Made by a program: the position numbers and the translations under genes. A stretch of DNA of 64,000 nucleotides from Bacteroidales bacterium (lineage in GTDB: Bacteria; Bacteroidota; Bacteroidia; Bacteroidales; M50B96): assembly GCA_021740905.1 (NCBI GenBank), contig JAIOYV010000024.1:1-64000 (forward strand), read 5' to 3'. Every line of letters begins with the position of its first letter. Position 1 is the stretch's first letter. Below are positions 1-64,000 of this stretch, piece after piece. The notes beneath the pieces are model-generated. The model was not told where the DNA came from. It was given only the letters and a program-made list of their open reading frames with translations, and did no database searches.

Positions 1-114
1 GGCAGGTGGCCTGTCTTTCTCAACAGCATAAGAAAGATGATTCTCGTACCAGAAGGTGGAGAAACCGTGAAAGGTCAATTGATTATGAGTAAAGAACTAA
101 CAAGGGCTGCATAA
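1..114 (+). CDS. C-terminal fragment of an unrecognised protein
   Basis: The first reading frame is open from the window edge to a TAA at 112-114 and gives 37 residues, including the run ILVPEGGETVKG. The upstream part lies outside the window, so no family can be named. It lies on the same strand as topA, but nearly 480 bases separate them, so co-transcription is not implied. It could be a chance open frame, although it runs from the very first base and ends cleanly. Confidence 0.4.
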   Translation, partial: GRWPVFLNSIRKMILVPEGGETVKGQLIMSKELTRAA

Positions 115-593
115 TGGTCATATTTTGGGAATGCACCCATATATAGTTCTTTCTAGGCTTTGTATTTTGTATTGGGCTACCAGAATTGATACAGATTTCT
201 TATGCTCATTGTTTCAGTGCATTACAAAAAGATGTCATGGGTGGTGTAGGGATAAATCTGTTACTATAATCTTGGCCTCAAATTTTGTCATTTACCTTAA
301 AAGAAAAACAAATAATTCCTAAAATTTTCCACTTGACCCGAATTCCGTTGGCCCAGCAACAATCCCCTCTTCATATTTATTATTTTTTAAAAAAATCCTG
401 AACGGATATTTCCTTAATCAGAACCTTGATACCCAATGTGTTTTTGGTGAATATCCACATACGTTCTTTAGAACCAGTCAAAATAAATCAAGCCTATTCA
501 GTTTTACTTCCCGACAATAATTTGGAAATTAAGTTTCCTTTTGTGTTTCTTTGTGCCGTTTTTTGAACATAAGCCCTAATATATAAATCGAAT
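115..593. other. Intergenic region upstream of topA, no gene seen
   Basis: This AT-rich stretch holds only short open frames with unlikely composition, for example a 65-codon frame at 125-322 rich in Cys, Arg and Ile and without a family signature. No clear TAnnTTTG promoter could be picked for topA. Nothing else was recognised. Confidence 0.5.
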
Positions 594-2927
594 ATGGCGG
601 AAAAGAATATAGTTATAGTGGAGTCCCCGGCAAAGGCAAAGACCATCGAGAAGTTTCTTGGTAAGGATTTTATGGTCAAGTCGAGCTTCGGGCATATTCG
701 CGATTTGTCGAAGAAAAATTTCGGGATTGACCTCGAAAAGAATTTTGAACCGGTATACGAAATATCGCCCGAGAAAAAGAAAGTTGTTACCGAACTGAAA
801 AAACTCACCAAGGATGCCGATATGGTTTGGCTCGCTTCCGATGAGGACCGCGAAGGAGAGGCCATAGCCTGGCATTTGTATGAGACACTTAACCTGAAGC
901 CCGCTAAAACAAAGCGCATCGTTTTTCACGAGATCACCAAAGAAGCCATTCTCAAGGCTGTTGAAAATCCTCGCGAGATCGACATGAACCTGGTGAATGC
1001 ACAACAAGCCCGCCGGGTTTTAGACCGCATTGTAGGTTTTGAGCTTTCACCGGTGCTTTGGAAAAAGGTGAAACCATCGCTGTCGGCAGGCCGGGTGCAG
1101 TCGGTGGCGGTACGCTTAATTGTTGAGCGCGAACGAGAGATCATCAATTTTCAGGCTGAATCATTGTTTCGGGTATATGCCTATTTTACTGTGACTGGGA
1201 ATAATGGCAAAGTCTCAGAATTAAAAGCTGAGTTATCGAAACGCTATAAGAGAATAGAAGAAGTGCGGGAGTTTCTCGAGTTGTGCAAGCAAGCAGAGTT
1301 TAAGGTGGACGATGTGACCAAACGCCCCACTAAAAAATCGCCTTCGGCACCGTTTACCACTTCAACCCTTCAGCAGGAAGCGAGCAGGAAACTGGGTTTC
1401 TCAGTTTCGCAAACCATGTCGGTAGCCCAGAAATTGTACGAATCGGGTTTTATCACCTACATGCGTACCGATTCGGTCAATCTGTCAAACCTTGCAATTG
1501 CAACAACAAAGTCGGAAATCGAAAAAGAATTTGGACCAGAATATTCCAAAGTCAGGAACTTCAAAACAAAGAGCAAAGGGGCACAGGAGGCTCATGAAGC
1601 TATCCGCCCAACCTATATGAGCAATAAAACCGTGGAAGGATCGAAGCAGGAACAAAGGCTTTATGAACTGATCTGGAAACGTACCGCAGCCTCGCAAATG
1701 GCCGATGCCCAACTTGAAAAGACCACTGTTAATATTTCTATTTCAAATTCGCAAGAACGTTTTGTTGCTTCGGGCGAGGTGTTGATTTTCGACGGTTTCC
1801 TGAAATTATATATCGAATCGACCGACGATGAATCGGAAAACGGCGACGATTCCAAAAGCCTGATCCCACCCTTGTCGGTAAACCAAATCTTGGAATACAA
1901 GCGCATCGAGTCGATCGAGAAATATTCCCAAAAGCCTGCCCGTTTCACCGAGGCAAGCCTTGTAAAACAACTTGAAGAGCTTGGCATTGGCCGACCTTCG
2001 ACTTACGCCCCTACCATTTCGACAGTCCAAAACCGGGGCTATGTAGTAAAAGAAGACCGCCCTGGAACCGAACGTAATTTTCAGTATTTGTTGCTCGAAT
2101 CGGGGACCATAAAAGAAGAGGTTAAAACAGAAACCTTCGGCACCGAAAAATCGAAATTGTTCCCTACCGATATTGGGATTGTGGTTAGCGATTTCCTGCT
2201 CAAGAATTTCGTTGATATCATGGACTATAATTTCACCGCATTTGTGGAAAAAGAGTTTGATGAAATTGCCGATGGCGATTTGATCTGGCAAAAAATGATT
2301 GACAGCTTCTATCGCCCCTTCCATAAACTAGTGGAACATACTGTTGAAACGTCGAAAGCTGGGAATGGCAGGCGTGAGCTTGGAACAGACCCTGCCAGCG
2401 GAAAACCCGTATCGGTGCGTATCGGCCGCTATGGCCCTATGGCACAGATTGGAGAAAACGAAGATGAAGAGAAACCCAAGTTTGCAAGCTTGCGAAAGGA
2501 ACAGTCGATTGAAACTATTACCCTCGAAGAAGCACTTGATCTGTTTAAGCTTCCACGCGATGTGGGAATGTTCGAAGACGAGAAAGTGATTGTTGCAAGT
2601 GGTCGCTTTGGCCCTTATGTAAAGCACAAGAATAGCTTCTATTCCCTTAAAAAAGGAGAAGACGACCCAATGACCATTGAATTGGAAAGAGCCATAGTTT
2701 TGATTGAAGAAAAACGTGAAGCCGACAAACAGAAGCATATCAAGAGTTTTGATTCAGAACCAGAGCTTGCCATTCTAAATGGTCGCTGGGGACCCTATAT
2801 TTCGTACAAGAAAAAGAATTATAAGATCCCGAAAACTACCGAACCAGCTTCTCTTGAATTAGAGGATTGCATGGAATTGATTGAAGCTGGCGATAAGGCT
2901 AAACCAAAAGGGAGGAAGAAGAAATAA
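594..2927 (+). CDS. topA: DNA topoisomerase I (type IA)
   Basis: Relaxes negatively supercoiled DNA by single-strand cleavage and passage. The 777-residue protein opens with the TOPRIM domain (IVIVESPAKAKT near residue 6, DEDREGE near residue 87). The active-site tyrosine is Tyr289 in ITYMRTDS, and the family motif GIGRPSTYAPTIS lies near residue 464. After about residue 580 there are no Cys4 zinc fingers. Instead there are short repeats containing SGRFGPYVKH and NGRWGPYIS and a basic tail (GRKKK), the C-terminal layout usual for Bacteroidota enzymes. The ATG at 594 begins directly with the conserved MAEKNIVIVESPAKA and is preferred. A strong hairpin terminator follows, so it is probably a single transcription unit. 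Confidence 0.97.
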   Translation: MAEKNIVIVESPAKAKTIEKFLGKDFMVKSSFGHIRDLSKKNFGIDLEKNFEPVYEISPEKKKVVTELKKLTKDADMVWLASDEDREGEAIAWHLYETLNLKPAKTKRIVFHEITKEAILKAVENPREIDMNLVNAQQARRVLDRIVGFELSPVLWKKVKPSLSAGRVQSVAVRLIVEREREIINFQAESLFRVYAYFTVTGNNGKVSELKAELSKRYKRIEEVREFLELCKQAEFKVDDVTKRPTKKSPSAPFTTSTLQQEASRKLGFSVSQTMSVAQKLYESGFITYMRTDSVNLSNLAIATTKSEIEKEFGPEYSKVRNFKTKSKGAQEAHEAIRPTYMSNKTVEGSKQEQRLYELIWKRTAASQMADAQLEKTTVNISISNSQERFVASGEVLIFDGFLKLYIESTDDESENGDDSKSLIPPLSVNQILEYKRIESIEKYSQKPARFTEASLVKQLEELGIGRPSTYAPTISTVQNRGYVVKEDRPGTERNFQYLLLESGTIKEEVKTETFGTEKSKLFPTDIGIVVSDFLLKNFVDIMDYNFTAFVEKEFDEIADGDLIWQKMIDSFYRPFHKLVEHTVETSKAGNGRRELGTDPASGKPVSVRIGRYGPMAQIGENEDEEKPKFASLRKEQSIETITLEEALDLFKLPRDVGMFEDEKVIVASGRFGPYVKHKNSFYSLKKGEDDPMTIELERAIVLIEEKREADKQKHIKSFDSEPELAILNGRWGPYISYKKKNYKIPKTTEPASLELEDCMELIEAGDKAKPKGRKKK

Positions 2928-2950
2928 TCCCAATGGGAAATAATATTCTG

Positions 2951-2990
2951 AATGGATGATCGACGTGGTTCGATCATCCATTTTTATTTA
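2951..2990 (+). terminator. Rho-independent terminator of topA
   Basis: A perfect 13-bp inverted repeat (2951-2963 with 2970-2982, loop of 6) containing GGATGATCGA runs straight into a T-rich tract. It lies 24 bases after the topA stop codon. Confidence 0.85.
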
Positions 2991-3070
2991 GACTGATTAT
3001 TGTTTACGGTATCTTTATAAATACTGATAAAAATGGGAATTGCGACCGCTGTTAAAACTGATTTTCATCC

Positions 3071-3078
3071 TACATTTG
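3071..3078 (+). promoter_or_regulatory. Candidate promoter (TACATTTG) of the arginase-fold gene
   Basis: Matches the Bacteroidota -7 consensus TAnnTTTG and lies about 14 bases before the TTG start at 3092. No convincing -33 TTG was found at the usual spacing. Its position supports the non-ATG start, because no ATG occurs in frame for the first 270 bases. Confidence 0.4.
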
Positions 3079-3091
3079 GGCAATTAAAAAT

Positions 3092-4279
3092 TTGGGATTG
3101 GAACAGCTTATAGATATTTTAAAATATTACCTCGATTACACCGAACTTAATTCCATAATTGAGGATGGTGAGGTACTCCCTGAGGGAAGCATCGGTGGCA
3201 GTATTGAATTGCTTTCCGAAGATTTCAACTTTTCAAAATTAGGATCTTTCCACTTTGGGCTTATAGGTGTAAGTGAAAATCGGAATACCGAAAACACCGA
3301 AACCTTTCAGGCTCCTAACAAAGTGAGAACTGCACTTTACCGGCTATTCCAGGTGAACACCAAGATGAAATTGATCGACCTGGGAAACCTAAAGGAAGCC
3401 AAAACCCCCAACGACACTTATTTTGCCTTGCGCGACCTGATCGAAGCTATGCTCGAAAATAATATCATACCTATTATAATGGGTGGTGGCCAAGACTTGA
3501 CTTATGCCCAGTTTAAAGCTTATAAGCATATTCAGAAACAAGTCAACCTTACAGCTATCGACAGCTTTATTGATCTTGGAGATATTGCGACACCCTTTCA
3601 TGCACGAAGTTATATTGGTAAGATATTAACCGAAGAAGGGGAACAACTTTTCAATTTTGCGAACCTGGCTTCTCAGCAATACCTTATTTCGCCAGCTACC
3701 TTCGATATGATGGAGAAATTGTTTTTCGACGTCCACTCTTTGGGCGAAATTCATCAAAATATTGAAAATGCCGAGCCTATAATCCGCGATAGCCACCTGG
3801 TAAGCTTTGATATTTCGGCCATTCGCATGAGCGAAGCACCCGGGACAAAATTCGCATCACCCAATGGGTTGTTTGGCAACGAAGCCTGTCAATTGGCTTG
3901 GTATGCAGGCATTAGCGAGAATGTTGCGTCGTTTGGCCTCTATGAAATAAACCCTGCTTTAGACCACCGCGAAAGGACATCTATCCTTGCTGCACAAATA
4001 ATTTGGCATTTTATTGACGGATATTATCATCGGGTCAACGATTTTCCTATTTTTGATGGGTCAAAACATGAGCTTTTGATGTATGATGTAAATGTGCTTG
4101 AACATACCATACAATTTATTTATAGTAAAAGTTCAGGGCGATGGTGGATGAAAATCCCAATGACACCTGATAAAAAAAATGATGAAATGATAATTGCATG
4201 TAATTATGAGGATTACAGAATGGCCAATGAAGGTGATGTGCCCGATAGGCTGTGGCGTATCTATCAGAAAATCAATTAA
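3092..4279 (+). CDS. Arginase/formiminoglutamase-fold protein with lost metal ligands
   Basis: The 395-residue protein has the ureohydrolase (arginase/agmatinase/formiminoglutamase) fold signatures in order: GGGQDLTY in place of GGDHSITY, DSFID in place of DAHTD, and SFDISAI followed by APG in place of SxDIDxxDP. Read against arginase, three manganese ligands are changed (His to Gln, His to Phe, Asp to Ser), while other Asp ligands remain. Automatic annotation would call it formimidoylglutamase, but as seen here it is unlikely to bind the usual two-manganese cluster, so a different or non-catalytic role is inferred. The start is TTG at 3092: the frame opens just after a stop at 3059-3061, and a promoter-like box lies at 3071. 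It sits between topA and the T9SS operon; I recall a similar neighbourhood in other gliding Bacteroidota but could not check it. Confidence 0.8.
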   Translation: MGLEQLIDILKYYLDYTELNSIIEDGEVLPEGSIGGSIELLSEDFNFSKLGSFHFGLIGVSENRNTENTETFQAPNKVRTALYRLFQVNTKMKLIDLGNLKEAKTPNDTYFALRDLIEAMLENNIIPIIMGGGQDLTYAQFKAYKHIQKQVNLTAIDSFIDLGDIATPFHARSYIGKILTEEGEQLFNFANLASQQYLISPATFDMMEKLFFDVHSLGEIHQNIENAEPIIRDSHLVSFDISAIRMSEAPGTKFASPNGLFGNEACQLAWYAGISENVASFGLYEINPALDHRERTSILAAQIIWHFIDGYYHRVNDFPIFDGSKHELLMYDVNVLEHTIQFIYSKSSGRWWMKIPMTPDKKNDEMIIACNYEDYRMANEGDVPDRLWRIYQKIN

Positions 4280-4494
4280 GTAAAATTTAATGTTAAAAAT
4301 AGTTAAGATTGAGCAAAATAATTATAGTTAATAGTGGGTTTCTTTTAAGGCACAAAATCTACCAAAATGTAGAGCCTGTAAAGATTTTGTTAACTTTGAA
4401 TCTTTATAAAATTTGTTGATAACGAATATTTTTATTTATTTTACCACTTTGTATGTTATTGACCCAATGTGGTTTGAGAATTAAGAACATCATT

Positions 4495-5430
4495 ATGAAA
4501 AGATTACTAACATTTGTTGCACTTTGTCTGCTCCTAATTCCTGCGTATTCGCAGCAAGACCCGCAGTTCAGCATGAACATGTACACCCTTGCGGCGATCA
4601 ATCCTGGCGCAGCAGGTAGTAATGATGGCGTATGTGCAACAGCCCTAATTCGTGAACAATGGTTAGGTTTTGAAGGCCGCCCTTCTTCGAAAATCTTTAA
4701 TGCCAACACACCCCTTTCATTTATTGGCCTCCCCATCGGCGCAGGAATCACAATAATGACTGATAATATTGGCTTTTATAAGAATGTAAGTTTCAACATT
4801 GCAGGCTCCTATTTAATGGATATGGCAAGTGGGACACTGGGGATTGGCGTGGATGTTGGTTTTAACAACAACGCCCTGTCGAACACCGATTGGTACACAG
4901 GTGGAACAGGTGGATCTCCGGCTGGCGACCCGCTGATCCCGAACGATGAAAGTGCAATGGCCCTTGACCTCGGCTTAGGATTGTTCTACAAGCAAGACAG
5001 ACTATACATGGGCCTGTCGTCGAGGCACCTGAACGAGCCAACCATGGAGTTTAGTCAAACGGCTGCACCCGCATTGAAGCGGCACTATTTTGCCACAGGG
5101 GGCTATAACATTCAGTTGCCAAATCCATATTTTGAGCTGACACCATCCGTTTTTATGAAGTACGATGGAGCAGCAATGCAAATGGATATCAATACAATGA
5201 TAAAATATAATAAAAGAATTTGGGGCGGTGTTTCATATCGCCTCGAAGATGCTTATGTAGCCATGTTCGGGATGGACTTTGAAGGTGGCATTTCATTTGG
5301 CGCGGCCTGGGATTTCCCGGTCACTGATATTGGCACGTATGCCAGTGGATCAATAGAGTTCTTTTTACGCTATTGCTTCCATATCAGTACCGACCAGCGA
5401 AAAGGAAGAGGTAAAGCAATATGGGATTAA
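4495..5430 (+). CDS. PorP/SprF family T9SS outer-membrane protein
   Basis: 311 residues with a signal peptide (hydrophobic core FVALCLLLIPAYS, cleavage probably before QQDPQFS). The motif QDPQFSMNMYTLAAINPGAA is the N-terminal hallmark of PorP/SprF proteins, and the rest is Gly/aromatic-rich alternating beta-strand sequence ending in an aromatic-rich last strand. These proteins are outer-membrane beta-barrels that work with GldK/N or anchor SprB-like surface proteins. An in-frame ATG exists at 4453, but the signal peptide begins at 4495, so that start is chosen. It is first of five co-oriented genes (36 bases before gldK). A TAACTTTG box at 4391-4398 is a weak promoter candidate about 100 bases upstream. 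Confidence 0.93.
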   Translation: MKRLLTFVALCLLLIPAYSQQDPQFSMNMYTLAAINPGAAGSNDGVCATALIREQWLGFEGRPSSKIFNANTPLSFIGLPIGAGITIMTDNIGFYKNVSFNIAGSYLMDMASGTLGIGVDVGFNNNALSNTDWYTGGTGGSPAGDPLIPNDESAMALDLGLGLFYKQDRLYMGLSSRHLNEPTMEFSQTAAPALKRHYFATGGYNIQLPNPYFELTPSVFMKYDGAAMQMDINTMIKYNKRIWGGVSYRLEDAYVAMFGMDFEGGISFGAAWDFPVTDIGTYASGSIEFFLRYCFHISTDQRKGRGKAIWD

Positions 5431-5466
5431 TAACAAAGATAGTATGCATCAAGTACCGGAGGTAAT

Positions 5467-6855
5467 ATGAAAAAAGTAAAGTTTTTGGTTCTTTTCCTGG
5501 CAGTTCTCGCAAGCAGTTGCGGAAACTATGGGAATGGCGAATTAACCGGTGTTCCAGATCGTGAACGATGGTTTACGACCGACCCTTATGGTATGAAATT
5601 CATAAAAATGGGGACCTATAACATGGGAGGAAACGACCAGGATGTCCCTTGGGCTAATACCACACAGGCCCGGACAGTTTCGATCCCCCCATTTTGGATG
5701 GATGAAACCGAGATTACCAATAATGAATATCGACAATTTGTGCATTGGGTCCGCGATTCGCTTGCCCGGATAATGCTAGGTGTTGAATTCGAGGAGGACT
5801 TTCTGTTCACTGAAGATGATAATGGCGAAGTTATCGACCCGCCTTTTATCAATTGGGAAACCCCTATCGATTGGAAAGACCCGGAGTATGCCGAAATCCT
5901 GAACGATTTGTATCTTTCAGAAAACGAGCGCTTTTATCGCAGAAAGGAAATCGATACCCGGAAATTGAACTATACCTATTCGTGGATAGATTTGAGACAG
6001 GCCGCAAAGAAGTTTAATTTTGATGGCGACATTCGTCATCATTATAACGAAGACTCCAAGCGATATACCGGGCAAGTCCGCAACGAAAAAGGCGAGATGG
6101 TAGATGTGACGGATCGTTCGTCCTTTATTATGCATGATGAAATCAATGTTTATCCCGATACCTTATGCTGGATTGCTGACTTTACCTATTCATTCAATGA
6201 ACCCATGACCAATGCTTATTTCTGGCACCCAGCTTACGACCATTACCCTGTAGTAGGGGTTACTTGGAAACAAGCTTTTGCCTTTTGCCGTTGGAGGACT
6301 CAGCTTCAAAATGGATACCTTGCCTCTCAGGGAGGAAGCTCGTATGTGCAGGATTACCGCTTGCCATTAGAATCAGAGTGGGAATATGCCGCACGTGGTG
6401 GTCAGGATCTTTCGATGTATCCTTGGGGTGGATATTATACCCGGAATAACCTCGGATGTTTCCTCGCCAACTTTAAGCCAATGCGTGGTAACTATGTTGA
6501 TGATGGTGGCATATACACTGTCCCAGTAGCAAGTTTCGAACCTAACGATTTTGGGTTGTACGACATGGCCGGCAATGTGGCCGAATGGACATCAAATGCC
6601 TTCGATGAATCAACTTATAGTTATATGCACGACCTTGCCCCTGATTACACGTATGATGCCCATCCTGATGATGCTTGGACATTAAAGAGAAAGGCTATCC
6701 GTGGTGGTTCGTGGAAAGACATCGGTTATTACCTGCAAAACGGTGTGCGCAGTTACGAATATCAGGATACTGCGAAATCGTATATCGGTTTCCGTTGTGT
6801 ACGCTCATTCTTGGGTCGTGACATTAACGATACCGGTGGAAATCAGGTATATTAA
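5467..6855 (+). CDS. gldK: GldK/PorK, T9SS outer-membrane lipoprotein
   Basis: 462 residues. The N-terminus is a lipoprotein signal with lipobox LASSC (Cys18). The body is a formylglycine-generating-enzyme (sulfatase-modifying factor) fold, with typical motifs WMDETEITNNEYRQF, PVVGVTWKQAFAFCRW, LPLESEWEYAARGG, DMAGNVAEWTSN and IRGGSWKD. In GldK this fold is structural: the protein forms the periplasmic ring with GldN under the outer membrane. It lies 64 bases before gldL in the operon. Confidence 0.97.
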   Translation: MKKVKFLVLFLAVLASSCGNYGNGELTGVPDRERWFTTDPYGMKFIKMGTYNMGGNDQDVPWANTTQARTVSIPPFWMDETEITNNEYRQFVHWVRDSLARIMLGVEFEEDFLFTEDDNGEVIDPPFINWETPIDWKDPEYAEILNDLYLSENERFYRRKEIDTRKLNYTYSWIDLRQAAKKFNFDGDIRHHYNEDSKRYTGQVRNEKGEMVDVTDRSSFIMHDEINVYPDTLCWIADFTYSFNEPMTNAYFWHPAYDHYPVVGVTWKQAFAFCRWRTQLQNGYLASQGGSSYVQDYRLPLESEWEYAARGGQDLSMYPWGGYYTRNNLGCFLANFKPMRGNYVDDGGIYTVPVASFEPNDFGLYDMAGNVAEWTSNAFDESTYSYMHDLAPDYTYDAHPDDAWTLKRKAIRGGSWKDIGYYLQNGVRSYEYQDTAKSYIGFRCVRSFLGRDINDTGGNQVY

Positions 6856-6919
6856 TACAAAATCAAAAACACAGCTAACAGAGTAAATAAAATTTTTAAC
6901 TAAACTAAATTTTCAAACA

Positions 6920-7735
6920 ATGAATCTTACCGAAATAGTCCAGAGTAAAGTCTACAAGGGTTTTATGGCAAAGCTTTATGGTTGGGGAGCATCAGTAGTA
7001 CTTCTTGGTGCTATGTTTAAAATCAACCATTATCCCGGTGCATCTTACATGCTTCTTGTCGGTTTGGCTACAGAGGCCGCTATTTTCTTTTTCTCGGCAT
7101 TCGAACCTTTGCACGAACAGTACGATTGGAGCCTTGTATATCCCGAACTTGCAGGTATGGATATTGGCGATGATCTTATGCGTGAGAGTGAAAAGGGACT
7201 TGGATCGGGAAGTATAGCTGACATGATTCTTGAGAAAGCAGATATTAGCAAAGAGACTCTTGAAAAACTCGGTACAGGTATTACTAACCTGAGCAATACT
7301 ACTGCTGCATTATCGGATGTTGCCGATGCAAGCGTAGCGACAAGAGAATATGTTACGAGTGCTCAAAAGGCATCAGAAACTATGATGGGCATTTCTCAGT
7401 CATCTGAAACCTATCAGGAACTGGCAGCAAGCCTAAGCGCGAACCTGAATAATGTATCAGCAGGTAGTTCGAATTATGCAAGCCAACTAGAGTCGATGAA
7501 CAAGAATCTTTCTGCATTAAATGCCGTTTATGAAATGCAATTGCAAGGTACTGATCAGCACCTTAAAAATTCGACGGATGCATATAATGGACTGAATAAA
7601 ATGATGGACAATTTGAAATTGTCTGTGTCGAGTACCGAAAAGTATAAAGACGAAGTAACTAAGCTTGGCGATAAACTTGAAGCCCTGAATACCATTTATG
7701 GTAACATGCTTTCAGCAATGAATATTAATAAATAA
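6920..7735 (+). CDS. gldL: GldL/PorL, T9SS inner-membrane motor subunit
   Basis: 271 residues. Two N-terminal transmembrane helices (about residues 20-35 and 42-60) are followed by a long cytoplasmic Ser/Thr/Ala-rich helical tail. A glutamate sits inside the second helix (Glu52 in TEAAIFFF); by alignment of the surroundings it corresponds to the glutamate shown in Flavobacterium GldL to be needed for proton flow. GldL pentamer surrounds the GldM dimer and converts proton-motive force into rotation for secretion and gliding. It lies 43 bases before gldM. Confidence 0.96.
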   Translation: MNLTEIVQSKVYKGFMAKLYGWGASVVLLGAMFKINHYPGASYMLLVGLATEAAIFFFSAFEPLHEQYDWSLVYPELAGMDIGDDLMRESEKGLGSGSIADMILEKADISKETLEKLGTGITNLSNTTAALSDVADASVATREYVTSAQKASETMMGISQSSETYQELAASLSANLNNVSAGSSNYASQLESMNKNLSALNAVYEMQLQGTDQHLKNSTDAYNGLNKMMDNLKLSVSSTEKYKDEVTKLGDKLEALNTIYGNMLSAMNINK

Positions 7736-7778
7736 CAAAAGCAAGCTGTTCACTTAACAATTAATTAGGAAATAAAAT

Positions 7779-9434
7779 ATGGGTGCTACGAATTGTCCCG
7801 AAACCCCGCGGCAAAAAATGATTGCGATGATGTATCTGGTGTTGACAGCACTATTGGCATTGAACGTATCACGCGAGATCATCGAAGCTTTCGTGCTGGT
7901 TGAGGGCGGATTAAATAAATCAATTGAAAATTTCAACGAAAAGAATAAATCCATTTACGATAGTTTTTCGCAGGCTGAATTGGAAAACCCTGATAAAGTT
8001 AAGCCTTGGCGGTTGAAAGCCGATGCAGTTAGAAATAGGACCAAAAGCATTAGCAACTACATTCAGGATTTAAAGATAGAAATTATTCAAAAGGCAGACG
8101 GGGAAGATGCCGTTGCTGTAAAAGGACGCGAAATTTATTCTGATTCCATCTTAAAGTCTGATAACCTCGACTATGGTGGGGAAGTCTTAATTGGTGCTGA
8201 ACACAATGGGAAAGGCTATGATTTAAAAGATTCTTTAATTGCGTTAAGAGAATTTCTGTCAGGATCTGCGATTGATCCGCCTCAGTCTCTTAAAGAATCG
8301 TTTAGGAAAATTTTAAACACTGATGATCCACCTAACATTGGGACTTCCGAGAAGAAAACGTGGGAAACCATGCGCTTTGACAACTTGCCTTTGATAGCTG
8401 TAATTACTATGCTATCGAAAATTCAAACCGACATTACAAATGTGGAATCCGATGCAATCAATCACTTATTTAAGCAAATTGGTATTCTTGATGTTAAAGT
8501 AAACAAGATAGATGCAGTTGTCCGGTCAAAATCAAGTTATATCTTTAAAGATGGCACCTACGAAGCCGAAGTGTTTTTGGCAGCATTTGATACTACGCAA
8601 ACACCTACAATTTATGTAGGCCGGGTAGATTCAACTGTTAACGATGCCGGTATTGTCGAATATTTTATGGCCGGCGAACTCGGAAAAGATTATGACACAT
8701 TGCATGTGGAAGATGGTGTCGGGAAATATTCAGCCGTTGGACATAGTCTTTCGCCAAGTGTAAAATGGGGTGGATTAATCGAACTTAAAACCCCATCGGG
8801 ATTAATTAACTATCCTTTCGAAGCTGACTATCAGGTTGGCGACGTGGGCTTAGTTGTGTCTCCAACTAAAATGAATGTGTTTTATATTGGAGTAGACAAC
8901 CCTGTTGATATTTCGGTACCTGGTGTTCCAAAAGAAAATATTGTGGCCACAATGACCAACGGAACAATAAGGGAAGACAAAGCAACTGGTGGTTGGATGG
9001 TTCGGCCTACAGCAGGAGATCTCACTGGAAAAAGGACCTCCATTTCAGTTAATGCAGAAATACATGGAAAAAAGAGAGAAATGGGTTCTGTCGCCTTCCG
9101 GGTAAAAACAGTACCAGATCCGGTTGCCAAAGTCGCTATGAGCAAAGGTGGGGTTCTGCAAAGATCTATGTTATTAGCCCAGACCGGGGTGTTTTGTGAA
9201 ATCGAAAACTTCGATTTTGAAATGCCGTTTAAAGTTACTTCATTTGATGTTACTGCAATTATCCAGGGATTTGAAGATGTCAAGTCATCAAATAGCAATA
9301 AATTTACAGAAGGGCAGTATGATTTGATAAAGAAACTTAGGAGAGGCGATAAAGTAAATTTTGAAAATATAAAAGCAAAAGGTGATGATGGCATTACCCG
9401 TCCTTTGCCTCCTATGATATTTAAGCTTCAATAA
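7779..9434 (+). CDS. gldM: GldM/PorM, T9SS periplasm-spanning motor subunit
   Basis: 551 residues. A single N-terminal membrane helix (MIAMMYLVLTALLALNVS, about residues 14-31) is preceded by PRQKM, in which Arg11 matches the conserved arginine known to face the GldL proton site. The remainder is periplasmic: a helical first domain and beta-rich Ig-like domains towards the C-terminus (for example VGDVGLVVSPTKMNVFYIGVDN). GldM transmits motion from GldL to the GldK/GldN ring. It lies 18 bases before gldN. Confidence 0.97.
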   Translation: MGATNCPETPRQKMIAMMYLVLTALLALNVSREIIEAFVLVEGGLNKSIENFNEKNKSIYDSFSQAELENPDKVKPWRLKADAVRNRTKSISNYIQDLKIEIIQKADGEDAVAVKGREIYSDSILKSDNLDYGGEVLIGAEHNGKGYDLKDSLIALREFLSGSAIDPPQSLKESFRKILNTDDPPNIGTSEKKTWETMRFDNLPLIAVITMLSKIQTDITNVESDAINHLFKQIGILDVKVNKIDAVVRSKSSYIFKDGTYEAEVFLAAFDTTQTPTIYVGRVDSTVNDAGIVEYFMAGELGKDYDTLHVEDGVGKYSAVGHSLSPSVKWGGLIELKTPSGLINYPFEADYQVGDVGLVVSPTKMNVFYIGVDNPVDISVPGVPKENIVATMTNGTIREDKATGGWMVRPTAGDLTGKRTSISVNAEIHGKKREMGSVAFRVKTVPDPVAKVAMSKGGVLQRSMLLAQTGVFCEIENFDFEMPFKVTSFDVTAIIQGFEDVKSSNSNKFTEGQYDLIKKLRRGDKVNFENIKAKGDDGITRPLPPMIFKLQ

Positions 9435-9452
9435 ACATAAACTTTATATGCT

Positions 9453-10349
9453 ATGAGAAGATTAGCAAGTCTTATTTTGATATGTGTTTTAGCGAGTTTT
9501 TTGGTTCCACAAGAAACTGATGCACAAGGTGTGTTGAACGGGATTTATGTAAAATACCGCGATCAACAGCGAAAACCAATTCCATACAAGCCTTTGCGAG
9601 AGGCAGATGTAATGTGGTCGAAATTTATTATGCGAAGAATTGATTTGCGTGAGAAATTGAACGAACCCCTTTACTATCCAACAAAACCAATTTTGGAGCG
9701 GATGAGTTTGATCGATCTGATGTTGCATGGCATTAAAAACGAAGGGTTGACTGCCTACGCTTCGGGCGATCCGGGTGAGGAATTTAATGTGCCAATGACC
9801 TGGAGAGAAATAGAGGAAAAATTCGATGTCAGAAATGATACTAGCCAGGTGATGGATGTGGAGACTGGAGAAATGATCGATAAAGTTATTACTAAAGATC
9901 TCAATAGCTTTGAAGTAAAACAATATTTGGTAAAAGAAATGTGGTATTTCGACAGGAAATATTCTACGCTTAATGTACGGATTATTGCTCTTAGCCCTAT
10001 CCGGGAATATAACAAAGAGATCACCGGAGATATGAGTGCCGAATCGATCGCCTTGGCCGAAGAATCTGCAGGCGAAGCCACACAAAGGCAATTGTTCTGG
10101 GTTAGTTTTGTGGAGTTCAGGCCTTTATTCGCCAACCACGAAGTAATGAATCCATACAATGATTCGGAACGTAGATCGTTCGATGATATTTTCTTCAAGC
10201 GGAAATTTGCAAGTTACATTGTTCAGGAGTCGAATATTTACGATAATCGGAATATTAATTCTTATTCCCTTGGACAAAATACCTTGCTCGAATCGGAAAG
10301 GATTAAGAATTGGGTATTCAACCTCGAACAGGATGTATGGGAGTATTAA
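9453..10349 (+). CDS. gldN: GldN/PorN, T9SS periplasmic ring protein
   Basis: 298 residues with a signal peptide (LASLILICVLASFLV) and the family sequence KPLREADVMWSKFIMRRIDLREK, followed by NEPLYYPT. It associates with GldK to form the periplasmic ring of the T9SS translocon. It is last gene of the operon; the perfect-stem terminator begins 17 bases after its stop codon. Confidence 0.96.
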   Translation: MRRLASLILICVLASFLVPQETDAQGVLNGIYVKYRDQQRKPIPYKPLREADVMWSKFIMRRIDLREKLNEPLYYPTKPILERMSLIDLMLHGIKNEGLTAYASGDPGEEFNVPMTWREIEEKFDVRNDTSQVMDVETGEMIDKVITKDLNSFEVKQYLVKEMWYFDRKYSTLNVRIIALSPIREYNKEITGDMSAESIALAEESAGEATQRQLFWVSFVEFRPLFANHEVMNPYNDSERRSFDDIFFKRKFASYIVQESNIYDNRNINSYSLGQNTLLESERIKNWVFNLEQDVWEY

Positions 10350-10366
10350 GATTTTAATACGTAGAA

Positions 10367-10412
10367 AAGATAAAAAGAAAAGCGGCTCATTGGCCGCTTT
10401 TCTTTTTATCTT
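10367..10412. terminator. Bidirectional terminator between gldN and manC
   Basis: A perfect 20-bp inverted repeat (10367-10386 with 10393-10412, loop TCATTG). The GC core GCGGC/GCCGC is flanked by A-rich and T-rich arms, so it has a U-tract in either direction. It lies between the convergent genes gldN and manC and probably serves both. Confidence 0.92.
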
Positions 10413-10424
10413 AAGTAATCATAA

Positions 10425-11510
10425 TTATAAATAATGATCGCCTATATTTGCTTGGATATCATTCACGATGTCCTTTATTTTTTGTTCATCCTGTTTGCGG
10501 ATTATGAGAATTTTATCCTCTGACTCAACGACAATATAATCGTTTAATCCCTGAACAACAACAAGCTTTTTTCCCGACACATTAACCATACAATTCTTTG
10601 AATCATAATGGAGAATATTTTTACCTATAACGACATTTCTATCTTCGTCTTTATGTGAATGTTCGTACAATGAGCCCCAGGTACCCAGATCGGACCAGCC
10701 AAAATCAGCTGTAAGCACGTATACATTGTCAGCCTTTTCCATAAGGCCATAATCGATCGAAATTTTGCGGCAAGTTTTGTATGTCTTCAGGATAAATTCT
10801 TTTTCTTCTGGTTTCCCATACAATCCAATGCCCTGGTCGAAAAGCTCGTTCACATCGGGTAAATGCTGTTGAAAACTTTTCATGATCGAATTTAATGACC
10901 ATAGAAAAATACCGGAATTCCAGAAAAACTCACCACTCTCGAAAAAAACTTTGGCCATTTCTATATTTGGCTTTTCTGTAAAAGTTTTAACTTTTTTGAT
11001 TTCCGGATATTTAGTACTCCCTTCTTTCTTTTGTATGTATCCATATCCTGTTTCAGGACGGCCGGGTTTTATCCCCAATGTAAGCAATGCCTCATTCTCG
11101 GAGACAAACTTTAATCCCTCACCGATTACCCGGATGAATTCCTCCTCCCTAAGTATCAAGTGGTCGGATGGAGCCACAACGATATTCGCGTTAGGGTTTT
11201 CCTGTAGGATTTTATAGTTTGCATAAGCAATACAAGGAGCTGTATTGCAGCGCTGAGGCTCTAATAGTATCTGGTAATCGCGTAATTCGGGTAATTGATC
11301 CTTTACCAATTGATAATAGTCCTCGCTGGTAACTACATACACATTATTGGTTGGGCAAATGCTTGAGAATCGCTCAAATGTTTGCCGCAGGAGGGTTTTT
11401 CCTGTTCCTAGAATATCCAGAAATTGTTTTGGTTTAGATGTCTTGCTCAGAGGCCAGAAGCGGCTACCGATCCCACCTGCCATGATTACACAAAAATTAT
11501 TATTGTCCAT
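10425..11510 (-). CDS. manC: Mannose-1-phosphate guanylyltransferase
   Basis: 361 residues. It makes GDP-mannose from mannose 1-phosphate and GTP for polysaccharide and glycoprotein synthesis. The nucleotidyltransferase signature is AGGIGSRFWPLSKTSKPKQF near residue 11, followed by APSDHLI, KPGRPETGYGYI and FTEKP, and then the left-handed beta-helix C-terminal part (DLGTWGSLYEHS). It lacks the phosphomannose isomerase domain found in longer bifunctional enzymes. It is convergent with gldN. A near-consensus TATTTTTA box lies shortly upstream of the start. Confidence 0.93.
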   Translation of the reverse strand: MDNNNFCVIMAGGIGSRFWPLSKTSKPKQFLDILGTGKTLLRQTFERFSSICPTNNVYVVTSEDYYQLVKDQLPELRDYQILLEPQRCNTAPCIAYANYKILQENPNANIVVAPSDHLILREEEFIRVIGEGLKFVSENEALLTLGIKPGRPETGYGYIQKKEGSTKYPEIKKVKTFTEKPNIEMAKVFFESGEFFWNSGIFLWSLNSIMKSFQQHLPDVNELFDQGIGLYGKPEEKEFILKTYKTCRKISIDYGLMEKADNVYVLTADFGWSDLGTWGSLYEHSHKDEDRNVVIGKNILHYDSKNCMVNVSGKKLVVVQGLNDYIVVESEDKILIIRKQDEQKIKDIVNDIQANIGDHYL

Positions 11511-11584
11511 GTTTGAATTTTAAATTTATGTTTCTAAAAATAGAAAAAGAAGCCCACATGACAAAGGGAAAAAGAAATTAAGTT

Positions 11585-12055
11585 TAGTTGGTGAGTTGGT
11601 AATTAAGGAGAGTAAGTAATTAGGGAATTAGGGCGAGTGGGGTGAATGGGGTGAGTGGGGTAAGTAGGTAAGTTGGTGTGTAGGTAAACGGGTAAATTGG
11701 TAAGTGGGTGAGTGGGTTGGTCCGGTTTAGTTTAGATTATTTTAGTTTATTTGGATTTATCGATTGATATGTGTGCCTATTTTACTAATGTGAAACTTTT
11801 TAAATACCTTGGCCACAATAATTAAATAAGAAAACAGTCATTTCGAGGCACAACCCAGGAAAATTGCGAGCAAAGTGAGGAATCTCCATGAATATTTTGC
11901 CTACATTTTAATCCCAGAATAAGAAGATGTCATTGGTACAGTAAGGAGAAATTTGTTGAACGACTTACCACGATCACCCTACTCACCTCACTCACCAACT
12001 CACCTACTTACCCTAATTACTTAAATCCTCAATCCCTCCAATTATCTACTCAACT
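11585..12055. repeat. Facing arms of degenerate GGTGAGT/ACTCACC repeats
   Basis: The 611-base gap between manC and mlaE has no gene. From about 11585 to 11720 it is a G-rich series of short imperfect units such as GAGTGGGG, GTAAGT and GGTGAGT. From about 11962 to 12055 the complementary series (CTCACC, ACTTACC, AATTACT) runs in the opposite sense, so the two blocks could pair into a long imperfect hairpin. The 240 bases between show nothing recognisable. Confidence 0.7.
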
Positions 12056-12063
12056 AAATATCC

Positions 12064-12093
12064 TTGATATAACAAAAGGAATTGTTAATTTTG
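12064..12093 (+). promoter_or_regulatory. Promoter of mlaEF (TTG-N19-TAATTTTG)
   Basis: TTG at 12064-12066 and TAATTTTG at 12086-12093 fit the Bacteroidota -33/-7 consensus with 19 bases between. The predicted transcript start is about 12100, giving a leader of roughly 20 bases before the ATG at 12123. Confidence 0.65.
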
Positions 12094-12122
12094 CTCTGCA
12101 TCGCTTATGCAAATTTTAAAGA

Positions 12123-12866
12123 ATGAAATTATTATTTCACTTAGGAAGATATTCGAGATTGTTGGCCAAAGTATTTGCCAAACCTGAAAAGAAAAGAATC
12201 TATTTTCGTCAGTTTTTGATCGAACTCGACAGGCTGGGGCTTGATTCCGTTGGGATCGTTTTTATCATCTCCATTTTCATGGGGGCCGTAATCACAATCC
12301 AAACCGGGCTAAACCTGGAAAACCCATTTATCCCTCTCTATCTGATTGGTTATGGCACCCGCGACTCTATGATCCTGGAATTCTCAAGTACTATCGTAAG
12401 CCTTATCCTTGCCGGGAAAGTAGGTAGTAATATTGCCTCCGAAATTGGCACCATGCGGGTAACCGAGCAAATCGATGCACTTGAGATTATGGGGGTAAAC
12501 TCGGCCAGCTATCTGATACTACCCAAAATTTTGGCTGCGGTTTTCATAAATCCATTTCTGGTGATCCTGAGTATTTTCATTGGTATTTGGGGGGGATGGT
12601 TAGGTGGTTGTGTCCTTACAGATGTGCTGACAACCGATGCTTATATTGTGGGCTTGCGCTATGCTTTTGTTCCATTTTATATCACCTACTCGCTTTTCAA
12701 AACGGTGGTGTTTGCATTTATAATCACCTCGGTTTCGGCATACATGGGCTATTTTACCGAAGGAGGTGCGCTCGAAGTAGGTCGCTCAAGCACAAAAGCT
12801 GTAGTGTATAGCAGTGTACTAATTCTGATGTTTAACCTGATATTGACCCAATTGTTGCTGGCATGA
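12123..12866 (+). CDS. mlaE: MlaE-family ABC transporter permease
   Basis: 247 residues with five or six hydrophobic segments and the MlaE (DUF140) family sequences LAGKVGSNIASEIGTMRVTE and QIDALEIMGVN. MlaE is the inner-membrane part of a phospholipid transporter that maintains outer-membrane lipid asymmetry. The last four bases overlap the next start codon (ATGA), so it is translationally coupled with the ATPase gene. No MlaD-type substrate-binding gene follows in this window. Confidence 0.93.
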   Translation: MKLLFHLGRYSRLLAKVFAKPEKKRIYFRQFLIELDRLGLDSVGIVFIISIFMGAVITIQTGLNLENPFIPLYLIGYGTRDSMILEFSSTIVSLILAGKVGSNIASEIGTMRVTEQIDALEIMGVNSASYLILPKILAAVFINPFLVILSIFIGIWGGWLGGCVLTDVLTTDAYIVGLRYAFVPFYITYSLFKTVVFAFIITSVSAYMGYFTEGGALEVGRSSTKAVVYSSVLILMFNLILTQLLLA

Positions 12867-13618
12867 TAGAAGTACGGAATATTTACAAATCGTTCGACGA
12901 AGTTGAGGTGCTAAAAGACATATCTGTGGTTTTTGAGCAGGGAAAGACAAATTTGATAATTGGCCAGAGCGGCTCAGGGAAGACTGTGTTGCTTAAATCA
13001 ATAGTGGGTTTGCATGAAATAGACCAGGGCGAAATTTTATACGGCGACAGGAACTTTTCGGCCATGAACTTCAGGGCACGGAAAGTAATCAGACAGGAGA
13101 TTGGGATGGTGTTTCAGGGAGGGGCTTTGTTCGATTCGGCAACCGTGGAGGAAAATGTAATGTACCCTCTCGACATGTTCACAGATCAATCAACAGAAGA
13201 AAAATTGGAAAGGGCAAATTTCTGCCTCAAGCGTGTCAATATCGAAAATGCAAATGATAAGTATCCGTCCGAACTTAGTGGAGGTATGAGAAAACGTGTA
13301 GCCATTGCAAGAGCTATTTCTCTTAATCCGAAGTACCTGTTTTGCGATGAACCTAATTCTGGACTCGATCCTAAAACCTCGATCTTAATCGACAATCTGA
13401 TCAAGGAAATAACCGAAGAATTTCAAACAACTACTATTGTCAACACCCACGATATGAACTCGGTAATGGAAATTGGCGACAAAGTTGTTTTTATTTACAA
13501 AGGGGTAAAGTGTTGGGAGGGAAGCAGCCAGGATATTTTCGATTCCGATAACAGAGAGCTGAACAGTTTTGTGTTTGCCTCGAAACTGACCAAAAAGATA
13601 AAAAACATACAGCCATAA
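12863..13618 (+). CDS. mlaF: MlaF-family ABC transporter ATP-binding protein
   Basis: 251 residues. Walker A GQSGSGKT (about residues 34-41), Q-loop MVFQGGALFDS, ABC signature LSGGMRKR, Walker B YLFCDEPNSGLDP and the switch His in NTHD are all present. FQGGALFDS is typical of the MlaF branch. It powers the MlaE permease and shares a 4-base overlap with it. No hairpin terminator is apparent; a repeat-filled gap follows. Confidence 0.93.
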   Translation: MIEVRNIYKSFDEVEVLKDISVVFEQGKTNLIIGQSGSGKTVLLKSIVGLHEIDQGEILYGDRNFSAMNFRARKVIRQEIGMVFQGGALFDSATVEENVMYPLDMFTDQSTEEKLERANFCLKRVNIENANDKYPSELSGGMRKRVAIARAISLNPKYLFCDEPNSGLDPKTSILIDNLIKEITEEFQTTTIVNTHDMNSVMEIGDKVVFIYKGVKCWEGSSQDIFDSDNRELNSFVFASKLTKKIKNIQP

Positions 13619-13620
13619 TT

Positions 13621-14041
13621 GACTTCGCCGTCATTCGCTTTGCGTCATTCATTGTCATTTGCTTCGCTGTCGTTTGTAGGTATTGGCTATGTTGTCATTT
13701 TTTGTCCAACTTGTGTTTGAGAAATCACATTAAGGAATTTGAACTTTGAGCCCACTCCGAAAAGCCCAATTTGGCCAAACTCTGCGTTACTTTAAAATTT
13801 TAACATCCTCATTTACAGAAGTAAACTCCGGTGCTAAAATTTCAAAAAGCCTTGATTTTGACCAAATTCTTACTTTTCGGAGTACACTCAACTTTGTACA
13901 AAGATTATATGATGATTTTAAAAAGGTGCAGGGCACAGCAATATTCATTTCCAATATTTTTTCGCCTGCCGTTTATGTTCAATTCCTAAAACAATAAATG
14001 ACTGCTGAATGACCATTGAATGACAACCGAATGACCATAAA
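13621..14041. repeat. GTCATT/ATGAC repeat arms around a long imperfect palindrome
   Basis: The gap downstream of mlaF holds three nested parts. GTCATT units lie on the left (13621-13705). A long imperfect palindrome fills about 13741-13900, with arms carrying ACTCCGAAAAG and CTTTTCGGAGT and a tip near ATTTAC-AGAA-GTAAAC. Units in the opposite sense (GAATGAC) lie on the right (13998-14041). An 83-codon open frame across the palindrome (13746-13997) has no family features and is treated as a by-product. Confidence 0.65.
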
Positions 14042-14080
14042 TCCCCCTCCCTTGGTAATGGTTTCGGAGGGTATCTGAAG

Positions 14081-14227
14081 TTAACGACTTTCCTCTTTAT
14101 CTTTAAAAAGAAAACGCTGGGCAAAGTCATCGAACTTGCCCGACAACTTAGAATTTCCGGAAAGAGTGGCTATTAGCACAATGACAAAAAGCAAGCACAC
14201 AACAATAATGGATATAATTTTGATCAT
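14081..14227 (-). CDS. Small single-span membrane protein
   Basis: 48 residues from the ATG at 14227: one hydrophobic helix (IISIIVVCLLFVIVLIATL) followed by a charged tail ending in KDKEESR. A start 19 codons earlier is also open, but its extra sequence is unlike a membrane protein N-terminus. No family is recognised and no function is proposed. The Lys-then-helix opening and the polar tail make it look like a genuine small membrane protein. Confidence 0.5.
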   Translation of the reverse strand: MIKIISIIVVCLLFVIVLIATLSGNSKLSGKFDDFAQRFLFKDKEESR

Positions 14228-14398
14228 AGCTTTTGTTTTTATTGATTCAACAGCAAATGTAAAAAGGAATTTGGTTAGAGTCAATATGAATTAGTGTAGG
14301 GGGATGACAATTTTATCTATGAGAAACTATCGAAATAACTTAATGAGATACAATTTTGCGGAATTTATTTTGAAAGTTTAAGATAGATGCCATTGTTA

Positions 14399-15058
14399 TT
14401 AATCCTTTGCCAATTGAAAAACTTCCTCCAACTCATATATCCAGGAGATTTCCTTTTTCAGGTCCGCATTGATCATGGCCTTTGCAACAATCGAGGCATG
14501 GATGGGCCGCCATTTTTTAAGAGGTGGTAAAATCCTCGCAATCAAACGGCTTACTTTGATCGAAATTTTTTCCATCTGCCGGTATTCCTCCCTGTTTCCA
14601 TCCAGTACCGATGGCCGAACGATTGCTATTTTATTGAATGAAAGATCTTGAACAGTTTCGTCAAGTTCACCTTTTATCCGGCTATAAAAGATTTTCGATT
14701 TGCTATTGGCCCCTGCAGATGAGAGCAACACATAGCTTTGTACTTTGTTTTCGGCAGATAGCTTTGCTGTTTCAAATTGAAACGTATAATCCACTTTGTA
14801 TTGGGCTTTCTTGGTTTTGGCTTTTTTAATGGTGATTCCCATTGTTGAAAATAATACATCGCCAATGAGCAAGCCCGACCATTCGTTGGTTTGCTCAAAA
14901 TCAACAATATTCTCCAATAACTTTTCATGCACCAAACCGGTTGGTCTGCGTGCAAAAACTTTTATTAGGCCATAATCCTGATTTGCGAGCAATTGCCCAA
15001 GCAGCTCTTTGCCAATCATGCCGGTGGCTCCGATTAATATTGCAGTACGTTTCCTCAT
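14399..15058 (-). CDS. NAD(P)-binding atypical short-chain dehydrogenase
   Basis: 219 residues. The Rossmann dinucleotide-binding motif is LIGATGMIGKELL near the N-terminus. LLSSAGANSKSKIFYSRIKGELDE carries the Ser and the YxxxK pair of the HTATIP2/TIP30-like atypical SDR group, with Tyr and Lys visible in YSRIKGE. IVRPSVLDGNREE is the usual strand after it. Substrate is unknown. It lies on the minus strand between two small genes, without an obvious operon partner. Confidence 0.85.
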   Translation of the reverse strand: MRKRTAILIGATGMIGKELLGQLLANQDYGLIKVFARRPTGLVHEKLLENIVDFEQTNEWSGLLIGDVLFSTMGITIKKAKTKKAQYKVDYTFQFETAKLSAENKVQSYVLLSSAGANSKSKIFYSRIKGELDETVQDLSFNKIAIVRPSVLDGNREEYRQMEKISIKVSRLIARILPPLKKWRPIHASIVAKAMINADLKKEISWIYELEEVFQLAKD

Positions 15059-15127
15059 ATTTCATTTATTTCATGGTTGCATCTTTGTTTCTGGGAGTCC
15101 CAAATTTCGGTTTTCAAAATTCAAACC

Positions 15128-15337
15128 TCAATTCCACCAGGCTACCCTTTCCTGATAAACCCGTAAAAAGTTTTCGATGGAACGATCGTAGCCCCTTTCA
15201 ATATCATTTGGGAAATAACAAGCTGGAAGTTCACCCGCTGCGCGATGTGAAGCGATACAATCACAACAGATCCCTTTTTTCCCACAAGGGTATGAGCAAT
15301 TACAGTTGATTTGGTTTCGATCTTTTTTACATTCCAT
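15128..15337 (-). CDS. DUF6485-type small cysteine-rich protein
   Basis: 69 residues from the internal ATG at 15337 (an upstream in-frame start at 15376 adds 13 unlikely residues). It contains [20 protein letters not shown], followed by [23 protein letters not shown]. This cysteine pattern and the C-terminal part are characteristic of the short DUF6485 family; metal binding is an inference from the cysteines. It stands alone on the minus strand. Confidence 0.8.
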
Positions 15338-15554
15338 GGTTTTTAAGTTTTGTTTGTATAAACAACCTTGCAGCAAGCTGATGAGGTATCACAAAAGGGG
15401 CATTCGTTTTTTTTCGAAGCAAGCATCGAAGGATTATCTCATTTGTCCCGATACGCTGCGCCGTAGGGATTATTCTCTTTGGTCATGAGATCGCTTGGCT
15501 TACTTAGTTCGACTTACAAATTTCAATGCGCTTTGCTTTTGAAATTTGAGTCTC

Positions 15555-15587
15555 ACAAATAAAAAAGGCCCCACAAAATGTGGAGCC
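15555..15587 (-). terminator. Terminator of the cold-shock gene
   Basis: Read on the minus strand, a 9-bp stem GGCTCCACA/TGTGGGGCC (one G-T pair, 3-base loop, 15567-15587) is followed by a run of T. It lies 34 bases beyond the stop codon of the cold-shock gene. Confidence 0.85.
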
Positions 15588-15620
15588 ATCCGAAATGAAT
15601 ATATTTCTTGTGAACTCAGC

Positions 15621-15812
15621 TTAAGCTAAAGAAACATTCACTGCGTTCAGTCCTTTTTTCCCTTCTTTAAGTTCAAAAGTTACTTCGTCATTGTCATTCA
15701 CTTCATCAACTAATCCAGAAATGTGCACAAAATATTCTTTCTGTGTTTCGTCGTCTTTAATAAAACCAAATCCTTTAGTTTTATTAAAAAATTTTACTGT
15801 TCCTCTTTTCAT
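15621..15812 (-). CDS. Cold-shock domain protein
   Basis: 63 residues covering a single cold-shock domain. The RNP1-type motif KGFGFI and RNP2-type motif YFVHIS are both present, after the opening MKRGTVKFFNKTK. It binds single-stranded RNA/DNA and probably acts as an RNA chaperone. The start at 15812 is preferred over one 13 codons upstream because the domain starts there and a promoter box lies at 15839-15846. It has its own terminator, so it is monocistronic. Confidence 0.95.
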   Translation of the reverse strand: MKRGTVKFFNKTKGFGFIKDDETQKEYFVHISGLVDEVNDNDEVTFELKEGKKGLNAVNVSLA

Positions 15813-15838
15813 TTTAATTTTTATAAATTTATAAGTCG

Positions 15839-15846
15839 CAAATATA
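15839..15846 (-). promoter_or_regulatory. Promoter box (TATATTTG) of the cold-shock gene
   Basis: On the minus strand TATATTTG fits the -7 consensus. It places the transcript start about 20 bases before the ATG, so no long cold-box leader is expected. Several TTTG words lie upstream, none at ideal spacing. Confidence 0.5.
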
Positions 15847-16040
15847 TACAAACAAATCTCAAATAAAGAAATGACACTCCAAAAAAATGCAAATTTTTTT
15901 ATTGATCTTTTAGCCTGAATAATTCCTGGGAAAATCTTTCAAAATAACTTTCTCAAAATTAACAAACAGAATTTGACTTATAAAATTAAACCACATAGCG
16001 AACTATTTTGTCCTGACATTGTTGGTTTTAATTTTTGATT

Positions 16041-16406
16041 ATGCAATTGAGTAGATTTGAAATTATACAAGAAGAGAACTTACGTAAACTAATAGCCGAT
16101 TTTTACGAAGGCATCAAGCAGGATAACCTGATCCGCCCCATGTACCCTGATGATTTGGCCCCAGCCGAAGAAAGGCTCTTCTTATTTATGATGCAGTTTT
16201 TGGGTGGACCAAAAATATATCACGAGAAACGAGGCCTTCCGGCTTTAAAAAAGCGCCACTTTCCATTCCCTGTTAGCCAGGAAGCACGCGACAGGTGGAT
16301 GGAACTTATGTTGGCTGCCGTTGAAAAAAACAGTATGCCCGATACGGAAAAAGAATATCTAAAAGAATACTTTGGCGGGACAGCCACCTTCCTGATAAAC
16401 CGATAA
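16041..16406 (+). CDS. Cytosolic truncated haemoglobin (group II-like)
   Basis: 121 residues from the ATG at 16041 (a TTG two codons earlier is also open). MYPDDLAPAEERLFLFMMQFLGGP and RHFPFPVSQEARDRWMELM match group II (TrHbO) truncated globins. The His of RHFPF is the likely proximal haem ligand and the Trp in DRWMELM is the conserved Trp of the group. It has no signal peptide. It probably binds O2 or NO, and is unlinked to obvious partners. It may be compared with the exported group I-like globin at 24856. Confidence 0.88.
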   Translation: MQLSRFEIIQEENLRKLIADFYEGIKQDNLIRPMYPDDLAPAEERLFLFMMQFLGGPKIYHEKRGLPALKKRHFPFPVSQEARDRWMELMLAAVEKNSMPDTEKEYLKEYFGGTATFLINR

Positions 16407-16440
16407 TAACAAGTGCTCGACAAATATCCCAGAATTGACA

Positions 16441-16645
16441 AATTCGGGATGATTCATAAGTAATGGAGCAGTGGAGTGATTGAGTATTGGATGGAACTTT
16501 GTAAATACCTGCTCGTTACTCCAACACTGAACCCTCTCTCCAGTCGCTCGGTTCAATAAAATCACAGGACTTTCATTTCCCGTGTTTTTGTTGCATACCC
16601 AACTTTCCCGTTTCGCCATCACTCTAATCCCCATCACTCCAAATC
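16441..16645. repeat. Facing GGAGT/ACTCC degenerate repeats
   Basis: The 384-base gap before the acyl-CoA dehydrogenase has units like AATGGAG, AGTGGAGTG on the left (about 16460-16495) and ACTCCAACACT, CATCACTCCAAA on the right (about 16517-16645). The open frames crossing it are repeat-encoded and rejected as genes. Confidence 0.6.
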
Positions 16646-16714
16646 ATTGAATTGAATCACTTTTAAACAAGCAGCGAATAGATGTATTTGTAGTAATTCC
16701 AAATAAAAATCCCT

Positions 16715-16746
16715 TTTGGAAAGATATATCCATAATGCTATATTTG
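16715..16746 (+). promoter_or_regulatory. Promoter of acyl-CoA dehydrogenase (TTTG-N20-TATATTTG)
   Basis: TTTG at 16715-16718 and TATATTTG at 16739-16746 with exactly 20 bases between is the best match to the Bacteroidota consensus in the window. It predicts a leader of about 40 bases before the ATG at 16791 and excludes the longer reading frame that starts at 16716. Confidence 0.75.
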
Positions 16747-16790
16747 TTCACAATAAAAGAATCAAAATAACCAAAACTAAAGAGACGATT

Positions 16791-17933
16791 ATGAACTTTG
16801 AATTTACCGAAGAGCAAGTAATGATCCAGCAAGCTGCCCGGGATTATGCTCAGCGAGAGTTGATAAAAGATGTGATAGAACGAGACGATAACGCTATTTT
16901 TCCAACGGAGCATGTAAAGGCACTTGCCGAGCTTGGCTTTTTAGGAATGTTGGTTTCGCCCGAATACGATGGCGGGGGCATGGATACAGTTTCGTATGTG
17001 TTGGCCATGGAAGAAATCTCGAAGGTGGATGCTTCGGCCAGTGTTATTATGTCGGTAAATAACTCATTGGTTTGCTATGGTATTGAAGCTTACGCTAACG
17101 AAGAGCAAAAACAAAAATATCTGAAACCTCTTGCCCGTGGCGAAAAGATTGGGGCATTTTTATTATCCGAGCCTGAGGCTGGTTCGGATGCCACCAGCCA
17201 GCGAACTACTGCCGAAGACAAAGGCGACTATTATTTACTCAACGGAACCAAGAATTGGATTACCAATGCCAACTCAGCTGGTACTTATTTAGTGATTGCC
17301 CAAACCCATCCCGAGAAAAAACACCGTGGCATCAACTGTTTGATAGTTGATCGTCATGCAGAAGGGGTTTCCCTCGGCCCTCACGAAAATAAAATGGGAA
17401 TGCGTAGCTCCGACACCCATTCGGTGATGTTCACCGATGTGAAAGTCCCCAAGGCTGACCGCATTGGCGAAGATGGATTCGGGTTTAAGTTTGCTATGAA
17501 AACTTTGGATGGTGGCCGTATCGGGATTGCTTCACAAGCCCTGGGAATTGCATCGGGTGCATTCGAGCGATCGGTACAGTACGCCAAAGAACGTAAGGCA
17601 TTTGGCACCGAAATTATCAACCATCAGGTAATTGCTTTCAAATTGGCCGACATGGCCGTGAAGATCGAGAATGCCCGTAACCTCTGCCTCAAGGCAGCCT
17701 GGTTAAAGGATCAGGGGAAGCCTTATGGATTGATGAGCGCCATGGCAAAGCAATATGCCGCCGATATAGCCATGGAAGTAACCACTGAGGCTGTCCAGAT
17801 TCATGGTGGGTATGGCTATGTGAAAGAATACCATGTAGAACGCCTGATGCGTGAAGCGAAACTCACACAGATATATGAGGGGACATCAGAAATTCAAAAA
17901 ATTGTAATTTCACGTTCTTTATTGAATGATTAA
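16791..17933 (+). CDS. Acyl-CoA dehydrogenase (short-chain type)
   Basis: 380 residues, the usual length. It oxidises acyl-CoA to enoyl-CoA and passes electrons to the electron-transfer flavoprotein encoded next. FAD-binding loops LSEPEAGSDATSQRTTA and NWITNA are present, then GAFERSVQYAKERKAFG and QIHGGYGY. The catalytic base is the Glu in IYEGTSEIQ (Glu363), the position used in butyryl/short-chain enzymes, so short-chain acyl-CoA is the likely substrate. A strong promoter lies upstream, and etfB starts 23 bases after the stop. Confidence 0.95.
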   Translation: MNFEFTEEQVMIQQAARDYAQRELIKDVIERDDNAIFPTEHVKALAELGFLGMLVSPEYDGGGMDTVSYVLAMEEISKVDASASVIMSVNNSLVCYGIEAYANEEQKQKYLKPLARGEKIGAFLLSEPEAGSDATSQRTTAEDKGDYYLLNGTKNWITNANSAGTYLVIAQTHPEKKHRGINCLIVDRHAEGVSLGPHENKMGMRSSDTHSVMFTDVKVPKADRIGEDGFGFKFAMKTLDGGRIGIASQALGIASGAFERSVQYAKERKAFGTEIINHQVIAFKLADMAVKIENARNLCLKAAWLKDQGKPYGLMSAMAKQYAADIAMEVTTEAVQIHGGYGYVKEYHVERLMREAKLTQIYEGTSEIQKIVISRSLLND

Positions 17934-17956
17934 GTTTAACGAGAATAATTTTATTT

Positions 17957-18706
17957 ATGAAGATTTTAGTTTGCATAAGCAATGTGCCAGACACTACGAC
18001 CAAAATTAAATTGGTCAATAACAATAGTGGCTACGATAAAACCGGCGTTCAGTGGATTATCAATCCTTGGGACGAACTGGCTCTTACCCGTGCCTTACTG
18101 TTGAAAGAAGAACAGGGAAGCCCGATAACAGAAATATCAGTAATCAATGTAGGGACAAAAGATACCGAACCAACTTTGCGCAAAGCCTTGGCGGTGGGTG
18201 CCGACGATGCAATCCGTGTGGATGCGGAAGCCAAAGACGCTTATTATGTAGCTGCACAAATTGCCGAAGTGGTCAAGAATAACGGCTACGATATCGTTTT
18301 GTGTGGTATCGAGTCGAGCGATTACAATGGCTCCGCTGTTGGTGGTATGTTATCTGAATTATTGGATGTGCCCTCGGTTTCGTCGGTGTCGGGTTTGTTT
18401 ATCGAAGACGGAAAAGTAAAACTGAACCGCGAGATTGACGGGGGTACCCAGGTTTTGGCTACCGAAACCCCATTTGTGGCAATCGTCCAGAAAGGGATAG
18501 CTCTCGACCCACGAATCCCTGCGATGCGCGGAATTATGATGGCCCGTAAAAAACCATTGGTAGTTCTGCCTCCAGCAGATATTGAAGCGCTCACCGAGTA
18601 TATCGACTATGAGATGCCCCAGGCAAAATCGGCTTGCAAGATGATAGACGAAGACAATGCGGGAGATATGATCAGATTACTTCACGAAGAAGCAAAAGCG
18701 ATTTAA
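17957..18706 (+). CDS. etfB: Electron transfer flavoprotein beta subunit
   Basis: 249 residues. It starts MKILVCISNVPDTTTKIK and includes NPWDELALTRAL, the AMP-binding region IESSDYNGSAVGGMLSELL, and the ETF-beta signature stretch KLNREIDGGTQV, then PRIPAMRGIMMARKKP. It forms the ETF heterodimer with EtfA and accepts electrons from the dehydrogenase upstream. The gap to etfA is unusually long (201 bases) and holds a repeat. Confidence 0.96.
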   Translation: MKILVCISNVPDTTTKIKLVNNNSGYDKTGVQWIINPWDELALTRALLLKEEQGSPITEISVINVGTKDTEPTLRKALAVGADDAIRVDAEAKDAYYVAAQIAEVVKNNGYDIVLCGIESSDYNGSAVGGMLSELLDVPSVSSVSGLFIEDGKVKLNREIDGGTQVLATETPFVAIVQKGIALDPRIPAMRGIMMARKKPLVVLPPADIEALTEYIDYEMPQAKSACKMIDEDNAGDMIRLLHEEAKAI

Positions 18707-18767
18707 ATTATTATTTATTAATGATTATTGATGAATGGGTTTGTGCAAGAAAAATGGGTTTTCTGAT

Positions 18768-18860
18768 ATTTTTAGCCCCAAAGGGGCGAAAGCATTAGCA
18801 TAGGGCGAAGCCCTATGTATTGATAGGCCATACGATTTTAGCCCTGAAAGGGTGTAATCA
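18768..18860. repeat. Palindromic repeat between etfB and etfA
   Basis: Three short hairpins in a row: GCCCCAAAGGGGC, then ATAGGGCGAAGCCCTAT, then a third built on GCCCTGAAAGGGT. This combination recalls a repeat scattered in Bacteroidota intergenic regions; that recollection was not checked here. It sits inside what should be an operon. Confidence 0.7.
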
Positions 18861-18907
18861 ATTTCAAAACCATCAAATTTCATTCATCAAAAATAAAACA
18901 CAAAAAA

Positions 18908-19870
18908 ATGTCAGTATTAGTATATACAGAAAATTGGGAGGGGAAGTTCAAGAAACTTAGTTTCGAATTGCTCTCCTACGCAAGTGAAATAGCTGCCCAG
19001 TCAGGTGATCAGGTAGTTGCCCTCTCCATTGGAAAGGTTGGCGAAAACGAACTCAATCTGTTAGGAAATTATGGGGCATCAAAAGTCCTTGCGGTAGGTT
19101 ATGATGGCGAACTTGACAATCAAGTTTACACATCGATAATTGCCCAGGCTGTGGAAAAGGAAGACGCCACCATCGTTATCATGTCCGATAACTTTACAGG
19201 AAAGGCACTGGCACCGCGTGTGTCGGCAAAACTGAAAGCCGGTTTGGTAACAGGCGCAGTGGCCGTGCCAGCTTCATTTGATCCTTTTGTGGTGAAGAAA
19301 AAAGCTTTCACCGGAAAAACCTTTGTCCATGTAAAAGTGAATACCGCTAAAAAAGTGATCAGCCTGATTGGTAATTCGGTGGAAATCAAGGAAACGGCCA
19401 ATGCCATCAGCATTGAGAAATTTGGTGCCACTTTGCCAGAAGCCAAAACCAGCGTAAAAGAAGTAAACCGCCTTACAGGCCGGATCCTTTTGACCGATGC
19501 CGAAATTATTGTATCGGGCGGTCGCGGAATGAAGAGCGCTGACAACTGGGCCCCTCTCGAAGAATTTGCCGAAATATTGGGAGCTGCCACAGCTTGTTCG
19601 CGTCCCGTTTCGGATGAAGGTTGGCGCCCTCACCACGAACATGTCGGCCAAACCGGAAAGATTGTTGCCCCGAACCTGTATTTTGCTTTGGGCATATCAG
19701 GAGCTATCCAACATATTGCCGGAGTAAGTGGATCAAAAATTTTGGTGGCCGTAAACAAGGACAAGGACGCTCCTGTATTCGAGGTTGCCGATTATGGTAT
19801 TGTAGGCGATGTACAGAAAGTGCTGCCACAGTTTATCACAGCAGCCAAAGAGCTAAAAGCAAATTCGTAG
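18908..19870 (+). CDS. etfA: Electron transfer flavoprotein alpha subunit
   Basis: 320 residues. The C-terminal FAD domain carries the ETF-alpha signature in [18 protein letters not shown], followed by [20 protein letters not shown]; upstream are [13 protein letters not shown] and [10 protein letters not shown]. It pairs with EtfB and sends electrons from acyl-CoA dehydrogenase to the quinone pool through an ETF:quinone oxidoreductase not seen here. A GC-rich terminator follows. Confidence 0.96.
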
Positions 19871-19893
19871 AAGAAATCAAATTTCAATAATTC

Positions 19894-19925
19894 AAAAGCC
19901 CGGTAAATTTTCTGCCGGGCTTTTT
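19894..19925 (+). terminator. Terminator after etfA
   Basis: AAAAGCCCGG (19894-19903) pairs with CCGGGCTTTT (19915-19924), loop 11, followed by T-rich sequence, 23 bases after the etfA stop. Confidence 0.85.
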
Positions 19926-19938
19926 CATTATAAGTGAT

Positions 19939-20088
19939 TTACCCAAGTCGTATAAAAAAATAGGGCATCATCAACCTTTCTTTATCCATGCCTGAGACTG
20001 TACAAAAATCAAGTTGGTGCTTGCTTTCATTTGACCAATCCTGTAAATTATCGGGAACAATTGGAGTACATATTAGTTTAAGAATCAT
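19939..20088 (-). CDS. Possible small or remnant protein
   Basis: A 49-codon frame from ATG at 20086-20088 to TAA at 19939-19941, containing TPIVPDNLQDWSNESKHQ and a C-terminal YFFIRLG. Its amino acid composition is protein-like, but no family is recognised and no promoter is seen. It lies next to a decayed toxin-antitoxin pair, so it may itself be a gene remnant. Confidence 0.25.
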   Translation of the reverse strand: MILKLICTPIVPDNLQDWSNESKHQLDFCTVSGMDKERLMMPYFFIRLG

Positions 20089-20118
20089 TACATTTGAATA
20101 CATAAATTTTGCTTAGCT

Positions 20119-20370
20119 ATGGAAGATCAAGTCTTGAACCAAGAGTTTATCAATTATTTCAAGTTGCTTTCTTTGGATCAAAAAGAATCATTATTAGCAC
20201 TGATAAAATCCTTTTAAAACAAGGATGCAAGCGAAAACCATCGAATTTCTGTATCGCAATACAACATAGAGGTTTCGGAGGCTGAGAAACGAATTGATGC
20301 CGGGCAATTTACTCCGCATGTCACGTTTAAAAAGGCAATGGCCGGATGGAAGGCAAGCAAAACTTACTGA
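20119..20370 (+). pseudogene. Antitoxin of a RelE/ParE-type system, broken by a stop codon
   Basis: The frame reads as a typical 83-residue antitoxin: an N-terminal part ending LLALIKSF, an in-frame TAA at 20215-20217 (codon 33), then an intact continuation containing SEAEKRIDAGQF and KKAMAGWKASKTY to the TGA at 20368. The reading frame is kept on both sides of the stop, so a single substitution explains the break. It overlaps the toxin gene by 25 bases, as in functional modules. Confidence 0.75.
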
Positions 20371-20654
20371 TTATCTGGGATACCCTTGCCGAATCCCAAT
20401 TGAAGGAAATTTATCAAACCATCCTCATGGAATCCTATCAAGGGGCATAGATTGTATTAGATTCGATCCTTGAAAAAGTAGATGAAATTCCAGCCCAACC
20501 TTACCGCTACCCCATTGACCAATTTATGAAAGATAATCCTGGAAATTACAGGGCTTTCGAGGTAAACAATTACAGGATAGCATATAAAATGACAGAAGGG
20601 TATATTCAGATACTACGGGTACGATATGTAAAAAGGGAGCCTTTGTTATTCTAA
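20346..20654 (+). pseudogene. RelE/ParE-type toxin, broken by a stop codon
   Basis: The frame begins MEGKQNLLIIWDTLAESQLKE and continues through an in-frame TAG at codon 35 (20448-20450) to YRYPIDQF, NYRAFEVNNYRIAYKM and LRVRYVKREPLLF. This is the layout of a RelE/ParE plasmid-stabilisation toxin of about 100 residues. The C-terminal part with the conserved Arg-rich strand is intact apart from the nonsense codon. With the antitoxin also interrupted, the module is considered dead. Confidence 0.78.
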
Positions 20655-21098
20655 AATTCCTTTGTCTGTGAGTGATAAACCAAAAATTCATCCCACAGCC
20701 CCATAATTAACTACACCATAGTTATATAGTTTCTGATAAATATTGAGAAATGCCATCCGATGTATTTTCAGACCGTGCTCAAAGATAGTTTTGAAGAGTG
20801 GATTTTGTTTTACACACAACAATCTTTTATACCCATTTTATTAATAATTATTCATGCTTTTGGAAGTAGAATAAATATCGCAAAGGAACTCATTAAATTA
20901 CTTAAAAATCTAAGTATCCCGATTCCTATTTGAAATGAGCCTTTTGTTCGTTCCCTTCTAAAGCCCCTTCAATCCTTCCTGTTGGACAGGTAGGTCTACT
21001 CCCGATGAACATCAGGACAGGCTATTGTAACTTAAAATGGCTTTGGTTTAATACACAATTGGTATAAGAGGCAAAAGCAGATCAATTTGAATAAGATG
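20655..21098. other. Noncoding stretch after the dead toxin gene
   Basis: No gene was found on either strand. A short hairpin-prone segment at about 20983-21027 (CTGTTGGACAGG, then CCCGATGAACATCAGG) looks like a fragment of an intergenic repeat. The rest is AT-rich without recognisable features. Confidence 0.4.
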
Positions 21099-21134
21099 AA
21101 AAAGAGGGACAACCTTTCGGTTGGTCCCTCTTTC
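21099..21134 (-). terminator. Terminator of the lipoprotein gene at 21163
   Basis: AAAGAGGGACAACC and GGTTGGTCCCTCTTT form a 12-bp stem with one bulged base; A- and T-rich flanks make it usable in both directions. It lies just downstream of the minus-strand stop codon at 21163. Confidence 0.8.
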
Positions 21135-21162
21135 ATTGTGGGTTAATTTGATCTTAGTTTTT

Positions 21163-21753
21163 TCATGATGTCCTTCGTGGGACTTTTTTATATGTAATTT
21201 TTATGCTGAACTCTTCGCCGGTTTGCTCAACCACAATTTGATCTTCGGTTTCGCTCAGGACTTTATACTTGCTCTCGTCAAGACTTTTGTTTAATCTATT
21301 TGTGTAGGGACCATAAGGGCTAAGGATGATGGTCAGGTAGCTGTTGGCACCATCGTAACCATTGTAGCCAGGACCACCTTCTGTACCATAGTTTCTCCAA
21401 ATTTCATACTCTATTTCCCAGGCATACCAAGCCATACCATAACCGTCCCAGAATTCACCTTCATAATATAATTCGTAATATCCTGGTCTGGTCAAATAGT
21501 ATCTTCCCCAATCGAAATGGTAAGGGATGTCGCTGGTCCCGGCATCGAGGTACAATGGTTTTTCATATTCCCAATCTAATGCTAAGTAGGCGTTGCCTGG
21601 TCTGCCATCATATCCCATTGGTGCTGGGTCGACTACTTCGATGTAGCAGGAGCTTATGGCAAATGGGAGAGCAAATAAAATTAAGTATAATTTACTAAAT
21701 CTGGCACGGGTAGTAAAGGCACTTTTTCTAAATTTTCTAATTAGGTTTTTCAT
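21163..21753 (-). CDS. Secreted lipoprotein, family not recognised
   Basis: 196 residues from the ATG at 21753 (an earlier in-frame ATG adds 13 residues before the signal). It has a long basic N-region, a hydrophobic stretch LYLILFALPFA and the lipobox ISSC, so lipidation is expected. The mature part is rich in Tyr, Trp and Gly (GYDGRPGNAYLAL, RYYLTRPGYYELYYEG, YGMAWYAWEIEYEIW) and ends with a short basic tail KKVPRRTS. No function is assigned. It is monocistronic, with its own terminator. Confidence 0.75.
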   Translation of the reverse strand: MKNLIRKFRKSAFTTRARFSKLYLILFALPFAISSCYIEVVDPAPMGYDGRPGNAYLALDWEYEKPLYLDAGTSDIPYHFDWGRYYLTRPGYYELYYEGEFWDGYGMAWYAWEIEYEIWRNYGTEGGPGYNGYDGANSYLTIILSPYGPYTNRLNKSLDESKYKVLSETEDQIVVEQTGEEFSIKITYKKVPRRTS

Positions 21754-21934
21754 GATTTCAGTTTTTAAATGTTTACAGCTCAGAAAAACCAATTAACATG
21801 CCAAAAATAAATAGTCCTCCTATCTCGATACAGATAAAGCTATAGTATACACTTCTAAATATGTTGTTTATAGGGTATTAGAAGTAATCGAAGTTTATTT
21901 CCAAGCAATTGCAGATTTTAGGAAGTTATTTCGA

Positions 21935-23158
21935 CTATCTCACGATGGCTATTCTTTCAATAGAAATATTTATTCCTGATTGAATTCCTATGATGTAAAT
22001 TCCGGGCAGCAGATGGCTAACATCAACATCAAAAGAACCTTCCCCTGATTTATTAAATCTCAAATTTTCAATTCTCTCACCCGAAATTGTATAGATTTGG
22101 AAAGATGGATTTATACCTACACTACTATTTATACGGATTGAAACTTCGGTACTTGTAGGGATTGGAAAAATATCAACAACTATTTCTGGCTCCAATTCTT
22201 CAATAGAGGTAGTGGTTGCAGTAGAATAAAACAAGGCTTTGCCCAAAAAAGTATTCAGTTGATACCCCATTAGAGAATCACCAGTTGATAGTTGTTCTAC
22301 AGTTATACTATGTTGCAGATAATCATACACAAATATACTTTTTCTTGTTGCGTCAAAATCAAGGGCAGCTTTCATTTCTCCACTCCAGGGAAGAGAATAC
22401 ACCGAATCATTAGCAATATCGTAATACGAGGGATAGTTCATGATGAACAAAGTGTCGCCAACTGGCAACGGAGGAACAAGATTTCCAGCCCCTTCAAGAT
22501 GATAGAGCGTTTGGCAGGAAAAATCAGATAAATCAATTCTCATCATAGACGATCGGATGGCACCGGTGACATATTCTACATCAACAAAAACAAACTCTCC
22601 ATAGGGCACAAGAAACATGTTCATACCTGCAAAAAAGAAGGGATGCTCTGTCTGAATCTGTAGCAGTGTATCCTCAACAACCAGGTCGATAACCTGAACA
22701 AATGTGTCGAGGGAAATAAAAGCCAAATCGTTCAACACCAGCAAGTCGAAACCGGGAGATGCCATTTTAGTTGTATCAAGGCTAAAAAGTTGACTCATCG
22801 AGGCCAGAGAGTACACGCGGAAATAGGGAGGTGCGGAGCTGGTAACAACCAACCTATCGCCCCACATATCCATCTGGTGAATATCTACGCCCATCAAGCT
22901 GTCGAGTTTTTCGCCTGATGAAGCCGAAAAAATATATAGGTCGTCTTTTCCTGCCAATAGAAGACTATCATACAAGATGATATCGCCCAATTCAATGGTA
23001 TGGGTAAATTGATATGTGCCGGTATTTGTTTCGAAATATCCCAATTCACCTGGTGTGCCACTGGTGTGCACCCATAAATTTCCTTCAGGGATTTGTTGAC
23101 TAAATACAATATTCACAAAAATAATAAGGAGAAATAAGGAAAGTAGGTAATTTTTCAT
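21935..23158 (-). CDS. T9SS cargo protein with type A sorting domain
   Basis: 407 residues from the ATG at 23158, which opens the signal peptide (LLSLFLLIIFVNIVFSQQ); 21 codons upstream are also open but lack signal character. The central part is a series of beta-strand-like segments suggestive of a propeller (LYIFSASSGEKLDSL, LVVTSSAPPYFRVYSL, DLAFISLDTFVQVIDL). The last 80 residues are a type A sorting domain: VDIFPIPTSTEVSIRI, FQIYTISGERI and LLPGIYIIGI. It should be exported through the Gld machinery encoded at 4.5-10.3 kb. Ligand unknown. Confidence 0.85.
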   Translation of the reverse strand: MKNYLLSLFLLIIFVNIVFSQQIPEGNLWVHTSGTPGELGYFETNTGTYQFTHTIELGDIILYDSLLLAGKDDLYIFSASSGEKLDSLMGVDIHQMDMWGDRLVVTSSAPPYFRVYSLASMSQLFSLDTTKMASPGFDLLVLNDLAFISLDTFVQVIDLVVEDTLLQIQTEHPFFFAGMNMFLVPYGEFVFVDVEYVTGAIRSSMMRIDLSDFSCQTLYHLEGAGNLVPPLPVGDTLFIMNYPSYYDIANDSVYSLPWSGEMKAALDFDATRKSIFVYDYLQHSITVEQLSTGDSLMGYQLNTFLGKALFYSTATTTSIEELEPEIVVDIFPIPTSTEVSIRINSSVGINPSFQIYTISGERIENLRFNKSGEGSFDVDVSHLLPGIYIIGIQSGINISIERIAIVR

Positions 23159-23474
23159 AATACAATATTCTATAATTAACATTTTCAGTTTATGACTTAG
23201 AAACAGATAAAATGGATGCACTAAAGATTTAATTTGAGACCAAATGGTTGACCTCTAAAACATAGCCAACATCATACTTTGCTAAAAATATTGGATATTG
23301 AACAATACCTTCAAAAAAGCCTTTAGTTTCTAAGTGAATAGTCAAATTTCATTTAGGTGTAAATATTTCCGAGTCAGGATATAAGATATAAATTGAAAGT
23401 GGAGGCCAGTATCACTGAAAAAAACGGGGCGCAACCGAAAAGCCAAACGAGTAGGAAGCTAAACAACGAATAGT
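23159..23474. other. Divergent intergenic region
   Basis: Lies between the divergent T9SS cargo gene and the AraC-type regulator gene. It presumably holds both promoters, but no clear TAnnTTTG match was found and no gene or repeat is seen. Confidence 0.4.
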
Positions 23475-24584
23475 ATGCCTATTTATATGGATCGTCACGA
23501 TGTTTCTGAAGAGGTTACAGCAGAGAATGTTGCTAACTTACACCAACAAGATTTGCTAGTCCAACATGAATTTGATTGCCGGGGATTGACTTATTGGTTC
23601 GATGAAAAAAGAAAAACTGCTTTTTGTTTGGTCGAAGCACCTAATGACCAGGCAATTCATGATATGCACAACCACGCTCATGGTTCAATCCCTCATTCTA
23701 TAATTGAGGTTGATGCCAGAATTGTTGAATCTTTTTTAGGCAGGATTGAAGATCCTGAGAAATCAAAAAACACCGATCTGAATATAATTAATGACCCGGC
23801 TTTTCGAACCATTATGATGTTCAGAGTAAAACTGGATTCTCTAATTGATAATGAGTTAATAAATAGCAATGCTTTTTTCGAGACTCTTAATTCATCCATT
23901 ATGGAGAAATTGGAGTATTTTAATGGAAGGATCGTGAAACAAGACTCGGAAAACATGCTTGTTTCGTTCGATTCTGTTTCGAATGCAGTGAATTGTGCTG
24001 TGCAGCTTCAATCCATATTCCGAGGGTTTGTGCGAGATAATTCCCCAAGAAATATTGTTTTAAAAATAGGATTAAGTTCCGGGGTGCCAGTAACTGGGAA
24101 GAAAGCCATTTTCGAAGACTCGCTAAAATTATCCGAGCGAATGTGCTTTATTGCGAATGTAGACATAATTGTTTCAAATGAAGTAAAGAATTTATACAAA
24201 AGTGAGAATTTGAATTCCTTTATTAATGAGAAATGGGTACTCGCTTTATCTACAGCACAAGAGAAATTCCTTACTCAATTTATGGATTTCGTTGAAGATT
24301 CCTGGCGGGATCCTGAAATAAAGGTAGATGATTTTGGTAAGGCTTTAGGCCTAAGTAAATCGCAAATATACCGGACCATGATGATCCTGTTCGACCAATC
24401 GCCAAATATATTCCTGCGCGAATATCGACTTAGCAAAGCTTTAGAATTATTAAGAAAGCAATCGAACAACATCTCTGAAACCGCATTTGAAGCTGGTTTT
24501 AGTAGCCCATCCTATTTTTCAAAATGTTTTCAGAAAAGGTATGGAATTATACCTTCCGAATATATTCAGCGCATTGATAAATAA
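23475..24584 (+). CDS. Regulator fusing DUF4242, a degenerate nucleotide cyclase domain and AraC HTH
   Basis: 369 residues in three parts. Residues 1-90 resemble SCO4226-like DUF4242 domains (MPIYMDRHDV, HNHAHGSIPHSIIEVD; the His-rich segment could bind metal). Residues about 110-260 resemble a class III adenylate/guanylate cyclase: GRIVKQDSENMLVSFDS is in place of GRIVKTTGDGFLAEF, and LKIGLSSGVPVTGKKAIFED matches the later core. The first metal-binding Asp and the GD pair are missing, so catalysis is unlikely. Residues about 275-365 are an AraC-type DNA-binding domain (FGKALGLSKSQIYRTM, ISETAFEAGFSSPSYFSKCF). It is probably a ligand-sensing transcription factor, and its nearest target would be the exported globin gene downstream. 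Confidence 0.85.
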   Translation: MPIYMDRHDVSEEVTAENVANLHQQDLLVQHEFDCRGLTYWFDEKRKTAFCLVEAPNDQAIHDMHNHAHGSIPHSIIEVDARIVESFLGRIEDPEKSKNTDLNIINDPAFRTIMMFRVKLDSLIDNELINSNAFFETLNSSIMEKLEYFNGRIVKQDSENMLVSFDSVSNAVNCAVQLQSIFRGFVRDNSPRNIVLKIGLSSGVPVTGKKAIFEDSLKLSERMCFIANVDIIVSNEVKNLYKSENLNSFINEKWVLALSTAQEKFLTQFMDFVEDSWRDPEIKVDDFGKALGLSKSQIYRTMMILFDQSPNIFLREYRLSKALELLRKQSNNISETAFEAGFSSPSYFSKCFQKRYGIIPSEYIQRIDK

Positions 24585-24855
24585 TTCATGAGCTTGGTCT
24601 AAAAAGCACAAACCTGTCTGAAATAGTCATCCGATGACTTTTTAGACTGGACACATTCAATCCTTTCAAATCTTTATTGTCTTATGAACCAAAAATACTT
24701 GCATTAGAACCAAATGTGATATTCGGTAAGATTTTTTCGCCGTAATTTTGTTTTATCAAATTTGTCTTGTTGGATTAGCTATTACTACCCGGGATGTTAT
24801 CGTATGGTTGTCAGGGCACAAGCTATTCAGAATTATTAATATTAAAAAAAAAGTT

Positions 24856-25308
24856 ATGAAAAAGTTGTTTTCAATGGTTCTCGTACTATTATCATTCGCA
24901 TTGTTCACAAATGCCGAAAATTCAGAGGGTAATGATCAAAAAAGTCTATTTGAGCGCCTGGGAGGAACCGAGGGTATTACAAAAATAGTTGATGATGTGG
25001 TTGAAGCGCACATGAATAATCCTGCAATTTCTGCCAGGTTTAGTCCTTATGGCAAGCAACCTGAGCGATTGGCTGTTATTAAAAAGCACACAATTGAATT
25101 TTTTAGTATGGGCAGCGGTGCTCAAATTGCCTATACGGGAAAAGACATGCCTACCACACATGCTGGCATGAACATTAGCGCTGCTGAGTATATGTGTGTT
25201 GTGGATGATATAATGATGGTTTTGGATAAACATAAAATTGATGAAGAGTCGAAAAAAGATGTGCTTGCTATTCTTTGGTCTTTGAAAGGGATGATAATGG
25301 CGAAATAA
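24856..25308 (+). CDS. Exported truncated haemoglobin (group I-like)
   Basis: 150 residues from the ATG at 24856, where a signal peptide begins (FSMVLVLLSFALFTNA); the frame is open 36 codons further up but that part is not signal-like. The mature part is a truncated globin: LFERLGGTEGITKIVDDVVEAH, RFSPYGKQPERLAVIKKHTIEFF and DMPTTHAGMNISAAEY, where the His of the THAGMNI region is the likely proximal ligand. Export of such a globin to the periplasm is uncommon. It follows the DUF4242-cyclase-AraC regulator by 271 bases, and a TAATTTTG box at 24743 may be its promoter. A terminator follows. Confidence 0.88.
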   Translation: MKKLFSMVLVLLSFALFTNAENSEGNDQKSLFERLGGTEGITKIVDDVVEAHMNNPAISARFSPYGKQPERLAVIKKHTIEFFSMGSGAQIAYTGKDMPTTHAGMNISAAEYMCVVDDIMMVLDKHKIDEESKKDVLAILWSLKGMIMAK

Positions 25309-25366
25309 TCGATACAACGTAAAATAGTGCTGCGAAGAAAATATCATCGAAAGCACAAAAATCTTT

Positions 25367-25400
25367 CAGCTCGCTGTTTCACAGTGGGCTGATTTTGTTT
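25367..25400 (+). terminator. Terminator after the exported globin
   Basis: CAGCTCGCTG (25367-25376) pairs with CAGTGGGCTG (25382-25391) including two G-T pairs, loop 5, followed by a T-rich run. Confidence 0.75.
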
Positions 25401-25504
25401 TATGTCTCGAATGATCCACTATTTTTTATATCCATATCCTTACCGAGGTAAAATAATACGCATAATCATTACCCTTCTATGGTTTTAATTGGATAAAATG
25501 TTGC

Positions 25505-25512
25505 TATTTTTG
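25505..25512 (+). promoter_or_regulatory. Promoter box (TATTTTTG) of galK
   Basis: Fits TAnnTTTG. It predicts a transcript start near 25519, after the first possible ATG (25514), and so supports translation from the ATG at 25547. Confidence 0.5.
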
Positions 25513-25546
25513 GATGCCTCTTATTATCAGAAACGAAGCAAAACCT

Positions 25547-26698
25547 ATGGTAGTAGAAAAGATTTCAGGAAAATTCAAAAACCTGTTTGAGACCGAACCT
25601 CGTTTGTTCCAGTCGCCTGGAAGGATAAATCTGATTGGCGAACACACCGACTACAACGAGGGATTTGTACTCCCAGCAGCGATTGACAAAACCATTGTAG
25701 CGGCCATTAATTTGAATTCAAAAAAAATGTTTCGATTTTATTCTTTCGATTATGAGGAATATTTTGAGATTAAAATATCAGAGATTGAAATTCAGGATAC
25801 GCTTTGGGCGAATTATTTACTTGGTGTCATCGCTCAATTTCAAAAAAATGGACTGGCTGTAGCAGGCATCGATTGTGTTTTCGGAGGTGATATCCCCATT
25901 GGTGCCGGGCTTTCCTCCTCGGCAGCACTGGAATGTGCCATTGCTTATGGGATTAATGAATTATTCAATTTTAAGTTGAGTAAAATGCAACTGGTCAAAA
26001 TGGCCCAAAAAGCCGAGCATGAATACGCTGGTGTCAATTGTGGGATAATGGACCAGTTTGCCAGTGTCTTTGGATTGGATAAACAGGTCGTGAAGTTGGA
26101 TTGCCGATCGCTTGAACATTCCTATTTCCCATTGGATTTACAAGACTACTCCATTGTTTTATGCGACACGAAAGTAATACACAGCCTGGCTTCAACAAAA
26201 TATAACACTCGGCGAATGGAATGTGAGGAAGGGGTGAGGATTTTGATACAATTTGCACCGGAGATTAATTCGCTGAGAGATGTTGACATGGATTTGCTTC
26301 TTGAGCATAAGTCGGAATTAGAGCCAGTTGTTTTCAAAAGATGTAAATATATTATCGAGGAAAACAGGCGGGTTAATGAAACCTGTTTGGCCCTCGAAAA
26401 GAATGATTTTGAATTATTCGGGAACTTGCTGTATGCCTCTCATGAAGGTTTGAAAAATGAATACCAGGTAAGTTGCAAAGAGTTGGACATATTAGTCGAT
26501 TTTACAAAAAGCAGAAAAGATGTGCTTGGTGCCCGGATGATGGGCGGAGGTTTCGGGGGCTGTACCATTAATTTGGTATCGAAGTCTTCGGAAGAGGAGT
26601 TTATCGCAGCCATTGCAAAGGACTATTTAAAACGAACAAATATAATTTTAGAAGTTTATAAAATAGAAGTTTCAAAGGGGACTTCTGAAATTAGTTAG
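25547..26698 (+). CDS. galK: Galactokinase
   Basis: 383 residues from the ATG at 25547, the usual galactokinase length. It phosphorylates galactose to galactose 1-phosphate. Motifs: the galactokinase signature SPGRINLIGEHTDYNEG (from about residue 22), the GHMP ATP loop IPIGAGLSSSAALE (about residue 115) and the third motif GARMMGGGFGGCTIN (about residue 328). The catalytic Asp lies in GVNCGIMDQFAS. An upstream in-frame ATG at 25514 is less likely given the promoter box. The next gene is a vSGLT-like transporter, and galM lies 5 kb further on. Confidence 0.95.
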   Translation: MVVEKISGKFKNLFETEPRLFQSPGRINLIGEHTDYNEGFVLPAAIDKTIVAAINLNSKKMFRFYSFDYEEYFEIKISEIEIQDTLWANYLLGVIAQFQKNGLAVAGIDCVFGGDIPIGAGLSSSAALECAIAYGINELFNFKLSKMQLVKMAQKAEHEYAGVNCGIMDQFASVFGLDKQVVKLDCRSLEHSYFPLDLQDYSIVLCDTKVIHSLASTKYNTRRMECEEGVRILIQFAPEINSLRDVDMDLLLEHKSELEPVVFKRCKYIIEENRRVNETCLALEKNDFELFGNLLYASHEGLKNEYQVSCKELDILVDFTKSRKDVLGARMMGGGFGGCTINLVSKSSEEEFIAAIAKDYLKRTNIILEVYKIEVSKGTSEIS

Positions 26699-26734
26699 TT
26701 TCAGAAGAAAGATACCTAGCTTTATAAAAATCAA

Positions 26735-26845
26735 ATGACAAACAACAAAAATCAAATAAATCTCAAATTTCAAGAAATCAAACTGTTTCGGATTTGATAT
26801 TTATAATTTTGGAAATTATTTGATATTTGAGATTTTCTTGCAAGC
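26735..26845. repeat. AT-rich inverted repeat between galK and the symporter
   Basis: AATAAATCTCAAATTTC on the left faces a right arm that reads GAAATTATTTGATATTTGAG, and GGATTTGATATTTATAA lies between. The two halves can fold into a long imperfect hairpin. It may be a repeat copy rather than an operon-specific signal. Confidence 0.5.
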
Positions 26846-26869
26846 AATTATTGAATTAAACTGAATACT

Positions 26870-28507
26870 ATGAATTTCAACACACTTGATTATGTAGTTT
26901 TTATCGCCTACGCAGCCCTCATCCTTACCATCGGCTTATGGGTTTCGCGCACCAAAAAGGGACAAACAAAAACGGCAGAGGATTATTTCCTGGCAAGTAA
27001 ATCCTTGCCGTGGTGGGCGATCGGAGCCTCATTGATTGCAGCCAATATTTCTGCCGAACAGTTTATCGGCATGTCAGGGTCAGGATTCGCAATTGGGTTG
27101 GCTATTGCCTCTTACGAGTGGATGGCGGCAATTACATTGATCATTGTGGGGAAATACTTCCTTCCCATATTTATTGAAAAGGGATTGTACACCATCCCGG
27201 AGTTTATCGAAAAACGGTTCAGCACAAACCTGAAAACCATCCTGGCGGTGTTCTGGATCGCTCTTTTCATCTTCGTAAATCTCACATCTGTCCTTTTTCT
27301 TGGCGGAAAAGCCATCGATACCATTTTAGGCACAGGCGATGGAAGCATGATCTTTCCGGCCATTGTTGCATTGGCCTTATTTGCGGCGGCTTATTCCCTT
27401 TATGGTGGCCTCGCTGCCGTGGCCTGGACCGATGTGGTGCAAGTGACTTTGTTGGTGGTAGGCGGATTGATCACTTCTATCATAGCACTTCAACATGTAA
27501 CTCCTGACGGGGGGATGCTGAATGGGCTTTCCCATATTTACGACACTGCCGGCGATAAATTCCACATGATCTTGAAGAGGGACAACCCCGAATTTATGAA
27601 CCTTCCAGGGATAGCCGTTTTGGTAGGAGGGATGTGGATTGCCAATCTGTATTATTGGGGATTTAACCAATATATTATTCAGCGAACGCTTGCCGCAAAA
27701 AGCCTAAAAGAATCGCAGCGGGGAATTATGTTTGCCGCCTTCCTTAAGCTGATCATTCCTTTGGTTGTGGTTATCCCCGGCATCATTGCGTATGTCATGT
27801 TCTCGCAACCCGAAGGCACAGCTATAATAGATGGCGTAAGCGATGTCTTCCAAAAAGCCGATGGCTCGATGAATTACGATAAAGCCTATCCCTGGTTGAT
27901 AAGCTCCTTCATCCCTGCTGGCCTGAAAGGCCTTGTTGTGGCGGCACTGGCGGCGGCCATTGTTTCGTCGCTTGCCAGCATGGTCAATTCTACCTCCACC
28001 ATTTTTACTATGGATATTTACAAACCCTACCTTGCCAAAAAGGAAGGAAAAAACAGGGATGTAAGGGTAGGAAGGATTTCCGGTGCCATTGCTTTGCTCA
28101 TTGCTGTTTTTGTAGCCCCGGCACTCGGCAATATCGAACAGGCATTTCAATACATCCAGGAATACACCGGTCTGGTAAGCCCTGGGATTTTAGCCGTATT
28201 TATGCTGGGCTTGTTCTACAAAAAGGCGACAAACAAGGCTGCCATAATCGGGGTAATTACCTCCATCCCCGTAGCCCTGGCTTTAAAAGTAACATCCCTC
28301 GAAATACCTTGGATGGACCAGATGCTGTACACCTTCCTAATCACACTGGTAGTCATCATCTTTATCAGCCTATCAAGCAATCATGAAATCGATGATCCCA
28401 AAGGCATTGCAGTTACCAATGCCACTTTTAAAACAGGCCCTGTATTCAATATTGGGGCTTATGCGATCTGTATTATTTTGGTGGTTTTGTATGCGGTGTT
28501 TTGGTAG
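26870..28507 (+). CDS. sglT: Na+/galactose symporter (vSGLT-like, SLC5 family)
   Basis: 545 residues and about 14 hydrophobic helices. The sequence follows the Vibrio parahaemolyticus vSGLT closely along its length: DYFLASKSLPWWAIGASLIAA, NISAEQFIGMSGSG, YYWGFNQYIIQRTLAAKS, AAIVSSLASMVNST and FQYIQEYTGLVSPGILAVF. Sugar-contacting positions of vSGLT (Gln in AEQF, Glu in SYEW, Asn and Lys of GFNQYIIQRTLAAK, Gln in YIQEY), the Tyr inner gate and the Ser pair of the sodium site (VSSLAS) are all present. It imports galactose or glucose with sodium. Placed directly after galK, galactose is the inferred substrate. Confidence 0.94.
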   Translation: MNFNTLDYVVFIAYAALILTIGLWVSRTKKGQTKTAEDYFLASKSLPWWAIGASLIAANISAEQFIGMSGSGFAIGLAIASYEWMAAITLIIVGKYFLPIFIEKGLYTIPEFIEKRFSTNLKTILAVFWIALFIFVNLTSVLFLGGKAIDTILGTGDGSMIFPAIVALALFAAAYSLYGGLAAVAWTDVVQVTLLVVGGLITSIIALQHVTPDGGMLNGLSHIYDTAGDKFHMILKRDNPEFMNLPGIAVLVGGMWIANLYYWGFNQYIIQRTLAAKSLKESQRGIMFAAFLKLIIPLVVVIPGIIAYVMFSQPEGTAIIDGVSDVFQKADGSMNYDKAYPWLISSFIPAGLKGLVVAALAAAIVSSLASMVNSTSTIFTMDIYKPYLAKKEGKNRDVRVGRISGAIALLIAVFVAPALGNIEQAFQYIQEYTGLVSPGILAVFMLGLFYKKATNKAAIIGVITSIPVALALKVTSLEIPWMDQMLYTFLITLVVIIFISLSSNHEIDDPKGIAVTNATFKTGPVFNIGAYAICIILVVLYAVFW

Positions 28508-28564
28508 ATGGGGTACTTTGTAAATTGGGTTGGCAATCTGTTGCTTGTGAAAAATGTCTGGACT

Positions 28565-28625
28565 GGGATTTAATGGATTAAGGGGATTTTGGGATTTTTA
28601 AAATAAGGGTAATCCCAAGAATCAT
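28565..28625. repeat. GGATT-rich palindrome flanking the GxxExxY gene
   Basis: GGATTTAATGGATTAAGG and GATTTTGGGATTTTT are followed by GGTAATCCCAAGAATC, which can pair with the second block. A related string (AAGGTAATCCATTAATCCC) recurs after the gene at about 29036-29062, so the gene is bracketed by related sequence. Confidence 0.5.
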
Positions 28626-28656
28626 TGTTAAGACAATGTAAAGAAAGTTGAATAAG

Positions 28657-29061
28657 ATGAAATATGAAGAATTAACTCATAAAATTATTGGTTGCGCCAT
28701 GCGGGTCCACTCTGCATTGGGAAATGGTTTTCAGGAGGTAATTTACCAGAGAGCAATGCAAATTGAAATGGCAGATAGCGGAATCTCATTTTCCAGAGAA
28801 TATGAAATGCCTGTCTATTACAAAAATCAACAAATAGGAACACGCCGGGTTGATTTTCTGGTTGAGGAAAACATTTCGGTTGAACTAAAAGCAGTCATTC
28901 GATTAGATGATGTTCATCTTGCACAGGCGATAAATTACCTTGAAGCGTATGATTTGGAAGTTGGCTTGTTAATCAATTTCGGAGCAAAAAGCCTGGACTT
29001 TAAGCGGCTCAACAACAAAAAATTCAAACAAAAAAATCAAGGTAATCCATTAATCCCATAA
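28657..29061 (+). CDS. GxxExxY family protein
   Basis: 134 residues from the ATG at 28657 (a TTG three codons earlier is open too). It contains the eponymous motif GFQEVIY and the core VDFLVEENISVELKAV, where Asp, Glu and Lys have the spacing of a PD-(D/E)XK nuclease-like site, then INYLEAYDLEVGLLINFG. Function in the family is not established. Its GGATT-rich flanks suggest it moves as a small unit. Confidence 0.9.
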   Translation: MKYEELTHKIIGCAMRVHSALGNGFQEVIYQRAMQIEMADSGISFSREYEMPVYYKNQQIGTRRVDFLVEENISVELKAVIRLDDVHLAQAINYLEAYDLEVGLLINFGAKSLDFKRLNNKKFKQKNQGNPLIP

Positions 29062-29377
29062 ATCAAGGTTCTGACAATGGACTGCAATGCCGATTTGGGA
29101 CCCTTAATTCCATTCTGCACAATATGTTTCAAAACACATATTCTTAAAGAAACAAACTGTACTTTTACCTTAATAATTGACAGTAAGAAAAAGGAATTAC
29201 AAAGATGATAGGCGAAATATTCACTATGCTATTGCGTATATCGACCCATTTTGGGTATTTATTTACTATGGGTAGTGATGATTTTACGTTGGCATTCATT
29301 GCAAAAAAAATCCTCGTATACAACTAATTGATTAGAAATGATTTTATATCTTTGAAACTAATAAATTCAAAGTAAAT
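29062..29377. other. AT-rich gap before the Bro-N gene
   Basis: No gene, terminator or clear repeat was seen here. AT content rises compared with the galactose genes on the left. Confidence 0.4.
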
Positions 29378-30142
29378 ATGACAAAAGAATCCTCTATTAA
29401 ACTTTTTGAATCAAAACAAATTCGGGTACATTGGAATAATGAGAAAGAAAAATGGTATTTTTCGATTATTGATATTATTGAAACCCTCACTGGTAGTAAT
29501 AATCCAAGAAGGTATTGGAGCGACTTAAAAAGAAAATTATTTAAAGAGGGTTTTTCCCAGTTGTACGAAATTGTCGTACAACTGAAATTAGAATCATCTG
29601 ATGGTAAAAAATATATAACAGATTGTGCTGATACAGAGGGTTTATTAAGAATTATTCAATCAATTCCATCGCCAAAAGCAGAGCCATTTAAAGTTTGGTT
29701 AGCAAAAGTTGGATACGAACGGATTGAAGAGACAGAAGACCCGGAAAAAGCTTTTGATAGGGCAATGGAAACATATTTAAAAAAAGGATATTCAACAAAT
29801 TGGATTAATCAGAGAATCAAAAGCATTGAAGTTAGAAAAGAATTAACTGATGAGTGGGAATCAAGAGGAGTAAAAAAAGGCATCGAATATGCAATATTGA
29901 CAGACGAAATTTCAAAAGCATGGGCTGGATTTACAACAAAGGAATATAGAAATTTTAAAAATCTTAAAAAAGAAAATCTGAGAGATAATATGACTAATCT
30001 TGAGTTAGTTTTAAATATGCTTGCAGAAACATCAACAACTGAATTGTCAAAGAAAAAAAAGCCAAAAACATTAATTGAAAACAAAATTATAGCCAAAAAA
30101 GGTGGTTCCGTTGCTGGAAATGCAAGAAAAGATTTAGAATAA
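29378..30142 (+). CDS. Bro-N domain protein (phage antirepressor type)
   Basis: 254 residues. The N-terminal 110 residues match Bro-N/antirepressor-like domains: SKQIRVHWNNEKEKWYFSII, DIIETLTGSNNPRRYWSDLK, then LLRIIQSIPSPKAEPFKVWL. The C-terminal half contains SIEVRKELTDEWESRGVKKG, as in chromosomal DinD/Bro-like proteins, and a Lys-rich end. DNA binding is expected; the biological role is unknown. Codons are strongly A/T-biased compared with sglT or galM, a sign of transfer. It is followed by palindromic elements. Confidence 0.85.
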   Translation: MTKESSIKLFESKQIRVHWNNEKEKWYFSIIDIIETLTGSNNPRRYWSDLKRKLFKEGFSQLYEIVVQLKLESSDGKKYITDCADTEGLLRIIQSIPSPKAEPFKVWLAKVGYERIEETEDPEKAFDRAMETYLKKGYSTNWINQRIKSIEVRKELTDEWESRGVKKGIEYAILTDEISKAWAGFTTKEYRNFKNLKKENLRDNMTNLELVLNMLAETSTTELSKKKKPKTLIENKIIAKKGGSVAGNARKDLE

Positions 30143-30240
30143 AATTAGGACAAAGTGTGATTAGCCCTTTAAATGCAAGAGAGTTAGGGAAAAATGATGA
30201 TAAGTACCTTGGAAAAAATGAAGAGTAAGCAACGAAATAC

Positions 30241-30375
30241 CAACAGCGCATTATAAATCATGGCGGGGCTTTCAGGGGTTTTTAGCAGCAGTAACCAGCA
30301 GCATTTTAACGTGTGTGCGGAGAAAGTGAGAAGCACGCAGTCCGCCACAATTCATATGCGCAAATCGTTGCAGCC
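30241..30375. repeat. Long imperfect palindrome, attC-like
   Basis: The left arm CAACAGCGCATTATAAATC-ATGGCGG (30241-30266) faces a right arm reading CCGCC...ATGCGC...GTTG (30346-30370). The 80-base middle carries AGCAGCAGTAACCAGCAGC. The outer CAAC/GTTG ends around a large imperfect stem resemble integron attC recombination sites. No integrase gene is in the window. Confidence 0.45.
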
Positions 30376-30439
30376 TATTTTTTTTTTTAACGAGTCGGGC
30401 AGCCTAGGAACAGTTCTTTGAAAATGGTTATCTTTGAAA

Positions 30440-30530
30440 GCGCAACGTAGAAGAACATGAAATACGAACTTAAAAACAGTGGAGCGGGTACATGGGCTCC
30501 TGGCATTAGCCCACCCGTTGTGCGTCATTA
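30440..30530. repeat. Second attC-like palindrome
   Basis: The outer GCGCAACG (30440-30447) is complementary to CGTTGTGCG (30517-30525) with one mismatch; the inner GCGGGTACATGGGC and GCCCACCCG form a stem. It lies just upstream of the MORN/TonB gene. Confidence 0.45.
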
Positions 30531-30651
30531 ACAGAATGAAAATTACTGATTGAGAAATGGTAATACCTTGTTTTTTTTGCTTTATCAAAACCTCGTTTTT
30601 GTCAATAATCAAACACAGTTATAGCTATACAAAATGCTAAAAAAAAATATT

Positions 30652-31824
30652 ATGAAATTAACCTGTTTAAGTATTATTATTCTATTATCTGTTCAATCGT
30701 TTTCTCAGTCTGTTGTAAAGCTTTATTATAATGATGATTGGGAATTAACTGATTCATTGCATTCAAAGTACTATAGAATAGTTGGAATTGATGAAAAGGA
30801 TATGGACTTCGTGGGAGAGTTTAAAGATTACAACAATGATAACCAATTATTAATGAAAGGTTTCTATTCCAATAATAAAAAAGATGGTGCCTTCGAAAGT
30901 TATTACCCAAATGGCAAAATAAAATCTAAAGGTCGATATACTGTCAATAACAGAAATAAACAATGGGAGTATTATTACGATAATGGACAATTAAAATATA
31001 TTGTGACTTTTAGAGCCGGAAATGAATTATTAAATTTTAATTATAATTTTTTAGTCAGTGAAGCCTTTGATAAAGAAGGAAATAAAGTTATTGAAAACGG
31101 AACAGGAATTTTTAAATATCAATATTCTGAAAAAGGAACTCTTCATTATTACGAAGGTAATATGTCTAATATGATATCTGAAGCGGTGCTAGATTTAATT
31201 ACAATTGAAGGGAAATTTATTAAAGGGAAAAAAGAAGGAACTTGGTCTATTTATTACGATAAACAGAAATTCTTCAACAAAGATGAATTTTTTGAGGCTG
31301 ATTCATTTAAATACGGAATCGTAAGGTATCAAGATTACATAAAATATGGTAGAAGCGAGGAGTACAATACAGAAAGAATAGAAAAATTACCTGATGAGTA
31401 TGAAATAATTTTTAAGCGGACAGAATCAAAACGTCTTGACACAACAGTTTTCGATAATAACATAAGACATAGTGACATTGATATCCTATTAACTAAACTG
31501 ACCGGGAAAGTATTCAAAATTAAAAATAGAAATGCTGGTTATTCTGAAGGAGATTATGAGTTGCAGGAATTACTTGCCAGAAATATACGTTACCCAGTAG
31601 ATGCCAGAATCAATGGAATTGAAGGGACAGTGTATTTTGAATTAATAATCTCTTCCAAAGGAGAGGTAATTAGCATTACAAAAATGAACTCCATTGACAA
31701 ATCTATTGATGATGAAGCTTTAAGAGTTATTTCAGAGATTAAAAGTGGTTGGTTACCTACTCTCAGAGATGGAAAAGAAGTTGCTTCAAAAGTATTAATA
31801 CCTGTTGACTTTAGATTAGAATAA
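30652..31824 (+). CDS. Secreted MORN-repeat protein with TonB C-terminal domain
   Basis: 390 residues from the ATG at 30652, where a signal peptide starts (LTCLSIIILLSVQSFSQ). The middle holds YwqK-type MORN repeats: KDGAFESYYPNGKIKSKGRY, NKQWEYYYDNGQLKYIVTF, and a later copy near GKKEGTWSIYYDKQ. The last 95 residues are a TonB C-terminal domain (IRYPVDARINGIEGTVYFE, SIDDEALRVISEIKSGW). A periplasmic or surface role is inferred. Base composition is AT-rich like the Bro-N gene, and palindromes lie on both sides. Confidence 0.85.
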   Translation: MKLTCLSIIILLSVQSFSQSVVKLYYNDDWELTDSLHSKYYRIVGIDEKDMDFVGEFKDYNNDNQLLMKGFYSNNKKDGAFESYYPNGKIKSKGRYTVNNRNKQWEYYYDNGQLKYIVTFRAGNELLNFNYNFLVSEAFDKEGNKVIENGTGIFKYQYSEKGTLHYYEGNMSNMISEAVLDLITIEGKFIKGKKEGTWSIYYDKQKFFNKDEFFEADSFKYGIVRYQDYIKYGRSEEYNTERIEKLPDEYEIIFKRTESKRLDTTVFDNNIRHSDIDILLTKLTGKVFKIKNRNAGYSEGDYELQELLARNIRYPVDARINGIEGTVYFELIISSKGEVISITKMNSIDKSIDDEALRVISEIKSGWLPTLRDGKEVASKVLIPVDFRLE

Positions 31825-31924
31825 ATATTATAATTTCTGCAACTTACTTGGCCTCTAATGTTACCAATCCTTTTGAATCAAAACGCATAACTAGCGAGGT
31901 TTCGAATTAATGCAAGAATAACGA

Positions 31925-31990
31925 ACGCACAACAAACTAGCCTAGCCAATGGCGAAAAACACCGCTACTTGGCCATCCATAACACGCATT
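31925..31990. repeat. Third attC-like palindrome, after the MORN/TonB gene
   Basis: ACGCACAAC (31926-31934) and TAACACGC (31980-31987) flank a hairpin made of TAGCCAATGGCG and CGCTACTTGGCCA. The GCACAAC end matches the complement of GTTGTGC in the element at 30440, so the two look related and bracket the gene. Confidence 0.45.
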
Positions 31991-32036
31991 ACAGTACTGA
32001 TCAAACAAAAAGCCAATGCAGTGTGAATTTAAGCTT

Positions 32037-33017
32037 TTAAAACCCAAACCTATACACAATACTATGTTCATAAACTTCACCGGGCAATAAGGTCACACTC
32101 CCAAATCCAGGAATGTTAGCTGTATTCGGATGTTTCTGAGGTTCCATCGCAATGCACATATTTGGCTTCAGGGGTTTTCCATCCTTACCTTTAATCGTAC
32201 CATCGAAATGTAGCCCTGAATAAATTTGCAAACCGGGCTGAGAACTGAATATTTCAACAGATCGGTTGCTTTCCTTATGACTTAAAACAGCAACTTTTTC
32301 AAGTTCTCCACTTTTATTGTTCAGCACCAAATTCTGATCGATGCCTTCCATATTGTATTTCTGAAAAGTAGCCCCCAATTCTTTGGGCTCACGAAAGTCA
32401 AACCCTGTCTGGTCAACAGGTACAATTTCTCCGGTGGCTACAAGCTCCTTGTTTAAAGGGGTGAAGTGATCAGCTTTTACGGTCAGGTTATGGTCCAACA
32501 CCGAACCAAATCCCTTCAGATTAAAATAGGGGTGACTGGTTAAATTCACTATGGTGGCCTGATCTGTTTCTGCCATAAAGCTCACTTGGAATTCATTTTC
32601 ATCATTCAGGGAATAGAGAACCGAAACTTGCAGGTTTCCCGGGTATCCTTCTTCGCCATCTTTGCTTAAATAAGTAAGTCTATAGCTTTTTAGTGCCTCA
32701 ATTTCTTCAATTTCCCAATGTTGTTTATGGAATCCATCAAAGCCTCCATGAAGGTGGTTCTTTCCTTTATTTTTTGAAAGCTGAATTTGTTTGCCATTTA
32801 ATGGAAATTGACCACTTGCAATCCGGTTGGCGCACCTTCCACAAATAGCCCCCATATATTCATCCTTCCGTAGGTAATCATCAATGTTTGGCGGCCCTAC
32901 GACAATATCTACCAAGCCATTCTGAGAAGGGATTTTAATCGCACATATTTTCCCTCCCCGGTTAGTGAATTCGATGGTCAATCCATTTTTGTTTTTCAAC
33001 TGAAATATTTTTGTCAT
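32037..33017 (-). CDS. galM: Aldose 1-epimerase (galactose mutarotase)
   Basis: 326 residues from the ATG at 33017 (an ATG nine codons upstream lies before the predicted transcript start and is rejected). It interconverts beta- and alpha-galactose for GalK. His88/His90 in NHLHGGFDGFHK, the catalytic His162 in NLTSHPYFNLKG and the catalytic base Glu292 in CIAMEPQKHPN are all present. It faces galK-sglT from the other side of the AT-rich accessory block and has its own promoter. Confidence 0.95.
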   Translation of the reverse strand: MTKIFQLKNKNGLTIEFTNRGGKICAIKIPSQNGLVDIVVGPPNIDDYLRKDEYMGAICGRCANRIASGQFPLNGKQIQLSKNKGKNHLHGGFDGFHKQHWEIEEIEALKSYRLTYLSKDGEEGYPGNLQVSVLYSLNDENEFQVSFMAETDQATIVNLTSHPYFNLKGFGSVLDHNLTVKADHFTPLNKELVATGEIVPVDQTGFDFREPKELGATFQKYNMEGIDQNLVLNNKSGELEKVAVLSHKESNRSVEIFSSQPGLQIYSGLHFDGTIKGKDGKPLKPNMCIAMEPQKHPNTANIPGFGSVTLLPGEVYEHSIVYRFGF

Positions 33018-33041
33018 TGAATGGTCGTTTATAATCCATTT

Positions 33042-33071
33042 CAAAAATAGGGTTTATTCCTGAAACTCAAA
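33042..33071 (-). promoter_or_regulatory. Promoter of galM (TTTG-N18-TATTTTTG)
   Basis: On the minus strand TTTG (33068-33071) and TATTTTTG (33042-33049) are 18 bases apart. The transcript would start near 33035, which supports translation from 33017. Confidence 0.65.
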
Positions 33072-33306
33072 TGTCAACATTTTTTGATTGAGCCTACTCC
33101 TACTGCGAAAAGTCTGAAATCAAAACGGTAAAGCTGAAAAAACTTATCTTTTGTGTTTGTTCGGGTCTCTGCGCCTTCGCGGTGATTTTTGATATGTTGA
33201 CTTCTCTGGGTTGACTCCACTATTAAAAGTCCTATTTCAACAATTTCAACAAAGGCTTTGCAGATAGGGTAGATTAGCCTATTTTTAGCACCTTAAAATA
33301 TTTAAT

Positions 33307-34122
33307 ATGACGAAAACGAAAAGTACAATAGCATGGGTACTGGCAGTATTAATAACATTGCTTGCTGCCTTTTATCAAAAAACCACAGGGCCAACATACC
33401 CTCGGAAAGAAAAGCTTGCGATTAACAATTCGGAGTATACCTTAAAGCTACTGAGATCGGCAAGTATTGGCGAGGGAGCACGAAATGAGTTTGAAATTCC
33501 CGATCAGAGTGTATCGGCCCGTCTTTATTACAGGCCATATCCGACACGGGATGCCTGGACAGAAATGTCGTTTACAAGAGATGGCGATAAGTTATCGGCT
33601 GTTTTGCCCGATTTGCCACCAGCCGGAAAGTACGAATATTACATTACATTTTATACCGATAACGAGGAGGTTAATATAGCCCATGACTACCCAATTGTTA
33701 TCCGTTTTAAAGGGGCTGTTCCGGCATCTATCCTTATACCCCATATCATTTTCATCTTTTTTGCCATGTTGTTTGCCAATGCATCGGGGATATTGGTTCT
33801 TTTCAAAGGGCCAAAGTACAAACTGTACATGTATATCACCTTTGTTTTGTTGATCTTGGGGGGACTTATTTTTGGCCCCATAGTTCAGAAATATGCTTTT
33901 GGCGAATACTGGACAGGGGTGCCTTTTGGCTGGGACTTGACCGACAACAAAACCCTGATTGCCTTTTTGGCCTGGGCAGCAGCCATTTTGGGAAATATTA
34001 AAAAAGACAGGCCCTGGTTGGCATTGCTGGCAGCAATCGTGGTATTAGCCGTTTTTTCAATCCCACATAGCATGTTTGGATCGGAGTTGGATCCAAATTC
34101 AGGACAAATTATCCAGGGCTAA
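33307..34122 (+). CDS. Conserved membrane protein, function unknown
   Basis: 271 residues: one N-terminal helix (about residues 8-22), an extracytoplasmic beta-rich domain (SVSARLYYRPYPTRDAWTEM, LPDLPPAGKYEYYITFYTD), then four helices from about residue 140 (SILIPHIIFIFFAMLFANA, ITFVLLILGGLIFGPIV, IAFLAWAAAILGN, LALLAAIVVLAVFSI). The aromatic/Gly motif GEYWTGVPFGWDLTDNKT lies in a loop between helices. The next gene begins 36 bases later, so the two probably form an operon, but I cannot tie their functions together. Confidence 0.75.
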   Translation: MTKTKSTIAWVLAVLITLLAAFYQKTTGPTYPRKEKLAINNSEYTLKLLRSASIGEGARNEFEIPDQSVSARLYYRPYPTRDAWTEMSFTRDGDKLSAVLPDLPPAGKYEYYITFYTDNEEVNIAHDYPIVIRFKGAVPASILIPHIIFIFFAMLFANASGILVLFKGPKYKLYMYITFVLLILGGLIFGPIVQKYAFGEYWTGVPFGWDLTDNKTLIAFLAWAAAILGNIKKDRPWLALLAAIVVLAVFSIPHSMFGSELDPNSGQIIQG

Positions 34123-34157
34123 TTCAACCATAAATAACCAACTAAATTGATAATATC

Positions 34158-35372
34158 ATGGCAAATTTAAAAGTAGGTGTCCTGAGTGAAACAAAAAACC
34201 CACCTGACCGGAGGGTTGTGCTTTCGCCCTCGCTGGCAGCTGAAATAGAAAAGGAATTTCCCAATGTTGAACTGTTTATACAGCCGAGCAAAATAAGAAG
34301 TTATAAGGATAGGGAATACGAAAAACGTGGACTTAAACTGAAAGAAGATCTGTCGGATTGTGATATTCTACTGGGTGTAAAAGAGGTTAGCATTCCAACC
34401 CTGATCCCTGGAAAAAGTTACCTTTTCTTTTCGCATACTGCAAAAAAGCAATCTTACAACAGACCACTACTTCAGGCTTGTCTAGATAAAAATATTACAC
34501 TGATCGACCATGAATACCTGACTGATAAAAAAGGATTGCGCCTTGTTGCCTTTGGTCAATGGGCAGGTGTTGTTGGTGCTTACAATGGTTTGATTGCTTT
34601 TGGAAAACGGACCGGCCTGTTCGACCTAAAGCGGGCAAAGGATTTACATGATGTGCAGGAAATGCTGGCCGAGGTGAAAAAAATAAAACTGCCCGCTATT
34701 AAAATCCTCATTACAGGTGGTGGAAGGGTTGCACATGGAGCCTTGCGGACACTTGCCCCCCTCAATCTGGAACAAGTTAGCGCAGAAGATTTTCTTTCGA
34801 AAGAATATCAGGAGGCAGTTGTTTGTCAGATTGATCCTGACGATTATGTAAAACGGAAAGACGGTGCCAATTTCGACCTGGCCAATTTCTTTGCCCATCC
34901 CGATGAATATGAATCTACTTTTAAGCGGTACACTAAAGTAACCGATTTTTATGTTGCTTGTCATTTTTGGGCACAAAAAAGCCCGGTGTTTATGACCAAA
35001 GACGATTTGAAAGAACCCGATTTTAAAATCAGGGTTATTGCCGATGTGAGTTGTGATATTGATGGACCCATTCCATCAACTATCCGGCCTTCGACTATTG
35101 CCGATCCATTCTATGGCTATAACCCGAAAACAAATACTGAAGGTAATACCTGGGATCCTGATAATATTACCGTAATGGCCATTGATAATCTTCCGGGCGA
35201 ATTGCCACGTGATGCTTCAATCGACTTTGGGAAGGGATTGATCGAAAGGGTTTTTCCATCCTTGTTTGGGGAAGACAAAAATGGAATTATCCAGAGGGCA
35301 ACTATCACAAAAGGGGGAAAACTTACCGAACGCTATTCCTATCTTCAGGATTTTGTCGACGGGAAAGAATAG
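34158..35372 (+). CDS. Saccharopine/alanine dehydrogenase-like NAD-dependent oxidoreductase
   Basis: 404 residues. The N-terminal domain is of the alanine dehydrogenase/transhydrogenase type (VGVLSETKNPPDRRVVLSP, LLGVKEVSIPTLIPGKSYLFFSHT), followed by AFGQWAGVVGAYNGL and a Rossmann loop ILITGGGRVAHGA. The layout VIADVSCDIDGPIPSTIRPSTI then AIDNLPGELPRDAS is that of lysine-forming saccharopine dehydrogenases (LYS1 type). The reaction in this organism is not certain. It is probably co-transcribed with the membrane protein before it. Confidence 0.85.
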   Translation: MANLKVGVLSETKNPPDRRVVLSPSLAAEIEKEFPNVELFIQPSKIRSYKDREYEKRGLKLKEDLSDCDILLGVKEVSIPTLIPGKSYLFFSHTAKKQSYNRPLLQACLDKNITLIDHEYLTDKKGLRLVAFGQWAGVVGAYNGLIAFGKRTGLFDLKRAKDLHDVQEMLAEVKKIKLPAIKILITGGGRVAHGALRTLAPLNLEQVSAEDFLSKEYQEAVVCQIDPDDYVKRKDGANFDLANFFAHPDEYESTFKRYTKVTDFYVACHFWAQKSPVFMTKDDLKEPDFKIRVIADVSCDIDGPIPSTIRPSTIADPFYGYNPKTNTEGNTWDPDNITVMAIDNLPGELPRDASIDFGKGLIERVFPSLFGEDKNGIIQRATITKGGKLTERYSYLQDFVDGKE

Positions 35373-35400
35373 AGCTTATTTGATTCGTTTACCCTCCGAG

Positions 35401-35608
35401 CCCTTGGCGTAAGGGGGCGTCATTTACTTCGTGTCATTCAATAGTCATTCGATAGTCATTTGCTTCGCGTCATTTAATAGTCATTCGATAGTCATTTGCT
35501 TCGCGTCATTCAATAGTCATTCGATAGTCATTTGCTTCGCGTCATTCAATAGTCATTCGATAGTCATTTGCTTCGCATTATTAATAGTCATTTGCTTCGT
35601 ATCATTGA
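35401..35608. repeat. Tandem 36-bp GTCATT repeat with leading hairpin
   Basis: A hairpin CCCTT-GGCGT-AAGGG (35401-35415) leads into about four near-identical 36-base units. Each is GTCATTCAATA, GTCATTCGATA and GTCATTTGCTTCGC in order, and the last copies decay. The 75-codon open frame across it repeats a 12-residue string and is not a gene. The rest of the gap to 35791 shows a small hairpin (CACCTCGGAGAGGTG, about 35639-35653) and nothing else. Confidence 0.8.
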
Positions 35609-35791
35609 TTTTTCTATCAAGACTGCAAGCAAATTGGCACACCTCGGAGAGGTGATGTAGCAATAGAAAATGGGAACATCGTGAAGCTCTGCCTTTGTAG
35701 AGGGCATATAGATTAAATGTTCATCGGTAAATATTGCGCTATTATATATGGCTCATTCTTCATCATAGAAATCTCTATCGCTATTTGCCTC

Positions 35792-37132
35792 TTACGGAAG
35801 TGTCAATAGCACACGCATCTTTTTAAGAAGTTGTTTTCGCACTATAACTAGCTCAGTAAAGTTTGAATCCCCCGATTTTGCAATACGCGCATATTTCAAT
35901 TCCTGCATTGTTTTCTTGAACCTGATCCAGTTGTTCAGTGTAAATAACCCCATCACAGGTAAACTAAAAAACACTAGCCAATATGTCAATGTACTGTCAA
36001 ACCAGATACTGGCAATGCTGGTTATCAGGAAAAACCATATTGAATATACAAACAGACCCAGGCCAAAATTAAAGGAAGATTGAAATTGCACATCCTTTAT
36101 CTTAGCTTTTACAAATCGTTGCACAAAAGTGTAGGGCAAATAGTTGAGGATAAGACCATACACGTGAAAAGGGATCGTGAAAAGGTAGAAAATAAAAATC
36201 GACAAAAACTGAAAGGTTAATTTTGGAGGTGTGTCCAGCACCGAATCATCCAAAGCAAACAATTTAATACCTTTGAAATAAGTTTCCACTTTTTCTTTTA
36301 ACCAGTTGAATTCTTCGGGTTTATTATGCTGAAACCTGTGCAACAACTTTATGGTATATTGATCGGCCTGTAGTTTGTTGGCAGCCGAAGTATTCAATTT
36401 AAGATGATTTAAAACAATGTGATCGAACAGCTCCGTGGCTTGCTCGTAAAAATCATAATGATCCATTTCGGGGATGTCGATCATCAGTGGGCTGATCCGT
36501 TTGGCCATTTCGTCGCGGAGAGCGGACATGCCTTTGGGTTCGTTTTCTTTATACAAATCGATGAAGGGGGTCACATCAAATGGATCGCCATAATTTACGA
36601 TCAAGGTCGATTTCATGGTAGGGTAACTGGAATAATAAATCCCAACCGGGACAATCTTAAGCCCCAGTTTAAAATCGTTCCTTTCTTCGGCTTGGAATAC
36701 AATGCGAGGGATACCCTTTTTCAATCCTCGCAAATGCCTGAAACCTGCATGGCTCGCTTCGGGGAATATGGCCAAGGCACCTCCGGCTTCCAGAAATTCC
36801 ATCGACTTATTAAAAATCTCATCGTTTTTGGCCAGTTCCTCTTTCCCATCCCTGATGCGATAAACCGGCATGATCCGCAGAAAATTCAGGATTTTTGCCA
36901 CTACCGGATTTTTAAAAATATCGGCACGGGCCAAAAACACTGGTTGCCTTTTATTGGTGAAAATTACTGCCAGGGCATCCATCAGGGCATTCTGGTGATT
37001 CGGTGCAAAAACAATGGCTGAATCGTGAGGAATTTTATCCACGTTTAAAACAACCACTTTTTTGTAAAACAGGGTATGCCATATCCCAACAATGACCTTC
37101 AAAATAGCAAAACCCCATGACCACTTCTTCAT
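35792..37132 (-). CDS. PlsC-type glycerol-3-phosphate/lysophospholipid acyltransferase
   Basis: 446 residues. The acyltransferase block I is NHQNALMD (the HX4D motif, near residue 46), block II is VFLARADIF, block III is FPEASHAGFRHLRGLKKG, and block IV is IVPVGIYYSS. After about residue 310 it adds two or three hydrophobic stretches (LTFQFLSIFIFYLFTIPFH, FGLGLFVYSIWFFLITSI, YWLVFFSLPVMGLF), making it longer than standard PlsC (about 240 residues). It probably acylates glycerophospholipid precursors at the inner membrane. Confidence 0.88.
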   Translation of the reverse strand: MKKWSWGFAILKVIVGIWHTLFYKKVVVLNVDKIPHDSAIVFAPNHQNALMDALAVIFTNKRQPVFLARADIFKNPVVAKILNFLRIMPVYRIRDGKEELAKNDEIFNKSMEFLEAGGALAIFPEASHAGFRHLRGLKKGIPRIVFQAEERNDFKLGLKIVPVGIYYSSYPTMKSTLIVNYGDPFDVTPFIDLYKENEPKGMSALRDEMAKRISPLMIDIPEMDHYDFYEQATELFDHIVLNHLKLNTSAANKLQADQYTIKLLHRFQHNKPEEFNWLKEKVETYFKGIKLFALDDSVLDTPPKLTFQFLSIFIFYLFTIPFHVYGLILNYLPYTFVQRFVKAKIKDVQFQSSFNFGLGLFVYSIWFFLITSIASIWFDSTLTYWLVFFSLPVMGLFTLNNWIRFKKTMQELKYARIAKSGDSNFTELVIVRKQLLKKMRVLLTLP

Positions 37133-37213
37133 ATTTAAATTTTATAAATTGAAGGGCGTAAAACTAATAATAATACTTGTGCATAATTGTCAAATTACAT
37201 TTTCGGATTAAGA

Positions 37214-37567
37214 TCACTTTTTCATTTTTGATTTCTTACTTGACTTAGCTTTCGGATTAAAGTCGAGTGCAAGTTGCACCCAATACTCCAGTTGTTCATC
37301 CATATCTATGGCAATTGGGTCGACATACACATAACCTTTGATGGGACGTTTGGTGAAGTCCATTTCGCGGCAGCCTTCTTTTTGTATTGATTCTTCATAG
37401 ATTTCAGGGTCGATCCGTGCCATGAGATTTTCCTTGATGATGCCCACGCACATTTTGTCGTTCACCATGTAGCAAACTCCGCCCATCATTTTCTTTTCTT
37501 CGAAGGAAACCTGTTTTTCTTTGAGAACCTGCCGGATTCGGTCGGCAAGAAATTCATTGTAAGCCAT
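37214..37567 (-). CDS. TfoX/Sxy N-terminal domain protein
   Basis: 117 residues from the ATG at 37567 (the open frame continues 44 codons upstream, through repeat-like sequence). It carries the TfoX_N pattern: MAYNEFLADRIRQVLKE, KKMMGGVCYMVNDKMCVGII, KENLMARIDPE, DFTKRPIKGYVYVD. The C-terminal tail is Lys-rich. The C-terminal domain of full TfoX/Sxy competence regulators is absent. Role unknown. Confidence 0.88.
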   Translation of the reverse strand: MAYNEFLADRIRQVLKEKQVSFEEKKMMGGVCYMVNDKMCVGIIKENLMARIDPEIYEESIQKEGCREMDFTKRPIKGYVYVDPIAIDMDEQLEYWVQLALDFNPKAKSSKKSKMKK

Positions 37568-37643
37568 AATGCGAATTTTAGTTTTTATTAAAATAGATTC
37601 CTGATGTGTAAATTCAACTTCTCGGACCAAACAACAATAACTT

Positions 37644-37783
37644 TGGGGTGATGGAGTAATGGAGTATTTGGGAGAAACTTGCAAGCCTTCATCCCACATT
37701 TCGATATTGAAGCCATCGGATTTGAATCGAGATTACGTATGCGAGCTTCATCTCTCCATTACTCAATTACTCCACCACTCCAA
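37644..37783. repeat. Facing GGAGTAATGG / CCATTACTC repeats
   Basis: GGGGTGATGGAGTAATGGAG (37644-37665) and TCTCCATTACTC...ACTCCACCACTCC (37752-37783) are inverted copies of the CTCCA family with about 85 bases between. This occupies most of the 327-base gap between the divergent TfoX and cyclase genes. Confidence 0.65.
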
Positions 37784-37864
37784 AATCACCATGAGTTGAA
37801 GAATTCATAGAAATTGTAATTCATCCCAAATTATCCAATATCTGTGATTCAACCAATAATCAAC

Positions 37865-37872
37865 TATATTTG
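37865..37872 (+). promoter_or_regulatory. Promoter box (TATATTTG) of the adenylate cyclase
   Basis: A TAnnTTTG match 22 bases before the ATG at 37895; it implies a short leader and argues against the upstream in-frame start at 37844. Confidence 0.5.
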
Positions 37873-37894
37873 TTCAGTAACAAATTTAAAATTC

Positions 37895-39394
37895 ATGTTG
37901 AAAAAATACCTTCTTTCCGGAATCATAATCCTACTTACAAATATCCCAATCTCTCTTCATGCCCAGAGTATTCAAAGCCTTGAACAAAAATTATTATCCG
38001 CTTCTGATCAGGAAAAGACAGGAATTCTTATCCAGTTGGGGTATAAACATGTGAACGATAACCCACAGAACAGCCTGCAATTTGGGCTGGATGCCCTGAA
38101 AAATGCCGAAAAGCAGTCGGACAAGCACGGGCAGGCAATGGCTTATGGCTTGGTAGGCCAGTCGTATTATTTGCTAAAAGATTATAAACAGGCTACGAGA
38201 AATTTCGAAAGGGAAAGCAAACTGATCGATCCTTCGGGCAAACCCTGGATGGTAAACCAGTTCAACCTGGGCCAGTCGTCGCGATATGAGGGCAGGAAAC
38301 GGAGGACTATAAATTATTTTGAGGAAAGCTTAAAAGAAGCCCGGAAGTTAGCCAACGAAGATTATATCCTGAAGAATTACGAAGCCCTGTTCGATGTGAA
38401 CCTTGAAAATAAGAATCATAAGGAAGCTCTGGAATATTTCAAACTGTATATTGCCGAAAAGGATGAACGGTTTCTGGAGCAAAACAAGCGAGAGATCAAC
38501 CAAATGCACAACGCTTATCAGGAGGAAATAAACGAGATTGAAGAAGAGAAAGAGGCTATTACTGATACTCTGCTTATGACCAAGGAGGAGCTTCAATTGG
38601 TTCAACTTCAGCAACAAGTAAAAGATCTTGAATTGAAGGAAGTAAAACTAAAACAAACCCGGTTGTTGTGGATAATCTTGTTGCTTGCCATTATCGGGGG
38701 TATCATTCTGGTATTCTATCTGCAAAAACGAAAAAGCAATAAAATTATCATTGGCGAGAAAGCAAAATCGGACAAGCTCTTGCACAATATCCTTCCAGCC
38801 AAGGTGGTGAAGGAACTAAAAGAAAATGGCAGCTCTATCCCGGAAAATTTTCTCGATGTAAGCGTGTTCTTTTCCGATTTTGTTGGCTTTACCGAATTGT
38901 CGTCAAAGGTGAAGCCCGAAGTATTGATCAGCGAGCTGAACGAGATATTTACTTCTTTCGACGAGATTATGGAAAAGTACCATTGCGAGCGCATTAAAAC
39001 CATTGGCGATGCTTACCTTGCTGTGTGTGGCCTTCCCGAAAAAGACCCTGAAAATGTAAGCAATATCCTATCGGCATCGCTCGATATTGTTGACTGGCTG
39101 AAAGAGCGCAACCAGAAAACAGCTCTTAACTGGCAGATTAGGATTGGTGTACATACTGGCAACCTGATTGGTGGAATTGTGGGCACAAAGAAATATATCT
39201 ATGATGTGTTTGGCGATACCATCAACACAGCATCGAGGATGGAAAGCAACTCCGTGGGGGGCAAGATAAACGTATCGGAACAAACCTACGGATATGCCCG
39301 GAGCCAATTCATCTTTTCCGAAAGACCCACCATCGAAGTAAAAGGCAAAGGCAAAATGAAGATGTTTTTTTTGGAAGGAAAGAAGAGGAAATGA
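37895..39394 (+). CDS. TPR-containing membrane adenylate cyclase (class III)
   Basis: 499 residues. A signal peptide (LLSGIIILLTNIPISLHA) precedes periplasmic TPR repeats (about residues 30-200), then a coiled coil (EEINEIEEEKEAITDT), one membrane helix (LLWIILLLAIIGGIILVFYL, about residues 255-275) and a cytoplasmic catalytic domain. Active-site residues are complete: Asp328 in FFSDFVGF, Lys in ERIKTIGDAYLAV, Asp in IYDVFGDTINTASRME, and the Asn and Arg of that segment. The Lys/Asp pair specifies ATP, so cyclic AMP is the expected product. It probably senses a periplasmic partner through the TPRs. Confidence 0.92.
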   Translation: MLKKYLLSGIIILLTNIPISLHAQSIQSLEQKLLSASDQEKTGILIQLGYKHVNDNPQNSLQFGLDALKNAEKQSDKHGQAMAYGLVGQSYYLLKDYKQATRNFERESKLIDPSGKPWMVNQFNLGQSSRYEGRKRRTINYFEESLKEARKLANEDYILKNYEALFDVNLENKNHKEALEYFKLYIAEKDERFLEQNKREINQMHNAYQEEINEIEEEKEAITDTLLMTKEELQLVQLQQQVKDLELKEVKLKQTRLLWIILLLAIIGGIILVFYLQKRKSNKIIIGEKAKSDKLLHNILPAKVVKELKENGSSIPENFLDVSVFFSDFVGFTELSSKVKPEVLISELNEIFTSFDEIMEKYHCERIKTIGDAYLAVCGLPEKDPENVSNILSASLDIVDWLKERNQKTALNWQIRIGVHTGNLIGGIVGTKKYIYDVFGDTINTASRMESNSVGGKINVSEQTYGYARSQFIFSERPTIEVKGKGKMKMFFLEGKKRK

Positions 39395-39428
39395 TCCTTT
39401 TTAGCAGTCCTTGGATGGTCATTTTTAC

Positions 39429-39600
39429 CCACCGTTGCCTTGGCGTAGGTGGCGGTTGTCATTCGATGGTCATTCAATAGTCATTAGGTTGTCATTCAAT
39501 AGTCATTCAATAGTCATTCGGTTGTATCCTCACTCCATCGCTCCATCCATTCTCCATTACAACACCACCCCACGACTCCATCTCTCTACATTCCCTCGTA
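39429..39600. repeat. Hairpin, GTCATT units, then CTCCA units
   Basis: A hairpin CCACC...CCTTGGCGTAGGTGG (39429-39452) is followed by GTCATT units (39453-39520) and then CTCCATCGCTCCATCC-type units (39528-39595). The string CCTTGGCGTA is shared with the hairpin that leads the repeat at 35401, so both belong to one element type. Confidence 0.7.
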
Positions 39601-39668
39601 ACCTTGCCCAATATTTTTCGTTTCACTGACTGTTAACTTAAGTGTTACAACTCAAACTTCAGTCAGAT

Positions 39669-40340
39669 ATGGAAATTGGTCAAACTTTACTTCAAGGTAG
39701 GGGTGTCTGCAAATGTACCCCGGTTTGGAAACGCTTTTTCGATGTTTTTTTTGCATTGTTGCTGCTTATCCTTTTTTCGCCTGTTTTCATCCTCATCATT
39801 ATTGTCCAACAACTTGAATCACCAGGGAGCATCTTTTATATCAGCCCAAGGGTAGGGGCAGGTTATCGGATTTTTCCTTTTTTCAAATTCCGCTCGATGG
39901 TTGAAGGAGCCGACGAAGACCTTTCTCAATTGGCAAAAACAAATAATCTATACAGAGGGCAGCCAGGAGGAAAATCAGGTTTCATCAAAATAGAAAACGA
40001 CCCCAGAATAACACAAGTTGGTAAATTTATCCGTAGCACTGGCTTGGACGAATTGCCTCAATTGATTAATGTTTTGAGAGGGGAGATGTCAATAGTCGGA
40101 AACCGGCCTATTCCCTTGTATGAAGCACAAATGCTGATTGCTGAGAATAACCTGGAACGATTCAATGCTCCTGGCGGGATAACTGGTTTGTGGCAGGTAA
40201 GTAAGCGGAATAATAAACCGGTTACGAACGAAGAGCGAATTACCCTCGACAATGCATACCTAAGCCAGATGAACCCACTTACCGATCTTAAGATACTTGC
40301 CAAAACTGTTCTGGTTGTTTTTGCCGCAGCCAATGTATAG
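39669..40340 (+). CDS. Bacterial sugar transferase (polyprenyl-phosphate glycosyl-1-phosphate transferase)
   Basis: 223 residues from the ATG at 39669 (GTG at 39642 is also open). One N-terminal membrane helix (VFFALLLLILFSPVFILIIIV) is preceded by KRFFD, then PF02397 motifs: GAGYRIFPFFKFRSM, KIENDPRITQVGKFIRSTGLDELPQLINVLRGEMSIVGNRP and PGGITGLWQVSKRN. It starts a surface polysaccharide by loading a sugar phosphate on undecaprenyl phosphate. It lacks the N-terminal CoA-binding-like domain of the enzyme at 63419. Repeats fill both flanks, so no operon partner is seen. Confidence 0.92.
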   Translation: MEIGQTLLQGRGVCKCTPVWKRFFDVFFALLLLILFSPVFILIIIVQQLESPGSIFYISPRVGAGYRIFPFFKFRSMVEGADEDLSQLAKTNNLYRGQPGGKSGFIKIENDPRITQVGKFIRSTGLDELPQLINVLRGEMSIVGNRPIPLYEAQMLIAENNLERFNAPGGITGLWQVSKRNNKPVTNEERITLDNAYLSQMNPLTDLKILAKTVLVVFAAANV

Positions 40341-40347
40341 GTTTTGG

Positions 40348-40566
40348 TTGTCACTCAGTTGTCATTTGCTTCTCACTAGGTAGTCATTCAAGTGTCATTC
40401 AGTAGTCATTAGGTAGTCATTAGGTAGTCATTAGGTAGTCATTAAATTGTCATTCAATTGTCAATTAGTAGTCAATCAATTGTTATGAATTAAATAGTTG
40501 ACAATCAATCACGTGAAGCAAATGGCTACCTAATGACGCGAAGCAAATGACAATTGAATGACAGCG
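40348..40566. repeat. Complete GTCATT element with core (first copy)
   Basis: The left arm (40348-40480) is a series of GTCATTnnnTA units, for example GTCATTAGGTA repeated three times. The core is about 40480-40512 (TTGTTATGAATTAAATAG, then ACAATCAATCACG), and the right arm (40513-40566) runs in the opposite sense with GAAGCAAATG and GAATGAC units. The core resembles that of the element at 60757. Confidence 0.8.
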
Positions 40567-40587
40567 AAACGATTGATGTGCAGTATT

Positions 40588-42180
40588 TTACCGAACTATT
40601 GTCACTTGGCCGGAGTAATCGTGTTTTTCGCCATCACCATCGTTGAAGGAAAACTTGTACACATAAGTGCCAATGGGTGCACGGGTGGTGCCATCGTACA
40701 TAGTTCCATTCCACCCTTGATGCAGGTGTACGGTTCGAAATACAAGATTGCCCCAGCGGTTATATATGCGGAGTTCGTAATCTCTTAGGCCTGCAAGACT
40801 GATGTAGGGGAAGAACAAATCGTTCAATCCATCGGAGTTGGGAGTGAAAGCATTGGGGACAAAAACCCTTGGCATTTGGCTTACACAAAATTTATTCGAC
40901 ACACTCTGGTAGTCATCTTCAGTACCCGGCTTTTCAATACCGATTACATAATAGCAAACCAAACCAGAAACAACGGGTTGTTCGAGATAATTATAGGGGT
41001 TTTCGATGTCGAGAAATGGATTTTGGATCTCAAGTTGAGGGTCGTATAAAAACTGGTCCATCCGGTCGACATGGGTGGTGTCGCCATAAGGTACCTGGGC
41101 AATCATTACCGGATCCATGTAATCCACAACGCGGTACACATCGTAGTGGTGGATTCCTTTTCTCCACTTAAAATAGTTGCTCCAAATCAATTTATTGCGC
41201 ATGCTGTTTTCTGCGGTTGCGGTAAGGACAATGTTGCTCGCATAATTTGTAGTATTCGCAAAAGGGACATCGCACGTGTTGATGGCTTGCAATTTATAAT
41301 AATGGATAATCCCAGTAGGGGCATAATCAGTATATACGATTTCTTTTGTGGTGGGCCCAGGGGTAAATTCAGCGATTACTTCAAATTCATCGTCAAGTGT
41401 ATCCGCTCGTAACAATTCATAGCGGTTCACATCGGCTGCTGTGTCGATGGTAAACGAGACTTCAATGTAATTTTCTTTTAGAACACTGGCATAATTGGCA
41501 TTGAATTCTACAGGTGGCCGAGGCATGTCAGTAAATTCAGCTACCATGTTCGATGTCGATTTGAGTGTACCTCCCCCAAAAGCTTCTATATAGAAAGAAT
41601 AGTTGATGTCGGGAAGGAGGTTGCGCACATTGAAACTCAGTATGTCACCATTAAGTGTTTCTAGTACATTCCAGCTTGTGCCGCTGTCGATACTATACCA
41701 TATTTTATAATTAGCCACGCCGTTAAACCAGGCTGAGTAAGCAGTCCAGCTTAGTTTTATTTCTGAACGGCAAGAATCGAAAACGGACTTGAGAAAAATA
41801 GTATGATGATCATCTGCCAGTTCAGATTCGGCTCCAACAATTGAATCATAAGCAGTAAGGCTATATGTTTCAGAATGTAGCCCGGCCTCGCTTGAGGTGG
41901 AAGTTGCAGGAACAACAGCCAGATTCGTAAAATTGACAATGTTTTTTGCTGTAACAGTATCTATAATTCGATAGAAATCGTTAATAGGATCATATCGGTA
42001 GATAATATATCCTTTCACATTAATGTCGGTGCTTTGGGACCAACTAATTTCGACATCATTGGTTGAAGGAACGACCGATACATACTTTATGGTCACTTTT
42101 GGAATGGAGCCTTGCCCCCAACTGCTATATGCAGCCAAAAAAGCTAATATCAGGACTATTACTGTTTTTCGAGTCATCAT
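40588..42180 (-). CDS. T9SS cargo with fibronectin-like domains and type B sorting domain
   Basis: 530 residues with a signal peptide (VIVLILAFLAAYSSWGQ). Four or so fibronectin type III-like domains follow (VEISWSQSTDINVKGYIIYR, IKLSWTAYSAWFNGVANYKI, DINYSFYIEAFGGG, RYELLRADTLDDEFEVI). The C-terminal 90 residues are the gliding-associated CHU_C/type B sorting domain: VFVPNAFTPNSDGLNDLF, YELRIYNRWGNLVF, GWNGTMYDGTTRAPIGTYVY. Secretion through the Gld T9SS is expected. A TAATTTTG box lies upstream on the minus strand (42246-42253). Confidence 0.92.
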   Translation of the reverse strand: MMTRKTVIVLILAFLAAYSSWGQGSIPKVTIKYVSVVPSTNDVEISWSQSTDINVKGYIIYRYDPINDFYRIIDTVTAKNIVNFTNLAVVPATSTSSEAGLHSETYSLTAYDSIVGAESELADDHHTIFLKSVFDSCRSEIKLSWTAYSAWFNGVANYKIWYSIDSGTSWNVLETLNGDILSFNVRNLLPDINYSFYIEAFGGGTLKSTSNMVAEFTDMPRPPVEFNANYASVLKENYIEVSFTIDTAADVNRYELLRADTLDDEFEVIAEFTPGPTTKEIVYTDYAPTGIIHYYKLQAINTCDVPFANTTNYASNIVLTATAENSMRNKLIWSNYFKWRKGIHHYDVYRVVDYMDPVMIAQVPYGDTTHVDRMDQFLYDPQLEIQNPFLDIENPYNYLEQPVVSGLVCYYVIGIEKPGTEDDYQSVSNKFCVSQMPRVFVPNAFTPNSDGLNDLFFPYISLAGLRDYELRIYNRWGNLVFRTVHLHQGWNGTMYDGTTRAPIGTYVYKFSFNDGDGEKHDYSGQVTIVR

Positions 42181-42310
42181 ATCTTGTTTCCGTCAGGATT
42201 CTATCAATTCATTATACGTAAAAATCCATGTTTTCAATATGTTCACAAAATTAGCAAAATAAATATATTTTAGCTAATAGAAACAGACAATCCTAATCTA
42301 TTTTTCAACT

Positions 42311-43411
42311 CTATGTAAAGGCGTAGTCCCCATCTCCATCTTGCAATATCTTATGCTGATCCATTATATGAGAAAGCTCGTTGCTAACTGCAAAATCTTT
42401 AGGTAGTTCACGCATGTAAAAAAAAGGATTATCATTTTCCTTTATCACTTCTACAAATAGACGGTGGAAAACGGTGAGCTCCACTGCCTGGTGCTGGAGC
42501 AGGAATTCGTAAAGGCCTTTCAATACTTCCAATTCACTGCCTTTTTCGGCATATATATAGGGTAGTGTGAAAGCCTGGTTTCGTTGCCGTAAAATGGCAA
42601 AGGCAACCAGCTTTTTATTTTTTCTGAAGTTTAGGCAGTGGTATCTGAACAGTAATTTGGCTGAACTGAAATAGTACTTTTTGGCTTCCTTCCAGGCTCT
42701 TTCGTCATTCTCCAAAACCCAGGGGTGGTGTAGCATCCAATTAAACTCAGTAGCCGAGCGTTTAAAATATTCTTTATTCTGATGTTGGTTGATAAAACGC
42801 CCAATCTCATCATCAATAAAATTTTCTTCGTCCACTTCTAATTGATGAGACGAAAATCTCCTTTTCAGAATCTGACATCTAAGCACATTTAAGTGGTTCA
42901 GGCCGTTGTCGGCCAATTCGAGAAGGGGTTTTATTTTTTTTAATGAAGCCCGTTTACGGGGCAACACTTCGGCCAGGTTAAACCCTATAAAACCCCGAAT
43001 GCCAAACTGAGTTGGCGTAAAGGAAAACATCCGGGTTTTTGAAATGAGGTTTTTTATTTGGGGCGTGAAATCGGTTATTACGAGCCGGTGATCCCATACA
43101 ATAAGGGCTTGAAGGAATAAATTCAAACCTACCTTTTTGCCTTTTTCAGGATGTGTCCACCAGCAACTTAACCAACCTACATGCTTGCCGGTACCGGCAA
43201 AATTATCGGGCAAAATACCAATGTATCCCAATAGCCCCTCATTTTCATCCAAGGCAAGGATTAGGCAAACATCATCGGGGTTTGCGCGTGGGTTGTGGGT
43301 TTGTGCAATGGCCCGGTGGCTAGTGATGGGCAAGTCGGGACTATTCCTATACCAATCCGATTCAATTAAGCCTTTTAGCTCCTTGGTTTTTATTTCACGG
43401 AGTTCGATCAT
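42311..43411 (-). CDS. GNAT-type acyltransferase of a polysaccharide context
   Basis: 366 residues. The N-terminal half has the GNAT layout: LILALDENEGLLGYIGILPD, then HVGWLSCWWTHPEKGKKVGL in the acetyl-CoA-binding position. The C-terminal half (about 200 residues) carries no domain I can name. Its ATG overlaps the stop of the deacetylase gene by 4 bases, so the two are co-translated and it may modify a sugar or lipid-linked substrate in the same pathway. Confidence 0.7.
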   Translation of the reverse strand: MIELREIKTKELKGLIESDWYRNSPDLPITSHRAIAQTHNPRANPDDVCLILALDENEGLLGYIGILPDNFAGTGKHVGWLSCWWTHPEKGKKVGLNLFLQALIVWDHRLVITDFTPQIKNLISKTRMFSFTPTQFGIRGFIGFNLAEVLPRKRASLKKIKPLLELADNGLNHLNVLRCQILKRRFSSHQLEVDEENFIDDEIGRFINQHQNKEYFKRSATEFNWMLHHPWVLENDERAWKEAKKYYFSSAKLLFRYHCLNFRKNKKLVAFAILRQRNQAFTLPYIYAEKGSELEVLKGLYEFLLQHQAVELTVFHRLFVEVIKENDNPFFYMRELPKDFAVSNELSHIMDQHKILQDGDGDYAFT

Positions 43412-44433
43412 TTTCTTCTGATTGTATTTTTGCCCAAAAAGGATTTTAGGATGAAATATAGGTATTCCGATTTCATGGCCTCATCGGCTGTTCCCTCATA
43501 GTCTTCCATGGCGATTCGCTGGAAATGCCCTTGCTGGTAATCGAGTTTCATACCTGCACAGCCAAAGGTGAGATCGCAGATTTTCAATTTTTCAAGTTCC
43601 TGGAAAAAGTTTTTCCCGACACCAAAATCTGTGAATGGAAAAGAAAAACTGAGGATTTTCGAATTGAAATTATCTTTCACAAATTGGATCGATACGGATG
43701 CCTGTCTTATCTGTTCTTCCAATGGGAGATAGCGAAATTCGGGATGGTCGATGCTGTGGGCACCGATTGTATGCCCTTCGTTTTGCAATTCTTTAATCTC
43801 TGCTGAACTCAAATAAGGTTGTACATTTTTTAGATAATCCTCAAAATCGACTTCTAAAATTCGGGCCAGTGCGTCAATCTTTTTTTGTTGATGAAATTTG
43901 AGATTTAAAATGCCCCCGCGTATAGCAACATCACTTGACTCGGGTATATCTAAAATATTCGCCACCTGTATTTTTTCGGCATCGGATAATTTTTGCTTTT
44001 GAAAAGCATCCACAAGCAAACTGGCTTTATACCTGAAGAACAAAGCCTTGTTGTCGACAAAAGCCGAATTGACAAATACTGTGGCGGGTATGCCTTTTCG
44101 TTTTAAGATGGGTGCGATAATACTGTGGACTTCCTTCAAACCATCATCAAAAGAAAGGAAAAAACAGTGCCGGTCTGGCTTTTGGGAATCCAGGTCTTTG
44201 ATAAAATCCAGGCCAGCGGGTTCGTAATGTTTCAGGATAAAGTCCAGGTCTTTTTCAAATTCGGCACTTGTTTTAGGCCGGTATAAATTTGAAATATGGG
44301 GCAGGTATACATCGGAAACCGAATGATAGAAAGGCATGATCAGTTTTTGCCCACTGATTTTTATGAGAGAGCCAATCGAAAATGGCTTAGCCAATTTGCC
44401 GATCAATCCCTGTCTATTTTTGTTTCCCTGCAT
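43408..44433 (-). CDS. Polysaccharide deacetylase (NodB/CE4 family)
   Basis: 341 residues, no clear signal peptide. Motif 1 is FLSFDDGLKEV (metal and catalytic Asp pair), motif 2 is HTIGAHSIDHPEF (metal His pair), then LSFSFPFTDFG in the position of motif 3. A helical insertion lies between motifs 1 and 2, as in cell-envelope CE4 proteins of this group. A TACTTTTG box at 44441-44448 on the minus strand lies immediately before the start, implying an almost leaderless message. Operon with the GNAT gene. Confidence 0.88.
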   Translation of the reverse strand: MQGNKNRQGLIGKLAKPFSIGSLIKISGQKLIMPFYHSVSDVYLPHISNLYRPKTSAEFEKDLDFILKHYEPAGLDFIKDLDSQKPDRHCFFLSFDDGLKEVHSIIAPILKRKGIPATVFVNSAFVDNKALFFRYKASLLVDAFQKQKLSDAEKIQVANILDIPESSDVAIRGGILNLKFHQQKKIDALARILEVDFEDYLKNVQPYLSSAEIKELQNEGHTIGAHSIDHPEFRYLPLEEQIRQASVSIQFVKDNFNSKILSFSFPFTDFGVGKNFFQELEKLKICDLTFGCAGMKLDYQQGHFQRIAMEDYEGTADEAMKSEYLYFILKSFLGKNTIRRK

Positions 44434-45111
44434 AAGTTTTCAAAAGTAAAGAATTTTGGGGATTGGATAACCCAATTCGAGACTCATCGAGTTCTTCACT
44501 TCGACTGGGATCTTTATGTCCCGTTCTTTCTTCTCGTGGTATCCACTTCGCTACGACTGGATGCTTGTAGTTGGATTTCCCTAAAAGGGGAAGATTTGAG
44601 TAAATGCATGCGTAGCACGTGGATGACAAACGACATTCAAAAGCGGCGCACGAAAGTAGAAAATGAAAACTCCTTTCGTTCCCTGCGCCGCAACACCAGT
44701 TCCCTGGCTGAACTGATCTGTTACAGACACATGGTCATGCGTCTCCATGGTTGCCAACTTCCAGCCATCGTGTAGAGACGCGATTTATCGTGTCTCAATA
44801 TTATTTAAGATTCAGGAAGGGTCGCGATTTGGGGCGGCTTAATAGCATTATAGGTTTAGGAAAAGACGCGATAAATCGCGTCTCTACTATTGCCTAATGA
44901 CCGCCAACTGAATGCCAACTGCCGACTGAGAGCTGTCTACTGCGGACTGCCTACTGCCAACTAAAAAATGCCCATTCCAAACCAATCATTTAAAAAGAAA
45001 CCAACCGCCTCATGCTTTTAGCTGTAAAATTTTCATCTTTGTGCAAAAGTGAAATTGCGGCGGATTTTAAACTGCAGCAAGTAATAAGGATAAAAAGAAA
45101 AATACCGTAAA
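44434..45111. other. 678-base gap with degenerate repeats and two REP-like palindromes
   Basis: No gene was accepted. It holds GAGACGCGAT-TT-ATCGTGTCTC (44775-44796) and AGACGCGAT-AA-ATCGCGTCT (44864-44883), two copies of one palindrome, followed by a run of CTGCC/AACTG units (44895-44965, such as CTGCCTACTGCCAACT). The open frames across 44296-44775 and 44414-44629 have biased composition and no family features. Confidence 0.6.
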
Positions 45112-45870
45112 ATGTCATTAGATACAGTAGTTGAATTGCGCAAAGCCGCCATCTTTCAGAAGGATCAGTTGATCCTTTCAAACGTAAACCTAAAGGTATG
45201 CAAAGGCGATTTGGTATACCTGGTTGGGAAAGTAGGCAGTGGCAAATCAAGTATATTGAAAACCCTTTATGCCGAACTTCCATTGAAGGTGGGAGATGGG
45301 ACCATAGCCGGTTTCGACCTGAAAAATATCAAAAGGAAAAAACTCCCTTACCTGAGAAGAAAACTAGGCATCGTGTTTCAGGATTTTCAAATCCTCTCTG
45401 ACCGAAATGTGTTCGAGAATCTTCAATTTGTGTTGAAATCGACCGGCTGGACAAAATCGAAAGAGATAAGCCAACGGATCAACGAGGTGTTGGAAAAAGT
45501 GCACATGGAAAGTAAAATCTTAAAAATGCCCCACGAATTGTCTGGAGGCGAGCAACAGCGGGTGGTGATTGCCAGGGCCTTATTGAACGACCCGGAAATT
45601 ATCCTCGCTGACGAACCTACCGGAAACCTCGACCCGGCCACCTCGGAAGAAATCCTCAGATTATTGATCGAAATTAGCCATACCGGCAGGGCAATAATAA
45701 TAGCCACTCATGATTACCCGCTTATCAAAAAGTTCCCTTCCATTATTTATAAATGCGAAGACACTGCACTTTTTGAGGTGAACGCACCTTTGTTCGATAT
45801 CGAGGAAAAGATATTGGACCAGTTTGTTAGCAAAGAAGGTGATTTAGAAATTGAGGAATTAGGTAATTAA
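45112..45870 (+). CDS. ftsE: FtsE-like ABC transporter ATP-binding protein
   Basis: 252 residues. Walker [10 protein letters not shown] (about residue 40), Q-loop [17 protein letters not shown], signature LSGGEQQR, Walker [14 protein letters not shown] and His switch ATHD are complete, and the sequence is of the FtsE branch ([30 protein letters not shown]). With FtsX it would couple cell-wall hydrolase activation to division. No ftsX is adjacent in this window, so the partner must be elsewhere. It ends in a unique acidic tail. Confidence 0.88.
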
Positions 45871-45945
45871 GGGGAGTAAGTAATTCGGTAATTGAGTTGT
45901 AATAATAATTCATCCTTAATTACTCAATTCCCTATTTGCTGATTA
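45850..45945. repeat. GTAATT/AATTACT facing repeats
   Basis: GGTAATTAAGGGGAGTAAGT (45862-45884) faces TTAATTACTCAATTCCC (45922-45941). It resembles the repeat pair between manC and mlaE. The end of the ftsE frame runs into it, so the last residues of FtsE (IEELGN) are repeat-encoded. Confidence 0.55.
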
Positions 45946-45963
45946 TCCAAAAGAACAAAAAGA

Positions 45964-47148
45964 ATGACATACAATTTTGACCAACTTATACCAAGAGAAA
46001 ACACAAACGCTTTTAAGTACGATGCCCTGAGTGAAATTTTCGGGAACAAGGATGCTATTCCAATGTGGGTGGCCGATATGGATTTTCATACCCCCGATTT
46101 TATAGTCGAAGCCTTAAAGAAGAGGCTCGACCACGAAATATTTGGTTATACCAAAAGGCCCGACTCGTTCAACAATTCCCTGGTTCAATGGGTGAAGAAG
46201 CGCCACGGATGGGAAATTCAACCCGATTGGGTGAGTTTTAGCCCGGGAGTGGTGCCGGCGTGTTCCATGTCGGTGTTGGCATTTACCGATCCGGGCGATA
46301 AAGTCATTGTCCAGCCCCCGGTCTATTTTCCATTTTTTTCGGTCGTGCGCGAAAATGGCCGGGAGCTTGTTCATAACCAATTAATATTGAAAGAGGGTCG
46401 CTATTTCATGGATTTCGACGATCTTGAAAAAAAAGCATCCGAGGGTGCAAAAATGATTATCATCAGTCATCCGCACAATCCTGGAGGAATGGTTTGGGGC
46501 AAGGAGGAGTTGATGGAACTGGGAACTATTGCTGAAAAATACGATATGTTAATCCTGTCGGACGAAATCCATTCCGACCTGATATTTTCACCTTACCGAC
46601 ATATCCCCATGGCATCATTGTCTGCCGAAATTGCCGACAGGACAATTACCACAATGGCTCCCAGCAAGACATTCAACCTGGCCGGGTTTTCAACTTCGGC
46701 TATGATTATTTCGAATGAAAAGCTAAGAAAGAAATACGAAAAGGTTCTTTCGACCATTCATGTGGGCATGGGGAACATATTTGGTAATATTGCTTTCGAA
46801 ACAGCCTATACAATGGGGGAGGAATGGTTGGGGCAATTGCTGGTCTATCTGCAAAGGAATATTCAGTTTACAACAGATTTTATCTGCAACCAAATCCCCG
46901 GGATTAAAGTCATAAAGCCAGAGGCAACCTATATGGTTTGGTTAGATTGCCGTAAACTGGGAATGGATGCGAAAGAGTTGAACCGGTTTTTGGTCCATGA
47001 TGCAGGACTTGCCCTCAGCGATGGTGCTATGTTTGGCCCTGGTGGGGAGGGATTTACCAGAATGAATGTGGCTTGTCCGATGGAGGTGTTGGAGAAAGCT
47101 CTTCGAAATTTGAAATCAGCTATATATTCTTTGAAAAACCTTGATTAG
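45964..47148 (+). CDS. MalY/PatB-family PLP-dependent aminotransferase (C-S lyase)
   Basis: 394 residues of fold type I. MPMWVADMDF-type opening (IPMWVADMDFHTPDF), IFGYTKRP, SPGVVPACSMSVLAFT, HPHNPGGMVW, LILSDEIHSDL and the PLP lysine in APSKTFNLAGFS are the MalY/PatB pattern. Such enzymes cleave cystathionine or cysteine S-conjugates. Monocistronic by context. A weak terminator follows. Confidence 0.92.
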   Translation: MTYNFDQLIPRENTNAFKYDALSEIFGNKDAIPMWVADMDFHTPDFIVEALKKRLDHEIFGYTKRPDSFNNSLVQWVKKRHGWEIQPDWVSFSPGVVPACSMSVLAFTDPGDKVIVQPPVYFPFFSVVRENGRELVHNQLILKEGRYFMDFDDLEKKASEGAKMIIISHPHNPGGMVWGKEELMELGTIAEKYDMLILSDEIHSDLIFSPYRHIPMASLSAEIADRTITTMAPSKTFNLAGFSTSAMIISNEKLRKKYEKVLSTIHVGMGNIFGNIAFETAYTMGEEWLGQLLVYLQRNIQFTTDFICNQIPGIKVIKPEATYMVWLDCRKLGMDAKELNRFLVHDAGLALSDGAMFGPGGEGFTRMNVACPMEVLEKALRNLKSAIYSLKNLD

Positions 47149-47152
47149 AAGC

Positions 47153-47191
47153 ACGGCAACAAATTGGTAATCCATGCCGTTAAGTTTTTTT
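47153..47191 (+). terminator. Weak terminator after the aminotransferase
   Basis: ACGGCA (47153-47158) and TGCCGT (47175-47180) form a perfect 6-bp stem with a 16-base loop, followed by TAAGTTTTTTT. Confidence 0.4.
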
Positions 47192-47195
47192 GTCG

Positions 47196-47203
47196 TAGTT
47201 TTG
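47196..47203 (+). promoter_or_regulatory. Promoter box (TAGTTTTG) of the sensor kinase gene
   Basis: A TAnnTTTG match 34 bases before the ATG at 47237; the -33 part is not clear. Confidence 0.45.
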
Positions 47204-47236
47204 GATTGAAATATCAGGCTTCAACATTTGAAAGAG

Positions 47237-50200
47237 ATGACTCAACTTAAATCGATATTGACAATTGTTTTTCTGCATGTTATGATGTTGGTGTTGGCGG
47301 CCAGCAATCAAAGCATCGACAGTTTGATAAGCGAGGTTAATGCAAGCAAAAACAGCCGAAAAAAAGTTGAACACCTCATCGAATTAGCAAGGCAATATCA
47401 GTTGCATGATAACGCAAAAGCTTATTCGGCATTGGATGATGCTATTCAAATTGCACAATCCGACAATAACAACAAGGGCCTGGCCGATGCTTATTTCGTA
47501 AAAGCTGAAATTTATCAGATTGAAGGCAAGAATATTCTATCCATCGACTATTATACAAAAGCCATTAGCCAGTACGAATTATTGAGCGATGGAGAAAGCC
47601 TTAGTGAAGGCCAACGGAGGATTGCTGCATTGTTCGAGGCCAGGGGCGAACTGAACCAGGCACTGGAATATTTCCTGAAAGCCTTGGGTTTTTATGAGTC
47701 GAACGGCGATGTCGAGAACCAGGTGACCATTTCATTATTAATTGGAAATTTGTTTCGAAGTTTGGGCGAAAACGAATCGGCTTTGCCGTATTTCACTCAG
47801 GCTCTCCACGCTGTCGAAAAAACCGACGACCCGGTTGCTTATGCTTTTGTTGCCAACAATCTGGGTTTGATCAACGAGGCTGTTGGAAAGTACAACCAGG
47901 CACTCGATTATTACTTCCTCGCTTTGCGAAAATATAAGAATATTGAAGATGAGCATGGCCGTGCCCTGGTTTTAGCAAATATTGCTGTCTTGAATTATAA
48001 TAAAGGCGAAATTGACAATGCCCTGAATTATTTTTCGAATGCCCTGGAGTTAAATATTGAAAAAAATGACAGGCAAAACCAGGCCCTCAATTATTTGTGG
48101 ATTGGCCGGTGCCTATTGAAAAAAAATCAATTAGAAGAAGCAAAAGAGAATTTGACTGTATCGCTAGCGATAGCCCGCGAAATAGGCTTCCCCATTATTA
48201 TTCGTGATGCGGCTGAATTGCTTGCACAAATTTATGAACTTGGATCCGATTTCGAGCATGCTTTTGGTATGCAGGTATTGTTTAAAGAAATGTACGACAG
48301 CATCAGCAGTGAAAAAAATATCAAAGAGCGCGCACGTATTGAACTGCAATATCAATTCGAGAAACAACAAAAGGAAAAGGATGCTGACGCTCTTCACAAA
48401 AGCGACAGGCAATTGTTCTTTGTCCATGTGCTCACCGCTGCCCTATTGATTGTGTTGTTGCTTGTGTTTTTAACAACCCGGATATACATCTTAAAGCGCA
48501 GGGCAAACGAGGAGCTTTCTGAAAAGAATAATATTATCCAGAAATCGTTCGATGATGTTAAATCGCTTAGCGATATTGGCAAAAGTATTACTGCAAAATT
48601 GAATGTGGAAGAAATTATTGCCATTGTATATCATAGCCTCCGTAATTTAATGGACACCGATGTGTTTGCCATTGGCTTGTACAATGCAGCAGAAAACAGG
48701 CTTGATTTTTCCGGTGCCATGGAAAATAACCAGGAATTGCCCTATTTCAACTACGATCTTGGCGACAGCAACCACCTGGCTTCTCTCTGTTTTAATTCTC
48801 AAAAGGAGATTATTATTTATAATTATCTCGAAGAATCGAAAAAGTATTTGAAAAAAACACCCAAGCCTCGTGCCGGAGGCCTGGTGGGGTCGATGATTTA
48901 TCTCCCCTTGAATTATAAGGAAAAGAAGATCGGTGTAATCACTGTCCAGAGCCTGAAAAAAAATGCGTACCAGGAATTTCATGTCAACTATCTTCAAAAC
49001 CTTGCTGCCTATATTGCCATAGCTTTCGAGAATGCACGAACCTATTCCCAATTGGAAGTTCAGAATAAATTCAATTTGCTTTTGAAAAGTACGATCCCTA
49101 ACCCCATGTTTTTTAAAGATAGGGAAGGTGTATACCGTGATTGCAATCCTGCCTTTCTCCAATTTATTGGGAAATCCAGAGAAGAAGTGATTGGTCATAC
49201 AGTGTATGATGTAGCACCTTTCGAACTGGCCGATATATACAGGAATAAGGATGAAGAACTATTCCGTGAGAAAAAGCTACAGATTTATGAAGGGAAAATA
49301 ATATTGAACGATGGATCCGTGCGGCATGTCCGATTTTATAAAGATGTGTTATGGACTGATACGGATGTAGTTGGTGGTATTCTGGGGGTAATTCTTGATA
49401 TCACAGACTTTAAACATAACGAGGACCAACTTTTGGTGTTCAAAGAATTGGCCGAGGCTTCGGGACAGGGATTTTGTATTGCTGATAAGGAAAAGCAAAT
49501 TTTTTATGTAAACCCCACTCTTCATGAAATGATTAACGAAGGTTCGGGCGATAAACTCGAGGGCAAGAAAATAGGGCTTTCATTTCCAGGCCATATCCAG
49601 GAACTTTTATACAACGAAATTTTTCCTGAGCTTACCCAAAATGGGCAGTGGACTGGAGAATTGGAAAGGATTTCGCGCAGTGGCAGGCACATCCCAACCA
49701 TCGAAAATTTCTTTATCATTGGGGGCAATAAGGAGAATGGCCATTTTATTGCCAATATTTCGACAAACATCAGCCATCAAAAAGAAATTGAGCGGAGCCT
49801 GAAAGAGTCGCAGCAAAAGTTGAAACTCACGAATAAAACCAAGGATAGCTTTTTTAGCATAATATCCCACGACCTAAAGAGTCCGTTCAACAGTATTTTG
49901 GGCTTTGCCTCTTTGCTCCAATCAAGTTATGATGATTTCGACGACGATGAAAGGAAGCTTTTTATCGGGCAATTACATGAGACTACCAAACTTACCTACG
50001 GGCTTATCGAGGACTTGCTCACCTGGACAAGGGCCCAATCGGGGCAACTGTCGATTGAGCCAGAGGTTTTCGATTTGTTCGATGTAGTGAGCGATGTGCT
50101 ATCCATATCTGAATTTTCAAGCAAGTCGAAAAAAATAGATATTCAATCGACAATTCAAGCTGGGCATTTTGTACGTGCCGATAAAAACATCACATCCACC

Positions 50201-50518
50201 GTATTAAGAAACCTGGTTTCGAATGGGATCAAATTTACACCACGCGGGGGACGGGTTTCTGTTTCAGTGTCTTCTCCAGGAAATTCCGAGGTTCATATTT
50301 GTGTGGAAGATACAGGGGTAGGGATTTCGGGAGATGATCAGCAAAAATTGTTTAAAATTGAAGAGAAATTTGTGATGCCGGGAACCGAAAGAGAAATGGG
50401 GACGGGCATGGGGCTAAAACTTTGCAAGGAGTTAGTGGAACTAAACCAGGGCAAGCTTTGGGTTGAAAGCCAAGAAGGGCAAGGCAGTAGGTTTTACTTT
50501 TCGTTGCCAGCAAAGTAG
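47237..50518 (+). CDS. Sensor histidine kinase: TPR, GAF, two PAS, HisKA, HATPase
   Basis: 1093 residues from the ATG at 47237 (TTG at 47228 is open too). A signal helix (ILTIVFLHVMMLVLAAS) precedes periplasmic TPRs (about 30-370), then a helix (FFVHVLTAALLIVLLLVFLTT, about 395), a GAF domain (about 450-605), a first PAS (NPMFFKDREGVYRDCNPAFLQF), a second PAS (GFCIADKEKQIFYVNPTLHE) and the kinase core. The phosphorylated His is His878 in FFSIISHDLKSPFNSILGF; the N box LRNLVSNGIKFTPRGG, G1 EDTGVGIS and G2 GTGMGLKLCKELV are intact. No receiver domain and no adjacent regulator gene, so it is an orphan kinase. It senses through a TPR ectodomain, in the style of Bacteroidota lytic/stress kinases. 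Confidence 0.93.
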   Translation: MTQLKSILTIVFLHVMMLVLAASNQSIDSLISEVNASKNSRKKVEHLIELARQYQLHDNAKAYSALDDAIQIAQSDNNNKGLADAYFVKAEIYQIEGKNILSIDYYTKAISQYELLSDGESLSEGQRRIAALFEARGELNQALEYFLKALGFYESNGDVENQVTISLLIGNLFRSLGENESALPYFTQALHAVEKTDDPVAYAFVANNLGLINEAVGKYNQALDYYFLALRKYKNIEDEHGRALVLANIAVLNYNKGEIDNALNYFSNALELNIEKNDRQNQALNYLWIGRCLLKKNQLEEAKENLTVSLAIAREIGFPIIIRDAAELLAQIYELGSDFEHAFGMQVLFKEMYDSISSEKNIKERARIELQYQFEKQQKEKDADALHKSDRQLFFVHVLTAALLIVLLLVFLTTRIYILKRRANEELSEKNNIIQKSFDDVKSLSDIGKSITAKLNVEEIIAIVYHSLRNLMDTDVFAIGLYNAAENRLDFSGAMENNQELPYFNYDLGDSNHLASLCFNSQKEIIIYNYLEESKKYLKKTPKPRAGGLVGSMIYLPLNYKEKKIGVITVQSLKKNAYQEFHVNYLQNLAAYIAIAFENARTYSQLEVQNKFNLLLKSTIPNPMFFKDREGVYRDCNPAFLQFIGKSREEVIGHTVYDVAPFELADIYRNKDEELFREKKLQIYEGKIILNDGSVRHVRFYKDVLWTDTDVVGGILGVILDITDFKHNEDQLLVFKELAEASGQGFCIADKEKQIFYVNPTLHEMINEGSGDKLEGKKIGLSFPGHIQELLYNEIFPELTQNGQWTGELERISRSGRHIPTIENFFIIGGNKENGHFIANISTNISHQKEIERSLKESQQKLKLTNKTKDSFFSIISHDLKSPFNSILGFASLLQSSYDDFDDDERKLFIGQLHETTKLTYGLIEDLLTWTRAQSGQLSIEPEVFDLFDVVSDVLSISEFSSKSKKIDIQSTIQAGHFVRADKNITSTVLRNLVSNGIKFTPRGGRVSVSVSSPGNSEVHICVEDTGVGISGDDQQKLFKIEEKFVMPGTEREMGTGMGLKLCKELVELNQGKLWVESQEGQGSRFYFSLPAK

Positions 50519-50525
50519 GCTATTT

Positions 50526-51587
50526 TTATTGGGTTGAATCAAAAGCAATTTCTCTCAATATCTTCCAATGAAATTCTTTAAGTGATCCAATCTCAAAAAG
50601 GGCAATGCCGCTTGCGCCGTTTTCCATTGCTGAATTTATCGTTCGTTTGAATTCTTCTTCAGTAGGAATTCCAGGCACATATAGGCCGCAATATATTTTC
50701 CTGCCGGGAAGTTTTTTCACACATTTCGAAATCGTTTCACCTACCCAATCAGGGCCTTCGTTGTAAAAATTGTAATATACCATTGGGAAGTATGCATCCA
50801 GGTTCCACTTGCTCCATTCCTGCCGAACCATCCTCACCGACATTTCAGGTTCGGGAAATACAGCTGCAGTCAATTCCATATTTTTTGCATGGGTGATTTC
50901 CGGCAGGGAATTTACCACTTCCGTCACCTGGTCAAGGCGAAATTGCAACCAGTCGGGATTGGTGTACATATCAGGCAAATCGTACGGATTCTTTCCAAAT
51001 TTTTGTTTGAAATTTTCCCTCATAAACGGATGATAACCATAATCGAATTGGGGCATGATGGAATCCTGTTTCAGCCCATAATTCGGTTGAAGGCCGACAG
51101 GAAGGAATACATCTACGTAGCGGATGTAATCCAGGTGCACACCTTTTAATCCTTCAATTTGAGTCAATCCCCGAACCTTCGACTTTATGTACTCACGCAC
51201 TTCCGGCAGGGCGGGGCACATAAATTTGTAATAATCAACGTAGGCTTTTTTGTCGGCCAGCGATTGCCCCAGGGCATTTACACTGAGCCAATCTTTGGGT
51301 GCCTCGCCCCGGTTCATTGCCCACATCCAGGCATGTACATCGATGTGGTGTTTTTCGGACAAGGGGATTACCCGGATCAATGTGGCTGAATCAGCGGAAA
51401 GCAATAGCCCATATATTCTGTGATCGGCCATTTTCGCAAACAAGCTGTCCCATTGATGATCTGAATAATTTGTATGCGCGTGTGACCAAGCCCAAAGTTT
51501 GGGCGATTCTTTCTTTTGATTTCCGCATGACCATAGCAGTATGCAAATGCCCATTAAAATAAATATTCCTACTTTTCTTCTAGCCAT
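50526..51587 (-). CDS. Lipoprotein of the GH10-like (GHL10) glycosidase group
   Basis: 353 residues. It has a lipobox LLWSC near residue 21. The body looks like a (beta/alpha)8 barrel of the glycosyl-hydrolase-like family: HAWMWAMNRG, VRGLTQIEGLKGVHLDYIRY, ELTAAVFPEPEM, LDAYFPMVYYNFYNEGPDWVG and KIYCGLYVPG. The Asp in HLDYIR and later acidic residues occupy the usual positions of a catalytic pair. Substrate is unknown. Its first 19 bases overlap the end of the CBM9 gene upstream, so the pair is one operon. Confidence 0.82.
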   Translation of the reverse strand: MARRKVGIFILMGICILLWSCGNQKKESPKLWAWSHAHTNYSDHQWDSLFAKMADHRIYGLLLSADSATLIRVIPLSEKHHIDVHAWMWAMNRGEAPKDWLSVNALGQSLADKKAYVDYYKFMCPALPEVREYIKSKVRGLTQIEGLKGVHLDYIRYVDVFLPVGLQPNYGLKQDSIMPQFDYGYHPFMRENFKQKFGKNPYDLPDMYTNPDWLQFRLDQVTEVVNSLPEITHAKNMELTAAVFPEPEMSVRMVRQEWSKWNLDAYFPMVYYNFYNEGPDWVGETISKCVKKLPGRKIYCGLYVPGIPTEEEFKRTINSAMENGASGIALFEIGSLKEFHWKILREIAFDSTQ

Positions 51588-52615
51588 AATTTGCTCGTAT
51601 TATCAACCATAAGGATAGAATTCCCCAAATCGTAAAAAACCGTGAATTGCCTGCTGCCAGCTTCGATTTTAATTTTTGAATCGTCAATAAAATAAGGCGT
51701 TGATAGATCTTTAAGGGAAGAAGTATACTTCCCTTTTTCTTCCCTGAAAATTTCTTCAGCCTCGTAAACTGCCATGATCTGCATTTTCTCTTTCCAGATT
51801 GGATCGGGCTTGAAACTCTCCTTGCCCTTTCCCACTTCGATGGCTGAAAATTGCAAGTAGCCCCAATATTCCGGTCGGTGCATGTTGATAGCCCATTGCG
51901 GCGACCACACCCAGTTATGCTCGGGGCTATCCACCTTTACATATTTCCCTTCAACAATTTTTGTGTCCCATTGCACCCGGCTAAAATTAATTCGCCATTG
52001 GTCACCAGCTTTGGGCAAAACCCTGAGGTTCACTAAATCGGAAATCGATTTTAAGGGGATGGCCATTTCGATAGTCCAGGAAGTGTCTCTTTCATTTGGA
52101 TTGTTAATTGTTCCTTGAATTTGAATGGCTTTTTTCAACCCCTTGCAATCCCAGCCAAAAGAAGGCACAACATAATTCCGATAAGGGCGGGCCAACAAAA
52201 GATCCATGATGGTCCCAAAAGCATTGATTTCAATTTCAGCATAATGGTGGTTATCTGGAACGGGATCGATGAAAATCTCGAAATCATTGTCGAAATATAT
52301 GATGCTTTCCCTCTCGGTAAGCGTAGCCCAGATATGGGTTTCTTGTAGATAGGCTGCCAGGTACAAGTATTCGCTGTCCCAAAGTATTTTTACTTTAGTT
52401 TGATAGGTGGGCTTTTCTTTTGCAGGGCCTTCAATGTCCATAAAATTATCAGTCCATTGGGCCGCCTGCCAACTATTCTCATTTAAGAAACCATCAATTT
52501 GGATGTCGTCAACGGCCACATAACAAACATAGTTGTTAGGATGTGGGGGTATTTGTTGTTGGCCTTCAACAAAAAAAGGCAAAAGACAGACTACTGTTAA
52601 TATGATGTGTTTCAT
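51569..52615 (-). CDS. Secreted CBM9-like (DOMON fold) carbohydrate-binding protein
   Basis: 348 residues with a signal peptide (ILTVVCLLPFFVEGQQ). The N-terminal 200 residues follow the carbohydrate-binding family 9 pattern: IDGFLNENSWQAAQWTDNF, KILWDSEYLYLAAYL, DNDFEIFIDPVPDNHHYAEIEINAFG, SWTIEMAIPLKSI and QWRINFSRVQW. A short C-terminal extension follows (about 120 residues). It lies upstream of the GHL10 gene and overlaps it, so the two proteins probably act on the same polysaccharide. A near-consensus TATTTTTA box lies upstream of the start. Confidence 0.85.
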   Translation of the reverse strand: MKHIILTVVCLLPFFVEGQQQIPPHPNNYVCYVAVDDIQIDGFLNENSWQAAQWTDNFMDIEGPAKEKPTYQTKVKILWDSEYLYLAAYLQETHIWATLTERESIIYFDNDFEIFIDPVPDNHHYAEIEINAFGTIMDLLLARPYRNYVVPSFGWDCKGLKKAIQIQGTINNPNERDTSWTIEMAIPLKSISDLVNLRVLPKAGDQWRINFSRVQWDTKIVEGKYVKVDSPEHNWVWSPQWAINMHRPEYWGYLQFSAIEVGKGKESFKPDPIWKEKMQIMAVYEAEEIFREEKGKYTSSLKDLSTPYFIDDSKIKIEAGSRQFTVFYDLGNSILMVDNTSKLWLEEK

Positions 52616-52696
52616 TTCTAAATTTTAAGAGGGCTAAAAATAATCAATTGAAGGAGACTGAATTTGAAATACCAAATATTACCTTGAAATATTTAC

Positions 52697-52704
52697 TATT
52701 TTTG
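52697..52704 (+). promoter_or_regulatory. Promoter box (TATTTTTG) of the TPR membrane protein
   Basis: A TAnnTTTG match that puts the transcript start near 52711. This rules out the upstream in-frame start at 52648 and leaves the ATG at 52732. Confidence 0.5.
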
Positions 52705-52731
52705 AGATTTGAATCGGATAAGTATGAAGTT

Positions 52732-53379
52732 ATGTTTGGAGGAGGTGCTGGCCATATATTAGACATGATTATTCGCTTACGCAACAATAAGGCAATGTTG
52801 CGTAAGAAAAGTATGTTTAAAAAGGAGAAATCTTTTTTGAATTTGAATAATGATGATTTTCCAACTTCAAAAGGAAAAATCCGAATTGTTAGTGCGACAA
52901 AGGAGCAACTTGACAAAATTCGTATAGTCGCGAGGGAGGATCAGAGGAAATTCCGATTGGCCTTTTTGTTAGTAGTAAGTACAACACTTGTTCTTTTAAT
53001 CATATTGTTAAATACCTATAATAATGCTACAAGAAAACCTACAGAAGAGAATATGCTTGAAATGGAAAATGATATTCAACTAAAGAAGAAACTGGATTTT
53101 GATTTTTTTATTTCTGATGGCGATAGATGGTTTACACAAGGACAGTGGCACAATGCTATATTTCAATATAAAAAGGCACTTGAAGTTTTTCCGAATGATT
53201 ATGATGCCAGTTTTCGTCTGGCACGGACATATACATATTGTTGCGAAAGAGAAAAGGAGAATTGTAAAGAAGCGGTTCAACTGATTGATAAACTCCTGCT
53301 GGCTTTTCCAGAAGACAGTAATATTGTGGATTTGAAAGAGCATTATCATTTTATCCATGAAGTTGATATTTCAGAATAA
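52732..53379 (+). CDS. TPR-like membrane protein of unknown role
   Basis: 215 residues from the ATG at 52732, which begins MFGGGAGHILDMIIRLRNN, an opening I recognise from short Bacteroidota-specific proteins of unknown role. Residues about 75-105 form a membrane helix (LAFLLVVSTTLVLLIILL); the C-terminal half is a TPR-like domain (DRWFTQGQWHNAIFQYKKAL, FPNDYDASFRLARTYTYC). AT-rich compared with its neighbours. A divergent CBM9 gene lies upstream; recG follows 44 bases later in the same orientation. Confidence 0.72.
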   Translation: MFGGGAGHILDMIIRLRNNKAMLRKKSMFKKEKSFLNLNNDDFPTSKGKIRIVSATKEQLDKIRIVAREDQRKFRLAFLLVVSTTLVLLIILLNTYNNATRKPTEENMLEMENDIQLKKKLDFDFFISDGDRWFTQGQWHNAIFQYKKALEVFPNDYDASFRLARTYTYCCEREKENCKEAVQLIDKLLLAFPEDSNIVDLKEHYHFIHEVDISE

Positions 53380-53423
53380 TTAAACCAGTACTTCATTTAG
53401 GTTTGAAGTAGCTGATCGAGTTT

Positions 53424-55586
53424 GTGAATAACTCTATTTGCATCTACAAAGTTTCTATCCCATCTTTGTTTTCAAAAGAAAAAGTATTGATTTTAGATAC
53501 AGACATAAAATTTCTTCCCGGCGTAGGGCCTAAAAAAGCGGAGTTGCTCAACAAGGAACTGTCCATTTTTCGCTACCGCGATTTGTTATACCATTTTCCA
53601 TATAAGTACGTCGACAGGTCGAAGTTTTATACCATTGCGGAAATTGATTCCACCGAAACCTATATTCAACTCAGAGGCAAGATAAACCGTTTCGAGTTGG
53701 CCGGGGAGAAACACAAATCGCGTTTTGTGGCTCATTTTTCAGATGGCACCGGAAGCATCGAGTTGCTGTGGTTTAAAGGCATTAAATGGGTGAAGGAACG
53801 GCTGAAGCCCGGCGTGGAGTACATTGTGTTTGGGAAACCCAGCATTTTTAACCGGAAGATGAACTTGGTCCACCCCGAAATCGAAGAAGCAGCTTCTATT
53901 GACAAGTCGTTGAATGCGAACCTTGAAGCACACTACCCGACGACAGAGAAAATGAAAAACAATTTCCTGCCATCGAAAGCAATTTTCAGGTTGATGCAGG
54001 TTTTGGTGCCCCTGGTTCAGGACGAAATAGTGGAAAACCTGCCAGCCTATCTTCGGAATAAATTTAAGTTGATGTCGCTGAAGGATGCCCTTGTTGCGGT
54101 TCATTTTCCCGACAATTCACAACAACTCGAAAAAGCAAGGTTCAGGCTAAAATACGAGGAACTTTTTTTCATCCAGCTCAACATAATTTTTCAGAAGAAA
54201 CTGAGGCAGGTACAAACTCATGGTTTTGTGTTCGAGAAAGTGGGCGAATACCTGAACCAGTTTTACAAAAACAACCTTCCATTTGAATTGACAGGGGCGC
54301 AAAAAAGGGTGATCCGTGAAATCCGCGCAGATATTGGATCGGGCAAACAAATGAACCGCTTGCTTCAGGGCGATGTGGGCAGTGGAAAAACCCTGGTTGC
54401 CTTGATGTGCATGTTAATCGCCCTCGACAATGGCTACCAGGCCTGCCTGATGGCACCAACCGAAATTCTGGCCAAACAACATTTCGATTCTATCTATAAT
54501 TTTCTGGATGATATGGATATTCAAATTGCATTGCTCACCGGATCAACCAAAAAGAAACAACGCGATTTTATCCATGCAGCCTTGTTGGATGGCTCGCTTC
54601 AAATTTTGATTGGTACCCATGCCTTACTCGAAGATGTTGTTCAGTTTAAAAATCTGGGCTTTGTGGTGATCGACGAACAGCACCGTTTTGGGGTGGCCCA
54701 ACGCGCCCGCCTCTGGAAAAAGAACGAAAATCCGCCCCACGTGCTGGTAATGACAGCTACGCCCATTCCTCGCACGCTAGCCATGACGGTTTATGGCGAT
54801 CTGGAGGTTTCGGTAATTGACGAACTGCCACCCGGGCGAAAGCCTATAAAAACAAGTCATTATTACGATTCGAAACGATTGGAGGTATTCGGTTTTATGC
54901 GCCGTCAAATTGCTGCCGGTCGACAAGTATATATCGTGTATCCACTCATCAAGGAATCGGAGAAGATGGATTACAAAGACCTAGAGGACGGCTACGAAAG
55001 TATTGTCCAAGCCTTTCCTCCTCCCAATTATCAGGTGAGCATCGTGCATGGAAAGATGAAACAAGATGCCAAGGATTTGGAGATGAAACGTTTTGTGGAA
55101 GGGCAAACCCAAATTATGGTAGCTACCACTGTAATTGAAGTGGGAGTGGATGTGCCCAATGCCAGTATTATGGTGATTGAAAGTGCCGAGCGTTTCGGCC
55201 TGTCCCAATTGCACCAATTACGGGGAAGGGTTGGCCGGGGCGCCGAACAGAGTTACTGTATACTGATGACATCCTATAAACTTTCAATAGAAGGTCGGCG
55301 CCGCATCGAGCTGATGACACAAACCACCGATGGATTTGAAATTTCGGAAGCCGATCTTAAAATGCGCGGCCCCGGCGATATCGAAGGCACCCAGCAAAGT
55401 GGCATCCCTTTCGATCTGAAAATTGCCAGCCTCGGACAGGATGGCCAAATCCTGCAATTGGCCCGCGATGCCGCTGATGCCATCTTAAACCACGACCCGG
55501 ATTTGGCGAAACCTATCAATACATTATTAAACAGCCGCATCAAGGAAATGAACAGAAAAGAAGTGGATTGGGGGCAGATAAGTTAA
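53424..55586 (+). CDS. recG: ATP-dependent DNA helicase RecG
   Basis: 720 residues from a GTG at 53424; an internal TTG near 53487, just before the conserved DIKFLPGVGPKKAELL, is an alternative start. It has the wedge (OB) domain, then Walker A LLQGDVGSGKTLVALM, DEQH box VVIDEQHRFGV, MTATPIPRTLAMTVYGDLEV, and the branch-migration (TRG) end ADLKMRGPGDIEGTQQSG. It rescues stalled forks and drives Holliday junction reversal. The full length suggests no truncation. Confidence 0.95.
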   Translation: MNNSICIYKVSIPSLFSKEKVLILDTDIKFLPGVGPKKAELLNKELSIFRYRDLLYHFPYKYVDRSKFYTIAEIDSTETYIQLRGKINRFELAGEKHKSRFVAHFSDGTGSIELLWFKGIKWVKERLKPGVEYIVFGKPSIFNRKMNLVHPEIEEAASIDKSLNANLEAHYPTTEKMKNNFLPSKAIFRLMQVLVPLVQDEIVENLPAYLRNKFKLMSLKDALVAVHFPDNSQQLEKARFRLKYEELFFIQLNIIFQKKLRQVQTHGFVFEKVGEYLNQFYKNNLPFELTGAQKRVIREIRADIGSGKQMNRLLQGDVGSGKTLVALMCMLIALDNGYQACLMAPTEILAKQHFDSIYNFLDDMDIQIALLTGSTKKKQRDFIHAALLDGSLQILIGTHALLEDVVQFKNLGFVVIDEQHRFGVAQRARLWKKNENPPHVLVMTATPIPRTLAMTVYGDLEVSVIDELPPGRKPIKTSHYYDSKRLEVFGFMRRQIAAGRQVYIVYPLIKESEKMDYKDLEDGYESIVQAFPPPNYQVSIVHGKMKQDAKDLEMKRFVEGQTQIMVATTVIEVGVDVPNASIMVIESAERFGLSQLHQLRGRVGRGAEQSYCILMTSYKLSIEGRRRIELMTQTTDGFEISEADLKMRGPGDIEGTQQSGIPFDLKIASLGQDGQILQLARDAADAILNHDPDLAKPINTLLNSRIKEMNRKEVDWGQIS

Positions 55587-55597
55587 TTGCTTATTCT

Positions 55598-55680
55598 GGC
55601 ATTTTTCATTTCTCCGTTTACACTTTTTTTAGAATTGAAAGTAAATTGTAAACTACTTTGCAGCAAATATGAAAAATGCC
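55598..55680. repeat. Long imperfect palindrome between recG and a convergent small gene
   Basis: GGCATTTTTCAT (55598-55609) pairs with ATGAAAAATGCC (55669-55680), and inside it GTTTACA pairs with TGTAAAC; further inner strings ACTTT and AAAGT continue the symmetry. It lies between convergent genes and may act as a bidirectional terminator, though the GC content is low. Confidence 0.6.
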
Positions 55681-55712
55681 CTTATCTTTGATGAAAATCA
55701 GTAGGCAAATTT

Positions 55713-56009
55713 TCATTCTTGATTCGAGGGTAAATCAAAAGTATACGACCTTAGTTTTTGATGTATAGCATCCTTCACAAACAATATGAATCGATTATTC
55801 CTTGTTGCTTCTTTGTATTGTATCATTGTCCGGTCCCTTGCGGGCGAGCTTAAAGCTTGGACGTAATCAATTGCCGGATAAGAGTATATTTTATTGTCAG
55901 CAACATTAAATTCTATGATTGGCTTCTTGACCCCAAAAGCCTCATACATCATCACAATATTCGGCCATTGCTCATCAATAAGTTCTAAATATGGATCATC
56001 GTTGTTCAT
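55713..56009 (-). CDS. Small conserved-looking protein, family not recognised
   Basis: 98 residues: acidic N-terminus (NNDDPYLELIDEQWPNIV), mixed helical/strand sequence (KKPIIEFNVADNKIYSYPA, TRNNRFILFVKDAIHQKL), no signal peptide or membrane segment. The composition and the clean start and stop make it look genuine. No function is proposed. Confidence 0.65.
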   Translation of the reverse strand: MNNDDPYLELIDEQWPNIVMMYEAFGVKKPIIEFNVADNKIYSYPAIDYVQALSSPARDRTMIQYKEATRNNRFILFVKDAIHQKLRSYTFDLPSNQE

Positions 56010-56116
56010 GCTTTCCTTTTATTTAATGCAATTGTAAGATGTTGTTGTTTAGTACATTATATCCAATCTCATTCAATTTTACTTATCAAAATTTAAGCGA
56101 AGAAAGGCAATCTCAA

Positions 56117-57019
56117 TCAACCCCAAAGATTTGCCGAGTACTTTCCGGTCCCGATAAGTTCTGTCAAACTTTTCTTTACAAACTCCTTGTCTTCCTGATA
56201 GGTTACGCCAAACCATTTTGATTTTCCAGACAAAACCCTGGCTTTCGATTCCCCTGAATTGATCCATTGGTTTACCGCCCAGGGAATAAAGAATTCCGAT
56301 TTGGGCACATTGATTTTCTCAGAAAGAAACACTTTGAAATCTTCATTCAATTTATCCATGGCATTGGCCTGAAAACCCCAGAAATTCATCGAGACAGGCT
56401 CATTTCCTGTGAGTGGGAATTGCACATCACCTTCTTCATAAAAAAAGGTATTTCCATTTTTGCTGATTTTTGTCCGCTCAACAATGTCGACGAGGAAAGA
56501 ATTGTTATCCATCGAACAAACCCCACGTGATACCGTGCCATGTTCGGTCACCGTTTTTTTCAGTTCGAAGCCTACCATTGCACATTCGTTACCCACCGTG
56601 TTGCTCGTTTGAAAATAATCGGCCATTACCTTGTAAGAATCCTGCCCATAAAAATCATCAGCATTGATAACGGCAAAGGATTCGTGCACTTCATTGCGTG
56701 CGGCAAGGATGGCATGTGCAGTGCCCCAGGGTTTTTCGCGGCCTTCGGGTACACTGAAGCCTTCGGGTAAATCGTCTAATTTCTGAAAGGCACAGGCGGT
56801 CTCAATCTTACCCTCAATTTTTTTGATGATGGTTTCTTTTAGGTCGGCCTCCATGCTTTCGCGAATCACGAACACTACTTTCCCAAATCCTGCACGGATA
56901 GCATCGTAAATCGAATATTCGATGATGGTTTCGCCGGAAGGGCCGAATTTGTCCATTTGTTTCAAGCCTCCGTAGCGGCTGCCAAGCCCTGCGGCCAGTA
57001 TAACTAATGTTGGTTTCAT
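56117..57019 (-). CDS. Sugar nucleotidyltransferase
   Basis: 300 residues. The nucleotidyltransferase signature LAAGLGSRYGGLKQMDKFGP opens the protein, then VINADDFYG, ELKKTVTEHGTVSRGVC, FFYEEGDVQFPLTGNEPVSMNFWGFQ and SKWFGVTYQEDKE. It probably activates a sugar 1-phosphate (hexose or hexosamine) as NDP-sugar; the exact sugar cannot be read from sequence. A well-spaced promoter lies upstream. Confidence 0.85.
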   Translation of the reverse strand: MKPTLVILAAGLGSRYGGLKQMDKFGPSGETIIEYSIYDAIRAGFGKVVFVIRESMEADLKETIIKKIEGKIETACAFQKLDDLPEGFSVPEGREKPWGTAHAILAARNEVHESFAVINADDFYGQDSYKVMADYFQTSNTVGNECAMVGFELKKTVTEHGTVSRGVCSMDNNSFLVDIVERTKISKNGNTFFYEEGDVQFPLTGNEPVSMNFWGFQANAMDKLNEDFKVFLSEKINVPKSEFFIPWAVNQWINSGESKARVLSGKSKWFGVTYQEDKEFVKKSLTELIGTGKYSANLWG

Positions 57020-57046
57020 ATTCTGAGTTTAAATTTGTGAGGCGCA

Positions 57047-57075
57047 AATATAGGGGAAATGGAAGTATCCTTCAA
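57047..57075 (-). promoter_or_regulatory. Promoter of the nucleotidyltransferase (TTG-N20-TATATTTG)
   Basis: On the minus strand TTG (57073-57075) and TATATTTG (57047-57054) are 20 bases apart, an ideal match. The predicted leader is about 20 bases. Confidence 0.7.
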
Positions 57076-57179
57076 GGATTAATTTGTGAAGTATGAAATC
57101 GTCGTAGCAAGCCATTTGTAAAACTTAGTGTGCGTATAATTTTATCCGCTTTTGGAAACAGAAATTTTATGGATAGATA

Positions 57180-57540
57180 CTTTTTCTCAATAAATGTATC
57201 CACTCCCACATTTCCAAAACAAAAATTTGCCACAAAGACACCAAGTCACAAAGTTTCACAAAGGGCTTGCTATTACGACTTTATTCTTAGTGAATTCTTC
57301 GTGTTTTTGTGCCTTTGTGGCTAAATTTGACTTTTCGGAGTGACTCATAAGTAAAAATAAAATGATGAATGAATTTCATTCTCAGAACAAGGATTACCGA
57401 TTTTTGATATTGAGAGATAGAACAGATTTCACTTTTGAATACTATCATTTATCCGCCGAAGCTTTTACGTAGGACTCCATTACCCCATCACTCCATCGCT
57501 TCTTCACTCCATTCACCATCACTCCATTCTCCACTACACC
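57180..57540. repeat. CACAAAG inverted repeat and CTCCA units upstream of DUF5723
   Basis: A 513-base gap without a gene. TTTGCCACAAAGACACC (57217-57241) faces CTTTGTGGCTAAA (57312-57325); about 57475-57540 is a CTCCATCGCTTCTTCACTCC-type run that ends at the stop of the DUF5723 gene. An ACTTTTCGGAGTGACTC string at 57330 matches the arm of the palindrome at 13741. Confidence 0.6.
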
Positions 57541-58817
57541 TCCCCAAACCGGTAAGCAAGCGAAACACGCACATGCTGGGAATAATTGTTTTCAGGATTG
57601 ATAAACCCGGGCAAATGGCTCGAGAAAATGTGAAGTTTTAATCGTTTGAAGAAAGTCTTTTCGAGACCCAGTCCGATTTGTGGACCAGTATAGCCGCCAT
57701 AAGCAAATTGAACGATTGGTGAAAATTCTCCTTTAAACCTTGGCTTAACCCGAACAAAGAAATATGGGGTCGGCATATTTGAGTTTAGGAAAGTTTGCCC
57801 GCCCATTAGAATTTGGGTATTGATTTGATTGACATGGAACATATAATACAAACCCAGCTTTGCAGGCAGCCGGGTGGTCGTTTCCGACTTTTTCGTTTTT
57901 GAATAATAAAAATCCTCGCGTAGGCTGTCTTCATTCAATTCCGAAAAGCTGGTAAACGAATAGTCCAGCAAATTGTCGATGTCCTGCCCATCAAAAGCAA
58001 ATGATGTGTCGGCAGCTACTTCGAGCGATTGGTCGTTCCATTTTATCGAACCAAGATCTAACAATTCTGCATACAGCACATTGCCCGATTTTTTTCCTTC
58101 AAAAGCTAAAAGAAAATTAGTGGCAAAACCACTTCCGTTAAAATCGTTAAAATCGAAATTGGCTGTGTCGGAGCTATGGAATTCGTAATCCATAGCAGCA
58201 TCTACCGAAATGCCCTGGCCAATGGTGTTGAAATGCCCTTCGTTTATTTCCATGGAATAGAACTTTTGCCCTTTCAAGGCCGATAGGCCAATACCTGTGG
58301 TGATGTTTAATTTATTGGTCTCGAATGTTTTTGAAAATCCCAGGGTGAATTTCTGGTAGTTCAGGTAGGAAAAATCGAATCCCGACAGGTCGGCTTGGGC
58401 TATGGCTGAATTCCCATAAAATAGGAGGGTAAAATAATCATCGTTGAAAGCCATATCGGAAAAGTAGTTGTTCGATAGTGAGAAGCTCAGGGTCGAATTG
58501 GCGATTTTCAAAAGGCTGTCGCACCGAAAACGGTATTGGAGATTGTAACCGGTTTCGGCCCCAAAATAATTGTCGCCATTTAGTTTTACCGATTTCTTTA
58601 GGTCTTCATCGATAAAGTCACCATCGTACAAGGCGTTGAGGAAGTTGATGTTGAGCGAATTCGATGATGTATAAAAGTAGCCATTTACAAAAAGCTCCGA
58701 CTGTCCCGGTTTCAAACTAAGTAATCCACGATAGTTTGCCCCATCAAAAACCTGGGCCTGCAAAGCTATTGGAAGGAAAAATAGAGATAGTATTAAAAGG
58801 CGTAATTTGTTTTTCAT
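57534..58817 (-). CDS. DUF5723 family outer-membrane protein
   Basis: 427 residues with a signal peptide (LLILSLFFLPIALQAQ). Alternating hydrophobic strands throughout, an aromatic end (VRVSLAYRFGEV) and the family segments SFSLSNNYFSDMAFNDDYFTLL and RLPAKLGLYYMFHVNQINT indicate a DUF5723 beta-barrel. Its start is only 2 bases after the purB stop, so it is translated from the purB transcript. The functional link to purine synthesis is not clear. Confidence 0.85.
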   Translation of the reverse strand: MKNKLRLLILSLFFLPIALQAQVFDGANYRGLLSLKPGQSELFVNGYFYTSSNSLNINFLNALYDGDFIDEDLKKSVKLNGDNYFGAETGYNLQYRFRCDSLLKIANSTLSFSLSNNYFSDMAFNDDYFTLLFYGNSAIAQADLSGFDFSYLNYQKFTLGFSKTFETNKLNITTGIGLSALKGQKFYSMEINEGHFNTIGQGISVDAAMDYEFHSSDTANFDFNDFNGSGFATNFLLAFEGKKSGNVLYAELLDLGSIKWNDQSLEVAADTSFAFDGQDIDNLLDYSFTSFSELNEDSLREDFYYSKTKKSETTTRLPAKLGLYYMFHVNQINTQILMGGQTFLNSNMPTPYFFVRVKPRFKGEFSPIVQFAYGGYTGPQIGLGLEKTFFKRLKLHIFSSHLPGFINPENNYSQHVRVSLAYRFGEV

Positions 58818-58819
58818 GC

Positions 58820-60163
58820 TTAAATCCCTGTGTAATTTTGTGGTGTTATTTGTCGAAGCTCCTCTTTAATGGCATCGCTTACGTCGAGCAAATCAATAAA
58901 ACGGGCAATCGTGGAGGCATTTATCTGAGTGTTGGTGCGGGTCAATTCTTTCAGCATTTCATAAGGGTTTGGATAATTTTCGCGGCGAAGGATTGTTTGG
59001 ATCCCTTCAGCTACAACCATCCAGTTTTGTTCGAGGTCGTGGTTTAGTTTGGTTTCGTTCAACAGGATTTTGTCAAATCCCTTCAACAACGATTTGAGTG
59101 CGATCATGCTATGCCCGATGGGCATCCCTACGTTGCGCAATACAGTCGAATCGGTGAGGTCGCGCTGCAAGCGGCTGATGGGCAGTTTGGCCGACAAATG
59201 CTCGAACAGGGCATTGGCAATACCCAGGTTTCCTTCGGCATTTTCGAAGTCGATAGGGTTCACTTTGTGGGGCATGGCCGACGATCCAACCTCACCCTTC
59301 TTTATTTTTTGCTTGAAATAGTCCATCGAAATGTAGGTCCACATATCGCGCGACATATCCAACAAGATAGTGTTGATCCGTTTCAACCCATCGAACAGGG
59401 CTGCCAGGTTATCGTAGTGTTCAATCTGGGTGGTGGTTTGCGACCGGTCGAGGCCCAGGCTGGTATCGAGGAAAATATTAGCAAATTCGACCCAGTTTAT
59501 TTTTGGGTAGGCCACATGGTGGGCATTGAAATTTCCGGTAGCCCCACCGAATTTTGCAGAGTATGGCACGATTTGCACCATCGAAACCTGTTTCAGGATA
59601 CGTTCGACAAACACATTTATTTCTTTGCCAAGTCGGGTGGGGGAGGCTGGTTGCCCGTGCGTGCGCGCCAGCATGGGGATGTTTTCCCACTCGCCGGCCA
59701 GCGAAACCAGTTTTTGAACTAATTTGTCGAGAAGGGGATAAAACTCTTCGATCAGTGCATCACGGATCGACATTGGCGTGGCCGTGTTGTTGATGTCCTG
59801 CGAGGTAAGCCCAAAGTGGATAAATTCCTTAAACTTCTGCCAGCCACGTTCATCAAACTTTTCTTTCAGAAAATATTCCACTGCCTTTACATCGTGGTTG
59901 GTCACTTTTTCAATGTCCTTTATCCGCTTTGCATCATCCACCGAAAACAGCCGATATATGTCGCGCAGATGCTGAAAATCGTCGGGTTTGAAACCACTTA
60001 ATTGGGGCAGAGGGATCCGGCAAAGTGCCACGAAATATTCCACCTCCACCTGTACCCTGTATTTAATGAGGCCATATTCCGAAAAATAAGGCGAAAGCTC
60101 ATCGGTTTTATTTCTATATCGGCCATCAATAGGCGAAATGGCTGTAAGTTCAGTTAAGTTCAT
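58820..60163 (-). CDS. purB: Adenylosuccinate lyase
   Basis: 447 residues from the ATG at 60163, where the usual LTELTAISPIDGRY opening begins; an ATG eight codons earlier is poorly placed. It cleaves SAICAR and adenylosuccinate in purine synthesis. It has the signature SSAMPHKVNPIDFENAEGN, the His of ARTHGQPASPT and TSQDINNTA, all required in this lyase superfamily. It is first gene of a two-gene operon with DUF5723. Confidence 0.97.
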   Translation of the reverse strand: MNLTELTAISPIDGRYRNKTDELSPYFSEYGLIKYRVQVEVEYFVALCRIPLPQLSGFKPDDFQHLRDIYRLFSVDDAKRIKDIEKVTNHDVKAVEYFLKEKFDERGWQKFKEFIHFGLTSQDINNTATPMSIRDALIEEFYPLLDKLVQKLVSLAGEWENIPMLARTHGQPASPTRLGKEINVFVERILKQVSMVQIVPYSAKFGGATGNFNAHHVAYPKINWVEFANIFLDTSLGLDRSQTTTQIEHYDNLAALFDGLKRINTILLDMSRDMWTYISMDYFKQKIKKGEVGSSAMPHKVNPIDFENAEGNLGIANALFEHLSAKLPISRLQRDLTDSTVLRNVGMPIGHSMIALKSLLKGFDKILLNETKLNHDLEQNWMVVAEGIQTILRRENYPNPYEMLKELTRTNTQINASTIARFIDLLDVSDAIKEELRQITPQNYTGI

Positions 60164-60189
60164 TCTCAAATAAATAGTTAAAAACAAGG

Positions 60190-60257
60190 CAAAAGTACCA
60201 AAATCTAAGCATTTTGAGACCGTTTGAAATTTGTTTTTGAAAATCGGCTATCTTTGA
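60190..60257. promoter_or_regulatory. Divergent promoters of purB and gldH
   Basis: Two TAnnTTTG boxes in opposite senses. TACTTTTG on the minus strand (60190-60197) serves purB. TATCTTTG on the plus strand (60250-60257) serves gldH, with TTTG words 15 and 22 bases upstream. Leaders are about 20 and 10 bases. Confidence 0.6.
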
Positions 60258-60273
60258 CATAAAGATATAAAAG

Positions 60274-60756
60274 ATGAATATGAAAAGGATATTTACAATA
60301 TTATTGACGACCGGGTTGATTGGCCTAATGGCTTGCGATCAGGGAAAGGTGTATGAAAAGCATAGTCCCGATTTCGGCAATTACGAATGGGAGAAGAAGG
60401 AATCTGTTGAGTTTAAAACCAATATCGACGACATTAGCCTTAGTTACGACATTTATGTTGCTGTGCGGCATATCTATGGCTTTCCTTACAAAGAAATTGA
60501 GTTGATATTAAGCACCGTTTCTCCTTCGGGAGAGATTGCTTCAGTCCCAATTCTTGTGAATGTGATTGACGAAAACAACAAATACCTCAGCGAGTGTGCC
60601 GGCGATTATTGCGACCTGGAAATATTGGCCATTGATGATTTCAGGTTTAAAGAAAAAGGCACCCAGACGTTTAGGATTAGCCACACGAATCCCATCGACC
60701 CATTGCCGGGGGTAATGGATGTGGGGTTGGTTATTAGGAAAAACATCACCCAATAG
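60274..60756 (+). CDS. gldH: GldH gliding lipoprotein
   Basis: 160 residues. A lipobox LMAC (Cys21) follows the signal helix. The mature part follows the GldH pattern: acidic DISLSYDIYVAVRHIYGFPY, IELILSTVSPSGEI and the C-terminal GVMDVGLVIRK. GldH is an outer-membrane lipoprotein required for gliding in Flavobacterium. Here it lies 50 kb from gldKLMN, divergent from purB. Confidence 0.85.
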   Translation: MNMKRIFTILLTTGLIGLMACDQGKVYEKHSPDFGNYEWEKKESVEFKTNIDDISLSYDIYVAVRHIYGFPYKEIELILSTVSPSGEIASVPILVNVIDENNKYLSECAGDYCDLEILAIDDFRFKEKGTQTFRISHTNPIDPLPGVMDVGLVIRKNITQ

Positions 60757-61143
60757 TCATTTCGCTTCGGTGTCATTCGCTTCGCTGTCATTAAGTTGTC
60801 ATTAAGTTGTCATTCAATGGTCATTCGGTAGTCATTCGATTGTCATTAAGTAGTCATTAATTTGTAGTGAGTTAAGTACATGGCGATCAATAACGCAAAG
60901 CAAATGACTATCGAATGACAGCGCAGCGAATGATGATTGAATGACAGCGCAGCGAATGACAATCGAATGACAGCACAGCGAATGACAACCTAATGACGCA
61001 CAGCGAATGACAATTAAATGACAGCGCAGCCAATGACAATTGAATGACAGCGCAGCCAATGACAATTGAATGACAGCGTAGCGAATGACAACCTAATGAC
61101 GCAAAGCGAATGACGATTGAATGACGCGAAGCAAATGACAATC
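60757..61143. repeat. Complete GTCATT element with core (second copy)
   Basis: The left arm (60757-60860) is GTCATT units such as GTCATTAAGTT. The core (60861-60893) contains TTGTAGTGAGTTAAGTACAT and GATCAATAACG, and the right arm (60894-61143) is a long series of GCGCAGCGAATGAC and CAATTGAATGAC units in the opposite sense. The core aligns with that of the element at 40348. The reverse-strand open frames here are repeats, not genes. Confidence 0.8.
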
Positions 61144-61223
61144 TGAAAATAACAGTGAAGCTTATTAACCACAAATAGTTAATAAGTTAATCTCCAAAAA
61201 GCTATTTAACCAATCAAAAAATA

Positions 61224-61231
61224 TATTTTTG
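61224..61231 (+). promoter_or_regulatory. Promoter box (TATTTTTG) of the Gfo/Idh/MocA gene
   Basis: A TAnnTTTG match that implies a transcript start near 61238 and so an ATG at 61250 rather than a TTG at 61229, which lies inside the box. Confidence 0.5.
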
Positions 61232-61249
61232 CAGCAAAATGAAGATGCA

Positions 61250-62233
61250 ATGGTGAGAATTGGTGTATTGGGCGCAGGGTTTCTTGGGAAGATTCATATC
61301 CGTCTGATAAAGCAAATTAGTGGTTTCGAGTTGGTCGGATTTTATGATAGCGACCCCGCTGTTGTTCAGCAAACCGTTGCTGAATTTGGGATCAAGGCTT
61401 TTCCATCGGCTGAAACATTGCTCGATGCTGTGGATGCCATAGATATCGTTACCCCTACCACATCGCATTTTGAGTATGCTGTCCCGGCCATCAAAAAATC
61501 GAAACACTTATTTATCGAGAAGCCAATTACCTTTTCAATCGAAGAAGCAACCCAATTGGTAAAGCTTACCAACGAGGCCAATATTGTGGCTCAATCGGGG
61601 CATGTAGAGCGTTTCAACCCTGGCTTTCTGGCTGCCTTACCTTATATCCAAAACCCGATGTTTATCGAGACTCACCGATTGGGGCAATACAATCCCCGAG
61701 GGACGGATGTTCCTGTAGTGTTGGATTTAATGATTCATGATATCGATATCGTTTTAAGCATTGTTCCGTCTCACATTCGTAAAATTTCGGCGAGTGGCGT
61801 TCCAGTAATCAGCGATACACCCGATATTGCCAACGCACGCCTGGAATTTGAAAACGGTGCCGTGGCCAACCTTACGGCCAGCCGTATTTCTCTGAACAAG
61901 ATGCGGAAGTCCCGGATTTTCCAACGCGACACCTATATTTCAGTCGATTTCCTGAACAAGGATGCGGAGTTGTTTCACCTGCGAAGCTACGATCCGGGAG
62001 AAAAGAAACCAGTATTGACCATAAATACGGGTGATGATAATAATATAAAAGGTGTTGTAATCGAAAGACCAGCCATAATCCAAACCAACGCCATACAAGA
62101 GGAATTGCGCTGTTTTTACAACTCTATTGTCAACAACGAACCCCCTGTTGTTACCATCGAAGAGGGATTTTACGCACTTGATGTGGCACAGAAAGTCCTT
62201 GATATTATGGGCAATAATATTCCTTCGTTATAA
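61250..62233 (+). CDS. Gfo/Idh/MocA-family oxidoreductase
   Basis: 327 residues from the ATG at 61250. It has the NAD(P)-binding loop GVLGAGFLGKIHIRLIKQ, then AIDIVTPTTSHFEYAVPAI, EKPITFSIEEA (the EKP catalytic Lys) and GHVERFNP, and the conserved HDIDIVLSIV segment. The family catalyses oxidation/reduction of sugars, inositols or related compounds; the substrate cannot be read. It opens a group with a lipoprotein and a glycosylphosphotransferase, suggesting a surface polysaccharide link. Confidence 0.88.
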   Translation: MVRIGVLGAGFLGKIHIRLIKQISGFELVGFYDSDPAVVQQTVAEFGIKAFPSAETLLDAVDAIDIVTPTTSHFEYAVPAIKKSKHLFIEKPITFSIEEATQLVKLTNEANIVAQSGHVERFNPGFLAALPYIQNPMFIETHRLGQYNPRGTDVPVVLDLMIHDIDIVLSIVPSHIRKISASGVPVISDTPDIANARLEFENGAVANLTASRISLNKMRKSRIFQRDTYISVDFLNKDAELFHLRSYDPGEKKPVLTINTGDDNNIKGVVIERPAIIQTNAIQEELRCFYNSIVNNEPPVVTIEEGFYALDVAQKVLDIMGNNIPSL

Positions 62234-62280
62234 AGGCAAGAGCGCTGAACAATCCATTTATGGAACTGATTTAATTCCTT

Positions 62281-62350
62281 TTTCCATTACTCCAATACTC
62301 GACTATTTCATCGTTTCATCACTCCATCGTTCTATCACTTTTTCCCCCTG
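62281..62350. repeat. CTCCA repeat run
   Basis: ATTACTCCAATACTCG, CATCACTCCATCG and CTATCACTTTTTCCC form a one-armed copy of the CTCCA family between two co-oriented genes. Confidence 0.55.
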
Positions 62351-62431
62351 GTCACTCATCCTTCAATTGAGTGGAACTTGTCACCTGCCAATTAATTTGC
62401 AATCTTTCTGTATTGCCCTCATTCATTTTGT

Positions 62432-62439
62432 TATTTTTG
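62432..62439 (+). promoter_or_regulatory. Promoter box (TATTTTTG) of the lipoprotein at 62471
   Basis: A TAnnTTTG match with TTG 16 bases upstream (62413-62415). It would give the lipoprotein gene its own transcript rather than leave it dependent on the oxidoreductase gene. Confidence 0.5.
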
Positions 62440-62470
62440 CACCGATTTAGTAAGAATAACAACATATTGC

Positions 62471-63352
62471 ATGGCAATTAGCAAGCATAAAATTTTCACT
62501 TCGACCAGGTTGAAACAAATCACTTTCACACTACTCCTGTTATCATTGTTCAATTCCTCGTGCGACTACATTAATCCTGATGAAGGCATCCCCGCTTTCA
62601 TAGCAGTCGATACTGTAAAGTTGAGTACAATCTCCTATTCGCAGGGGCCTAATAATCACAATATTTCGGATGTTTGGGTTTCGGTAAATGGAGATTTTTT
62701 AGGGGTTTTTGAATTGCCCGCAGAATTTCCTGTCTTGCAGGAGGGCAGTGCCGAAATATATATTAGGGCAGGCATAAAAAAAAATGGTATCGCGGCTAGT
62801 CGGGTAAGATATCCATTCTACGATAATATACGGATCGATACGGTTTTAAGCCCGGCACAAACTCTCACTTTTTCGCCTACCTTCGAATACATGCCTGAAA
62901 CTATTTTCGATTGGTTCGAGAATTTTGAAGACCCTGGCATTAGCCTCGATACAACGTATATCAGCGATGTGGGTATCAACGACAGCACAACAAATGGTTC
63001 AACAGTGGCATCCATTATCCTGAAAGGCGATAAGGATGATTTTCAAGCTGTCAGTATCAACCAATTTACTTTCCCTGAACCCAGTGCAGCCCTCTATCTT
63101 GAGATGGATTATAAATGCAACCAGCAATTTATATTTGGACTTATTATCCGTTCGCCAGGTAATACAGACATGGCACCAGTTATGATGATCAATCCCATCG
63201 ACAAGTGGAACAAGATATATATAGACCTGACTTATATCTCAACAACCAATTATACATCCGATAATTATTCAGTTTATTTTGCTGCTACAAAATCGGATAC
63301 TCTAAGTAGGGCTGAAATCCTGATTGACAATATTAAATTGGTACATTTCTAA
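62471..63352 (+). CDS. Lipoprotein of unknown function in a polysaccharide locus
   Basis: 293 residues with a lipobox NSSC (near residue 31) after a hydrophobic segment (ITFTLLLLSLFN). The mature part is beta-rich, with YEF/IDTV-type strands (AVDTVKLSTISYSQGPNNH, VWVSVNGDFLGVFELP) and a C-terminal jelly-roll-like section (LYLEMDYKCNQQFIFGLII, DNIKLVHF). No family is recognised. The next gene follows 66 bases later on the same strand. Confidence 0.72.
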   Translation: MAISKHKIFTSTRLKQITFTLLLLSLFNSSCDYINPDEGIPAFIAVDTVKLSTISYSQGPNNHNISDVWVSVNGDFLGVFELPAEFPVLQEGSAEIYIRAGIKKNGIAASRVRYPFYDNIRIDTVLSPAQTLTFSPTFEYMPETIFDWFENFEDPGISLDTTYISDVGINDSTTNGSTVASIILKGDKDDFQAVSINQFTFPEPSAALYLEMDYKCNQQFIFGLIIRSPGNTDMAPVMMINPIDKWNKIYIDLTYISTTNYTSDNYSVYFAATKSDTLSRAEILIDNIKLVHF

Positions 63353-63418
63353 ATGAAACCCTCGTCATTATGGAAAGTGTTTGTCTAATTTTATTAAAAC
63401 TATCTAAAGTTTAATCTG

Positions 63419-64000
63419 GTGAATAAGAAATTACATACAGCCAAATACCTGGTAGCCGATTTATTATCGGCGGCCACGGCATGGACCCTGTTTTTTATTT
63501 TCAGGAAACTGTTTGTCGAGCCACAACGCTTTGGTTATAAGATACCTGTTGAATTCAATCCCAGTTTTTACAAGGCACTGGTCCTGATCCCAATTTTCTG
63601 GGTAGTCTTTTATTACATCACCGGCTACTACAAAAATATCTATCGCAAGTCGAGGCTAAAGGAATTGGGTTCTACACTTGTCGTAACCATTATTGGGGGT
63701 GTCCTTATTTTCTTTTTGTTGATTTTGGACGATTGGATTGTCAGCTACAGAAACTACTATGTCTCATTTGGTGTGTTGGTTGGCCTGCATTTCTTCCTTA
63801 CCTATATTCCCCGATTAATAATTACAACCCGAACTACCCATAAAATCCACAATCGGCTTATTGGCTTTAATACCATCATGCTTGGGAGCAACCGAAAAGC
63901 AGTGGCTATTTACAAGGAGATGACCGAAAAAGAGAAATCGGCGGGCAACAAGTTTGTGGGTTTTATCCCAGTCAATTTCAAGGGGGCGTACCTACTTGAC
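63419..64000 (+). CDS. Polyprenyl glycosylphosphotransferase, N-terminal part (truncated by window end)
   Basis: 194 codons from a GTG at 63419 to the window edge. It has four or five membrane helices (YLVADLLSAATAWTLFFIF, ALVLIPIFWVVFYYITGYY, STLVVTIIGGVLIFFLLIL, VSFGVLVGLHFFLTYI) followed by the start of a Rossmann-like domain (NTIMLGSNRKAVAIYKEM). This is the N-terminal layout of exopolysaccharide glycosylphosphotransferases (WbaP/WcaJ type); the catalytic sugar-transferase domain would lie beyond the window. A shorter catalytic-only relative is at 39669. Confidence 0.85.
   Translation, partial: MNKKLHTAKYLVADLLSAATAWTLFFIFRKLFVEPQRFGYKIPVEFNPSFYKALVLIPIFWVVFYYITGYYKNIYRKSRLKELGSTLVVTIIGGVLIFFLLILDDWIVSYRNYYVSFGVLVGLHFFLTYIPRLIITTRTTHKIHNRLIGFNTIMLGSNRKAVAIYKEMTEKEKSAGNKFVGFIPVNFKGAYLLD

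Follow-up and report, generated by a model that had tools for sequence, protein, structure and literature searches.

A probable three-cassette integron-type array in a Bacteroidales genome and a recombinase family lacking the IntI insertion that may move such cassettes

In class 1 integrons and the chromosomal integrons of Vibrio, a cassette consists of a gene followed by a hairpin site with a G|TT / AAC core, the R'' box of which is complementary to the cassette start; such cassettes form co-oriented arrays that include gene-less members, and single dispersed cassettes are possible. The integron mechanism predicts that R'' will be complementary to the first bases of its own cassette, because the R' box of the circular cassette consists of those bases. 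In inverted integrons, for example those of Treponema, attI lies on the 3' side of an intI gene that encodes a true IntI with its insertion. This insertion has been described as essential for integron function (PMC8138268), and a standard survey found almost no integrons in the Bacteroidetes, with one complete example, in Salinibacter (PMC9024848). In the rAID (recombinase-associated acquired interbacterial defence) arrays of gut Bacteroidales, a tyrosine recombinase heads co-oriented short genes with conserved intergenic motifs, and how these arrays are constructed was termed unresolved by the authors of a 2025 study (PMC12247911). The arrays described below share features with each of these systems and differ from each of them.

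The locus lies in a window of 64,000 nucleotides, the whole stretch of DNA analysed, from a Bacteroidales genome; all features given here are on its forward strand. It is highly probable that positions 29288-31986, between the sglT/PDDEXK_3 genes and galM, are a short integron-type cassette array, a reading that is held jointly with mobilization by a recombinase other than IntI. The original prediction was of an isolated single cassette, and this has been replaced by a block of probably three: a Bro-N cassette, a gene-less cassette and a MORN/TonB cassette. The last of these is firm. It extends from G|TTGTGCGT to AACACG|CATTAC (30517..31986) and carries a MORN_2/TonB_C gene (30634..31824; 396 aa, signal-peptide-like N-terminus, 29% G+C, domains assigned by Pfam) followed by attC3, termed the type A site (31925..31986), with R'' ACGCACAAC at 31925-31933, a central hairpin TAGCCAATGGCG..CGCTACTTGGCCA and the end AACACG. 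The suggestion that the ends of this cassette are related proved correct to the base, as GTTGTGCGT (30517-30525) is the exact reverse complement of ACGCACAAC, a 9-nt match between start and R''. The right junction of the block is G|CA, not G|TT, and attC3 folds equally on both strands.

The other two cassettes are proposed from weaker signatures. Cassette 1 would run from G|TTGGCATTC to the G of attC1 (29288..30367), enclosing a Bro-N domain gene (29378..30142; 254 aa, 30% G+C, Pfam PF02498, 3e-10) and attC1 itself (30236..30367), a long hairpin with R'' AATACCAAC (30236-30244) and R' CG|TTGCAGCC; its start, GTTGGCATTC, agrees with the reverse complement of R'', GTTGGTATTT, at 8 of 10 bases. 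The probable gene-less cassette 2 (30367..30517) would end in attC2, with R'' AAGCGCAAC at 30438-30446 and R' CG|TTGTGCGT, and its complementarity between start and R'' is weak, at 5 contiguous bases only. The three palindromes that had been noticed around the MORN/TonB gene, at 30241, 30440 and 31925, are present and refold as 30236-30367, 30438-30517 and 31925-31986. Of the long, imperfect stems claimed for them, the first is indeed long and strong, the third is imperfect but short and the second is a weaker hairpin. Both genes are AT-rich, as had been stated (G+C 0.305 for Bro-N and 0.291 for MORN/TonB, against 0.405 for the window), and the noted lack of an integrase in the window extends to the whole contig, on which no integrase match was found, with no recombinase adjacent to the block. 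Just 5' of the block is a PDDEXK_3 (GxxExxY-type) gene (28648-29061), a 68% identical DNA copy of which is found near a recombinase remnant (L122) in G087, a genome from another family of the same order. A second Bro-N gene, with DNA 68% identical to that of the window, is located near a copy of the dispersed repeat described below (L114 4650-5214, G000:C79).

The ~60-bp site that closes the MORN/TonB cassette (31925-31986) is dispersed in this genome. A search for the same ends beside unrelated genes had been proposed as a test, which the reading survives: at least eight further, unrelated genes in this genome have the site next to them (9-10 places in all). When the block was searched against the genome, its 3' end was recovered in five other places at 84-90% identity. 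A covariance model of the type A site (R1), built from nine copies and searched in 393 genomes of the order, gave 9 hits in this genome and a further 2 in G087, where the site falls within an array, and no other among the 393; seven of the nine places and both G087 copies were already in the model, so that the new finds are those on contigs C7 and C142. Window attC3 scores 76 bits. Type A copies are nearly always found 0-10 bp past a different small gene and in the same orientation, and the stop codon precedes the last base of the site by 46-66 nt in seven copies; for the window copy this distance is 162. As read from the sequence, the preceding genes are unrelated and encode short lipoprotein- or signal-peptide-like proteins, a repeat protein and an antitoxin-like helix-turn-helix protein; Pfam, run on one protein beside a dispersed copy, gave no match. 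Two type A sites at L053 ~8800-10100 (G000:C65) flank an antitoxin-like cassette plus a truncated duplicate of the next, 164-aa gene. A scan of 85,000 species genomes and of viral contigs with the type A core pattern gave chance matches only, or none, phage and plasmid collections held no type A match, and Rfam had no match to the sites.

The outer bases of the type A site vary among copies and are complementary to the start of their own unit wherever that start could be located. The matching starts are GTTGTGCGT in the window, GTTATGGGC on C93, GTTACCAAC on C46 and GTTGCCAG on C147, with matches of 9, 9, 9 and 8 nt respectively; an additional unit on C147, with another type of site, reads GTTGGCATTA against TAATGCCAAC. 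The signature is exact (8-9 nt) in four of the seven copies tested (permutation p = 4/5040, seven copies) and absent in the other three (C65a, C65b and C46b). Since the 3' palindrome recurs at 84-90% identity and swapped partners match at 6 nt at most as against 9, 9, 9 and 8, the palindrome copies are more than chance; variation among them is too small for covariation testing. A dispersed conserved site, the order of gene then site and the complementarity of start and R'' can thus be read from the DNA directly. Foldable palindromes just past stop codons, dispersed within one genome, might also be transcription terminators or REP-like repeats that chance to follow genes, which is very improbable: neither the exact complementarity between a site and the start of its own unit, nor chains of up to five units, nor the split repeat on C46 would be explained, and no T-tract follows the stem.

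That split repeat bears on how cassettes enter new sites. On C46 a dispersed repeat is divided by a cassette precisely at A|GTT. Because unsplit copies on C20 and C51, which read GGTAGTTATCCAC, supply the sequence of the empty site, it can be seen that filled and unsplit sites differ by no target duplication. The cassette ends are inverted repeats of one another, as would be expected of a MITE- or IS-like transposable element, but the absence of target duplication on C46, of any transposase and of a shared 5' end speaks against such an element, as does the pattern of an inverted repeat that varies among copies around a conserved internal site, the reverse of a transposon, and this explanation too is very improbable. 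The preferred reading remains that of integron-type cassettes. An attI- or attG-like copy of the same dispersed repeat lies directly 5' of the window block (29207..29284), and cassettes at C147, C17 and C46 likewise have related copies before them. The repeat, AAATATTCACTATGCTATTGCGTATATCGACCC..GGGTA, occurs in the window (29207-29284) and on C17, C147, C20, C46, C51, C79 and C116, and on C116 and C48 partial copies in inverted orientation follow recombinase fragments at ~120-180 bp on the 3' side; the repeat may be a decayed attI.

The cassettes could have come from a canonical IntI integron of another bacterium and been inserted at attG-like secondary sites, and the G|TT/AAC core, the complementarity of R'' and start and the order of gene then attC are identical in such integrons. 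Canonical IntI genes occur in 5 of the 393 genomes of the order, and a single clear signature was seen at their loci on the 5' side, where arrays would be expected. As a cassette source these were rejected, as no type A site adjoins any of the five. This genome has no TIGR02249 (IntI) match over 265 bits and G087 likewise none over the curated cut-off, and type A sites share arrays with site types found directly behind a recombinase family that is not IntI. An origin in a canonical integron is accordingly unlikely. The original proposal that the locus is integron-like is supported, as the complementarity of cassette start and R'' typical of integron cassettes is present; it is not a canonical IntI integron, and the recombinase is likely to belong to another family, encoded elsewhere in the genome.

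That family is represented in G087 by an intact 389-residue recombinase frame on contig C8, followed after a spacer of ~92 bases by two consecutive cassettes with perfect 9- and 10-base matches of start and R''. The same arrangement of recombinase then cassette is found on G087 contigs C248, C21 and C193, with intact or truncated recombinase genes, and on C52 of the genome studied here, which has one intact family recombinase (that on C52) plus fragments. The C52 cassette next to the recombinase codes for two proteins, one like an adenine-specific DNA methyltransferase and the other without NCBIfam match. With the C8 protein as query (E <= 1e-60), 111 of the order's 393 genomes gave a family match, as did 84 in a set of 395 drawn from the whole phylum. 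Two conserved motifs are separated by 64-67 residues in 69 of 70 measured members; in three canonical IntI from the order the spacing is 106-107, and the IntI insertion is therefore absent from the family. The best family match is XerA/XerC/XerD (NCBIfam NF040815; 216 bits, just below the cut-off of 220), to which the Bacteroidota family adds an N-terminal domain, an extension of ~90 residues, and adjacent cassette arrays. In a tree, IntI was separated with full support, and the family was not cleanly shown as one clade because of a long-branch row. Several C-terminal recombinase fragments are present within the single genome G087 (L119, L121, L123, L124 and L125), and on C248, C21 and C193 a cassette start with matching R'' comes within ~55-111 bases of the fragment, as though attI, together with the gene's 3' end, had been duplicated to several places. 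The window is linked to the family through shared arrays: type A sites occur alongside type B sites in an array on C147 and alongside type C sites in one on G087 C32, and the cassettes immediately behind the family recombinases of C8 and C132 terminate in sites of these two other types.

Arrays adjoining the family are common. Testable loci, which were those on long enough contigs and not a random sample, numbered 49 (at least 500 bases downstream, with the chain required to begin within 300 bases of the stop codon), and in 32 of them a signature chain follows the 3' end of the recombinase gene directly. Of these chains, 24 comprise at least two cassettes in succession and the longest has five, although some later links in the longer chains are only 8-base matches and possibly chance. 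Composition shuffles gave a chain in 13% and two or more cassettes in 2.6%; 17 of the 49 loci have no chain. Arrays directly 3' of the family are in this way a matter of observation. In many loci the sequence preceding the first cassette approximates TATAARYRA|GTT, and the longest ORF is co-oriented in 59 of the 64 cassettes that have an ORF. Contig breaks are far commoner on the 3' side of the recombinase (34/61 and 17/40) than on the 5' side (7/56 and 4/40), as would follow from arrays being difficult to assemble. Among 42 sites, hairpin z fell below -2 in 22 on the bottom strand and 16 on the top, and the more stable strand was the bottom in 25 and the top in 15, so that hairpin excess and strand bias are both moderate. 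At L166 (G216:C7) a class D beta-lactamase (NF012161, 273 bits, cut-off 250) is the first cassette, 133-981 bases past the recombinase stop, followed by what by eye is an ABC-F-like protein. At L118 (G087:C132) the recombinase is followed by a three-gene unit (by eye HNH-like, a small ORF and DUF2326/ABC-3C-like) with a type C site at its end, which may be a defence cassette.

These arrays differ from class 1 and Vibrio integrons in that the recombinase lacks the IntI insertion and attI is at the 3' end of its gene, and in sites that keep the AAC/GTT core with R boxes looser than RYYYAAC/GTTRRRY and have no Rfam match. In inverted integrons too the array lies 3' of the recombinase gene, and it is again the absent insertion that sets the family apart. 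An attI with inserted cassettes next to the recombinase is seen for the family on that side, including on C52, and not at the window. As we envisage it, a cassette would be a gene, or none, plus a hairpin attC with an R'' (..AAC) complementary to the bases that open the same cassette (G|TT..). The folded attC would be recognised, probably as the bottom strand, by a tyrosine recombinase that would excise the cassette as a circle, which would then be inserted between G and TT of another attC, an attI or a similar genomic site. The enzyme would most likely be a member of the Bacteroidota family with the N-terminal extension and without the IntI insertion, whose predicted attI follows the 3' end of the recombinase gene at a distance of ~25-230 bp, and this family rather than a lost IntI would have moved the window cassettes. 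One intact recombinase gene, on C52 with its adjoining methyltransferase cassette, is present beside fragments in the genome, so that the window block would have been placed in trans, as might the other single cassettes.

Homologues of the family recombinase are also encoded in plasmid records of Parabacteroides distasonis, Bacteroides ovatus and Phocaeicola massiliensis, and in the first two SMI1/KNR4 and T6SS immunity genes lie behind it. The P. distasonis and B. ovatus arrays were missed by a search for GTT only; with the core relaxed to (G/A)|TT, a choice made after the gut sequences had been seen, the arrays of the three plasmid records gave unbroken runs of 8, 7 and 6 units in which start and R'' are complementary, where shuffles reached no more than 5, 4 and 4. 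Plasmids of Persicobacter and C. oryzae gave no convincing array with the relaxed core. The original rAID paper of 2019 may already have noted a resemblance to integrons. The recombinases of the gut and environmental arrays are homologous (42-48% identity), and the two differ in core, A|TT in rAID and G|TT in the environmental arrays, and in cargo, T6SS immunity genes in the former and varied genes in the latter. The P. distasonis and B. ovatus arrays fit the published rAID definition, its G+C criterion aside, a definition that makes no mention of cassettes, attC or integrons (PMC12247911). A recombinase upstream of at least two co-directional genes, as that definition has it with G+C again aside, is found in related arrays elsewhere; the window block has no recombinase upstream, and its cargo is Bro-N and MORN_2/TonB_C, not orphan T6SS immunity genes.

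Judged from sequence, it is likely that the Bacteroidota possess a widespread integron class of their own, with a recombinase that lacks the IntI insertion and an attI on its 3' side, of which the gut rAID arrays would be one specialised branch. About a quarter of the sampled genomes in one order hold members of a recombinase family that heads cassette arrays without this insertion, and a second recombinase lineage may thus perform integron-style recombination. For the rAID arrays of gut Bacteroides this offers a concrete, testable mechanism for the gain and loss of immunity genes; if it is true, orphan immunity genes would be acquired as cassettes.
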